34,089 nucleotides of DNA from contig CAISCU010000007.1 of NCBI GenBank assembly GCA_903883965.1, positions 1 through 34,089 of the forward strand. The letters are read 5' to 3'. Source of the DNA: an uncultured Bacteroidota bacterium. Its GTDB lineage: Bacteria > Bacteroidota > Bacteroidia > UKL13-3. Within the stretch, counting starts at the first letter, position 1. Each line of letters starts with the position of its first letter. A program made the position numbers and the translations under genes. The notes under the pieces were generated by a model that saw only the letters and a program-made list of their open reading frames with translations, was not told the DNA's origin and ran no database searches. Positions 1 through 34,089 of the stretch are shown here, in pieces.

Positions 1-76
1 AATTGCAAAATAATTTTTAAAAAAATTTATTCTGCTCTTCTCTACTCTTGCAAACCCTCTTTCGTTTAAGGGGATG

Positions 77-106
77 CAAATCTACCACTTTTATTTACTA
101 CTACAA
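77..106 (-). promoter_or_regulatory. Leftward promoter, likely for a stable RNA or gene beyond the left edge
   Basis: On the minus strand TTG (106-104), a 19-base spacer and TAGATTTG (84-77) match the Bacteroidota promoter consensus TTG-N19-TAnnTTTG exactly. The bases after the box, ATTTGCATCCCC, are identical to those in front of the tRNA-Arg gene at 21050-21061. This suggests, as inference, that the transcript running off the left edge is a tRNA or rRNA. No coding start is visible in the remaining 76 bases. Confidence 0.6.
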
Positions 107-194
107 CTCTTTTGTTACCTTTATTCGCAAATACCTAGTTATGAATGACTAAAATTTGTTTTTAATTCCCTTTAAACCCTTTTTACAGCATAGG

Positions 195-227
195 TTTGCT
201 ATCTATATGAGATTAGATGTACATTTG
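195..227 (+). promoter_or_regulatory. Promoter of the PaaN-type dehydrogenase gene
   Basis: TTTG at 195-198, a 21-base spacer, and TACATTTG at 220-227 match the Bacteroidota promoter consensus. Transcription would begin near 232-236, giving a leader of about 10-14 A-rich bases before the ATG at 246. It is divergent from the leftward promoter at 77-106. Confidence 0.6.
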
Positions 228-245
228 TTTCAAATAAAATAAAAC

Positions 246-1898
246 ATGCATTTGTCAGAAAAAAATAAAAAAGTGCTTGAACAAGCGCTTGAATCGTTAA
301 AAAACAGAAATTATTTCAGCCCTTTTCCAGAAAATCCTAAAGCTTATGGAGAAGACGCAGATGGTTTGGCAAAGAATTGGATCAGTCAAATTATGAACAA
401 CAATTATGTTGCACTTGACGGAATAACAGCATCGACACCTTATATAGGAGAAGAAGTTTCTCCATTCTTACAAGTAGGCATAGGTGTGAGGTATCCAGTA
501 TTTTCAACAAATGAATTGATTGAAAGGGGAAATGCCGCACAACAAACTTGGTCTAAAGTAGCTATTGAAACCCGCGTAGAGTTATTAATGAATTCCTTAG
601 ACCGCATTTCAAACCGCTTTTTTGACATTGCATATGCCACCATGCATACCACTGGACAATCATATATGATGAGTTTTCAGGCTTCTGGACCGCATGCCAA
701 CGACCGTGCATTAGAAGCCATAGCTATGGGTTACCAAGAATTAACCAGGTACAATACGTCGGTAAACTGGGTAAAACCTATGGGTAAATTCGATTTAACC
801 ATAGAGAAAAATTTCAATGCCATACCATTGGGATTGAGTTTGGTGATTGGCTGTTCTACCTTCCCGGTTTGGAATACTTTACCCGGTTTGTTTGCTAGCT
901 TGGTAACAGGTAATGCTGTTATAGTTAAACCACACGCAAAAGCTGTTTTGCCAATTGCTATCGTAATCAGTGAACTGCAAACCATCTTAAAAGAGAATAA
1001 CTTTGATGCTAACACAGTACAAATGGCCGTTGATTCTATTGCGGTTCTTATTACCAAAGAATTAGCAGAACATACAGCCATCAAACAAATAGATTATACA
1101 GGGAACTCAGCATTTGGCAATTATATAGAATCTTTGAATAAAGTGTGTTTTACAGAAAAGGCCGGTGTGAACTCTATTATATTAGATAGTGTGAAGGATT
1201 TAAAAGCCGTTGCTGGCAATATTGCATTTTCTGCATCCTTATATAGTGGACAAATGTGTACTGCACCTCAAAATATTTTCATACCAGCAACTGGTATAAC
1301 AACACCTGAAGGAACTGTATCATATGAACAAGTTGTTTCAGCAATTAAAGATGCATTTAATGGGTTGGTTCAGCATCCTAAAGCAGGTCCTGGAACCATC
1401 GGTGCTATTCAGGCCGATACTACTTATAAAAGAGTACAAGAATTTGCAGCTCAATTTCCTCAGGCATTGGTAGCTTCACAGCATATTACAAATGAAGAAT
1501 TCAAAGATGCCAGAATTGCCAGCCCGTTGGTGGTTGAATTGACTGCTGATAATTTGGCATTCAATGAAGAATGTTTTGGTCCTATAGTATTTATCATCCA
1601 AACACAAAACACAGCAGCTTCTTTACAATTGGCCTATAATTTAGCAAAAGAAAAAGGTGCTTTGACTTGTGGAGCCTATACAACAGATGCGCAAACCATG
1701 TCGCAAATTACTGAACAAATGAACAGTATTTTTATTCCAGTGAGTTTTAATTTCAATGGTGCTGGGTTTATCAATTCACATGCAGCATTCTCAGATTTTC
1801 ATTTAACTGGAGGAAACAAAGCAGGAAATGCCAGTTTTACCAATGCTGAGTTTGTTAACAAGCGTTATGTATGGGTTGGCAACAGGTATATGAACTAA
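246..1898 (+). CDS. paaN: PaaN-type aldehyde dehydrogenase (phenylacetate degradation family)
   Basis: A 550-residue aldehyde dehydrogenase-superfamily protein. The N-terminus (NRNYFSPFPENPKAYGE) is characteristic of the PaaN subfamily linked to phenylacetyl-CoA catabolism. The catalytic cysteine is Cys338 in SGQMCTAPQN and the general-base-like glutamate is Glu304 in FTEKAGVN. ECFGPIVFII near residue 446 is the usual C-terminal ALDH motif. Length is normal for PaaN and the protein has no signal peptide, so it should be cytosolic and oxidise an aldehyde intermediate with NAD(P)+. No other paa gene lies in the window, so the pathway role rests on family similarity alone. The gene ends tail to tail with the next gene, sharing 4 bases. 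Confidence 0.85.
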   Translation: MHLSEKNKKVLEQALESLKNRNYFSPFPENPKAYGEDADGLAKNWISQIMNNNYVALDGITASTPYIGEEVSPFLQVGIGVRYPVFSTNELIERGNAAQQTWSKVAIETRVELLMNSLDRISNRFFDIAYATMHTTGQSYMMSFQASGPHANDRALEAIAMGYQELTRYNTSVNWVKPMGKFDLTIEKNFNAIPLGLSLVIGCSTFPVWNTLPGLFASLVTGNAVIVKPHAKAVLPIAIVISELQTILKENNFDANTVQMAVDSIAVLITKELAEHTAIKQIDYTGNSAFGNYIESLNKVCFTEKAGVNSIILDSVKDLKAVAGNIAFSASLYSGQMCTAPQNIFIPATGITTPEGTVSYEQVVSAIKDAFNGLVQHPKAGPGTIGAIQADTTYKRVQEFAAQFPQALVASQHITNEEFKDARIASPLVVELTADNLAFNEECFGPIVFIIQTQNTAASLQLAYNLAKEKGALTCGAYTTDAQTMSQITEQMNSIFIPVSFNFNGAGFINSHAAFSDFHLTGGNKAGNASFTNAEFVNKRYVWVGNRYMN

Positions 1899-3667
1899 AT
1901 ACCTGTTGTTGCTTCTTTTTCTTTTGTTCTTGAAAGCATGTCTAAGGCATTTGGGGGAATGTTTTCGGTTTGAACAAACAAGAAGCCATCGAGGCAATTG
2001 TTGAATTGAGGGTCGATATTGAATGAGATGATTTTGGCATTGAGCTTCAAATATTTTTTAAGCAATACCGGCACCTTTAGTTCTCTTTTACTTTCTATGT
2101 CTCCAATAAAATGATCGAGCATCTTGAGGTCTTTTCTGTGTTCCTTGAGTAACAAATTTTTACCCTCAGCTTTGGATTTATAGCTGAACTTTTTACGAGG
2201 TGTAATGAGCTTACTCAAAGGTTTATCCCAATGATTGTGTCTGATATAAGCCACCAACAAGTCTTTGCTTAATTTTGAAAAATGATTGCTGATACTTACA
2301 GGGCCTATGAGGTATTTAAACCGCGATTGATTTTTTTGTAGTACCATGTGAATGCCCTTCCAAAGCAATAACAATGGCAATGGCTTTTTCTGATAATTTG
2401 CTGCAATAAAAGACCTACCCAATTCAAGCGATTGGTATAAAAAAGGATAAAAATTACGGTCCATTTTAAACAACTGGTTCAAATAGAAACCTTTGACACC
2501 AAATTTTCTGAACAACTGATCACCCTCTCCCAATCGGTAGGCACCAACTATTTGCTTATTTTCTCGATCCCATATAAATAAATGCTTGTAATGCACATCG
2601 AATTCATCGAGGTCTATTGATTGATTGGTACCTTCACCAACAGCCCTAAATGTAATTTCACGGAGTCGTCCAATTTCTAATAAAATAGATGGAATTGCTG
2701 CTGCATCTGCTAAGAAAACCTGAAATTGTTCTTGCTCAAACAACAAATGCTCTTTTGAGAGAAATTGAATTTCTTGTTTGATTGTAGCCAATGAAATAGG
2801 CGCTTCCAAAACTGGCTTTTGCTTCCAATTGATTTTTTTAGGTAATTTAATTTCTTTTTTGAACTGACCTCCTAATGCGTAGGTTTTAGCTCTGATATAA
2901 TTTAAAGATTCTTGTTCAGATTGACTTTTGAGTTCATCTGGAGAAATAGGTTTGCCAATTTTAATTTGAATTTTACTTTTTTTGTTAAACAATTCTGAAG
3001 GCAATTGGATGGTTCTCAAACGAGGATGCAGCAAGCCAATGAGGTTAAACGCTAAGCTGTTATGACCAGAAAAATAAACAGGAACTACTTTCACTTTTGA
3101 TTTAGCAATGAGTTTACCAACAATGGGGTTCCATTCTTTGTCTGCAATTTTTAACCTATTGAGTTTAATAGAGCTCACCTCTCCGGCAGGAAAAATACCC
3201 AGTGGACTTTCTTTCAAATGCGAAAGCATTTTCTTCACTCCTGATATATTCTGTCCTTTACCTTCATTCCCTTCAAAAGGATTGACAGGAATTAGCTGCT
3301 CTTTTAATGGTTCTATTTGGTTCAATAAATAATTGGCTACCATTTTAAAATCGGGCCTTATTTTTTGAAGAATGGCCAATAAGATAATGCCATCTATGCC
3401 ACCGTAGGGGTGATTGGCAACCATTACAAAGGGCTCTTTACTTGGAATATGCTTTAAATCATTTGGGTCTAATTCATATTCTATTCCTAAAGAGGCTAAG
3501 ATAGCATCGGCAAATTGATCGCCTTTTTTCTCAATACTTTCTTGATAAACTTGGTTGATTTTGTTGAGCTTTAATACTCTCATTAAAACCGGAGAAAGTA
3601 CCTTTAGCTTGAGTTTTTCGAGCTTTAACGCTTTAGAAAAATCATCTTTTTTGATGAGTGGTTCCAT
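1895..3667 (-). CDS. olsF: Bifunctional OlsF-like acyltransferase (ornithine lipid synthesis)
   Basis: A 590-residue fusion. Residues about 60-270 are a PlsC/OlsA-like acyltransferase: NHPYGGID at 85-92 carries the active-site His86 and Asp92, and FPAGE at 159-163 is the phosphate/acceptor motif. Residues about 300-500 resemble the GNAT-type OlsB/hemolysin acyltransferase fold (LREITFRAVGEG, then DEFDVHYKHLFIWD). This order matches OlsF, which in Bacteroidota and some Proteobacteria makes ornithine lipids: the OlsB-like half N-acylates ornithine from 3-hydroxyacyl-ACP and the OlsA-like half O-acylates the product. It is membrane-associated but lacks clear membrane spans. It lies 63 bases after the NUDIX gene in the same direction and may be read from that operon. 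The alternative is an acyltransferase fusion acting on another amino acid such as glycine or lysine. Confidence 0.75.
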   Translation of the reverse strand: MEPLIKKDDFSKALKLEKLKLKVLSPVLMRVLKLNKINQVYQESIEKKGDQFADAILASLGIEYELDPNDLKHIPSKEPFVMVANHPYGGIDGIILLAILQKIRPDFKMVANYLLNQIEPLKEQLIPVNPFEGNEGKGQNISGVKKMLSHLKESPLGIFPAGEVSSIKLNRLKIADKEWNPIVGKLIAKSKVKVVPVYFSGHNSLAFNLIGLLHPRLRTIQLPSELFNKKSKIQIKIGKPISPDELKSQSEQESLNYIRAKTYALGGQFKKEIKLPKKINWKQKPVLEAPISLATIKQEIQFLSKEHLLFEQEQFQVFLADAAAIPSILLEIGRLREITFRAVGEGTNQSIDLDEFDVHYKHLFIWDRENKQIVGAYRLGEGDQLFRKFGVKGFYLNQLFKMDRNFYPFLYQSLELGRSFIAANYQKKPLPLLLLWKGIHMVLQKNQSRFKYLIGPVSISNHFSKLSKDLLVAYIRHNHWDKPLSKLITPRKKFSYKSKAEGKNLLLKEHRKDLKMLDHFIGDIESKRELKVPVLLKKYLKLNAKIISFNIDPQFNNCLDGFLFVQTENIPPNALDMLSRTKEKEATTGI

Positions 3668-3730
3668 ACGGCAATTAATACCCGTATTGTGACCTAATGG
3701 TTAACAAAAGGTAAAATTGGCATGAAGCAC

Positions 3731-4186
3731 CTACAGGTCAGTCAAGTAATTGTTAACTACATGTTTGTCTATAGGAAAAGTAAGCAACTCAGTTGTTAAA
3801 TGAGCTATTGGAACCCAAAGGAATTCTAAATGTTCGGCTCTTGATCCATCAATATGAATTTTTCTTTCGTTTGGAATTTCATGGTAAAATGGGCATGTTA
3901 CCTGATAATACATTGAAATTAACTGATCTGTTTCTCTGAAAGCACTTTGAACAAAAAAATCAGTGGTATAAATGTGTTTGTGAATTGAAATGTCTTGACC
4001 AGTTTCTTCTTTGAACTCTCTGATCAAACAATCCAAAATACCTTCACCAAAGTTCAAACCACCACCGGGGAATTTTACAAATTCAAAGTCTCCAATCTGC
4101 TCTTTAACCAATAAAACATGACGTTCAGGATTGATTAAAATGCCGTAAACTCTTAAATTAAATTTTGAAATGGCTGGTGTACTCAT
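3731..4186 (-). CDS. NUDIX hydrolase
   Basis: A 151-residue protein with a complete Nudix box at residues 42-64: Gly42, Glu48 and REFKEETG at 56-63, fitting G-x5-E-x7-REUxEExGU. The family hydrolyses nucleoside diphosphates linked to another group, using Mg2+ bound by the box glutamates. The substrate cannot be read from the sequence. There is no signal peptide. The ATG overlaps the stop of the upstream beta-barrel gene by 4 bases, so the two are probably translationally coupled. Confidence 0.88.
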   Translation of the reverse strand: MSTPAISKFNLRVYGILINPERHVLLVKEQIGDFEFVKFPGGGLNFGEGILDCLIREFKEETGQDISIHKHIYTTDFFVQSAFRETDQLISMYYQVTCPFYHEIPNERKIHIDGSRAEHLEFLWVPIAHLTTELLTFPIDKHVVNNYLTDL

Positions 4187-4974
4187 TTTCTTTCAAAAGG
4201 CAGCATCAATCCAACATTTACTTGCAACAAAATTGGATTTACAGAGGTAGATGAACTCGTTATTGAAAAAGGGAAATAACCAATAAGTGGCTGTACAAAC
4301 AAGCTTTTATTTTTATCTAATTTATAGACCCCTTTTAAACCCACTTGAAATGCTAAATTGATTCGATTTGGATTGCATCCTGTAGAATCAAGTTGAAATT
4401 TTGACTGTCCATCTATTAAATATCCTTGAGCGGTTTCGGCCTCTAATGAATGTGTCAAAAGGGTATTTAGAACAGCTCCTGCAGATGCATAAAATTTAAT
4501 GCGAAAATCTTTGCTATGCCCAACCAAAGTGTTACAAATAATTGGTATCTGTAAATTTCTGAAATGATACGTATATGTGATATTTTTCTCCATACTTGAA
4601 ATATCAGGAATGACCCCTGTACCAATACCCGGATAGGTTGCATCTAAAAACTTCAAGCTTTTTTGAATGCGTTCAAAACCCAAATCGGCATAGCCCAAGC
4701 CTATTTGAATATCGCTGTTTTTACCAATGCTTTTTTTGATCCATGCATGGGCTTGTAAACCCATATGATTGGATACTGACGATTTAGAACTGTTTATATA
4801 CGATTCCCATTCCGTTCCTTTTACCTGACAAAAATTGACAGCAGGTGCTACACTCAAACCCAGTTCAAAATCTTGTTTGCTTTGCCCATTGACTTTTAAA
4901 ACAACTAGAAAAAATGCAAAACTGATTGATAAGCATTTATTCTTGTTCAAATTCCAATTCATCTTGTTTGTCAT
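4183..4974 (-). CDS. Outer-membrane beta-barrel protein (PorT-like/porin-family)
   Basis: About 263 residues from the ATG at 4974, or 259 from the ATG at 4962. Either gives an N-terminal basic patch followed by a hydrophobic signal segment (LSISFAFFLVVL) ending near VNGQ. The rest alternates polar and hydrophobic residues with Gly-rich strands (GLSVAPAVNF, QIGLGYADLGF, NLAFQVGLKGVYKL) and ends in LQVNVGLMLPFERK, typical of Bacteroidota outer-membrane beta-barrels. An upstream in-frame ATG at 5019 would bury the signal segment, so I reject it. The start lies inside the end of the AsmA-like gene, indicating coupling. Cargo and function are unknown. Confidence 0.7.
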   Translation of the reverse strand: MTNKMNWNLNKNKCLSISFAFFLVVLKVNGQSKQDFELGLSVAPAVNFCQVKGTEWESYINSSKSSVSNHMGLQAHAWIKKSIGKNSDIQIGLGYADLGFERIQKSLKFLDATYPGIGTGVIPDISSMEKNITYTYHFRNLQIPIICNTLVGHSKDFRIKFYASAGAVLNTLLTHSLEAETAQGYLIDGQSKFQLDSTGCNPNRINLAFQVGLKGVYKLDKNKSLFVQPLIGYFPFSITSSSTSVNPILLQVNVGLMLPFERK

Positions 4975-7417
4975 TGCTTTTTTTGTGTTCCTTGATGCTT
5001 GAATCTTTTTTGAATCCAAACTCTTTTTTCAAAATTTCTTTTAAATCGGCTCCTTCTTTTTGGAGCTCCTGGCTAATTTTTGCTTTAACTGCTTTGTGAT
5101 CGTAAGTGAATTTCAAGTGGTCTGCAGGGCCCTTGATTCTTAAAAACAAATTGATTTGTCCGGGCTTTTCAGCTTCTTCACCAAATTCATTGGTTTGTAC
5201 CTTGCGCTTTTTATTGAGCAAATCGGAAAGTGTAATTTTTAAGCGGTAATCCAATACATTGTCGAAGGTGTGCGTTCCAGACAATAGTAAATTCATGGCA
5301 TTGGTTTGAATATACATTTCTGGAATAGTTAGTTGTTGTTGCTTAATTTCTAGTGTATTTTCTAATTCTTTAAACTTGAGGTTTTTGAGTGACTCTATAT
5401 CTACAAATTTTGACAAGGCATACAAGGGTTCATATTGGTTGAGCTGTCCGTCTTTGAATTTGAGTTTGGCAATTGCTTTAAAAGCATGTTTGTTAAAATT
5501 AAAGTCTGGATCCCATTTCATTTCTAAATCAGATTCAAGGCCTATACTGCCGTTTATTTGTGAAGACTGAATGGCTGTTTGATTAAAATTGTTGAATGCT
5601 TCTAAGAATTGTTTGATTTGAACCCTTTTCAAAGACAACAAGCCATTGAACTGGAAACCTTTATTTGAAAAAGCGAACAAACCTTTGGTTTTAAGTTCTC
5701 CATCCCAGCATTGCATTTGCAAAGATTGAATATCCAATTTACCTGGTTCAATCTTGAGCGTAGTTAAACAATTGGTAGACTGAAGTTGTCTAAATACAAA
5801 TGCATCGGCCTGACAAGTCAATAACACATCAAATTTTCTATTGCCTGATGAAGTATCAGATTTGTCGCTCGTAAAAACCATTAAATCTTCTGCATTTAAG
5901 TTTCCAGAACTAGTCACCAAACTTATTTGCAAGTCTTTTTCTGGCTGGAAAACATTTGCAAGTGTACCTCTCCCGCTGATATCTGATTCTCCAATTAAAA
6001 ATTTTACATTTTCGAGTACTAACAACGATTGATTAGCCTTTAACTTGAGTTGTATTTGTTTAAAAGGCTTACTAAGATTGCTCAGTTGCAATAATGGCGC
6101 ATCTAATTTTAATTCAATTTGATTATTAGGATGTGTCCAAACATATTGGTTGTTTGATTTGAATAATTGCAAATGGGTATTGAATTCGAGCATTCCGGAC
6201 ACCTGCTTGATGTTCTGAATTTGTGCCCATTTCTGAAAATCGGTTAAGTTGATTCGACCCCTTAAATTACTGATGATGGTAGGGTTTTCTGACAAATTAA
6301 ATTCAAAATCACCCGCTACAGGTTCGTTGTTAAGAGCCGCCTTAAATTCAGATATCTGAAGCAGTTGACTGTTGCGTTGTTTGGTTTTACTTTGATATTG
6401 TCCTTTAAAATGTATTTGATTGAGTGCTACACCATTTTGCTTGTTCAATAAACTTCCGTTTTCAACACCAAAATTCAATTGCAAAAGCGGGTGCTCATCC
6501 TTACTCCAAACACCCGAATAATGACCAGAAAAATAAACCTTCCCTTTGCTGTCTAAAGATTTCACTGAATTGGGTAATTGAACCGGGAGCAAGCTCAACA
6601 AGGCTTGAATGCTGGTTTGTTGGGACTTAAATTCACATTCAATTTTAGGTGTGGTTTGATAGTCTTGTAATTGTCCTTTTAAGTCTAGGTTTAAGTCGCT
6701 GAGTTTGATTTGAGCCGATTTTAAAGAGATCAATTCCATTTTAGTATCAACTAGTAAATCGAGATTGCTTTGAATGGCTTTCTCATGGATGATTTCAAAA
6801 CCAGCTACTGAAATTGTTTTTACTTGTCCCAATAACTCTTGATGTAAGCTAAAGGTTTGCGCATTGAAATTTCCATTGAGAGCAGCCTTTTCAATAAAAA
6901 CTTGGTACTGTTGTTGATCTATTAAACTGAGGTAATTGACTTGAACCTTGTTCAATTGTACATCTTTTAAATTCAGTTGTAAACTTTCATTGCTAGGTTC
7001 TTGGCTGTTGTTTTCTTTTACGATTAAATAATTGACTTGGCCGGTTGAATCTTTTAGGAGGTTGATGGTACCTTCATCTAAAACAATGTCTTCAATATTG
7101 TACTTTTGGGCAACAATATCAAAAAAATCAAAACCTATTCGCAAGCTTTTTGATTGAAGCAAGGGTTCATTAAAATGAATCGTGTCTTTAACAGTTACAT
7201 CAACCAAGCCAATGCTAACCAAAGGAAACTGGTCTATTAAATTGAGTTCAATTTGACTGCAATTGACTTCTGCCAGCAATTCTTTATTCAATGCCGACAA
7301 CAACTGTGTTTTGAATTGGTTGAGGTTCAAGTACGCATATACCAATCCGGCTGACACCAATGCAATAACCAAGAAAACCGTAACCAAGAAAATTTTGAAG
7401 AAGAGTTTCAATCGCAT
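4937..7417 (-). CDS. AsmA-like envelope protein
   Basis: An 826-residue protein with one N-terminal membrane anchor (about residues 7-29), then a long periplasmic beta-rich region. The start (LLSALNKELLAEVNCSQIEL, then FPLVSIGLVDVTVKD) is the AsmA family pattern, and the later repeats (GTINLLKDSTG, DYRLKITLSDLL) match AsmA C-terminal regions. AsmA-family proteins are thought to be bridge-like lipid carriers between the inner and outer membrane. The C-terminus is highly charged (KKDSSIKEHKKSNDKQDELEFEQE), a cytosol-like tail that is somewhat unusual. It is the first gene of an overlapping block with the beta-barrel and NUDIX genes, so a shared envelope role is possible. Confidence 0.75.
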   Translation of the reverse strand: MRLKLFFKIFLVTVFLVIALVSAGLVYAYLNLNQFKTQLLSALNKELLAEVNCSQIELNLIDQFPLVSIGLVDVTVKDTIHFNEPLLQSKSLRIGFDFFDIVAQKYNIEDIVLDEGTINLLKDSTGQVNYLIVKENNSQEPSNESLQLNLKDVQLNKVQVNYLSLIDQQQYQVFIEKAALNGNFNAQTFSLHQELLGQVKTISVAGFEIIHEKAIQSNLDLLVDTKMELISLKSAQIKLSDLNLDLKGQLQDYQTTPKIECEFKSQQTSIQALLSLLPVQLPNSVKSLDSKGKVYFSGHYSGVWSKDEHPLLQLNFGVENGSLLNKQNGVALNQIHFKGQYQSKTKQRNSQLLQISEFKAALNNEPVAGDFEFNLSENPTIISNLRGRINLTDFQKWAQIQNIKQVSGMLEFNTHLQLFKSNNQYVWTHPNNQIELKLDAPLLQLSNLSKPFKQIQLKLKANQSLLVLENVKFLIGESDISGRGTLANVFQPEKDLQISLVTSSGNLNAEDLMVFTSDKSDTSSGNRKFDVLLTCQADAFVFRQLQSTNCLTTLKIEPGKLDIQSLQMQCWDGELKTKGLFAFSNKGFQFNGLLSLKRVQIKQFLEAFNNFNQTAIQSSQINGSIGLESDLEMKWDPDFNFNKHAFKAIAKLKFKDGQLNQYEPLYALSKFVDIESLKNLKFKELENTLEIKQQQLTIPEMYIQTNAMNLLLSGTHTFDNVLDYRLKITLSDLLNKKRKVQTNEFGEEAEKPGQINLFLRIKGPADHLKFTYDHKAVKAKISQELQKEGADLKEILKKEFGFKKDSSIKEHKKSNDKQDELEFEQE

Positions 7418-7449
7418 GTTTCAAATTTCATTGAAACCAATAAAATTAA

Positions 7450-7470
7450 AAATGTGTCAAATGCACATTT
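7450..7470 (-). terminator. Likely terminator of the adhesin-like operon
   Basis: AAATGTG (7450-7456) and CACATTT (7464-7470) form a perfect 7-base stem with a 7-base loop. Read on the minus strand it is followed by TTAATTTTAT, which fits a weak rho-independent terminator 44 bases after the stop of the LamG gene. It also sits just upstream of the AsmA-like gene, separating the two units. Confidence 0.55.
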
Positions 7471-7513
7471 AAAAGCCTAAAAGCGTGTGCTGTATATATT
7501 TTTGTTCAACCAA

Positions 7514-8953
7514 TTAAAGACCGTATCTCGACTTTGAGTCTGTAAATCTTTGCAAGATGGTACTGCTCGACAATTCGTTGGCATAAATTGAGAAGGTACT
7601 TAAATTCATTTTTATAATGAAATTGACACTTCCTCTCCAGCAGGCTATTCTGCCCAAGCCGCCATTGAAATTAGTTTGTAAGGCAGCTTGTGTGGCAGCT
7701 TGCTGAGCAAGTGTTTGCTGAACCCCATTAACATATATTTTATTGAGCGTATAATCCGATTTATTCATTACAAATACCAGGTGTTTCCAATTGTTCAAAA
7801 CACCTAAATTAGAAACTTGTGTAGAACCAATTCCATATAAATCAGAGTTACCTGTATTATAGCCAATGCCATTGTTATAGGTCCAAACATCATACAAATT
7901 CCATCCAAAATACATTCCATTTTGAAAGCTGAGTGTGTTTACCCACAATTCAATTGTTAACGTATTTAGATTGCCTACTCCACATTCAAAATCAACATAA
8001 TCGGTTCCATCAAAATACATGGCACCACCAGCTGAAGTACTAGTATATGTTGCATTGCCTATACTGGTATGATTGGCATTGCCTGAAATGTCTTTCCAGC
8101 TTGTACCCGAACCAGGATAACTGTTTGCATTGTTGGCATCAAATGTTATCAATGCCAAATTATCAAATTTTGATCTTTGTTTGTTATACAATGCTGCAAT
8201 ATCAGTTGCCGTCATCGATACATTGTAAACAGAAAATTTTGATAATAAAAACTTCCCAAAGCTACCAGACCCCATATTTGTAGCATCTGCTGCACCTAGT
8301 GCATAATACAAACTTCCTGTAGCATTGAGTGATGAAACTCTGGTAACAGCGGCTGTTCCAATTAAACTTCCATTTAAATAGGCTTTGAGGTTAGTTCCAT
8401 CGTAGGTCATGGCTACATGATACCAATTGTGTAAAGTGAGAGTTGTAGAACTGAGTAAAACTGAGTAAGTTGTTGAAGGCCAAATTGTGAATTTTAATGC
8501 TCCATTCACCATTTCAATATTAGATGCATGAAATCCGGTATTGGGTGTTGTTTGACCTATTTCCTGAACAATGACACCATTTAAAGCTTTGGGGTTGAAC
8601 CACAAGTTAATAGTAAAAGAGGTAGCTTTAGTTCCTGAAGCTACTGCACCAAAATACGGACTTAAATTTTCGGTAAGTATGTAATCGTTGACTCCATCCA
8701 TGTAGGCATAACCAGGTGTTGCAAAATAGGTGGGACCATTTACCAAAGTAGCACTGTTGGCGGCATTGGAAAGATTGGTCACATTGTTACCAGAACCATT
8801 GTAAGAATTGGTATTGGAAAAGTCGTAGTCTACAACCAACGAACTGTTACTGGCAGGAATTTTCATGCCTGGTAAAAAACCTTGAGCGTTTAAATTCAAT
8901 TGAATGAATTCAAACAAACAGAGGAAGCATATTTTAAAAATGAGCTTTGTCAA
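7514..8953 (-). CDS. Secreted protein with two LamG/concanavalin A-like domains
   Basis: A 479-residue protein with a signal peptide (FKICFLCLFEFIQLNLNAQG) and two LamG-like jelly-roll domains: about residues 40-255 (DYDFSNTNSYNGSGNNV, then INLWFNPKAL, WYHVAMTYDGTNLKAYLNG) and about 265-479 (ITFDANNANSYPGSGTSW, then IELWVNTLSF, WKHLVFVMNKSD). The family binds sugars or proteins on the cell surface. The start is TTG at 8953; no ATG lies before the mature region and the preceding gene's stop is 4 bases upstream, so the TTG is the best choice. No type IX sorting domain is visible at the C-terminus (KSRYGL). It is the third gene of a tight operon. Confidence 0.78.
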   Translation of the reverse strand: MTKLIFKICFLCLFEFIQLNLNAQGFLPGMKIPASNSSLVVDYDFSNTNSYNGSGNNVTNLSNAANSATLVNGPTYFATPGYAYMDGVNDYILTENLSPYFGAVASGTKATSFTINLWFNPKALNGVIVQEIGQTTPNTGFHASNIEMVNGALKFTIWPSTTYSVLLSSTTLTLHNWYHVAMTYDGTNLKAYLNGSLIGTAAVTRVSSLNATGSLYYALGAADATNMGSGSFGKFLLSKFSVYNVSMTATDIAALYNKQRSKFDNLALITFDANNANSYPGSGTSWKDISGNANHTSIGNATYTSTSAGGAMYFDGTDYVDFECGVGNLNTLTIELWVNTLSFQNGMYFGWNLYDVWTYNNGIGYNTGNSDLYGIGSTQVSNLGVLNNWKHLVFVMNKSDYTLNKIYVNGVQQTLAQQAATQAALQTNFNGGLGRIACWRGSVNFIIKMNLSTFSIYANELSSSTILQRFTDSKSRYGL

Positions 8954-8957
8954 TGAT

Positions 8958-10397
8958 TTACCTGATGTATACTTCTACTCTAGCTGTTCTGTTTATTCCA
9001 GTTGCATTTTGGCAACAAGCAACATAATCACCTGCTGAATATGAACCCACTCTATCAGATGTAACCCCTATTCCTCCAGTTACGTCATCTGATAACATGT
9101 TTCCATTTGGGTACAATCCCCCGCCATTTTCATTCCATCCAAAACCCCATCTAGTTCTAGAGGCCAATCCTGAGCCTCCATCATTGTAAAAGTTGAAGCC
9201 ATAAAAACGCACATCGGGCTGAGAACTAAATATACTTCCTTTTCCAGCAAAATTATTGGCATCGGAGAAGAACAACCTGCTCACATTTGACCAAAAATTA
9301 ATGGGTGTAATTTTAATGCCGTTATTAAAATTCTTTTGTTCCCAGGCCCAACAATTGTATGCCGTTAAACTCAAACTACCACCTACTGTATTGATATCAG
9401 GCCAAAGTGCCAGTAAGTCTCTACCTGCAAAATAGTTCATGGTATTGTACTTGGCATCGGCATCATTGCGGGTTAAATCTGTTGGGTTTAAGGTTGTAAC
9501 AGATGTCCAATGTGAACTTGAGTATTGAAATGTAGTTCCGCGTGTAGCCTTCATCATCATCATCCAACCACCACCATCAACGGCACTGTTCATGATGCAA
9601 TAAATTTGTGTAGGCCCTACATTGGGCAAATTGATCCAATAAACCCCATCGGTATTGGTACCTGTTTTATTCTTAATGTATTCTGCACTTGGCGCTGCAT
9701 AAACAGCACTTGAGCCATCTAATAATTTATCAATGTTTATTTCAGCAGCATGTTGTGTGAATATTTTTTTAAAACCACCACTCTCGGCACCTGTAGTACT
9801 GGTGTTTTTCCAATACAATTGAAGACCCTCTTCACCTCCACCTTCGTGCATTCTTACAGTAAATGGATAAGATTTTCCGGCCACCAAGCTTACCGTTGCT
9901 ATATTGGTATTGCTGTTTGAAATTGGATTTACTGCTATACCGTGGGCGCCATAATAGGAGATAACAACCGAACCATCAAAGGTAAAATCACAGGCATCAT
10001 CTGCATTTAAACAGAATGTATAATTTCCAGTTTCTAATGGAGTAAACAAGCCTTTCACCATGAATGAGAAATAATCGCCATTGTTCGGTATTGAGAAACC
10101 TGCTCCTGTTAATTTGGTGTAAAGATTCCAATCTAAAGGAAGCATTGAATTGGTTTTTCCTACTGAATGTAATCGGGTTGTTTGATAACTTGTATTGAAC
10201 AATTTATCAAAATCAGTTTTGTTTGAAATGAGCGCTGGATAATCGGTTGTGGCTCCGTTTCCACCATGGGTACTGTATATAAAATATTCTAATGCATAGC
10301 CTGTTGACCTATTGGGTGCAGTAACACCACTTAAACCCAATTGAGCCGAACTGGCAAGCGACCAAAATAAAAAAGCGATACAAAGAGCGACTCTCAT
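8958..10397 (-). CDS. Secreted PA14 plus fibrinogen-like domain protein
   Basis: A 479-residue exported protein with signal peptide MRVALCIAFLFWSLASSAQ. Residues about 35-205 are a PA14-like domain (GYALEYF, ETGNYTFCLNADDACDFTFDG, HEGGGEEGLQLYWKN). From about residue 230 the sequence is fibrinogen-like (GTNTDGVYWINL, IYCIMNSAVDGGGWMMMMK), a fold common in animal lectins and less so in bacteria. The protein ends CCQNATGINRTARVEVYIR. Both domains commonly bind carbohydrate, so the protein is probably a surface lectin or adhesin; this is inference from domain families. It follows the repeat protein by 1 base and precedes the LamG gene by 4 bases. Confidence 0.75.
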   Translation of the reverse strand: MRVALCIAFLFWSLASSAQLGLSGVTAPNRSTGYALEYFIYSTHGGNGATTDYPALISNKTDFDKLFNTSYQTTRLHSVGKTNSMLPLDWNLYTKLTGAGFSIPNNGDYFSFMVKGLFTPLETGNYTFCLNADDACDFTFDGSVVISYYGAHGIAVNPISNSNTNIATVSLVAGKSYPFTVRMHEGGGEEGLQLYWKNTSTTGAESGGFKKIFTQHAAEINIDKLLDGSSAVYAAPSAEYIKNKTGTNTDGVYWINLPNVGPTQIYCIMNSAVDGGGWMMMMKATRGTTFQYSSSHWTSVTTLNPTDLTRNDADAKYNTMNYFAGRDLLALWPDINTVGGSLSLTAYNCWAWEQKNFNNGIKITPINFWSNVSRLFFSDANNFAGKGSIFSSQPDVRFYGFNFYNDGGSGLASRTRWGFGWNENGGGLYPNGNMLSDDVTGGIGVTSDRVGSYSAGDYVACCQNATGINRTARVEVYIR

Positions 10398-10398
10398 A

Positions 10399-11427
10399 TT
10401 AGTTACTCATTTCACCAGAAGTAATGAATACATTGCTTCCCATATGTAAAATTGAAACCATAGAATACTGACCTGCTGTTTTGGTAAATCCATTTCTATT
10501 GTTTACGGTAGTACTACTTGCTGCAAAAGTAATTTGTCCGGTACCGTTTTGTACCACTGTACAATTGAAACCTGCAGGCAAACCCGAAGGGATGGTAAGA
10601 GTTACAGCTGTTGAATTGGTAAAATTCAAAATTTTTCCATTGTCGGCAGCAACCAATGTATAGTTTGCCGATTTGGCATTGATATTGGCCGCAAAACCAG
10701 ATAGTGTTGAAGTTGCTGAGTTGCCTCCGTTTAAACTTCCAGAAACAGTTGCACTTCCGTTCACATCTAATGTTGTTGCAGGACTTGAAGTACCAATACC
10801 CACATTACCTGTTGAATAATATATATTAGAACCCGAGGTTGTAAACTGACTCGAACGGCTATCGACATCTAATTTTTTCCAAGCAGTTCCATTCCAATAG
10901 TAAATACCTGGTACAACATCTGAAGCGGTTGCAGTATTGTAAACCACCAAGCCTGAAGCTGGAGATGTAACCGGGCTTGCTGTACTGCTTGCAGTTAAAG
11001 CCACTCTTGGAAGTAGCAATCCTTTGGTTGTTGAACTCAAATCTAAAATGGATGAAGCATCTGGTGAACTGGTTCCAACTCCTATGCTTCCTGTATTGTA
11101 GTATACATTAGAACCCGAGGTTGTAAACTGACTCGAACGGCTATCGACATCTAATTTTTTCCAAGCTGTTCCATTCCAATAGTAAATACCTGGTACAACA
11201 TCTGAAGCGGTTGCAGTATTGTAAACCACCAAACCTGTGGCTGGAGATGTTACCGGGCTTGCTGAACTGCTTCCTGTTAAAGCCACTCTTGGCAGTAACA
11301 ATCCTTTGGTTGTTGAACTCACTTCCAACATGGACGATGCATCTGGTGTATTGGTGCCAATTCCAACCTGTGCATTCACTGATACTGAAATGAGTACCAA
11401 GCAAATAAACGTATATAAAGTTTTCAT
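10399..11427 (-). CDS. Secreted tail-fibre-like repeat protein
   Basis: A 342-residue protein from the ATG at 11427, with signal peptide MKTLYTFICLVLISVSVNAQ. It then has two near-identical 94-residue units (residues 25-118 and 119-212) built on PDASS-L-SSTTKGLLLPRVALT and GIYYWNGTAWKKLDV motifs, and a C-terminal region resembling a tail-fibre or head-like beta domain (NGKILNFTNSTAVTLTIPSG). Bacteroidota often encode such VGIGT-repeat proteins at the cell surface and their function is unknown. An upstream start at 11451 overlaps the promoter box at 11449-11456 and would hide the signal peptide, so I reject it. It is the first gene of the operon. Confidence 0.72.
   Translation of the reverse strand: MKTLYTFICLVLISVSVNAQVGIGTNTPDASSMLEVSSTTKGLLLPRVALTGSSSASPVTSPATGLVVYNTATASDVVPGIYYWNGTAWKKLDVDSRSSQFTTSGSNVYYNTGSIGVGTSSPDASSILDLSSTTKGLLLPRVALTASSTASPVTSPASGLVVYNTATASDVVPGIYYWNGTAWKKLDVDSRSSQFTTSGSNIYYSTGNVGIGTSSPATTLDVNGSATVSGSLNGGNSATSTLSGFAANINAKSANYTLVAADNGKILNFTNSTAVTLTIPSGLPAGFNCTVVQNGTGQITFAASSTTVNNRNGFTKTAGQYSMVSILHMGSNVFITSGEMSN
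10792..11355 (-). repeat. Two tandem 282-base coding repeats (94 residues each)
   Basis: Copy 1 spans 11355-11074 and copy 2 spans 11073-10792. Long stretches are base-identical between copies, for instance from TTAGAACCCGAGG (10826 and 11108) across the TGGAATGG region. The high DNA identity implies a recent duplication or gene conversion. Confidence 0.85.
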
Positions 11428-11448
11428 TTTAAAGATGTTACTATTTTT

Positions 11449-11456
11449 CAAATGTA
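11449..11456 (-). promoter_or_regulatory. Minus-7 box of the adhesin-like operon
   Basis: CAAATGTA on the plus strand is TACATTTG on the minus strand, a perfect TAnnTTTG box. Transcription would begin about 15 bases before the ATG at 11427. I see no TTG at the expected minus-33 spacing. Confidence 0.5.
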
Positions 11457-11627
11457 TTGAAACTTGTTAGCTGAATTGACAGTATAAGTATGAAAATATC
11501 CACTCCATTTTAAACTAGTCAAGTTTAGTATTCAAGTCTTTGATAGGATTAACCAATAAATTAATGCCAAAAAAATAAATCTACTACAAACAACTATTAT
11601 TCAGCGCATTAAATAATCTGATTCTAA

Positions 11628-11652
11628 AAAAAACAAAAAAGCTTTGTTTCAT
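11628..11652 (-). terminator. Possible terminator of the methyltransferase/PAP2/ZIP operon
   Basis: Just after the ZIP stop, the minus strand reads AAACAAAGC followed by TTTTTTGTTTTTTTT. A short AACAAA/TTTGTT stem with a long T-tract is possible. The stem is weak, so the call is tentative. Confidence 0.35.
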
Positions 11653-11658
11653 TTTGGG

Positions 11659-12393
11659 TCAAATGCTCCAAAAATGTATGAGTTGAGTTGCAAGCAATGC
11701 AGTTGCAATACCTAAAATAACTGCCAAAAGTTTGGCTTTAGGAAAGGCATGTTTTTCGCTGCTCTCAAATAATATGGTAGTAGATATGTGTAAAAAAGTA
11801 CCAATTACAAAAGCCAACAAATAATCGAACACTATATTTGGAATGTGCTTAGATATAAAACCACTGCTAATGGCTCCAAATGGAGACATACAAGCGTAAA
11901 GCAACAAACATAGTAAGATTGCCTTTGGACTGATTTTAATTCCTTTTAACAAGGTTACCATGGTAAATGTTGCTGGAATTTCATGCAAGAAAATACCAAT
12001 GATTAAGGCCCAACCTGCCGTATCGGATGGATTGAATGCTCCTAGAGGAATGCCTTCAGTATATGAATGAAAACCCATACTGATGAGAATTCCTGTTGGA
12101 ATGACTTTATTTTTAAGGTGTTTATTAAGGTGTAAATGTCCATGTTCTACCCCCTCTGAAAACCTTTCTAAAAACACCTGAAATAAAAATCCCAATAAAA
12201 CGAACAAGCCTTTATTGGCATCGAAACTTTGAAAAGCTTCAGGAATTAACTGTGTCAATGTAACTGAGAGCAAATAGGCACCCGCAAATGACAAAAACAA
12301 TTTCAATTGTTTTTCGTACATCAATGTACTGTAAAATGCGATCATTCCACCTAACAACGGCCCTAACATCAATATAATTAAGCTAATTCCCAT
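11659..12393 (-). CDS. ZIP-family divalent metal transporter
   Basis: A 244-residue integral membrane protein with about eight hydrophobic segments. The ZIP signature residues are present: His109 and Glu113 in HSYTEG, and HEIP at 137-140, the pair of helices that form the metal site. A His-rich stretch (GVEHGHLHLNKH, 81-92) lies in the loop expected between segments III and IV. ZIP proteins import Zn2+ or Fe2+/Mn2+ into the cytosol. It overlaps the PAP2 gene by 16 bases and is the last gene of its operon. The metal cannot be told from the sequence. Confidence 0.85.
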   Translation of the reverse strand: MGISLIILMLGPLLGGMIAFYSTLMYEKQLKLFLSFAGAYLLSVTLTQLIPEAFQSFDANKGLFVLLGFLFQVFLERFSEGVEHGHLHLNKHLKNKVIPTGILISMGFHSYTEGIPLGAFNPSDTAGWALIIGIFLHEIPATFTMVTLLKGIKISPKAILLCLLLYACMSPFGAISSGFISKHIPNIVFDYLLAFVIGTFLHISTTILFESSEKHAFPKAKLLAVILGIATALLATQLIHFWSI

Positions 12394-12950
12394 TTATTAT
12401 ATATGTATTTAAGAATATAATTACTAAAAGCCAATCCAAATAAAATGCCACATAAAGCTCCAACCATTACATCGGTAGGATAATGCACTCCAACATAAAC
12501 CTGAGCAAATGCAATGCTACTTGCCCAAAATAAAAACAAAATCCAATAGCCTTTACCAACTTTCAATACTTTTGAAAAGAAAACCGCTATGGCAAAATGA
12601 TTGCAGGCATGTGCCGATATAAAACTAAACCCCCTACAACTTTCAATTAAATGCCTTACCATCCCTTTTAATTCAGGTGCAGAGCAAGGTCTGATTCGTT
12701 GAAATGTATTTTTTACCAAATTTGCACTGAATTGATCTGAACAAAATACCATCAATGCAATTGCCAGTAGTAACCAGACTGATAGTTTTCCATATTTTTT
12801 TATTAAAAAAAACAGAAGCACCAGGTAAAAAAGATACCAGGTTTCTTGCATTCTCAAATAAGGACATAGCCAATCTAATACAGGATTTGCCAAACCATTA
12901 TTGATGAATAGAAATAATTGCCGGTCTATTTGTAGGAGTTGTTCAAGCAT
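12378..12950 (-). CDS. PAP2-family membrane phosphatase
   Basis: A 190-residue protein with about five to six membrane spans. PAP2 motif 1 is Lys80...Arg87-Pro88 (KNTFQRIRP), motif 2 is SAH at 112-114, and motif 3 is HYPTD with His156 and Asp160. The arginine usual six residues before that histidine is Gln150 here (AQVYVGVH), a change I believe recurs in Bacteroidota members. The family dephosphorylates lipid phosphates such as undecaprenyl diphosphate or phosphatidylglycerol phosphate at the membrane. Its start overlaps the methyltransferase gene by 8 bases. Confidence 0.82.
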   Translation of the reverse strand: MLEQLLQIDRQLFLFINNGLANPVLDWLCPYLRMQETWYLFYLVLLFFLIKKYGKLSVWLLLAIALMVFCSDQFSANLVKNTFQRIRPCSAPELKGMVRHLIESCRGFSFISAHACNHFAIAVFFSKVLKVGKGYWILFLFWASSIAFAQVYVGVHYPTDVMVGALCGILFGLAFSNYILKYIYNKWELA

Positions 12951-13683
12951 GTTTCTTAGCTGCTAAAATAATTAACCTTTCAGAGTTATTCTCATCGAAA
13001 TCATTTAAATAGTAGTCGCCCCAGCATTGCAGCATTTCAAAGCCACTTTGGTTTAGCATTTGCTTAAAATCTGTATGAGAAAGTGCTTGAACTTTTTCTT
13101 GAAAATAAAAATCGTTTCCGGCATCCGTAAAGCGTATATCTTTAAGAATAGCACCTGCTTCTGGTTTTTTCTCAATTTGAAAAGTAATTCCAGATAAGGT
13201 TTTAGATGCCGATGGCACTAATTTTTCTAAAACGGTTTTACAATTGAAAAAATCGATCAAGAGCAAACCATCAGCTTTGAGTGCTTTGTGAATGCCTTCT
13301 AGTACTTGAACATTCACCTCAAATGAATCAAAATAACCAAAACTAGTAAACAAGTTCAATGCCAAATCAAATGCCGCATTGTAATCAAGTTTCCTTAAAT
13401 CCTTCACTTCAAAAGACAAAGTATTGGATTGAAATTCATTTGCAGCTGCAATGCTTTGTGGAGACAAGTCTACACCAGTTACCTGAAAGCCCAATTTGTT
13501 TAAATAAACTGCATGTCGACCTTTGCCACAAGCTAAATCAACTATTTGAGCCGTATGAGAAGGCTTTAAATAAGCCATCAATCTACTCATAAATTGTTCC
13601 GCTTCGGTATGGTTTCTTTCTTGATACAAGATATGATAATAACTTGAATCAAACCATTGGGCAAACCACTCTTTGTTACTCAT
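12943..13683 (-). CDS. Class I SAM-dependent methyltransferase
   Basis: A 246-residue cytosolic protein. Motif I, which binds S-adenosylmethionine, is DLACGKG at 49-55, followed by an acidic Asp in VTGVDLSPQSI (motif II) and LALNLFTSFGYF (motif IV region). The N-terminus WFDSSYYHILYQERNH is typical of a Bacteroidota methyltransferase family of unknown substrate. It is the first gene of the operon with PAP2 and ZIP. No consensus promoter box is visible in the short gap before it, which holds the terminator of the pyrophosphatase gene, so some expression by read-through is possible. Confidence 0.82.
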   Translation of the reverse strand: MSNKEWFAQWFDSSYYHILYQERNHTEAEQFMSRLMAYLKPSHTAQIVDLACGKGRHAVYLNKLGFQVTGVDLSPQSIAAANEFQSNTLSFEVKDLRKLDYNAAFDLALNLFTSFGYFDSFEVNVQVLEGIHKALKADGLLLIDFFNCKTVLEKLVPSASKTLSGITFQIEKKPEAGAILKDIRFTDAGNDFYFQEKVQALSHTDFKQMLNQSGFEMLQCWGDYYLNDFDENNSERLIILAAKKHA

Positions 13684-13692
13684 GTTAGTTGC

Positions 13693-13723
13693 AAAAAAAA
13701 GGCTGCCATGAATGACAGCCTTT
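13693..13723 (-). terminator. Rho-independent terminator of the pyrophosphatase gene
   Basis: On the minus strand AAAGGCTG (13723-13716) pairs with CAGCCTTT (13705-13698), with an inner CAT/ATG extension, followed by a run of eight T (13700-13693). It sits between the pyrophosphatase stop and the methyltransferase start. Confidence 0.8.
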
Positions 13724-13737
13724 GTTATTTTTAGTGT

Positions 13738-16137
13738 TTAGTCTTCTTTACATTTTTTCTTGCAAGCATCGTCTGAATCACATTTGTGTTCATCTTTGCA
13801 TTCAGATGCTTCTTTGTGACAAGCGCCACCAATTGCATGTTTTTTGCAAAGTTCTTTCTGTTCAATGGTACACATCATGCTATCGCAGTATTGCTCACAT
13901 TCTTCTTGGGTCATGTTCATGCATTTTTGCATATCGCAATTGCCCATATCCATTTTTTCATTCATGCCAGCGCAACATTCTGTTTTTGCACCATTTACCA
14001 TTCCAGCTTCATCTTTGTTTAAGCCTTCAACAGCAATGTAAGGAGCAATTACCAATGAAACAATTGACATTAATTTAATTAAGATGTTCATTGAAGGACC
14101 AGATGTGTCTTTGAAAGGGTCACCAACTGTATCACCAGTTACTGAAGCTTTATGCGGTTCTGATTTTTTGTAAAATGTTTCGCCATTGATCACCACTCCT
14201 TTTTCGAATGATTTCTTTGCATTGTCCCAAGCACCACCTGCATTTGATTGAAAAATACCCATCAATACACCTGATACAGTTACACCAGCTAATAAACCAC
14301 CCAACACTTCAGGACCAAAAACAAATCCAACAATTACAGGTGTAATTAATGCAATTGCACCTGGCAACATCATTTCACGGATAGATGCTTTTGTTGAAAT
14401 GGCAACACATTTTTCATATTCAGGTTTTGCTTTGTATTCCATGATACCCGGAATTTCTCTGAACTGACGACGTACTTCTTGAACCATATCCATGGCTGCT
14501 CTTCCTACTGCCTGAATACACAATGCAGAGAAAATAAATGGAATCATACCACCTACAAATAAACCAGCCAAAACTGGCGCTTTGTAAATATCAATGGCAT
14601 CAATACCTGCAATACCTACGAAGGCTGCAAATAATGCTAAAGAAGTTAATGCTGCAGAAGCAATGGCAAATCCTTTACCTGTAGCAGCAGTTGTGTTACC
14701 AACAGCATCTAAATTGTCTGTACGCTCACGCACTTCAGGAGGCAATTGACTCATTTCTGCAATACCACCAGCATTGTCTGCAATTGGACCAAAAGCATCA
14801 ATTGCCAATTGCATAGCAGTTGTAGCCATCATACCAGCAGCTGCAATAGCCACCCCATATAAACCAGCAAAGTAGTATGAACCCATAATACCTGCTGCCA
14901 GAGTTAATATTGGAATAACAGTAGATTTCATCCCTACTGATAATCCACCAATGATATTGGTAGCATGACCTGTTGAAGATTGTTGAATGATAGATAAAAC
15001 CGGAGCTTTACCCATTGCTGTATAATATTCTGTTACAATACTCATGATGGCACCAACTACGGTTCCAACCAAGATGGCTCCGAATACACCTGCTTTGGTA
15101 AAAGTTACGCTTCTTAAAACGATATCGCCTTCAGGCAACATCCAGTTTACTACAAAATAAGATGCCAAAACGGTTAAGGCCATAGAAGCCCAGTTACCCA
15201 TATTCAATGCATTTTGAACATTTGATTTTTCGTCCTTGATGGTTACAAACCATGTTCCTACTATAGAGAAAATAATACCCAAACCACAAATAACCATTGG
15301 CAATAAAATTGGAGACATGCCATTGAAATTATCTGTAACAGTTACCTCTTGACCCAATACCATGGTTGCCAAAATAGTAGCCACATATGAACCAAATAAA
15401 TCGGCTCCCATACCTGCAACATCACCCACGTTGTCGCCCACGTTATCGGCAATGGTAGCTGGGTTACGAACGTCATCTTCAGGAATACCTGCTTCTACTT
15501 TACCTACTAAATCTGCACCTACATCGGCAGCTTTGGTATAAATACCACCACCAACTCTAGCAAACAATGCAATTGATTCAGCGCCTAAAGAAAAACCTGT
15601 CAATACTTCAATGGCAGTTTTAACTGTTTCAGCGCCTAAATCAGCGAAAATGCTTAAAAAGGCAATGAACAATCCGCCCAAACCTAAAACCGCTAAACCC
15701 GCAACACCTAATCCCATTACTGTTCCACCAGTAAATGAAACTTTTAATGCTTGTTTTAAGCTGGTTCTAGCTGCTTGAGTGGTACGCACATTGGCTTTGG
15801 TAGCCACTTTCATACCTATATATCCAGCAGTTGCTGAAAATACTGCTCCTATTATAAATGAGATTGAAATGATCCAGCTCGAATGAATGGGTTTGCCATT
15901 GATTTCATGAATAGTTCCTGAATAAGCTAACAATGCGGCTGCAATTGCTACGAAAATGCTCAACACTTTCCATTCTGCTTTTAAGAATGCCATGGCACCA
16001 TCTGCAATGTAACCAGCCAATTCCTGCATGTTTTTGTCTCCGGCGTCTTGCTTAGAAACCCAAGCACTTTTTACCGCCATTACTAGCAATCCAATAATCC
16101 CTAAGAGGGGAACCATGTAAATTAAATAATTACTCAT
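13738..16137 (-). CDS. hppA: Membrane-bound ion-pumping pyrophosphatase with Cys/Met-rich tail
   Basis: A 799-residue protein with about 16 membrane spans, hydrolysing pyrophosphate to pump H+ and/or Na+. The catalytic signatures are [11 protein letters not shown] at 205-215 and DNVGDNVGD at 231-239. [10 protein letters not shown] carries Ala where K+-independent enzymes have Lys, so the pump should be K+-dependent. Whether it moves Na+ or H+ is not decided. Bacteroidota homologues are usually about 730-760 residues; here the end (about 713-799) is an added tail with 13 Cys and 8 Met, for example [18 protein letters not shown]. In this family both termini face outward, so the tail should be periplasmic. 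The tail is unusual and its role is unknown. Confidence 0.93.
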
Positions 16138-16177
16138 ATGTATAGTTTTAAATTTATTTTAATCTTTAATAAGCCTG

Positions 16178-16185
16178 CAAAAATA
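16178..16185 (-). promoter_or_regulatory. Minus-7 box of the pyrophosphatase gene
   Basis: CAAAAATA on the plus strand is TATTTTTG on the minus strand, a perfect TAnnTTTG box. It gives a leader of about 30-40 bases before the ATG at 16137. No clear TTG lies at the minus-33 position. Confidence 0.5.
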
Positions 16186-16301
16186 GGCTTTGACTGTGAT
16201 TTTTCTACTATTGGAAAATTAAGGGAAACTACCATGTTGACTAACAGGCAATTACCAAACAGCTCCTAACAAAATTTAAGCTTAAAAATTAGTTTCGAGG
16301 C

Positions 16302-17132
16302 ATGAAAGTCTACCCCATACTGATCATTTTCTTGTTTCGAATACCCGTATTGGCTCAATCAACAGGCATAGTACCTGGTGTTTCTGCTATACATTACCCC
16401 TCACAATGTTTGAATTTAAATGCGGTGGGGTCTGCCCTCCAATTTCCAGCTTGTGGCCTAGACTCTGCACAACTATGCGTTTTATTAAATAACCAATTCA
16501 ATGCTTTTGACCCAAGTATTCAAAACCAATCAATGGCCATTTTGGGGAATGTGAAACCCTTTGGATACAAAATAGGAATGGCTCAATTTGGTAACAACCT
16601 TTACCAACAACAAAGTATGTTGATGGGCTTACAATTAAAATTGTTTGATAAAGTAAAAATGGGCGCTGAATTTCAATTTGCAAGATCTGCCATTTTAGGT
16701 TATCAAACTTACAATATGATTGGTGTAGCTATTGGTTTTGCAATTCCCTTGAACTCATACCTTTTTTACTTAAATAAAATTGGCTTCCATTTGAACCAAA
16801 CTCAAGAAATAAAAACACCTGCAAGTTTAGCCTACAATCATGTTTTGTTTGTGAGGCCAATTTCAACGTTTGCAGTATATGGAAATTATTTAAAAACAGT
16901 TGAATTACAACATGCAATGTTTTCATTGGGGTGTCAGTTGCAACTGAATCAAACCCTCAGTAGTTCTATGAATTTTAGACCCGAACAACAACAATTGACG
17001 CTTGGTTTGGAGTTTAGACTTAAAAAGACCCAGCTTGTAATTGAAACAAAATTAAGCCAAGCAATTGGTGTGGGCTATTTTCTGGCGTTGAGCAAATATT
17101 TTGCACAGAATGAAAGGAAAACAATCAGGTGA
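16302..17132 (+). CDS. Outer-membrane beta-barrel-like protein of unknown function
   Basis: A 276-residue protein with a signal peptide (MKVYPILIIFLFRIPVLAQ). The remainder alternates in beta-barrel fashion (KIGMAQFGNNL, KVKMGAEFQFARSAI, YNMIGVAIGFAIPL, QQQLTLGLEFRLKK). I do not recognise a named family; it is broadly like PorP/SprF-type Bacteroidota barrels. It overlaps the downstream helix-hairpin-helix gene by 4 bases (GTGA), so the two are co-translated and probably work together. A TAGTTTCG sequence at 16290-16297 is a one-mismatch promoter box but lies so close to the ATG that it would give a leaderless transcript. Confidence 0.6.
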   Translation: MKVYPILIIFLFRIPVLAQSTGIVPGVSAIHYPSQCLNLNAVGSALQFPACGLDSAQLCVLLNNQFNAFDPSIQNQSMAILGNVKPFGYKIGMAQFGNNLYQQQSMLMGLQLKLFDKVKMGAEFQFARSAILGYQTYNMIGVAIGFAIPLNSYLFYLNKIGFHLNQTQEIKTPASLAYNHVLFVRPISTFAVYGNYLKTVELQHAMFSLGCQLQLNQTLSSSMNFRPEQQQLTLGLEFRLKKTQLVIETKLSQAIGVGYFLALSKYFAQNERKTIR

Positions 17133-19072
17133 ACAAGTTTTACATTCAAATGCTACTCATGGCACTATGTGTACCGCATCTCTTACAGGCTCAAAAGTAT
17201 TGGGATGAATCGCAAATTAAAATCTATGTCGGTTCAATGAATGACCTTCAGTTCACAGATGAAAGCCTAGACCAATTGCTCAGCATAGTTAGTCAACTAA
17301 AAGCCAACCCAATTGCATTGAACCAAGCAAATATGACTGAATTACTTCGCATTCCATTGGTAGGAGTAAAACAAGCCATTGCCATATTAAATCACCGAAA
17401 AGTGTATGGTTTGTTTACTCATACGGCAGAGTTAGCTGCTGTTCAAAACTTGAGTTTGCAAGATGCCAGTTGGATTGCTCAATTTGTTTGGGTAACAACA
17501 GATTTGAATTATTCTGTAAATGATAAACAGGTGGTTCAACTCATGCAGACCCATATTTATAAAAACCAATTGCTTAGCAATTACCAAGGAGATGCTTGGC
17601 AACACCGAATTAAAGCAAACCTTCATTTGACAAGAGGTTTGCAGATGGGCTTTCAATTAGAAAAAGATGCTGGAGAACCTTGGCTAAGCAATCAAAAAGG
17701 ACTATTCGACTACCAATCCATGCACTTAGAAATGGTAAGAAATGGTTTCATTCAAAAAGCAATTGTGGGCGATTTTGAAATGCAAACGGGTCAGGGCTTG
17801 AGTTTGGGCATGGGTTACAGAATGCGTATGGCTGCAGACCCCATTCAAACCATTCAATTAGTAGGAACATTAAATGCTCACCGTTCATTTGACGAAAACA
17901 ATTTTATAAGAGGAATAGCAGTAAGTGCTTCATGGAAACATTTTACCTTGAGCCCTTTTATTGGTCAAAGAAAAACTGATGGAAATATTTCTGAGGACAG
18001 CAGTATCAACCAAAGTATTTTAATGAGTGAATCGGTTAGTGGATACCATAGAACTGCCTCAGAAATTCGAAATAAAAACACCTTAAACCAGCCAATAATT
18101 GGACTTTATTTAAACAAGGAGTTCAATTATTTGAGTTTGGGTATGAGTTATTTTACAATGAGTCAATTGGCGGATAAGCCCCTATTAGCAAACAACCCAA
18201 TCACCCTTTTTAACAAGAGCCTTAAAAATTATTCAAACTTTGGATTGGATGCACTTTACCAGTTAGACCAACTTGTATTGACTGCAGCTTATTCATTTGA
18301 CAGTAACAAAGATGATGCCTTGTATATAGCGCTCATGAAAAGCTTTGGGAAAGAACTTGACTGGGGACTTTCGTATAGATACTACAGCCCTTTTTATGCT
18401 AACCCCTTGGCCGGCGGACCGGTTGAATTTCCAACTAAAAATCAGACAGGATTGTTTCAAAGCATTGTATATGTTCCCTCCAAAAAATGGGAATTCAAAG
18501 CATTTCTAGATATCTATCAAAGAAGTTGGATCAGCAGTTCGCTGCTGGTATTAGATGAAAAATGCAAACTTTCAGTACAAGCTAGTCACAAACCAAATGC
18601 TAAAAAACAACTGGGTGTGCAGTACCGTTTGAGCAGAAAATTAACAACTACACCTTCAGAAACCATTGAAGTACCCCTTCACCAAATAGGTCTCCATTAC
18701 AGTTATGATATGAGTTCGAATTTTACAATGGAAGGAAAGTTTCAACAGGTTGAACTGCTTGGAAAAACGCTTGCTTGGAGCCGCTTGTTTGGTCAATGTT
18801 TTGCATTAAAAGGCAAAAAATTGTCAGTAGAAATACAATTGAATCAATTTGAAAACAGCTTCACACAATCGCTACCCGTTTATGTACATGAACATGATTT
18901 GAGTGGTCAAAGCGGACTTCAGGTTTATAGTGGAACAGGATATGCCGCTTCTGTTTTATTAAAACTGAAATGGAACAAGCACTTTAAATTGGGATGTAAA
19001 ATTGGAACCAGTAAATTACAGACATCAACAGTTTTTTTAAACAGCTGTAAATTTCAGATCCTTTGGCAATAA
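17129..19072 (+). CDS. Helix-hairpin-helix domain outer-membrane protein
   Basis: A 647-residue exported protein with signal peptide MNKFYIQMLLMALCVPHLLQAQ. Residues about 55-115 contain ComEA-like helix-hairpin-helix repeats (NQANMTELLRIPLVGVKQAI, then HTAELAAVQNLSLQDASWI). The rest looks like a large beta-barrel (KAIVGDFEMQTGQGLSLGMG, YLSLGMSYFTMS, LKWNKHFKLGCKIG). Such fusions are widespread in Bacteroidota, where the short HhH module may bind DNA or protein at the periplasmic face; the function is not established. The start is the GTG overlapping the upstream stop; the ATG at 17150 is an alternative that keeps the signal peptide. Confidence 0.72.
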   Translation: MNKFYIQMLLMALCVPHLLQAQKYWDESQIKIYVGSMNDLQFTDESLDQLLSIVSQLKANPIALNQANMTELLRIPLVGVKQAIAILNHRKVYGLFTHTAELAAVQNLSLQDASWIAQFVWVTTDLNYSVNDKQVVQLMQTHIYKNQLLSNYQGDAWQHRIKANLHLTRGLQMGFQLEKDAGEPWLSNQKGLFDYQSMHLEMVRNGFIQKAIVGDFEMQTGQGLSLGMGYRMRMAADPIQTIQLVGTLNAHRSFDENNFIRGIAVSASWKHFTLSPFIGQRKTDGNISEDSSINQSILMSESVSGYHRTASEIRNKNTLNQPIIGLYLNKEFNYLSLGMSYFTMSQLADKPLLANNPITLFNKSLKNYSNFGLDALYQLDQLVLTAAYSFDSNKDDALYIALMKSFGKELDWGLSYRYYSPFYANPLAGGPVEFPTKNQTGLFQSIVYVPSKKWEFKAFLDIYQRSWISSSLLVLDEKCKLSVQASHKPNAKKQLGVQYRLSRKLTTTPSETIEVPLHQIGLHYSYDMSSNFTMEGKFQQVELLGKTLAWSRLFGQCFALKGKKLSVEIQLNQFENSFTQSLPVYVHEHDLSGQSGLQVYSGTGYAASVLLKLKWNKHFKLGCKIGTSKLQTSTVFLNSCKFQILWQ

Positions 19073-19141
19073 GCTGAAAAACAACCCGCAAGTAGCATCA
19101 ATTGATTATTTTAAGAAAAAAATATGAAGAGATGCTGTGTT

Positions 19142-19164
19142 AATAAGCCTAAGGGCTTATTTTT
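19142..19164 (+). terminator. Terminator whose T-tract overlaps the next promoter
   Basis: AATAAGCC (19142-19149) and GGCTTATT (19154-19161) form a perfect 8-base stem with a TAAG loop, followed by TTT. It ends the helix-hairpin-helix unit, and its T-run is part of the minus-7 box of the following gene. Confidence 0.7.
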
Positions 19165-19165
19165 G
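19158..19165 (+). promoter_or_regulatory. Minus-7 box of the AOS-family gene
   Basis: TATTTTTG is a perfect TAnnTTTG box, giving a leader of about 15 bases before the ATG at 19186. It shares bases with the terminator hairpin upstream. Confidence 0.5.
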
Positions 19166-19185
19166 TTACATTATACATTTTACCA

Positions 19186-20436
19186 ATGGATTTATTTGAC
19201 AAAATAGAGAAAAAAGCGGGCCCTTTAGGTCAGTATGCAGATGATGCCTATGGCTATTATATGTTTCCTAGATTAGAAGGAGAAATTGGCCCTGTGATGG
19301 ATTTTAAAGGCAAAACCATGCTCAATTGGAGCTTGAATAATTACTTAGGTTTAGCCAACCATCCTGAAGTGAGAAAAGCCGATACCGAAGCTACCGAAAA
19401 ATTCGGCTTGGCTTATCCAATGGGAGCTAGAATGATGAGTGGTAACAGTGTTTACCACGAACAACTTGACCGTGAATTGGCGGCCTTTGAACACAAAGAA
19501 GATGCTGTGTTATTAAATTATGGCTACCAAGGAATGGTTTCTGCTATTGATGCATTGGTTGACAGACATGATGTGATTGTGTATGATGCGGAATCTCATG
19601 CTTGCATAGTTGATGGCGTCAGGTTGCACATGGGTAAACGCTTTGTGTATGAGCACAACAACATGGAAAGCTTAGAAAAGCAATTGCAAAGAGCTACCAA
19701 ATTAACAGCTGAATCTGGGGGAGCCATTTTGGTCATTACAGAAGGTGTATTTGGTATGACTGGTGCGCAAGGGCGTTTGGCTGATATTATTAAATTGAAG
19801 TCGAGCTACAATTTCCGTTTGTTCGTGGACGATGCCCATGGTTTTGGAACCCTTGGGAAAACAGGAGCAGGAACAGGTGAAGAACAAAATTGCCAAGATG
19901 GTATTGACATTTACTTTGGCACTTTTGCCAAATCAATGGCATTGATTGGCGGTTTTATTGCTGCCGATAAAAAAGTAGTGAAATTTTTAAGGTACAATTT
20001 GCGTTCTCAGATTTATGCCAAATCGGTTCCCATGCCTATTGTTTGGGGTGCATTGAAAAGATTGGATTTGATTAGAAATCACCCTGAATACAAAGCCAAT
20101 TTGTGGACCATTGTTGACGCTTTGCAAAATGGCCTGAAGGCAGTTGGGTTTGACTTAGGCAGAACCAATTCTTGTGTAACGCCTGTAATGATGCATGGTT
20201 CTGTTGGTGAATCAACAGCGGTGGTACATGATTTGCGTGAAAACTACGGCATTTTCTGCTCTGTGGTGGTTTACCCTGTTATTCCTAAAGGCATGATTTT
20301 ATTGCGCTTAATTCCTACCGCTGTTCATACCTTAGACCAGGTTGAAAGAACCATCAAAGCCTTTGTAGAAATTAGACAAAAACTAGCCAATGGCACTTAT
20401 AGCAATGTAGGCCGTATTGTATCAATGGCCGATTAA
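19186..20436 (+). CDS. PLP-dependent acyl-CoA:amino acid synthase (AOS family, possibly serine palmitoyltransferase)
   Basis: A 416-residue fold-type I enzyme of the alpha-oxoamine synthase family, which condenses an amino acid with an acyl-CoA and releases CO2. The PLP-binding lysine is Lys249 in GTFAKSMALIGGF; DAESHACIVDG carries the His that stacks on PLP, and VDDAHGFGTLG carries the Asp that holds the pyridine nitrogen. Members make 3-ketosphinganine (serine palmitoyltransferase), 7-keto-8-aminopelargonate (BioF) or 2-amino-3-ketobutyrate (Kbl). No biotin or threonine genes lie nearby, and Bacteroidota commonly make sphingolipids, so serine palmitoyltransferase is plausible but not proven. 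The thioredoxin-like gene follows by 10 bases. Confidence 0.8.
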   Translation: MDLFDKIEKKAGPLGQYADDAYGYYMFPRLEGEIGPVMDFKGKTMLNWSLNNYLGLANHPEVRKADTEATEKFGLAYPMGARMMSGNSVYHEQLDRELAAFEHKEDAVLLNYGYQGMVSAIDALVDRHDVIVYDAESHACIVDGVRLHMGKRFVYEHNNMESLEKQLQRATKLTAESGGAILVITEGVFGMTGAQGRLADIIKLKSSYNFRLFVDDAHGFGTLGKTGAGTGEEQNCQDGIDIYFGTFAKSMALIGGFIAADKKVVKFLRYNLRSQIYAKSVPMPIVWGALKRLDLIRNHPEYKANLWTIVDALQNGLKAVGFDLGRTNSCVTPVMMHGSVGESTAVVHDLRENYGIFCSVVVYPVIPKGMILLRLIPTAVHTLDQVERTIKAFVEIRQKLANGTYSNVGRIVSMAD

Positions 20437-20446
20437 TTAAAACAAT

Positions 20447-20908
20447 ATGAAACAACTCAAAATAACTTTAATTGCTGCGCTCCTATTGATTTCTATGTCA
20501 ATGAAAGAAGCTGGCGGCATTTCTTGGATGGATTTCAATTCGGGTTACGAAATGGCCAAAAAGAAAAAGAAATTAATGCTGGTAGATGTGTATACCGACT
20601 GGTGTGGTTGGTGCAAACGCATGGACCGAGATGCTTACGAAAAAAGTGAAATCATTGAATTTGTAGGCAAATCGTTTGTGGCCATTAAGTTCAATCCTGA
20701 AGCTCCGGGTTCTTATAAGTACGAAGGCAAAAATTACAATGGACAAGAATTGGCCGGAGTGATTGGCAATTACCAAATCAATGGTTACCCTGCAACGGTA
20801 TTCATGAACCCAAAAACCAAAAAATCTGAATTGATGATTGGTTACAAAAATGGTGTTCAATTGCAACCCGTTTTAGAAGAAATGGTCAACAAATTGGGAG
20901 GTAAATAA
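20447..20908 (+). CDS. Secreted thioredoxin-fold protein
   Basis: A 153-residue protein with an N-terminal signal segment (LKITLIAALLLISMSMKEAGG) and a thioredoxin-like domain whose active site is Cys53-Gly-Trp-Cys56 in TDWCGWCKRMD. The cis-proline-type motif is GYPATVFM. It should reduce or isomerise disulfides in the periplasm; this specificity is inferred from the family. It lies 10 bases after the AOS-family gene and is probably in the same operon. Confidence 0.82.
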   Translation: MKQLKITLIAALLLISMSMKEAGGISWMDFNSGYEMAKKKKKLMLVDVYTDWCGWCKRMDRDAYEKSEIIEFVGKSFVAIKFNPEAPGSYKYEGKNYNGQELAGVIGNYQINGYPATVFMNPKTKKSELMIGYKNGVQLQPVLEEMVNKLGGK

Positions 20909-20968
20909 ACCGTATTTGTCTTTAAAATTCTTTGGGCCTGCTGTAAACAATGCCTTTGAACCGAACTG

Positions 20969-20992
20969 AAAGCCCTGATTTAAAAGGGCTTT
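20969..20992 (+). terminator. Likely terminator after the thioredoxin-like gene
   Basis: AAAGCCCT (20969-20976) and AGGGCTTT (20985-20992) form a perfect 8-base stem with an 8-base loop. The downstream T-tract is short, being only the TTT of the stem itself, so strength is uncertain. Confidence 0.6.
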
Positions 20993-21088
20993 ACTGAAAA
21001 TTAAAAAATATTTCTCAGCTTGTTTTTAATGGTTCAGATTTTTTTGTTTATTTGCATCCCCGAAAATTGTTAAACAATTCAAGGAAAC

Positions 21089-21162
21089 GGTTCCATAGCT
21101 CAGCTGGATAGAGCAATGGTTTTCTAAACCATGGGCCGCAGGTTCGAGTCCTGCTGGAACTA
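21089..21162 (+). tRNA. tRNA-Arg (anticodon TCT)
   Basis: A complete cloverleaf: acceptor GGTTCCA/TGGAACT (first pair is a G-U wobble), D stem GCTC/GAGC, anticodon stem ATGGT/ACCAT around loop TTTCTAA with anticodon TCT, five-base variable loop, T arm GCAGG-TTCGAGT-CCTGC. It decodes AGA. CCA is not encoded after A21162. The upstream bases ATTTGCATCCCC (21050-21061) match those after the leftward promoter at 77-106, suggesting a shared stable-RNA promoter type. Confidence 0.95.
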
Positions 21163-21166
21163 CGAA

Positions 21167-21196
21167 AACCGAGCAAGCAATTGCTCGGTTTTTTTG
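21167..21196 (+). terminator. Terminator of the tRNA-Arg gene
   Basis: AACCGAGCAA (21167-21176) and TTGCTCGGTT (21181-21190) form a perfect 10-base stem with a GCAA loop, followed by a run of T to 21195. It lies 5 bases after the tRNA. Confidence 0.9.
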
Positions 21197-21590
21197 TTTT
21201 ATGGCTTGAAGTGAACTGATTGAATATTTTGTTTGAGGTTCACCTTGAATTGAGCCAACACACAATTGTTTTCCCCTACCCTTTTTACGGCTTGCATTCC
21301 AATACCCCTTAGGTTCATTCATACTTTCCATAAAATTTGCGGTGATTCGCATCTTTTTAATTTACTCTTTCTTAATGGTTTTATATTTGAATAGAGGCGA
21401 GTGATTTACCCAAACCTTCCACTGCTTTTAAAATTTTGTGAGCCTATGAAAGCAACTGTTCAAAAACTTTTGACAAAACCAAATGGGTTGAAACTACGAA
21501 AACCAAATTAAGGTACATGGGCTACAAGATGGGAATTGTGAAAATTCTTGTAAGACCCAATTGATAAAATCCATTTTACAAAGTTCGGTT
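21197..21590. other. Non-coding region between tRNA-Arg and the higBA locus
   Basis: No credible gene. It holds direct repeat copy 1 (21378-21464) and a 13-base copy of the tRNA 3' end with its flank (AACTACGAAAACC at 21492-21504, also at 21158-21170). Nothing else is recognisable. Confidence 0.6.
21378..21464 (+). repeat. Direct repeat copy 1, left of higBA
   Basis: About 87 bases similar to 22689-22773. The copies share a 26-base identical core (21417-21442, beginning TTCCACTGC and ending TTTGTGAG), further matches on both sides and one gap. The repeats are in the same orientation about 1.3 kb apart and bracket the toxin-antitoxin locus. Confidence 0.8.
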
Positions 21591-21614
21591 TATAAAAGAA
21601 CTTTTATACATTTG
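21591..21614 (+). promoter_or_regulatory. higBA promoter and candidate operator
   Basis: TATAAAAG-AA-CTTTTATA (21591-21608) is a perfect 8-base inverted repeat. It runs into the minus-7 box TACATTTG (21607-21614), 13 bases before the ATG at 21628. An outer inverted pair, TTTACAAA and TTTGTAAA (21576-21583 and 21611-21618), frames it. Antitoxins with XRE domains usually repress their own promoter, so this is the likely HigA-type binding site (inference). Confidence 0.6.
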
Positions 21615-21627
21615 TAAAGTCGTTGAT

Positions 21628-21974
21628 ATGCGAATTATTGGAAAGAGAATACTTTCAAAAATTAAAAAGAAAAACATAGGGAATAAAAAGCTGTGCACAG
21701 AAATTGACAGGTTAATGTTGGATTTAAAAAAAGTTCAATCCAAGAGAAACAAATCTAAAAGACATTAGAAACGATGCCAATTGTGTACATAGTGATGGAT
21801 TTTATTTTTTTTGATTTGCATCTTCATAGAACGCTTATATTGATTGAACTTGACGATGAAGGAGAAGCGACAATAGTGTGGGCAGGTACGCATCAAGAAT
21901 ATGAAGCAACATTTAAAAACAATAAAATAACCATTGAAAAATGGCTAAGACAAAAAGGGTACATCGCACCATGA
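21628..21974 (+). pseudogene. higB: HigB-family toxin gene, broken by two frameshifts
   Basis: Three consecutive frames together give one HigB-like toxin. Frame 1 from the ATG at 21628 reads MRIIGKRILSKIKKKNIGNK and ends in a stop near 21766. Frame 2 continues NPRETNLKDIRNDANCVHSD and GFYFF. Frame 3 continues DLHLHRTLILIELDDEG, then WAGTHQEYEATF to the stop at 21972-21974. Removing one A from the A7 run (21726-21732) and one T from the T8 run (21805-21812) restores a single open frame of about 114 codons. HigB toxins are mRNA interferases. The original C-terminus is well preserved, so inactivation is recent, or the indels are sequencing errors. The stop overlaps the antitoxin ATG (ATGA). Confidence 0.8.
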
Positions 21975-22540
21975 AAACACATTTTGATATAGAAAAAATA
22001 GTAGAAAAGGGCATTATCATCAATGAGTTAGATTATGACAGAGCGCTTATTGCTGACAGAAAACTAAGACTGCTTGCAAAGGACAGTCTTCATTTTAAAA
22101 ACTTAAGAACCAAACTACGCGATATTTTAGAACGCTATGAAAATGCTAAGTGGCGTGACATTGACAAAATAGATGCGCAACAACTTTCTGAAAGTGTAAA
22201 GTCTGAACAAATTGCCGAACAAGAAAGACAATTTATAGAAAACAGAAAACAATCCATTAGAAAAAAACTCAAAGAACTGGATTTAACACAAGAAAATTTG
22301 GCATTCATTTTAGGCCATAAAAGCAAAACCTATATGTCTGAACTGATGAATGGAATTAAACCCTTTACATTAAAAGATTTAATTATTATCAATAGGTTGC
22401 TAAACATTAAAATGGAGGTATTGATTCCAGCCTTCCTTTCAAAAGAAGACCAAATAAAAGTAAAAGAAGCAGTGCGTAAATTAGACAAACCCAAAGTAAA
22501 ATTAAACAGCAACAATTTAGTTACTGTGTTCATTCAATAG
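21971..22540 (+). CDS. higA: HigA-type antitoxin with XRE helix-turn-helix
   Basis: A 189-residue protein from the ATG at 21971, which overlaps the toxin stop as ATGA; an in-frame start at 21941 lies inside the toxin and is less likely. Residues about 1-95 are an alpha-helical, charged region, and about 96-155 form an XRE/Cro-type helix-turn-helix (LKELDLTQENLAFILGHKSK, then YMSELMNGIKPFTLKDLIII). The reading frame is intact although the partner toxin is broken. It would bind the toxin and repress the promoter at 21591-21614. The locus sits between 85-base direct repeats. Confidence 0.82.
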   Translation: MKTHFDIEKIVEKGIIINELDYDRALIADRKLRLLAKDSLHFKNLRTKLRDILERYENAKWRDIDKIDAQQLSESVKSEQIAEQERQFIENRKQSIRKKLKELDLTQENLAFILGHKSKTYMSELMNGIKPFTLKDLIIINRLLNIKMEVLIPAFLSKEDQIKVKEAVRKLDKPKVKLNSNNLVTVFIQ

Positions 22541-22946
22541 CACTATTTAAAAAGCAGCTTTCCAACATTGGCGGTTAGGTGCTTCAAGCAAGAAAATTTA
22601 GCGTGGTTTTAACACCCACTAGGCTGATACTGCGTAATAAAAAAACTAGCCATTTTTAGTAAACTTATTATTTACATTTTCATAAATAGTTTTATATTTA
22701 ATTCAAGCAGGTCATTTACCCAAACTTCCACTGCTTTTAAAATTTTGTGAGTTTATGAAAACAAGTATTCAAATACGTGTACAATGTGCGCATTAGCAAT
22801 CAATGATGAGATTGAGAAAACACAATGCCTATTTGATAATTTAATTTAAAAGTTGAATAAAAATAAACAGAAACAAACTTGCGTATATGCTGCTATTTGA
22901 GGAAATACTGAATAGGAAAAAGGGTGGAAATAGCGTGTATATGGGA
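22541..22946. other. Non-coding region between higA and the cassette array
   Basis: No convincing gene. It holds direct repeat copy 2 (22689-22773). A GTTAGGTGC at 22573-22581 looks like the right box of an attC site, but no matching left box is visible. A short ORF of 21 codons from 22784 has no recognisable product. Confidence 0.5.
22689..22773 (+). repeat. Direct repeat copy 2, right of higA
   Basis: The partner of 21378-21464; the 26-base identical core is at 22726-22751. The first halves differ more than the second halves, so the duplication is not recent. Confidence 0.8.
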
Positions 22947-22955
22947 GTTATGCGT
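22947..22955 (+). repeat. Left end of cassette 1 (attC right-box core GTTATGCGT)
   Basis: GTTATGCGT here is the exact reverse complement of the R'' box ACGCATAAC of the attC at the end of cassette 1 (24868-24876). In integron cassettes, recombination cuts between G and TT, leaving the TT-end on the cassette's left; in the circular form this end pairs with its own R'' box. The cut point is therefore 22947/22948. No full attC or attI is recognisable to its left. Confidence 0.7.
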
Positions 22956-23002
22956 CATTCTATGCAACACCAAAATCATCCAGCATTAAGGACAAAAAAT
23001 AC

Positions 23003-23010
23003 TAATTTTG
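23003..23010 (+). promoter_or_regulatory. Minus-7 box of cassette 1
   Basis: TAATTTTG is a perfect TAnnTTTG box, 18 bases before the ATG at 23029. It overlaps the upstream in-frame TTG at 23008, which therefore cannot be the start. No clear minus-33 TTG is seen. Confidence 0.6.
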
Positions 23011-23028
23011 CCACTCAATATAAGTAAA

Positions 23029-23940
23029 ATGGTTAAGACAATTTTTAAGGGACTAATTATTATAAGTTTACTATTGACAAAATCACAAGTAAGTGCTTGT
23101 GACGTTTGCGGATGTTCAATGGGTGGAACAAATTTGGGAATACTGCCACAGTTTCATAAAAACTTTATTGGAGTTCATTATTTTTACAGAGGTTTCTCAT
23201 CCGAACATACAATATTGGGGACAGAAACAAAATCCACTTCCCAAGAACTTTTCCAGACAACTGAATTAAGAGGAAGGTTTCACTTGAATAAGAGAGTTCA
23301 ACTTTTTGTTCTTTTACCAATTAACATCAACCAACAAACAGAAAATAGTGTAACAAGCACATTTACTGGATTAGGGGACATTTCAACTTTTGCTAATTAC
23401 AGTATATACAACAACGGAGACAGTTTAGGTAAAAAGTGGAAGCACAATTTACAACTTGGTGGTGGGATAAAGCTGCCAACAGGAAGTTACAAAAAACTGG
23501 ACGAGAACAATATTTTAAATCCAAATATTCAGACAGGCACAGGTTCTTTTGATATTTTAATAGATGCTATTTACACAGTTCGCTATAAAAAGTGGGGACT
23601 GAACAATACAGTTTTTTATCGTTTCAACACCACCAATTCAAACGATTTTAAATTTGGCAATCGCTTTACTTTAGCCACTAGTTTTTTCTATTGGGCAAAC
23701 ATAAAAGGCTATTCACTATTGCCAAGTATTGGAATCAATTATGAGAAGGCAGACAAAGACTTACATAATTCTTTTATAGTTGACCAAAGTGGAGGTAGTT
23801 CGCTTTTTACCACATACGGACTTGATTTTTACTACAAAAGTTTCACATTAGGTGTCAATTTTCAATTGCCAGTATTTCAAGACAACCCAATAACTCAAAG
23901 TAAATTAAAAATCGGTGCAACCTTACTTTATAATTTCTAA
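23029..23940 (+). CDS. Outer-membrane beta-barrel protein with N-terminal CDVCGC motif
   Basis: A 303-residue protein from the ATG at 23029. A signal peptide (MVKTIFKGLIIISLLLTKSQVSA) is followed directly by CDVCGCSMGG, then a beta-barrel-like region (FIGVHYFYRGFSSEH, VQLFVLLPININQQT, LQLGGGIKLPTGSYKK, FRFNTTNSNDFKFGNRF). Bacteroidota proteins with this mature N-terminus are annotated as outer-membrane transporters; the three Cys suggest metal binding near the surface (inference). It is the first gene of cassette 1, followed by a small Cys-rich protein and a His-rich lipoprotein, so a metal-related function of the set is plausible but unproven. Confidence 0.7.
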   Translation: MVKTIFKGLIIISLLLTKSQVSACDVCGCSMGGTNLGILPQFHKNFIGVHYFYRGFSSEHTILGTETKSTSQELFQTTELRGRFHLNKRVQLFVLLPININQQTENSVTSTFTGLGDISTFANYSIYNNGDSLGKKWKHNLQLGGGIKLPTGSYKKLDENNILNPNIQTGTGSFDILIDAIYTVRYKKWGLNNTVFYRFNTTNSNDFKFGNRFTLATSFFYWANIKGYSLLPSIGINYEKADKDLHNSFIVDQSGGSSLFTTYGLDFYYKSFTLGVNFQLPVFQDNPITQSKLKIGATLLYNF

Positions 23941-23963
23941 AACGGATAATTTAAATCAATAAT

Positions 23964-24344
23964 TTGAAACAAATAGTAACCATATTACTTGCTACTCTCA
24001 TTCTATTGCAACCATTCAGTAAGATATGTATTTATGTTTCTTTTAAAATTAACCAAGACCGTATAGCCAAAACGCTTTGTGTTCAAAAGGAAATAAAGAA
24101 CAACTGTTGTAAAGGAAAATGTCATTTAGAAAAGGAACTCAAAAAAGCAGATGAACAGCAACAGAAGCAACTTCCGCCATCGCTGAAAGAGAAATCAGAA
24201 GTGTTGTATTTTCAAAGTTTTCCGAAAAATAGTTTATTAAATGTCCAATTTAAATCATCAAAAGAAAAGCTAATTTGCTTTTATCATGTTTCCTATTCTT
24301 CATCCTACATTGGCGAGATTTTTAAACCGCCAAAATTGATTTGA
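23964..24344 (+). CDS. Small exported Cys-rich protein
   Basis: A 126-residue protein. The start is TTG at 23964: an in-frame stop lies four codons upstream and no ATG precedes the signal-like segment (KQIVTILLATLILLQPFSKICIYV). Residues about 47-56 form a NNCCKGKCHLEK motif with three Cys and one His, likely a metal site. I recognise the type as a small Bacteroidota family that occurs beside metal-linked barrel genes, but it has no established function. It starts 23 bases after the barrel gene and is probably co-transcribed with it. Confidence 0.6.
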   Translation: MKQIVTILLATLILLQPFSKICIYVSFKINQDRIAKTLCVQKEIKNNCCKGKCHLEKELKKADEQQQKQLPPSLKEKSEVLYFQSFPKNSLLNVQFKSSKEKLICFYHVSYSSSYIGEIFKPPKLI

Positions 24345-24381
24345 ACTTAAACAACCGGACATTAAATTATTAAAGTTAATC

Positions 24382-24397
24382 TACTCAACATTGAGTA
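24382..24397 (+). promoter_or_regulatory. Palindrome upstream of the lipoprotein gene
   Basis: TACTCAA-CA-TTGAGTA is a perfect 7-base inverted repeat with a 2-base centre, 45 bases before the ATG at 24442. A CTACTCA/TGAGTAG pair (24381-24387 and 24398-24404) extends the symmetry. It could be an operator or an RNA hairpin. No regulator gene lies in the same cassette. Confidence 0.4.
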
Positions 24398-24441
24398 TGA
24401 GTAGTCATTTCAAACAATTTTCACAAAATAAAATAAACAAA

Positions 24442-24846
24442 ATGCAAAATAAAATATTCATTGCAGCAATAGCTGCAACCATAGCCATAGCAAGTATTAG
24501 CTCTTGCAAAAAAGACGAAGTAAAAGACACAGAACAACCTGTAATCACACTCAATGAGCCAATGATGAATGACACAATTTCACTGGCAGTTGAAGACAGC
24601 GTTCATATTCAGTTTTCGGCAAGCGACAATGATGAACTTCATGATGTGGCTGTAAATATCACAAATGCAGGTGGAACAAATGTTTACACAAATTCAGCTG
24701 ACGTTGATGCAAAAACATATTCATTTCATCAACATTTCCACCCGACAGGAATTATAGGTGTTACTCAATTTACCTTAAAAATTGACGCATCAGACCATAA
24801 TGCTAATGCGGACAGCAAGACGGTGACATTTTATGTAAAACCATAA
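24442..24846 (+). CDS. Lipoprotein with DUF4625-like domain, His-rich
   Basis: A 134-residue protein from the ATG at 24442; an upstream TTG at 24391 lies in the palindrome and is rejected. It has a lipoprotein signal (MQNKIFIAAIAATIAIASIS) with Cys at SSC. The mature part is a beta-sandwich-like domain (TEQPVITLNEPMMND, HIQFSASDNDELHDVAVNI, FTLKIDASDHN) resembling DUF4625. SFHQHFHPTG carries three His, suggesting metal binding. It is the last gene of cassette 1, ending 21 bases before the attC. Confidence 0.65.
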   Translation: MQNKIFIAAIAATIAIASISSCKKDEVKDTEQPVITLNEPMMNDTISLAVEDSVHIQFSASDNDELHDVAVNITNAGGTNVYTNSADVDAKTYSFHQHFHPTGIIGVTQFTLKIDASDHNANADSKTVTFYVKP

Positions 24847-24867
24847 GACTGACAGGAAGAAGAACGA

Positions 24868-24996
24868 ACGCATAACAGCGGGTTTAAAGAAATTGGGGGT
24901 TAATTGAGCATTCTGCCTCGCATCAACATTTGTGGTAGCTTGAATGTTTTCTGATCCTAAATCCCCAACTTCTTAAACCCACAAAACGTTATCGGC
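24868..24996 (+). repeat. attC site 1, end of cassette 1
   Basis: R'' box ACGCATAAC (24868-24876) and R' box GTTATCGGC (24988-24996) frame a long imperfect stem. The arm GGGTTTAAAGAAATTGGGG (24880-24898) pairs with CCCCAACTTCTTAAACCC (24963-24980), apart from one unpaired A and one mismatch; extrahelical bases are a known attC feature. The cut is expected at 24988/24989. The central loop carries CAACATTTGTGGTA, shared with the other two sites. Confidence 0.8.
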
Positions 24997-25064
24997 AACC
25001 CTATGACGACACAGCAACCTTCAAACTGACAGACAAAAAACTTGTGCAGACGACTTAGTTTAAC

Positions 25065-25095
25065 TTCCTTTGTAAAAAATACCAGATAGTATCTT
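25065..25095 (+). promoter_or_regulatory. Promoter and operator of the tetR gene
   Basis: The minus-7-like box TTCCTTTG (25065-25072, one mismatch) is followed by AAAATACCAGATAGTATCTT (25076-25095), a partly palindromic site with an ATAC/GTAT core that matches the operator at 25701-25720 at 16 of 20 positions. It covers the expected transcription start and ends 2 bases before the ATG, so TetR would autorepress. Confidence 0.7.
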
Positions 25096-25097
25096 TT

Positions 25098-25688
25098 ATG
25101 AAAAAAGCCGAAGCAACACGACAGACCATTTTGCAGAAGTCCTTTGAACTTATTTATGCTAAGGGTTATCAAAACACAAGTATAGACGACATTCTTGCTA
25201 CAACACAAGTAACCAAAGGAGCTTTTTACTACCATTTCAAAAACAAAGACGAAATGGGAATTGCTATCATCAACGAACTGCTTAAACCTGCTCTGACAAG
25301 TGGTTTTAACGACCTTCTAAAAAGCAATGAGAACCCTTTAGATGCTATCTACCAATTGATGAACCACCTTTTGATGAAGAATGATTTTTTGAAAGTTGAA
25401 TACGGTTGTCCTGCTGCCAACTTCACACAGGAAATGACACCTTGGAATGAAGCATTCAGTATTGCCCTAAAAGAAATAACTCAACAATGGACAAAGGCAA
25501 TGACTTCCGCTATTGAAACTGGGAAAAAAAATGGATTTGTAAAGAGTGAAGCAAACGCCAAACAAGTTACCTTGTTCGTAACATCAGGTTACTGGGGCAT
25601 TCGGAATTTTGGCAAATTAGAGAATAGCAAAAAAGTGTATTCGCCATATTTAAAGGAACTTAAATCCTACCTTGACAACTTGAAATAA
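25098..25688 (+). CDS. TetR/AcrR-family transcriptional repressor
   Basis: A 196-residue protein. The N-terminal helix-turn-helix is complete (TRQTILQKSFELIYAKGYQN, TSIDDILATTQVTKGAFYYH, then FKNKDEMGIAI), the AcrR-type DNA-binding fold. The C-terminal ligand domain is about residues 50-196 with YGCPAANFTQEMTP; the ligand is unknown. It should bind the palindromes at 25076-25095 and 25701-25720 and control itself and the four genes after it. It lies 101 bases after the left end of cassette 2, within an attC-bounded unit. Confidence 0.88.
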   Translation: MKKAEATRQTILQKSFELIYAKGYQNTSIDDILATTQVTKGAFYYHFKNKDEMGIAIINELLKPALTSGFNDLLKSNENPLDAIYQLMNHLLMKNDFLKVEYGCPAANFTQEMTPWNEAFSIALKEITQQWTKAMTSAIETGKKNGFVKSEANAKQVTLFVTSGYWGIRNFGKLENSKKVYSPYLKELKSYLDNLK

Positions 25689-25700
25689 AATTTTTCACTA

Positions 25701-25735
25701 AACATACCACTTAGTATGTTTTTTAATTACCTTTG
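25701..25735 (+). promoter_or_regulatory. Operator and promoter of the cassette 2 membrane-protein operon
   Basis: AACATACCACTTAGTATGTT (25701-25720) is a perfect 7-base inverted repeat (AACATAC/GTATGTT) with a 6-base centre. It is followed by TACCTTTG (25728-25735), a perfect minus-7 box, 19 bases before the ATG at 25755. The operator covers the minus-33 side of the promoter, so bound repressor would block RNA polymerase. The same palindrome occurs before tetR. Confidence 0.8.
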
Positions 25736-25754
25736 CATCGTAAGCGAAAAAGCG

Positions 25755-26213
25755 ATGTATCAAATACTCACATTTTACCACAACTTTATGCGATGGCTTG
25801 TCTTGGCAAGTTTGCTATTTGCCATCTACAGAGCATACAAAGGATATTTCTCAAAAGCAACATTTTCCAAAATAGACAATGCAGTTAGACATTGGACAGC
25901 AACCATTGCACACGTTCAATTGATGATAGGAATGGTGCTTTATTTCCAAAGCCCAATTATCAAATACTTTATTACAAACTTTAAAGAAGCGATAAAGACT
26001 TTTGACTTATTATTCTTTGGACTTATTCACGGTTCACTAATGCTTACAGCAATTGTGATTATTACAATTGGTTCTGCAAAAGCAAAACGCAAACCAAAAG
26101 ACAATGAGAAATTTAAAACAATGCTGATTTGGTTTTCATTTGCCTTAATCATTATTTTCATTGCAATTCCCTGGCCATTTTCACCATTAGCAAACAGACC
26201 CTATTATAGATAA
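25755..26213 (+). CDS. Small four-span membrane protein (cytochrome B-like annotation)
   Basis: A 152-residue protein from the ATG at 25755; an in-frame ATG at 25716 lies within the operator, so it is rejected. There are about four membrane segments (FMRWLVLASLLFAIYRAY, ATIAHVQLMIGMVLYF, LLFFGLIHGSLMLTAIVIIT, TMLIWFSFALIIIFIAIPWP). His residues in segments 1-3 (YHNFMRW, IAHVQLM, LIHGSLM) could ligate haem, which fits the common cytochrome B annotation, but that is not proven. It is the first gene after the TetR-controlled promoter and is followed by a DUF3817 gene after 1 base. Confidence 0.65.
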   Translation: MYQILTFYHNFMRWLVLASLLFAIYRAYKGYFSKATFSKIDNAVRHWTATIAHVQLMIGMVLYFQSPIIKYFITNFKEAIKTFDLLFFGLIHGSLMLTAIVIITIGSAKAKRKPKDNEKFKTMLIWFSFALIIIFIAIPWPFSPLANRPYYR

Positions 26214-26214
26214 T

Positions 26215-26523
26215 ATGATAAACTTATTCAAAACAAAAATCGGACGACTTCGTCTAATTGGATACTTGGAAGGACTGTCTTTGTTAGTATTAATATTTAT
26301 TGCTGCTCCCATGAAACACATTTTTCATAACCCAGCCCTTTCAACATTACTTGGACCAATTCACGGAGCAATATTTTTGGTTTTTATGCTTAACACTATG
26401 AGTGTTGGTATTGAACAAAACTGGAAGTTCAAAACAACTACTTGGAAAATTCTTGTTGCCTGCTTCATCCCATTTGGCACATTCTATATTGACCACAAAA
26501 TTTTCAAAAACATACAAGAGTAA
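26215..26523 (+). CDS. DUF3817 integral membrane protein
   Basis: A 102-residue protein with three hydrophobic segments (LIGYLEGLSLLVLIFIAAPM, LLGPIHGAIFLVFMLNTM, WKILVACFIPFGTFYI). The GYLEGLSLLVL start and GPIHGAIFL are typical of DUF3817, a family whose function is unknown. It starts 1 base after the upstream stop, and its own stop overlaps the rhodanese ATG by one base (TAATG). Confidence 0.8.
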   Translation: MINLFKTKIGRLRLIGYLEGLSLLVLIFIAAPMKHIFHNPALSTLLGPIHGAIFLVFMLNTMSVGIEQNWKFKTTTWKILVACFIPFGTFYIDHKIFKNIQE

Positions 26524-26894
26524 TGAAAACATTTATAATAATTATTTCATCAATTTTAGTAATCTACATTGGTTATAGAACCTATCGTTTTGCAATGCTT
26601 TCTAACGGACTGGACAAGAAAATTGCCAATGGGGCAATTGTGTTAGATGTGCGAACTGTTGAGGAATATGCAACGGGACACATTGACGGCTCAATCAACA
26701 TTTCATTAGGGACAATTAGAGAAAGATACACCGAACTTGAGACAAGTAAAACATATATCACTTGCTGTTCTCACGGTTTGAGAAGTGTAAAAGTTGTATC
26801 ACTTCTAAAAGAACGAGGATTTAAAAATGTATTTAACGGTGGTGCTTGGATAGACCTTGAAAAAATAGTTAAAGAACAAAAAGCAAAGCAATGA
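26523..26894 (+). CDS. Membrane-anchored rhodanese-domain protein
   Basis: A 123-residue protein with an N-terminal membrane segment (FIIIISSILVIYIGY) and a single rhodanese domain. The active-site loop CCSHGLRS has the catalytic Cys82 in the CxxGxRS pattern; VLDVRTVEEYATGHIDGSIN is the usual N-terminal signature. It probably transfers sulfane sulfur at the membrane, perhaps in sulfide or persulfide detoxification; this is inference. The downstream gene starts in its stop (ATGA). Confidence 0.85.
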   Translation: MKTFIIIISSILVIYIGYRTYRFAMLSNGLDKKIANGAIVLDVRTVEEYATGHIDGSINISLGTIRERYTELETSKTYITCCSHGLRSVKVVSLLKERGFKNVFNGGAWIDLEKIVKEQKAKQ

Positions 26895-27100
26895 TTTTTG
26901 TTTTCAAAACAAATGTGTCGCCAGACAACTTAGAAACCCTTCAACCACTCCTTGACAAACATTTACCTAATTCAAAATGGAGTTTCGACCTTGATGACTG
27001 CGACAATATATTTCGCATTGACAGTCAATTGCAAATAGCAGAAACAATAATCAAACTTATTCAAGACAACGGCTACAGGTGTGAAGAGTTGCCCGACTGA
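26891..27100 (+). CDS. Small ferredoxin-fold-like protein
   Basis: A 69-residue protein of unknown function. The pattern (FVFKTNVSPDNLETLQPLLD, then WSFDLDDCDNIFRID, IIKLIQDNGYRCEEL) suggests a beta-alpha-beta fold like heavy-metal-associated domains but lacks the CxxC metal site. Two single Cys are present. It is the last gene of the TetR operon, ending 15 bases before attC site 2. Confidence 0.6.
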   Translation: MIFVFKTNVSPDNLETLQPLLDKHLPNSKWSFDLDDCDNIFRIDSQLQIAETIIKLIQDNGYRCEELPD

Positions 27101-27115
27101 ACCGAAAGAAGGGCA

Positions 27116-27251
27116 GCCGATAACAGCGGTTTTGCGTAATGGCAGGTGACGTGCTTCGTATGAACATTTGTGGTATATTTGAACAGTGTGCTTCGTATCA
27201 AGTTTTGTGGTAAAAATCCGCCACTGCGCCAAGCGCCAAACCGTTGTAGCC
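27116..27251 (+). repeat. attC site 2, end of cassette 2
   Basis: R'' GCCGATAAC (27116-27124) and R' GTTGTAGCC (27243-27251) frame an imperfect stem (CGGTTTTGCG against CGCCAAACCG). R'' pairs perfectly with the left end of cassette 2 (GTTATCGGC at 24988-24996) but poorly with the adjacent R'. The loop holds a 37-base tandem duplication beginning GTGCTTCGTAT at 27151 and 27188. TATATTTG at 27174-27181 is a perfect minus-7 box that could serve cassette 3. Confidence 0.8.
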
Positions 27252-27291
27252 AACCTAAGAACCTAAAATTTAATAGCTTAAATTAGACAAA

Positions 27292-27642
27292 ATGACAGAC
27301 AATTTTAACGTTGATGAAATCCTAAACAAGAACCGACTTGACACCCAAAATTACATTAATAAAATGGTAGCTTTTAACAAACAGCTGACATTTTCAGATG
27401 CTAAAGCAAACAGTTTAATAGCGGACGATTTATTAGAAATGGTAAATAAACATAGATATCTGCACGGAGAAAACATCCGTGATCTTTTCATTACCTGTAT
27501 AAATCAGATTAAAAAACAATATTTAATTGCTGACACACCTAATAAAGTGAGAGAAATATCAAATTCACTAGTCACTTTTATGGCCTCAGAAGCCACTATA
27601 TTAAACAATGGAGGCTATAGCGCGATAAGTATTAATACCTAA
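27292..27642 (+). CDS. Hypothetical protein, cassette 3
   Basis: A 116-residue, mostly helical soluble protein (DILNKNRLDTQ-like start; LIADDLLEMVNKHRYLHGEN, then FITCINQIKKQYLIADTPNK). I do not recognise the family. It starts 41 bases after the attC 2 right box and is followed by a WYL-like gene after 38 bases. No signal peptide or membrane span. Confidence 0.6.
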   Translation: MTDNFNVDEILNKNRLDTQNYINKMVAFNKQLTFSDAKANSLIADDLLEMVNKHRYLHGENIRDLFITCINQIKKQYLIADTPNKVREISNSLVTFMASEATILNNGGYSAISINT

Positions 27643-27680
27643 CTTATATACTAAAAAAACGACTCATTAACTAAATTATT

Positions 27681-28037
27681 ATGACACCTAAAGAACGACA
27701 AATTGCTGAGATTTTAACTACTGCTATAAAAGGAAATAATTTGATAGAGTTCAAATACGACAATGAATATAGGACTGTAGAACCTTATTTATTTGGTGAG
27801 TTATATAGTGTGAATCAAACACATGAACAAGAAGGAAAATATGCATTAAGGGCTTGGCTTGTAAGTGGGTTTTCAAGTTTACCTGTCGACATCAGAACAG
27901 GTGACCGATGGAGAAAATATGAACTAAAAAGAATTATGGAACTTACAATCCTAAACGAGAGATATAAAATAATACGACCATTGTATAACCCCAATGACAA
28001 AGATTTTAAAAGAATTAATTATCGTATTGATGTATAA
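27681..28037 (+). CDS. WYL-like domain protein, stand-alone
   Basis: A 118-residue soluble protein. The pattern (NNLIEFKYDNEYRTVEPYLF, then LRAWLVSGFSSLPVDIRTGD, RWRKYELKRIMELTIL) resembles the SH3-like WYL domain, which occurs in regulators and often near defence systems and usually binds nucleic acid or a small ligand. A helix-turn-helix is absent. The identification is by pattern only. It is the second gene of cassette 3, 34 bases before attC site 3. Confidence 0.55.
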   Translation: MTPKERQIAEILTTAIKGNNLIEFKYDNEYRTVEPYLFGELYSVNQTHEQEGKYALRAWLVSGFSSLPVDIRTGDRWRKYELKRIMELTILNERYKIIRPLYNPNDKDFKRINYRIDV

Positions 28038-28071
28038 ATAATAATATATCCATTTCTACACGAAAAAGGCT

Positions 28072-28190
28072 GGCTATAACAGCACCTACCCAAAAGGCGG
28101 GGTTTAGTTTCGCTGATTTTCAATTCGTGTTCCAAAGACAGTTTTGTGGTAAAAGTCCCGCCCTTCTTGAAACCGCCAAACGTTATAGCC
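28072..28190 (+). repeat. attC site 3, end of cassette 3
   Basis: R'' GGCTATAAC (28072-28080) and R' GTTATAGCC (28182-28190) are perfect reverse complements. The stem arms AAAAGGCGGG and CCCGCCCTTCTT pair with an unpaired base, as attC sites typically do. The loop carries CAGTTTTGTGGTAAAAG, the same kind of motif as in the other two sites. Confidence 0.8.
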
Positions 28191-28267
28191 ATTTTAGGAC
28201 GACAGTTCCACAGACGACAGACCGACCAAAATTTAAACAAATCAACATCAAACTATTTTATTACTTC
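28191..28267. other. Region after attC 3, possible left end of a lost fourth cassette
   Basis: Following TTATAGCC, the sequence (TTTTAGGACGACAGTTCC, then CAGACGACAGACCGACC) resembles the left ends of other cassettes, such as CTATGACGACACAGC after attC 1. No gene is present before the convergent stop at 28268, so a fourth cassette may have lost its content. Weakly supported. Confidence 0.35.
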
Positions 28268-30475
28268 TCACCTTAACAATGTAACCGTTCCGTAAGCAGT
28301 TTTTGTTTGTTCTGAGGGGAATTGGTAGTTGATTAAATACACATACACTCCACTCGAACAATCTACACCTTTGAATTTACCATCCCATTTATTTGATGGG
28401 TTAGTGGTACTAAAAATGCGTTCGCCCCATCTGTTAAAAACTAAGCATTCATACTGCGCGTAAGTGCAATTGGCGAGTGGGTATAATTCGTCATTTAAGC
28501 CATCTCCATTGGGAGTAAATACATTTGGAACCACCAACTGACAAGATTCTACGTTTGTATCACAATTGATTACCGATAGGGTCTTGTACAAGGTATCTAT
28601 ACCGCAAGAAAAATTAACAATTGCACGAATGCGGTAACTACCCTTTACTGAAAATAAATGTAACGGAGCAAAAGCATTTGAACTGTTATTGGTGGCACTT
28701 AATGGGTCATCAAAGTTCCAAGTAACAGATGAAAATGTATTGTTGGTAATTACCGAAAACTGAGTGCCATTTTGAAGGCATGAATCTAAAGTAGCAATGC
28801 TACCCTTGCAGCATTGCCCTATTTGCAACCGTCTACAAATGGTTGTTGCACTTGATGCACCTGGTTCTTTAAAACTCACACAAACATTGTATTCACCTGC
28901 AGAAGCAAACAAATGGGTTGGAAACGGAGAGGGACTGAGGCCTGTAATGGTAACTGTGTCATTAACGCCACTTGATTTGTCATCAAAACTCCAAAAGAAA
29001 TAAGGTGAATTGCTAGTTCCTACTGCTTGAAATGCAATACTGGCAGGCAGTGTACAGGTATCTCCTACTAATTTTATTCCTGTGATACTTGGTGTGGTAA
29101 CATTGTTACAATCAATGATGGATAAGCCAGGCAAAAACAATGTATCTGTGCCACATGCATTGCTTAGGATTGCCAGCACATTGTAATTCCCAATTTTTGA
29201 AAATACATGACTAGAGCTAAAACCAACTGCTGTATTATTGGCTCCAGAACTGGGGTCTCCAAAGTTCCACGTAACTCCTGTAATATTGTTGGTATCAGAT
29301 ATTGAAAACCGCGTATTGTTTCCAACACATGTATCGGAGAAAAGGATGGCATTTGTACTGGAATTGGGTTGGTCATTGGCGTAATAGATCCATTTGGGCA
29401 AACCGTAACCTCCACCACCACTCAGGTTGGTGATAACATTTTGTTGAAATCCGCAAGCAGCTCCTAATTGATTGGGGCAATTGATGACATCTATACCACC
29501 TGAATTGATATAAACCTTATCATCTGAGGCCAATTGCATGGAGGCAGGCTGAGCAAATCCGGTTGAAATTTGGTAAACAGAATTTTGTATAGCCGCAGCT
29601 GTTGTTTGAGAAATGTCGTATTGTAAAATGGCTTGCAAATTGCTGATGTATAAAACCTTTCCATTGGGTGAAAACTCAACTCCATAAATAATGGGGCTTG
29701 GCACATTGTATTTCCAAGCAATTACATTAGACACTTTACCTGTTGCATTATCAAAATCAAACAATTCCATGGTTGAAGTAAACAACTCACCCATGGCCAA
29801 TTTGTTAAATTGTCTATTGATTTTCAGGTGACCTGCTCCATTACCTTGGGTAGCGCCTAATTTAGAAACAACCGGATTGTTTTGGATACCACTTTCACTC
29901 ACTTTGAACGCATAAAAACTATTCCCCAAATTGTCGTGAGTAAGCAACCAATAACTTTTTTGATCAGATGCAGGAACAACTTCAAGTTTTTCAGATGTGG
30001 TTTGAAAGAGTGAAATGTTTTTTTGACCAGCTACAATGTCTCCTAAACCTGCATTCAAATTCATGTCTACAATGCTATACCTAATACCATTACTTGAAGA
30101 CTGCTCGTCTATTGTTACTAGGTAATACAAGTTGTTACTGCTTGGCTTGGGTATAATGACTGCTGCTGTGGTAGACGACAAAAGAGAGGGTGTTCCGCCC
30201 AATAAGCCACTTCCATTTGGCATAATTTGGTTGTTTGCATCCCATACATTGATGCCATTTGTATAAAACAACAATGCACCTGTTTTTCTATCAGCAATTG
30301 AAGCACTACCCTCTGCAGTTGACAAGAGAGCACCAGATACATTGCTAGGAGGTATTGTGTTGAAATCTATACCGCCACCATTGCCAAAACGCCATTGGTT
30401 GTTTTGCTTTTGAGCTATTGCATTGAAACAAATGGGCAAGGTAATGAACAATAGGATGAACCTAACTATTTTCAT
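28268..30475 (-). CDS. Secreted PKD/beta-propeller protein with type B T9SS sorting domain
   Basis: A 735-residue exported protein with signal peptide MKIVRFILLFITLPICFNAIA. Residues about 20-365 look like a beta-propeller (NNQWRFGNGGGIDFNT, LYYLVTIDEQSSSNG, VEFSPNGKVLYISNLQ). Three PKD-like modules follow at about 380-640 (ITGVTWNFGDPSSGANN, then FFWSFDDKSSG, SVTWNFDDPLSATNN). The C-terminus (VVPNVFTPNGDGLNDELYPL, YECLVFNRWGERIFST) is a gliding motility-associated CHU_C/type B T9SS sorting domain. The product should be carried to the surface by the type IX secretion system; no catalytic site is visible. Confidence 0.88.
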   Translation of the reverse strand: MKIVRFILLFITLPICFNAIAQKQNNQWRFGNGGGIDFNTIPPSNVSGALLSTAEGSASIADRKTGALLFYTNGINVWDANNQIMPNGSGLLGGTPSLLSSTTAAVIIPKPSSNNLYYLVTIDEQSSSNGIRYSIVDMNLNAGLGDIVAGQKNISLFQTTSEKLEVVPASDQKSYWLLTHDNLGNSFYAFKVSESGIQNNPVVSKLGATQGNGAGHLKINRQFNKLAMGELFTSTMELFDFDNATGKVSNVIAWKYNVPSPIIYGVEFSPNGKVLYISNLQAILQYDISQTTAAAIQNSVYQISTGFAQPASMQLASDDKVYINSGGIDVINCPNQLGAACGFQQNVITNLSGGGGYGLPKWIYYANDQPNSSTNAILFSDTCVGNNTRFSISDTNNITGVTWNFGDPSSGANNTAVGFSSSHVFSKIGNYNVLAILSNACGTDTLFLPGLSIIDCNNVTTPSITGIKLVGDTCTLPASIAFQAVGTSNSPYFFWSFDDKSSGVNDTVTITGLSPSPFPTHLFASAGEYNVCVSFKEPGASSATTICRRLQIGQCCKGSIATLDSCLQNGTQFSVITNNTFSSVTWNFDDPLSATNNSSNAFAPLHLFSVKGSYRIRAIVNFSCGIDTLYKTLSVINCDTNVESCQLVVPNVFTPNGDGLNDELYPLANCTYAQYECLVFNRWGERIFSTTNPSNKWDGKFKGVDCSSGVYVYLINYQFPSEQTKTAYGTVTLLR

Positions 30476-30617
30476 AATGACTTATACTACAAATTGCTAC
30501 TATTTTCTTTTAATAATTTTTAACAACGATGTACGCCTATTGTTCTAAATTTAAATAAATCGTTCGTATTTTCGATTGATCATTTACCGATTTTTTGTTT
30601 TAATTGACCCATCTACC

Positions 30618-31640
30618 ATGACTTTTGCTGCATACAAACCATTTACTTACAGACTCATTTTATTTTTTAATTGTTGGCTATTGTTTGTAAACAATGGATT
30701 TTCACAACACCCAATTCATCAAATATTGGTAAATGGACATTGTTGCCTCATTGATAGCAACGCTAGTTTTGAAAAAATTTCTTTAAGCAAACAGCTTGAA
30801 TTGCCTAAAACACATGACCACGAACAACTTATTCATCATTTGGCTTATACTTTAAGCTACAACGAAACGCATGAACAGGCCAATTGGGTTGCATATGAAT
30901 TGACCAAAGCAGAAACGGCCAAACAGGTAAACCGCAGCAACAATTTTGAACCCGACCCTTTGGTTGAGACTGGCTCTGCAAACAATCAAGACTACGTTCA
31001 TTCTGGATATGACAGAGGGCATTTGGCACCAGCAGCCGATATGGCTTGGTCTGCTCAAAGCATGCAGGAATCTTTTTATTACAGCAATATGAGCCCACAA
31101 AACCCCAGTTTTAATAGGGGAATATGGAAACATTTAGAAGAGCAAGTGAGAAATTGGGCAATTGAATACAATACGGTCTACGTTGTAACAGGCCCCTTGT
31201 TAAAGCAGGGTTTGTATACCATTGGCCCAAACAATGTGAGTATTCCAGAGGCTTATTACAAGGTATTGTTTCGCATGAACCCGGCTATGCATGAGCTCAA
31301 TGGGATTGGATTTATAATGCCCAATGAGGGTTCTAAGGCAAGTATCAATTCATTTGCAGTTACAATAGATCAAGTGGAAAAGCTAACAGGCATCAATTTT
31401 TTTGACAAGCTTCCTGATACCCTAGAAAATGAATTGGAGGCGAGCGTATGTTTACCTTGTTGGAATTTAAACAGCGCCCATTCAAATGAAAGTTCAACCA
31501 TTGACAATAAACATCAGCATCAAATGAGTCAGCAACAGGGAATGCAAGGAGAAAGAGTTCAATGTACAGGTATTACTCAAAAAGGGCTGCGATGCAAAAG
31601 AACAACCACCAATGCCAATGGCCGCTGTTTTCAGCATTGA
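30618..31640 (+). CDS. Secreted DNA/RNA non-specific endonuclease
   Basis: A 340-residue protein from the ATG at 30618; an upstream TTG at 30576 only adds a leader and is rejected. A signal peptide (LILFFNCWLLFVNNGFSQ) precedes the nuclease domain. The catalytic DRGH is Asp132-Arg-Gly-His135 in YDRGHLAPAAD, and the metal-binding Asn is in NMSPQNPSFNRGIWKHLE. The family cuts DNA and RNA with Mg2+; this one should act outside the cell. The C-terminus (VQCTGITQKGLRCKR, GRCFQH) is a small three-Cys/one-His motif often found on Bacteroidota nucleases, possibly a zinc site. It converges with the SGNH-like gene, 7 bases apart. Confidence 0.9.
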   Translation: MTFAAYKPFTYRLILFFNCWLLFVNNGFSQHPIHQILVNGHCCLIDSNASFEKISLSKQLELPKTHDHEQLIHHLAYTLSYNETHEQANWVAYELTKAETAKQVNRSNNFEPDPLVETGSANNQDYVHSGYDRGHLAPAADMAWSAQSMQESFYYSNMSPQNPSFNRGIWKHLEEQVRNWAIEYNTVYVVTGPLLKQGLYTIGPNNVSIPEAYYKVLFRMNPAMHELNGIGFIMPNEGSKASINSFAVTIDQVEKLTGINFFDKLPDTLENELEASVCLPCWNLNSAHSNESSTIDNKHQHQMSQQQGMQGERVQCTGITQKGLRCKRTTTNANGRCFQH

Positions 31641-31647
31641 GCTGATT

Positions 31648-32589
31648 TTAATTTGAAACGGGTAATATATTTTCTTCTTGTAGGCGTTGACTGATTTTTT
31701 GAGTAAAAATTTCAGCACCTGTACCGCATAAATGTTGAATATCGTTGTAGTACAAATTGTTTTTCATAGATTCATCGTCGAAATAACTCACATAACTGAT
31801 GCCTACTTTTTTACAGGCATCTGCTAAAAAGGTATCCATTTCATGTTCAGTTTCTGCTATGTGAAAATGAGAAGACAAGGCTTCAAAATCTTTGCTAATT
31901 GGCCCATTAAAAACCATGATTTTACAGTTTTTAAGACTTGCCAAATTGGCCAAACCTTTGCTCAACAATTCGGCTTTAATGCCTTTATTTTGATGGTTTT
32001 CATACCAAGGATGGTTAAAGGCAATTTTTAAATTGGCTGAAAACTTTTTACACAATTGAGGCAAGTATTCTTTATTCAGTGTACGACTGTAATTGCCAAA
32101 AGTTGAGACAAAATTGTTGTCAAACAAGGTACGTTTGAACAACCTGTCCTGAATCAATATCCAATTGAACCACCTGAATTTGTACAATTGAAATTGCTCG
32201 GCAAATGTTAAATCGCGGTAGCAATCCAAGCCCAAATAACCATCGTCCAAAGCCCCATCATTGATTTGATAAGCAGAAACTGAAATTAAAATAATTTTAT
32301 TTTGACAATCAGCCGCTTTTAAAACCTTAGCAACTGCATATAAATTCCAGGCATCTTTACTAAAATTTAAAACCTGTAAATTGGTATTTTTATGCAAGAT
32401 TGCAGGATCAATTTGCCTATTGGCTCTAGAGTCTCCACATACCAACAAATTGGATTCGTTTAGTTTTTGTAAAAATGCCGCCGGAATTGCCGATTGAGTT
32501 TTTACCAATTTGGGCACTAAAAAAATAAGCAACAAATAAACCACTAAAGGATATAAGATAAACAGCGATTTTCGAAGAAAATGTTTCAT
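31648..32589 (-). CDS. SGNH-like protein paired with the MBOAT acyltransferase
   Basis: A 313-residue protein with one N-terminal membrane anchor (LFILYPLVVYLLLIFLVP). The SGNH-type Ser is Ser54 in CGDSRANRQ, and the C-terminal NDIQHLCGTGAEIF carries the Asp-x-x-His expected of block V. It resembles AlgJ/AlgX/DltD-type partners of MBOAT proteins, which move acyl groups onto polysaccharides or similar envelope polymers. Start codon and 4-base spacing to the MBOAT gene point to an operon. The polymer is unknown. Confidence 0.72.
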   Translation of the reverse strand: MKHFLRKSLFILYPLVVYLLLIFLVPKLVKTQSAIPAAFLQKLNESNLLVCGDSRANRQIDPAILHKNTNLQVLNFSKDAWNLYAVAKVLKAADCQNKIILISVSAYQINDGALDDGYLGLDCYRDLTFAEQFQLYKFRWFNWILIQDRLFKRTLFDNNFVSTFGNYSRTLNKEYLPQLCKKFSANLKIAFNHPWYENHQNKGIKAELLSKGLANLASLKNCKIMVFNGPISKDFEALSSHFHIAETEHEMDTFLADACKKVGISYVSYFDDESMKNNLYYNDIQHLCGTGAEIFTQKISQRLQEENILPVSN

Positions 32590-32593
32590 TCAA

Positions 32594-34033
32594 TTAAAAT
32601 TGAAAATAAATAAATGAATCTGATTTTGCATTCAGAAAGTAATACAAAACCACCAGTGTTGTCACAAAATAAAAAAGGTATTGAAAACGAAACTGTTTCA
32701 ATTGCCTTTCGTTTCTTCTGAAATACCAATCGCCTAGTAACAATGGAATAATGAATAAAAAGATGCGTTTTCCTTTTGCATTGGCTAAATTTTCATACAA
32801 GTTATCATTCAAAAGACTCGAGCACATTTGATTCAAATATTGAACTGCATCTGTTAAGGTGTGGGCTCTAAAAAACACCCAAGCAATGGTAACAAAACCA
32901 AAAGTCATTAACATTTGACCCAATTCTTTCCATGTTGGCAAATGACTGTCTTGGGCAACTATGTCTGATACATTTTTTCTGTTTCTGTCTAAGAACAACA
33001 AGGGTAAAAAACCACATGCATGTATGCCTCCCCAAACAATAAAGTTCCAACTGGCTCCATGCCAAAATCCACTTAATAAGAAAATGACAATGGTATTTCT
33101 AAACGCTTTAAACTTGCCTTCTTTAGAACCTCCTAATGGAATGTACACATAGTCTTTGAACCAAGAAGACAATGAAATATGCCACCTTCTCCAAAATTCA
33201 GCAATGTCTCTAGAAAAATAAGGGAATCTGAAATTACTAAGAAGTTCAAATCCCAATAACTTAGCTGAACCCATTGCAATATCTGAATACCCGCTAAAAT
33301 CTCCATAGATTTGAAAAGAGAAAGCGAGCATACCAATAACCAATGAAATGCCATTGTAATTTTCGGGTGCATCATACATTTGATTCACTTCAACAGCCAA
33401 AGAATCGGCTATAACAATTTTTTTAAACAAACCCCAAAGTATCAATCGGCATCCTTCAACAGCTTGCTGGTAATTGAAAAACCGCTTGGTTTGAATTTGA
33501 GGCAACAAATGATTGGCCCTTTCTATTGGACCAGCTACTAACAATGGAAAAAAAGCTACAAATAAGGCATATTCTACAAAGTTCTGAATGGGCTTGAGTT
33601 TACCTCTATAGATGTCGAATACATAAGACATGCCATGAAAAGTATAGAAAGAAATTCCTACTGGTAGGGCAATTTTTAATAGCCAAGGTGTAAAATGAAT
33701 ACCAAAAACAGAAATAGCAGACTCAAATTCTGTAATGAAGAAATTGTAATATTTGAATACAGCGAGAATGCCTAAATTATTTAACACACTGAGCCAAAGG
33801 AATAATTTAGCTTTTCTTTTATTGGGCGATGCTACAAAAAAACCATAGTAATAATCGAGCAGTGTACTCAAACCAAGTAATCCCAAAAACTTCCAATTCC
33901 ACCAACCATAAAAAAAATAACTGGCTATTAGAATAACTATGTTTTGCCACTTGAGTGATTTGTTAAAAACAAACCAGTACAAAGCAAACACCACCGGTAG
34001 AAATATGAAATAATCAAAAGTATTGAATAGCAC
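32594..34033 (-). CDS. MBOAT-family O-acyltransferase (AlgI-like)
   Basis: A 479-residue protein with about 11 membrane spans. The start is a GTG at 34033, giving VLFNTFDYFIFLPVVFALYW, the usual AlgI-like N-terminus; an upstream TTG at 34054 overlaps the promoter box and is rejected. The catalytic His lies in LSGFWHGASWNF, and RDIAEFWRRWHISLSSWFKD is the conserved MBOAT segment. The family moves acyl groups across the membrane for alginate or other polymer acetylation. It is the first gene of an operon with the SGNH-like partner. Confidence 0.9.
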   Translation of the reverse strand: MLFNTFDYFIFLPVVFALYWFVFNKSLKWQNIVILIASYFFYGWWNWKFLGLLGLSTLLDYYYGFFVASPNKRKAKLFLWLSVLNNLGILAVFKYYNFFITEFESAISVFGIHFTPWLLKIALPVGISFYTFHGMSYVFDIYRGKLKPIQNFVEYALFVAFFPLLVAGPIERANHLLPQIQTKRFFNYQQAVEGCRLILWGLFKKIVIADSLAVEVNQMYDAPENYNGISLVIGMLAFSFQIYGDFSGYSDIAMGSAKLLGFELLSNFRFPYFSRDIAEFWRRWHISLSSWFKDYVYIPLGGSKEGKFKAFRNTIVIFLLSGFWHGASWNFIVWGGIHACGFLPLLFLDRNRKNVSDIVAQDSHLPTWKELGQMLMTFGFVTIAWVFFRAHTLTDAVQYLNQMCSSLLNDNLYENLANAKGKRIFLFIIPLLLGDWYFRRNERQLKQFRFQYLFYFVTTLVVLYYFLNAKSDSFIYFQF

Positions 34034-34051
34034 GCTTTTTCTCTTTAAACA

Positions 34052-34059
34052 CAAACATA
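34052..34059 (-). promoter_or_regulatory. Minus-7 box of the MBOAT operon
   Basis: CAAACATA on the plus strand is TATGTTTG on the minus strand, a perfect TAnnTTTG box. Transcription would start about 12 bases before the GTG at 34033. The minus-33 region is largely beyond the box and too near the window edge to judge. Confidence 0.5.
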
Positions 34060-34089
34060 AATTAATTTCCCCTTAAAATCTTTTAAAAA

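Follow-up and report, generated by a model that had tools for sequence, protein, structure and literature searches.

The window analysed in this work, viz. the whole stretch of 34,089 nucleotides of DNA, very probably contains the integrase-deleted remnant of an integron from a separate, Bacteroidia-specific lineage whose integrase is not an IntI protein. The related genomes show, as their sequences are read here, that much of the class Bacteroidia carries integrons apparently run by a recombinase without the domain that has been supposed to define integron integrases. In an intact integron of this kind, a non-IntI tyrosine recombinase would join one folded attC strand of a circular cassette to the double-stranded attI at G/TT. 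Due to this recombination between the attC of a circular cassette and attI, each cassette would bring its own R'' box, and the R' box beside each R'' would belong to the next cassette. If the integrase is lost, the array would be frozen unless an integrase were supplied in trans.

Cassettes and attC sites in the window

The array consists of three cassettes on the forward strand, bounded by the three attC-like sites that the initial annotation had described; the R'' and R' boxes are found at these positions and the stems between them are folded and covarying. Cassette 1 (22948-24988, 2,041 bp) has the left end GTTATGCGT at 22947 and holds ORFs at 23029-23940, 23964-24344 and 24442-24846, the last of which is DUF4625-like; its attC (24868-24996, 97.4 bits) has the R'' box ACGCATAAC at 24868 and the R' box GTTATCGGC at 24988. 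Cassette 2 (24989-27243, 2,255 bp) encodes a TetR-type regulator (25098-25688), a membrane protein (25716-26213), a DUF3817 protein (26215-26523), a rhodanese (26523-26894) and a small ORF (26891-27100), and its attC (27116-27251, 108.1 bits) carries R'' GCCGATAAC at 27116 and R' GTTGTAGCC at 27243. Cassette 3 (27244-28182, 939 bp), with ORFs at 27292-27642 and 27681-28037, ends in the last attC of the array (28072-28190, 73.3 bits; R'' GGCTATAAC at 28072, R' GTTATAGCC at 28182). Integron cassettes usually hold a single gene; three ORFs are present in cassette 1 and five in cassette 2. Classical attC sites have R'' and R' boxes and a palindromic stem and are 57-142 nt long, and the sites in the window, with lengths of 129, 136 and 119 nt, agree with them in boxes, stem and length, while a small number of related sites are longer (up to about 156 nt).

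The scores given above are from a covariance model (R1) built from 31 aligned sites, the three window sites included, which was used in place of a simple pattern that lost diverged sites. The window sites are more than a chance occurrence: by this model they score 108, 97 and 73 bits and stand far above the next match in the window, which at 17.8 bits is the reverse strand of the first site. In the 31 sites, 89% of the stem cells are paired, compared with 69% after shuffling and 31-41% in slid controls, and the covariation test counted 135 double-changed stem cells versus 47. A search of the window against Rfam found no attC family, and the folding energies of the top and bottom strands gave no clear preferred strand for the three window sites.

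If the cassettes have passed through a circle, then the R'' box at the right end of a cassette should match the left end of the same cassette. As had been noted from the sequence, this is the case for cassettes 1 and 2, in each of which R'' agrees with the cassette's own left end at 9/9 positions and the adjacent R' does not match. For cassette 3 the reported agreement with its own left end (8/9) is likewise present; however, its adjacent R' matches at 9/9, and due to this the cassette is uninformative for the own-end test. The same pattern is seen in related arrays, where the cassette's own left end is identical to R'' at 6/6 variable positions in 88 of 118 consecutive site pairs (50/72 and 38/46 in the two sets), whereas the adjacent R' is identical at 6/6 in 3 pairs (3 and 0, respectively), a rate near the approximately 2% expected at random. 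As five of the six variable positions lie outside the covariance model, the way in which the sites were found has little influence on the test. The own-end rule, as read from these sequences, is general in related arrays and is the expected signature of cassettes passing through a circle; the window thus holds tandem cassettes bounded by attC sites with an R'' that appears to derive from the circular cassette, and the earlier reading of an integron-type array with a logic of circular exchange is supported.

The attI site and the remains of an integrase gene

At the left end of the array lies an attI core (22938-22955, forward strand), TATATGGGA-G/TTATGCGT, with the cut at G/TTA, and the G at 22947 immediately precedes the left end of cassette 1. 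In its position and in the motif TATA(A/T)NNNAG/TTA it is like the attI of relatives (19/19), which are independently placed by a 9/9 cassette-end test beside an integrase locus as the entry point, and it is the same as the attI of G003, a genome of the same genus, up to G/TTAT. Both ends of an integrase gene precede it on the forward strand. The 5' remnant (22669-22776) consists of the leader and the first codons (MKTSIQ..., then a stop) and is 76% identical to the intact leader in G003 (L126), while the 3' remnant (22815-22946) comprises the last approximately 14 codons, in degenerate form, and the spacer to attI. The sequence 22815-22951 shows 86% identity to a part of G003 (contig C21) in which a full-length tyrosine recombinase gene ends and is followed by attI. 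A gene body of about 1 kb is deleted between 22776 and 22815, so that of the integrase gene, which is intact in relatives, the ends alone are left in the window; a deletion by misassembly between repeated copies of the leader could in principle account for this. A leader with a few codons and no integrase body occurs in three copies in the genome, viz. 21360-21467 and 22669-22776 in the window and G000:C33:1532-1641. The first of these (forward strand), made up of the promoter region and few codons, is 83% identical to 22669-22776 and 77% identical to the G003 leader, and these bodiless copies may be either relics of decay or a promoter element that has been repeated.

The window was reported to be without intI, and indeed no integrase gene is present in it, nor was intI or an integrase of the clade described below found elsewhere in the assembly. 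With three attC sites and no integrase found, the array may be a CALIN as the IntegronFinder models define it (two or more attC sites with no nearby integrase). However, the designation as a CALIN-type array is correct only in part, as attI and the ends of the integrase gene are present and the parent lineage was probably not IntI-based.

Distinguishing characteristics of the recombinase clade

The intact enzymes in relatives are tyrosine recombinases, with invariant R, H, R, H and Y columns, the R, HxxR and Y residues and a PF00589 match of 143 bits, and the clade that they form lies outside the IntI family, as the IntI domain is missing and a further domain is present at the N-terminus. Integron integrases have so far been defined by one extra domain (PMC9668308). 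In the IntI model TIGR02249 (cut-off 265 bits) the clade reaches 197 and 215 bits, in two split stretches, versus 390-489 bits for true IntI proteins, and it has no counterpart of residues 202-242 of IntI4 (2a3v), the additional domain of about 40 residues. The interval from KGxKDR to LRH is 60-61 aa in the clade versus 67-68 in most Xer proteins. In the phylogenetic tree, IntI forms its own clade (100/100) and the Bacteroidia clade branches outside it, within one larger group that includes IntI and archaeal XerA-like enzymes and is apart from XerC/XerD. The best family model is NF040815 (archaeal XerA-type; 220-231 bits, cut-off 220), and the closest solved sequences are 4a8e and 5hxy. An AlphaFold model of the integrase (pLDDT 86) has its best structural match in 2a3v, the V. 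cholerae IntI bound to folded attC (TM 0.60/0.69). The N-terminal domain is separate in this model (pLDDT 92) and did not give a substantial match in Pfam; the structural similarities found for it (YciH, E 0.03; HARP of SMARCAL1, 0.05; XPB, about 0.2) are no more than suggestive of a HARP/XPB-like fold.

The attC sites differ from the classical type as well. In classical attC sites the R''-L'' arm carries two or three extrahelical bases. Bacteroidia attC sites do not have these: the difference in arm length is 0 in 28 of the 31 sites, and the unpaired spacer measures 1 versus 5 nt in 31/31. The unpaired bases of the stems had been taken to be like those of known attC sites, but their arrangement is different and the asymmetry of extrahelical bases is absent. 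In the VCR of V. cholerae the arms are 34 versus 31 and the extrahelical bases fit into pockets of IntI (PMC2727003). The absence of the IntI domain and the absence of extrahelical bases fit each other, and they may be related as cause and effect. A candidate reader of the folded attC without the IntI domain would be the N-terminal domain with its predicted HARP/XPB-like fold. We see an even chance that this is a second, Bacteroidia integron lineage in the full sense, with its own integrase, attI and attC, in which the folded single-stranded attC is read by the N-terminal HARP/XPB-like domain together with the asymmetric spacer, in replacement of an IntI domain reading extrahelical bases.

These results bear upon the possibility that the window is a CALIN of a classical integron, whose cassettes were moved by a true IntI that has since been lost or acts from elsewhere. 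The tandem attC cassettes and the absence of an integrase gene from the window agree with this, and CALINs, which are frequent, are regarded as degraded integrons (PMC9024848). However, this explanation is improbable, as the arms of the attC sites lack the asymmetry of extrahelical bases that IntI uses (PMC2727003), the attI in the window is joined to the remains of a non-IntI integrase, and it is the non-IntI clade that adjoins the arrays, with attI in between. Further, a classical IntI over the cut-off is present in 1 of 247 genomes of the class (G201:C40:3592-4530, L227) and in 1 of 64 genomes of the family (G044, L056). The latter was discarded: it is surrounded by transposase-like fragments, its C-terminal part is encoded in a different frame, and the stretch examined contains no attC of this kind.

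Integrase loci in related genomes

The integrases of the clade are closely tied to attC arrays and to attI. The 40 loci of the clade contain 62 attC sites, every one of which lies downstream of the integrase and on its strand; in the loci of named genomes this holds for 25/26 attC sites, and in Algoriphagus ornithinivorans DSM 15282 the integrase, attI and attC sites follow one another in this order. In 38 loci of other tyrosine recombinases, true IntI included, no attC site was found. A GTT matching R'' at 9/9 is present within 190 nt of the integrase stop in 21 of the 23 loci with downstream attC, mostly at 85-103 nt, and TATA(A/T)NNNAG/TTA is common to 19 of these attI sites, while in a minority of loci the 9/9 test found no attI. 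A fuzzy motif scan for attI mixed in false positions, and attI was fixed by the 9/9 test used alone. In 10 of the 19 attI loci the element TAnnTTTG, the -7 box of Bacteroidota promoters, occurs 63-89 nt upstream of the cut point, compared with 0.6 by shuffling, and it may serve as the cassette promoter. At least 9 MAG contigs break off at attI, 37-135 nt beyond the integrase stop, as expected if the arrays vary there. In the subgroup of the window, the integrase gene and the array are on one strand, and the gene precedes attI, with its 3' end about 90-100 nt from the cut point; a divergent layout like that of classical integrons, with the integrase on the strand opposite to the array, is seen in L235, L236 and L247, and also in L234, L246 and L249, and these members have the same attI motif where attI has been located. 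Two members of the clade (L168 and L182) are in MAGs labelled Undinarchaeales and Spirochaetia, which could reflect transfer or a binning error.

In a sample of 247 Bacteroidia genomes, drawn evenly across the class and consisting mostly of draft MAGs, the attC type is present in 177, the integrase clade in 126 and both in 117 (Fisher p = 8e-15). The link is not one to one, as 60/247 genomes have attC with no detected integrase; these cases may be due to loss in assembly, to decay or to an integrase acting in trans. Within the family, 63 of 64 genomes have similar attC sites, and in the single-contig genome G023 they are scattered across the chromosome. The genome of the window has about seven more attC sites on other contigs (G000:C40, L036, and G000:C46, L037), with no integrase of the clade.

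Based on these loci, it is very doubtful that the cassettes are moved by the host's chromosomal XerC/XerD, with the adjoining recombinase as a passenger. All the family genomes searched contain Xer-like enzymes, and other elements do use Xer; however, no attC site was found in 19 Xer control regions (a further one, L135, proved to be an attC array and was left out of the count), attI lies at a fixed distance from a dedicated integrase, and it is the integrase clade that co-occurs with attC at the above significance.

Apparent exchange of cassettes between genomes

The initial annotation had looked to related genomes for differences exactly at the cut points, and such a difference is seen in G003, which has the leader, tail and attI in common with the window and from G/TT onward a different first cassette. 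A homologue of cassette 1 in G010 (84%) is alike exactly to the end of R'' ACGCATAAC and different thereafter, and the left end GTTATGCGT is also present; in this homologue (L046, G010:C227) a different short palindrome replaces the attC stem just after R''. The second ORF of cassette 3 is 88% identical to an ORF located directly after an attI-like site in G009. It is hardly credible that the palindromes are ordinary repeats, mobile or structural (REP- or MITE-like elements, or terminators), which lie between genes by chance. They do occur in many genomes of the class and are scattered over the G023 chromosome, but from such repeats one would not expect 6/6 own-end identity in 88/118 pairs, the same orientation throughout an array, a start that is fixed at attI next to an integrase, or a first cassette that is exchanged precisely at G/TT.

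Relationship to known integrons and significance

The Bacteroidia integrons share with IntI integrons, both the mobile classes and chromosomal ones such as that of Vibrio cholerae, an attI followed by tandem attC cassettes, the G/TT cut, pairing of R'' with the left end of its own cassette, attC stems that fold and covary, and an integrase adjoining attI. They differ in having an integrase without the additional domain and with an extra N-terminal domain, attC arms of equal length with a spacer of 1 and 5 nt, and the attI motif described above; in addition, the integrase gene is often co-oriented and upstream of attI and the cassettes are often multi-gene. With CALIN elements the window shares its three attC sites and the lack of an integrase gene, whereas it differs from them in keeping attI and both ends of the deleted gene and, probably, in a parent that was not IntI-based. 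The archaeal XerA-type enzymes provide the best family model and the closest solved sequences for the clade, but the Bacteroidia enzymes have the N-terminal domain and adjoin attI and cassette arrays.

A survey with IntegronFinder 2.0 counted only a single complete integron among the Bacteroidetes, that of Salinibacter (PMC9024848), and our search of openly licensed papers found no description of the Bacteroidia lineage, which is apparently undescribed. Because the recombinase is without the supposed defining domain, standard surveys probably miss these integrons or count them as orphan arrays. The integrase clade is found in half of the 247 Bacteroidia genomes and the matching attC in 72%. 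If the integrase works, then a major system of cassette exchange in a dominant phylum has been overlooked and some apparently orphan arrays gain a parent; it also becomes testable how a folded attC is read when extrahelical bases and the IntI domain are both absent, and whether the IntI domain is a later gain. If there is indeed a second lineage, many integrase-less arrays of Bacteroidota would be working integrons of this lineage or its relics.

Location of the probable integron remnant

The remnant lies within an insert whose left border is a tRNA-Arg (tct) gene (21089-21163, forward strand). In G003 the gene immediately after the tRNA-Arg (tct) is the orthologue of that at 30576 in the window, and the insert of about 9.3 kb (21200-30500 in the window) is absent from this locus. 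An array fixed in relatives, with no empty sites, had been named as evidence against cassette exchange, and this is not what is seen, as G003 differs at the first cassette and is without the whole insert. The integron platform itself may change its place; the integron of G003 is located beside a pyrH-like gene instead. The insert also holds two small genes (21774-22540, forward strand), which by the appearance of their sequences are toxin-antitoxin-like, the second resembling an HTH regulator.

Follow-up and report, generated by a model that had tools for sequence, protein, structure and literature searches.

The 34,089-bp stretch of DNA analysed here (the window), from an uncultured Bacteroidota bacterium, very probably carries, on an integron-type gene cassette, a TetR switch with a repressor that regulates its own gene, and the probability of this reading is put at about 0.8. 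To our knowledge, a single cassette that holds five genes under their own repressor is a new arrangement. Its regulatory elements and genes are as follows.

25042-25044, + strand: candidate -33 element of the tetR promoter, TTG, read from the sequence.
25065-25072, + strand: -7 box of the tetR promoter, TTCCTTTG, of the Bacteroidota TAnnTTTG type, read from the sequence; CTTTG is conserved before operator 1 in homologues.
25076-25095, + strand: putative operator 1 (core 25079-25092), between the -7 box and the tetR start codon.
25098-25688, + strand: TetR repressor, NemR-like, from Pfam, conservation and alignment with Escherichia coli NemR.
25699-25722, + strand: putative operator 2 (core 25704-25717), a near-perfect 24-bp palindrome by its extended consensus; core in 79 of 81 loci.
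25728-25735, + strand: -7 box of the operon promoter, TACCTTTG, read from the sequence; in 60 of 79 loci such a box follows the operator core at 9-11 bp.
25755-26213, + strand: integral membrane protein with four helices, encoded by the leading gene of the predicted repressed operon; no Pfam or NCBIfam family above cut-off, AlphaFold2 pLDDT 91.
26215-26523, + strand: DUF3817 membrane protein (Pfam 1.2e-22; TIGR03954 5.2e-24).
26523-26894, + strand: rhodanese with a likely N-terminal membrane anchor (Pfam 1.9e-14; loop CSHGLR intact).
26891-27100, + strand: 69-aa protein with a predicted HMA-like ferredoxin fold (AlphaFold2 pLDDT 88; Foldseek).

The 20-mers of operator 1 (AAAATACCAGATAGTATCTT, 25076-25095) and of operator 2 as first described (AACATACCACTTAGTATGTT, 25701-25720) differ at 4 of 20 positions, and the identity of 16 in 20 and the ATAC-N6-GTAT symmetry given in the original prediction were correct. 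The position assigned to operator 2 was also right; its length was not, as the site extends over 24 bp rather than 20, and most positions of its flanking AAAC/GTTT are shared by 62-63 of 63 loci. ATAC-N6-GTAT was found twice in the window versus a chance mean of 0.27, and three of 100 shuffles reached two; by themselves, these window statistics hint at paired operators. In the 2.48-Mb genome, ATACCANNTAGTAT was found at both operator sites and at no others (reversed control, 0), and a search for AAMATACYRNNYRGTATSTT with zero mismatches likewise returned the operator pair only. The looser core ATACYRNNYRGTAT has five further copies in the genome. Four of these lie within long reading frames, and the fifth is 83 bp from a contig end with flanks that look coding.

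Conservation was computed for both sites in 80 homologous tetR loci (57-78% TetR protein identity, one genome per species), which with the window locus make 81; so far as the records tell, the 80 are all from Bacteroidota. Conservation of the palindrome in homologous cassettes had been named beforehand as a check on the two-operator reading; this evidence is the decisive part, and the reading stands. Of the 81 loci, 79 carry the strict core at the operon promoter, ahead of the gene for the membrane protein. Core sites across all loci (670 kb) numbered 110, versus 2 for the reversed pattern. The extended consensus of operator 2 reads AAAACATACTAATTAGTATGTTTT; of 63 loci, 62 have its flanking C and all 63 its flanking G. 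Where tetR is the first gene, a site with up to two mismatches was found in the 45 bp before it in 44 of 64 loci, versus 2.6% of random windows of that length; about one third of these tetR-first loci have a degenerate operator 1 or none at all. In the 17 loci in which tetR is not the first gene, only one has a site before tetR, and the operon operator remains at the membrane gene. The palindrome thus tracks the promoter that needs control and not tetR, as fits a repressor operator, and the comparison strongly supports the proposed autorepression together with repression of the downstream operon.

The shared gene core of these loci, as defined by reading-frame clustering, consists of tetR, the 153-aa membrane protein (80 of 81) and DUF3817 (72 of 81); the rhodanese and the small 69-aa protein were found in 29 and 13 of the 81 loci respectively. 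In the nearest relative of the same family (59% TetR identity) both sites are present, and the core of operator 2, ATACCACTTAGTAT, is identical. Close homologues were found in none of three same-genus genomes searched and in one of twenty from the same family, and this near-absence indicates that the operon is accessory. A plasmid search returned only two TetR homologues, both distant (48% and 32%).

The regulator passed the Pfam gathering cut-offs for TetR_N (47.5 bits, cut-off 24) and TetR_C_13 (34.1 bits, cut-off 27), which places it in the TetR_C_13 subgroup, and its solved relatives among the structure matches include 3knw and NemR itself. Cys104 and Lys173 were computed to be invariant in 81 TetR homologues and align with Cys106 and Lys175 of E. 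coli NemR. NemR reportedly senses reactive chlorine species and some electrophiles, and a Cys106-Lys175 sulfenamide has been proposed (PMC8748444); a NemR-based biosensor that lacked the lysine still responded (PMC8748444). By analogy with NemR, the common Cys/Lys pair suggests that the inducers may be electrophiles or oxidants. The cysteine is kept in the nearest TetRs of relatives and absent from more distant ones.

It is quite possible, at somewhat under even odds, that TetR is instead freed by a small hydrophobic ligand in its C-terminal pocket, as in LmrA/YxaF and QacR, and that Cys104 is purely structural. The TetR has a weak Pfam match to TetR_C_13_2 (LmrA/YxaF-like), which agrees with such a ligand, and Cys104 is common to other solved family members; since the GC(P/L) cysteine motif occurs also in other TetR_C_13 proteins, its invariance may be structural. 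However, Lys173 is invariant along with Cys104, and the pair matches that of NemR. Among candidate inducers, electrophiles and oxidants are accordingly ranked first, closely followed by a pocket ligand, and sulfur species take third place. In locus L087, a related palindrome (ATACCAATCGGTAT, 2025-2038) was observed closely before the start of a distant TetR of the same subgroup (28% identity), which suggests that the operator type predates the clade of the window TetR.

Among the products of the operon, the membrane protein was predicted by AlphaFold2 as a four-helix bundle (pLDDT 91) with histidines invariant at positions 10, 54 and 93 of the homologue alignment. Its open reading frame begins at 25716, inside operator 2; homologues begin MYQ, and the true start is therefore placed at about 25755. 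A structure search with this protein gave no PDB match at E<=0.001, and VIA-align returned rows of the helical-bundle type (TRPML, Z up to 12.7), short of the Z of about 13 at which the tool itself places common helical arrangements. An identity as T4SS_pilin was rejected (18.6 bits versus a cut-off of 26.6). For DUF3817, a literature search found no paper naming it in title or abstract. The best Foldseek matches to the predicted structure of the 69-aa protein were Ccc2a/Atox1 (E 3e-3, TM 0.73-0.78), and the protein has no CxxC metal site despite its HMA-like fold. The rhodanese has a hydrophobic N-terminal stretch that resembles a membrane anchor and is likely to be one, and its catalytic loop CSHGLR is invariant in 19 sequences. 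PADLOC gave no match for the operon. As a guess, the operon may protect the membrane against redox-active or electrophilic compounds.

The rhodanese had also been read as a hint of sulfur species as the inducer, a suggestion that its presence in only 29 of 81 loci does not support. That TetR senses sulfide, polysulfide or persulfide through Cys104, with an operon that handles sulfane sulfur, is unlikely: the rhodanese active site is intact and a lone conserved cysteine could be persulfidated, but no rhodanese was found in 52 of 81 loci, in which the operator, the membrane protein and DUF3817 persist, and known persulfide sensors have two cysteines as a rule.

The operon and both of its control sites lie between attC-like elements, and the array in the window is composed as follows.

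22948-24988, + strand: upstream cassette with genes for an outer-membrane-type protein, a Cys-rich protein and a DUF4625 protein; its predicted 5' junction was found at 22947.
24868-24996, + strand: attC of the upstream cassette (nhmmer 4e-26, the site being among the three used for the model; repeat families D2/D6).
24989-27243, + strand: tetR-operon cassette of 2255 bp, which holds both promoters and operators, delimited by R'' against its own 5' junction.
27116-27251, + strand: attC of the tetR cassette (nhmmer).
27244-28182, + strand: downstream cassette with genes for 116-aa and 118-aa proteins (attC junction analysis).
28072-28190, + strand: third attC site (nhmmer and junction analysis).

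The window has three imperfect palindromes, each about 130 bp long, with ends at 24996, 27251 and 28190, and the tetR cassette has its 5' junction (G24988/TTATCGGC) at the 3' end of the upstream attC. In a true cassette, R'' should complement the cassette's own 5' junction rather than its 3' junction, because both derive from the same circle. R'' of the tetR cassette, GCCGATAAC, exactly complements the 5' junction of the same cassette, GTTATCGGC, and agrees with the 3' junction, GTTGTAGCC, at only 3 of 6 variable positions. Similarly, R'' of the upstream cassette, ACGCATAAC, predicts the 5' junction GTTATGCG, of which the sole + strand copy in the window, at 22947, sits just before the first gene of that cassette. 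Over 23 such cassettes, R'' agrees with the own 5' junction at 5.6 of 6 positions and with the 3' junction at 2.9 of 6 (p 5e-5 by shuffling), the own junction being better in 17 cassettes, tied in two and worse in one; this exception is the third cassette of the window, where R'' fits the 3' junction one base better. The fold of the bottom-strand attC gave a z of -2.85 for 24868-24996 and of 0.43 and 0.10 for the other two sites, of which the terminal stems pair nonetheless. An Rfam search of 22000-29000 gave no match. On these computed boundaries, 24989-27243 reads as an integron-type cassette in a three-cassette array in which no integrase was detected. The genome, a draft assembly of 55 contigs, has only Xer-level matches to integron integrases, none of them near the window, and the cassette may therefore be immobile here.

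The upstream cassette is likewise multi-gene, and its products include an outer-membrane-type protein with CDVCGC, a Cys-rich protein of 126 aa and a DUF4625 protein. Elsewhere in the window, an HTH gene at 21941-22540 is enclosed by a pair of 58-bp direct repeats (86%), which lie at 21410 and 22719 at a distance of 1309 bp (window 21353-22776); a tRNA-Arg (21089-21163) lies close by, and a further insertion at a tRNA hotspot is possible. A 282-bp tandem duplication, 89% identical, was also observed at 10790-11353 within a single reading frame.

Beyond the window, related attC elements were found in 122 of 295 genomes of the class (E<=0.001; some matches are short). A second cluster in the same genome, with at least three attC-like sites, lies near a contig end (contig C40, 26000-33389). 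Attached to the tetR operon itself, attC-like elements were seen upstream of tetR in locus L008 and directly after DUF3817 in L005, with just one attC per locus beside the operon in other genomes. The far junction predicted for L005 had only a one-mismatch match (3421), at about chance level, and those predicted for L072 and L008 had no sensible match; the window alone gives sequence evidence for a complete cassette around the operon. In other genomes, head-to-tail arrays of the same attC family lie downstream of an Xer/IntI-like recombinase in the same orientation (L155, L169 and L167; also L164, L168 and L163). These recombinases often measure 350-370 aa and carry an additional N-terminal part; their matches to integrase_gron and NF040815 are mostly under cut-off. 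The integron-integrase model is matched in two stretches, at its N- and C-terminal parts, with its middle (about 180-238) nearly absent, and the recombinases seem to be without the IntI-specific insertion. The majority share the orientation of the cassettes. The recombinase gene reaches a contig end in several genomes, as would be expected if repetitive or variable arrays follow.

That the attC-like elements are dispersed MITE-like repeats and the operon not a cassette is very unlikely: the element family is widespread and the genome of the window has no adjacent integrase, but the own-junction pairing rule in 23 cassettes (p 5e-5) and the head-to-tail arrays that adjoin integron-type recombinases elsewhere argue against it. 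It is tentatively proposed that the Bacteroidota class of the window genome has a widespread integron-like platform, perhaps missed by standard surveys because its recombinase is under the integron-integrase cut-off, in which attC arrays directly downstream of this Xer/IntI-like recombinase trade multi-gene, self-repressed cassettes. A survey of complete genomes with IntegronFinder 2.0 in 2022 named a complete integron in Bacteroidetes for Salinibacter alone (PMC9024848), and Bacteroidota are listed among integron phyla in a review (PMC8618304). Integrons in Bacteroidota are thus known in principle, and the present attC family may be little described.

The arrangement of sites and promoters bears on how the switch would work. 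Promoters of Bacteroidota have a -7 box of the form TAnnTTTG, and a scan for sigma-70 promoters found no excess over shuffles, as expected for this phylum. The -7 box that was said to lie against operator 2 is present just downstream of it, at 25728-25735, and operator 2 overlaps the -33/spacer region of the operon promoter. In the homologues, the distance from the core end to a -7 box of the TAnnTTTG type is 9-11 bp in 60 of 79 loci. Operator 1 is expected to lie over the tetR transcription start, judging from its position and the known Bacteroidota promoter form. It is highly improbable that the palindromes are bound by another regulator or form RNA hairpins: palindromes could in principle act in RNA, and the TetR-operator reading is drawn from sequence, but operator 2 is upstream of the -7 box and hence absent from the operon mRNA, the core, conserved base by base, co-occurs with this TetR clade and follows the promoter position, and the zero-mismatch pair is unique in the genome.

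As operators of the cassette TetR, the two sites would act as follows, with binding and repression inferred from the above. A TetR dimer at operator 2 would bar RNA polymerase from the membrane protein, DUF3817, rhodanese and HMA-fold genes, and TetR at the less perfect operator 1, at the expected tetR start, would curb tetR synthesis. A ligand or thiol-reactive compound would free TetR from the DNA. The most likely sensor would be Cys104, the counterpart of NemR Cys106, which makes electrophiles and oxidants the first inducer candidates. The promoters, putative operators, repressor and targets all fall inside 24989-27243 between attC junctions, so that the whole circuit could move as a single cassette, independent of an external integron promoter.

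A TetR switch on an integron-type cassette would be a portable regulatory module, and a receiving cell would express the operon only upon contact with the inducer. This would be one solution to the problem of expressing a large multi-gene cassette at a distance from an integron promoter without a constant cost to the cell. The 24-mer operator and the single conserved cysteine make the regulator directly testable, and the attC family suggests that Bacteroidota engage in integron-like exchange more often than has been assumed.

Among known systems, the regulator is a NemR-like addition to the ordinary TetR switches. In E. coli (nemR-nemA-gloA), a related TetR repressor likewise heads its operon, and the sequence before nemR contains TAGACCGACTGGTCTA, with an ACC-n4-GGT core in register with the ACY-n4-RGT of the window operators. 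However, profile comparison with NemR gave only about 45 bits, and the NemR operator is TAGACC-n4-GGTCTA, with the flank TAGACC versus ACATAC here, where the window has ACATACYRNNYRGTATGT. Also, NemR controls N-ethylmaleimide reductase and glyoxalase, whereas the window operon contains neither NemA nor GloA and the system uses two separate operators at two promoters. The best NCBIfam match, over nearly the whole TetR length, was AcuR of acrylate utilization (NF051457), but at 83.4 bits versus a cut-off of 247 it falls short of the equivalog, and the AcuR target operon is unrelated. LmrA and YxaF (QdoR) of Bacillus subtilis, for which the inducers are flavonoids, have a related C-terminal domain, and the YxaF structure 1sgm was matched at 2e-7; the window lacks their lmrB or qdoI-type targets. 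Most integron cassettes have been described as promoterless (PMC9024848). Integrase-less cassette arrays (CALIN) share with the window attC-like sites with YAAC/GTT ends, head-to-tail cassettes and own-junction pairing, but the window cassette differs from them in its five genes, its two promoters and its own repressor and operators.
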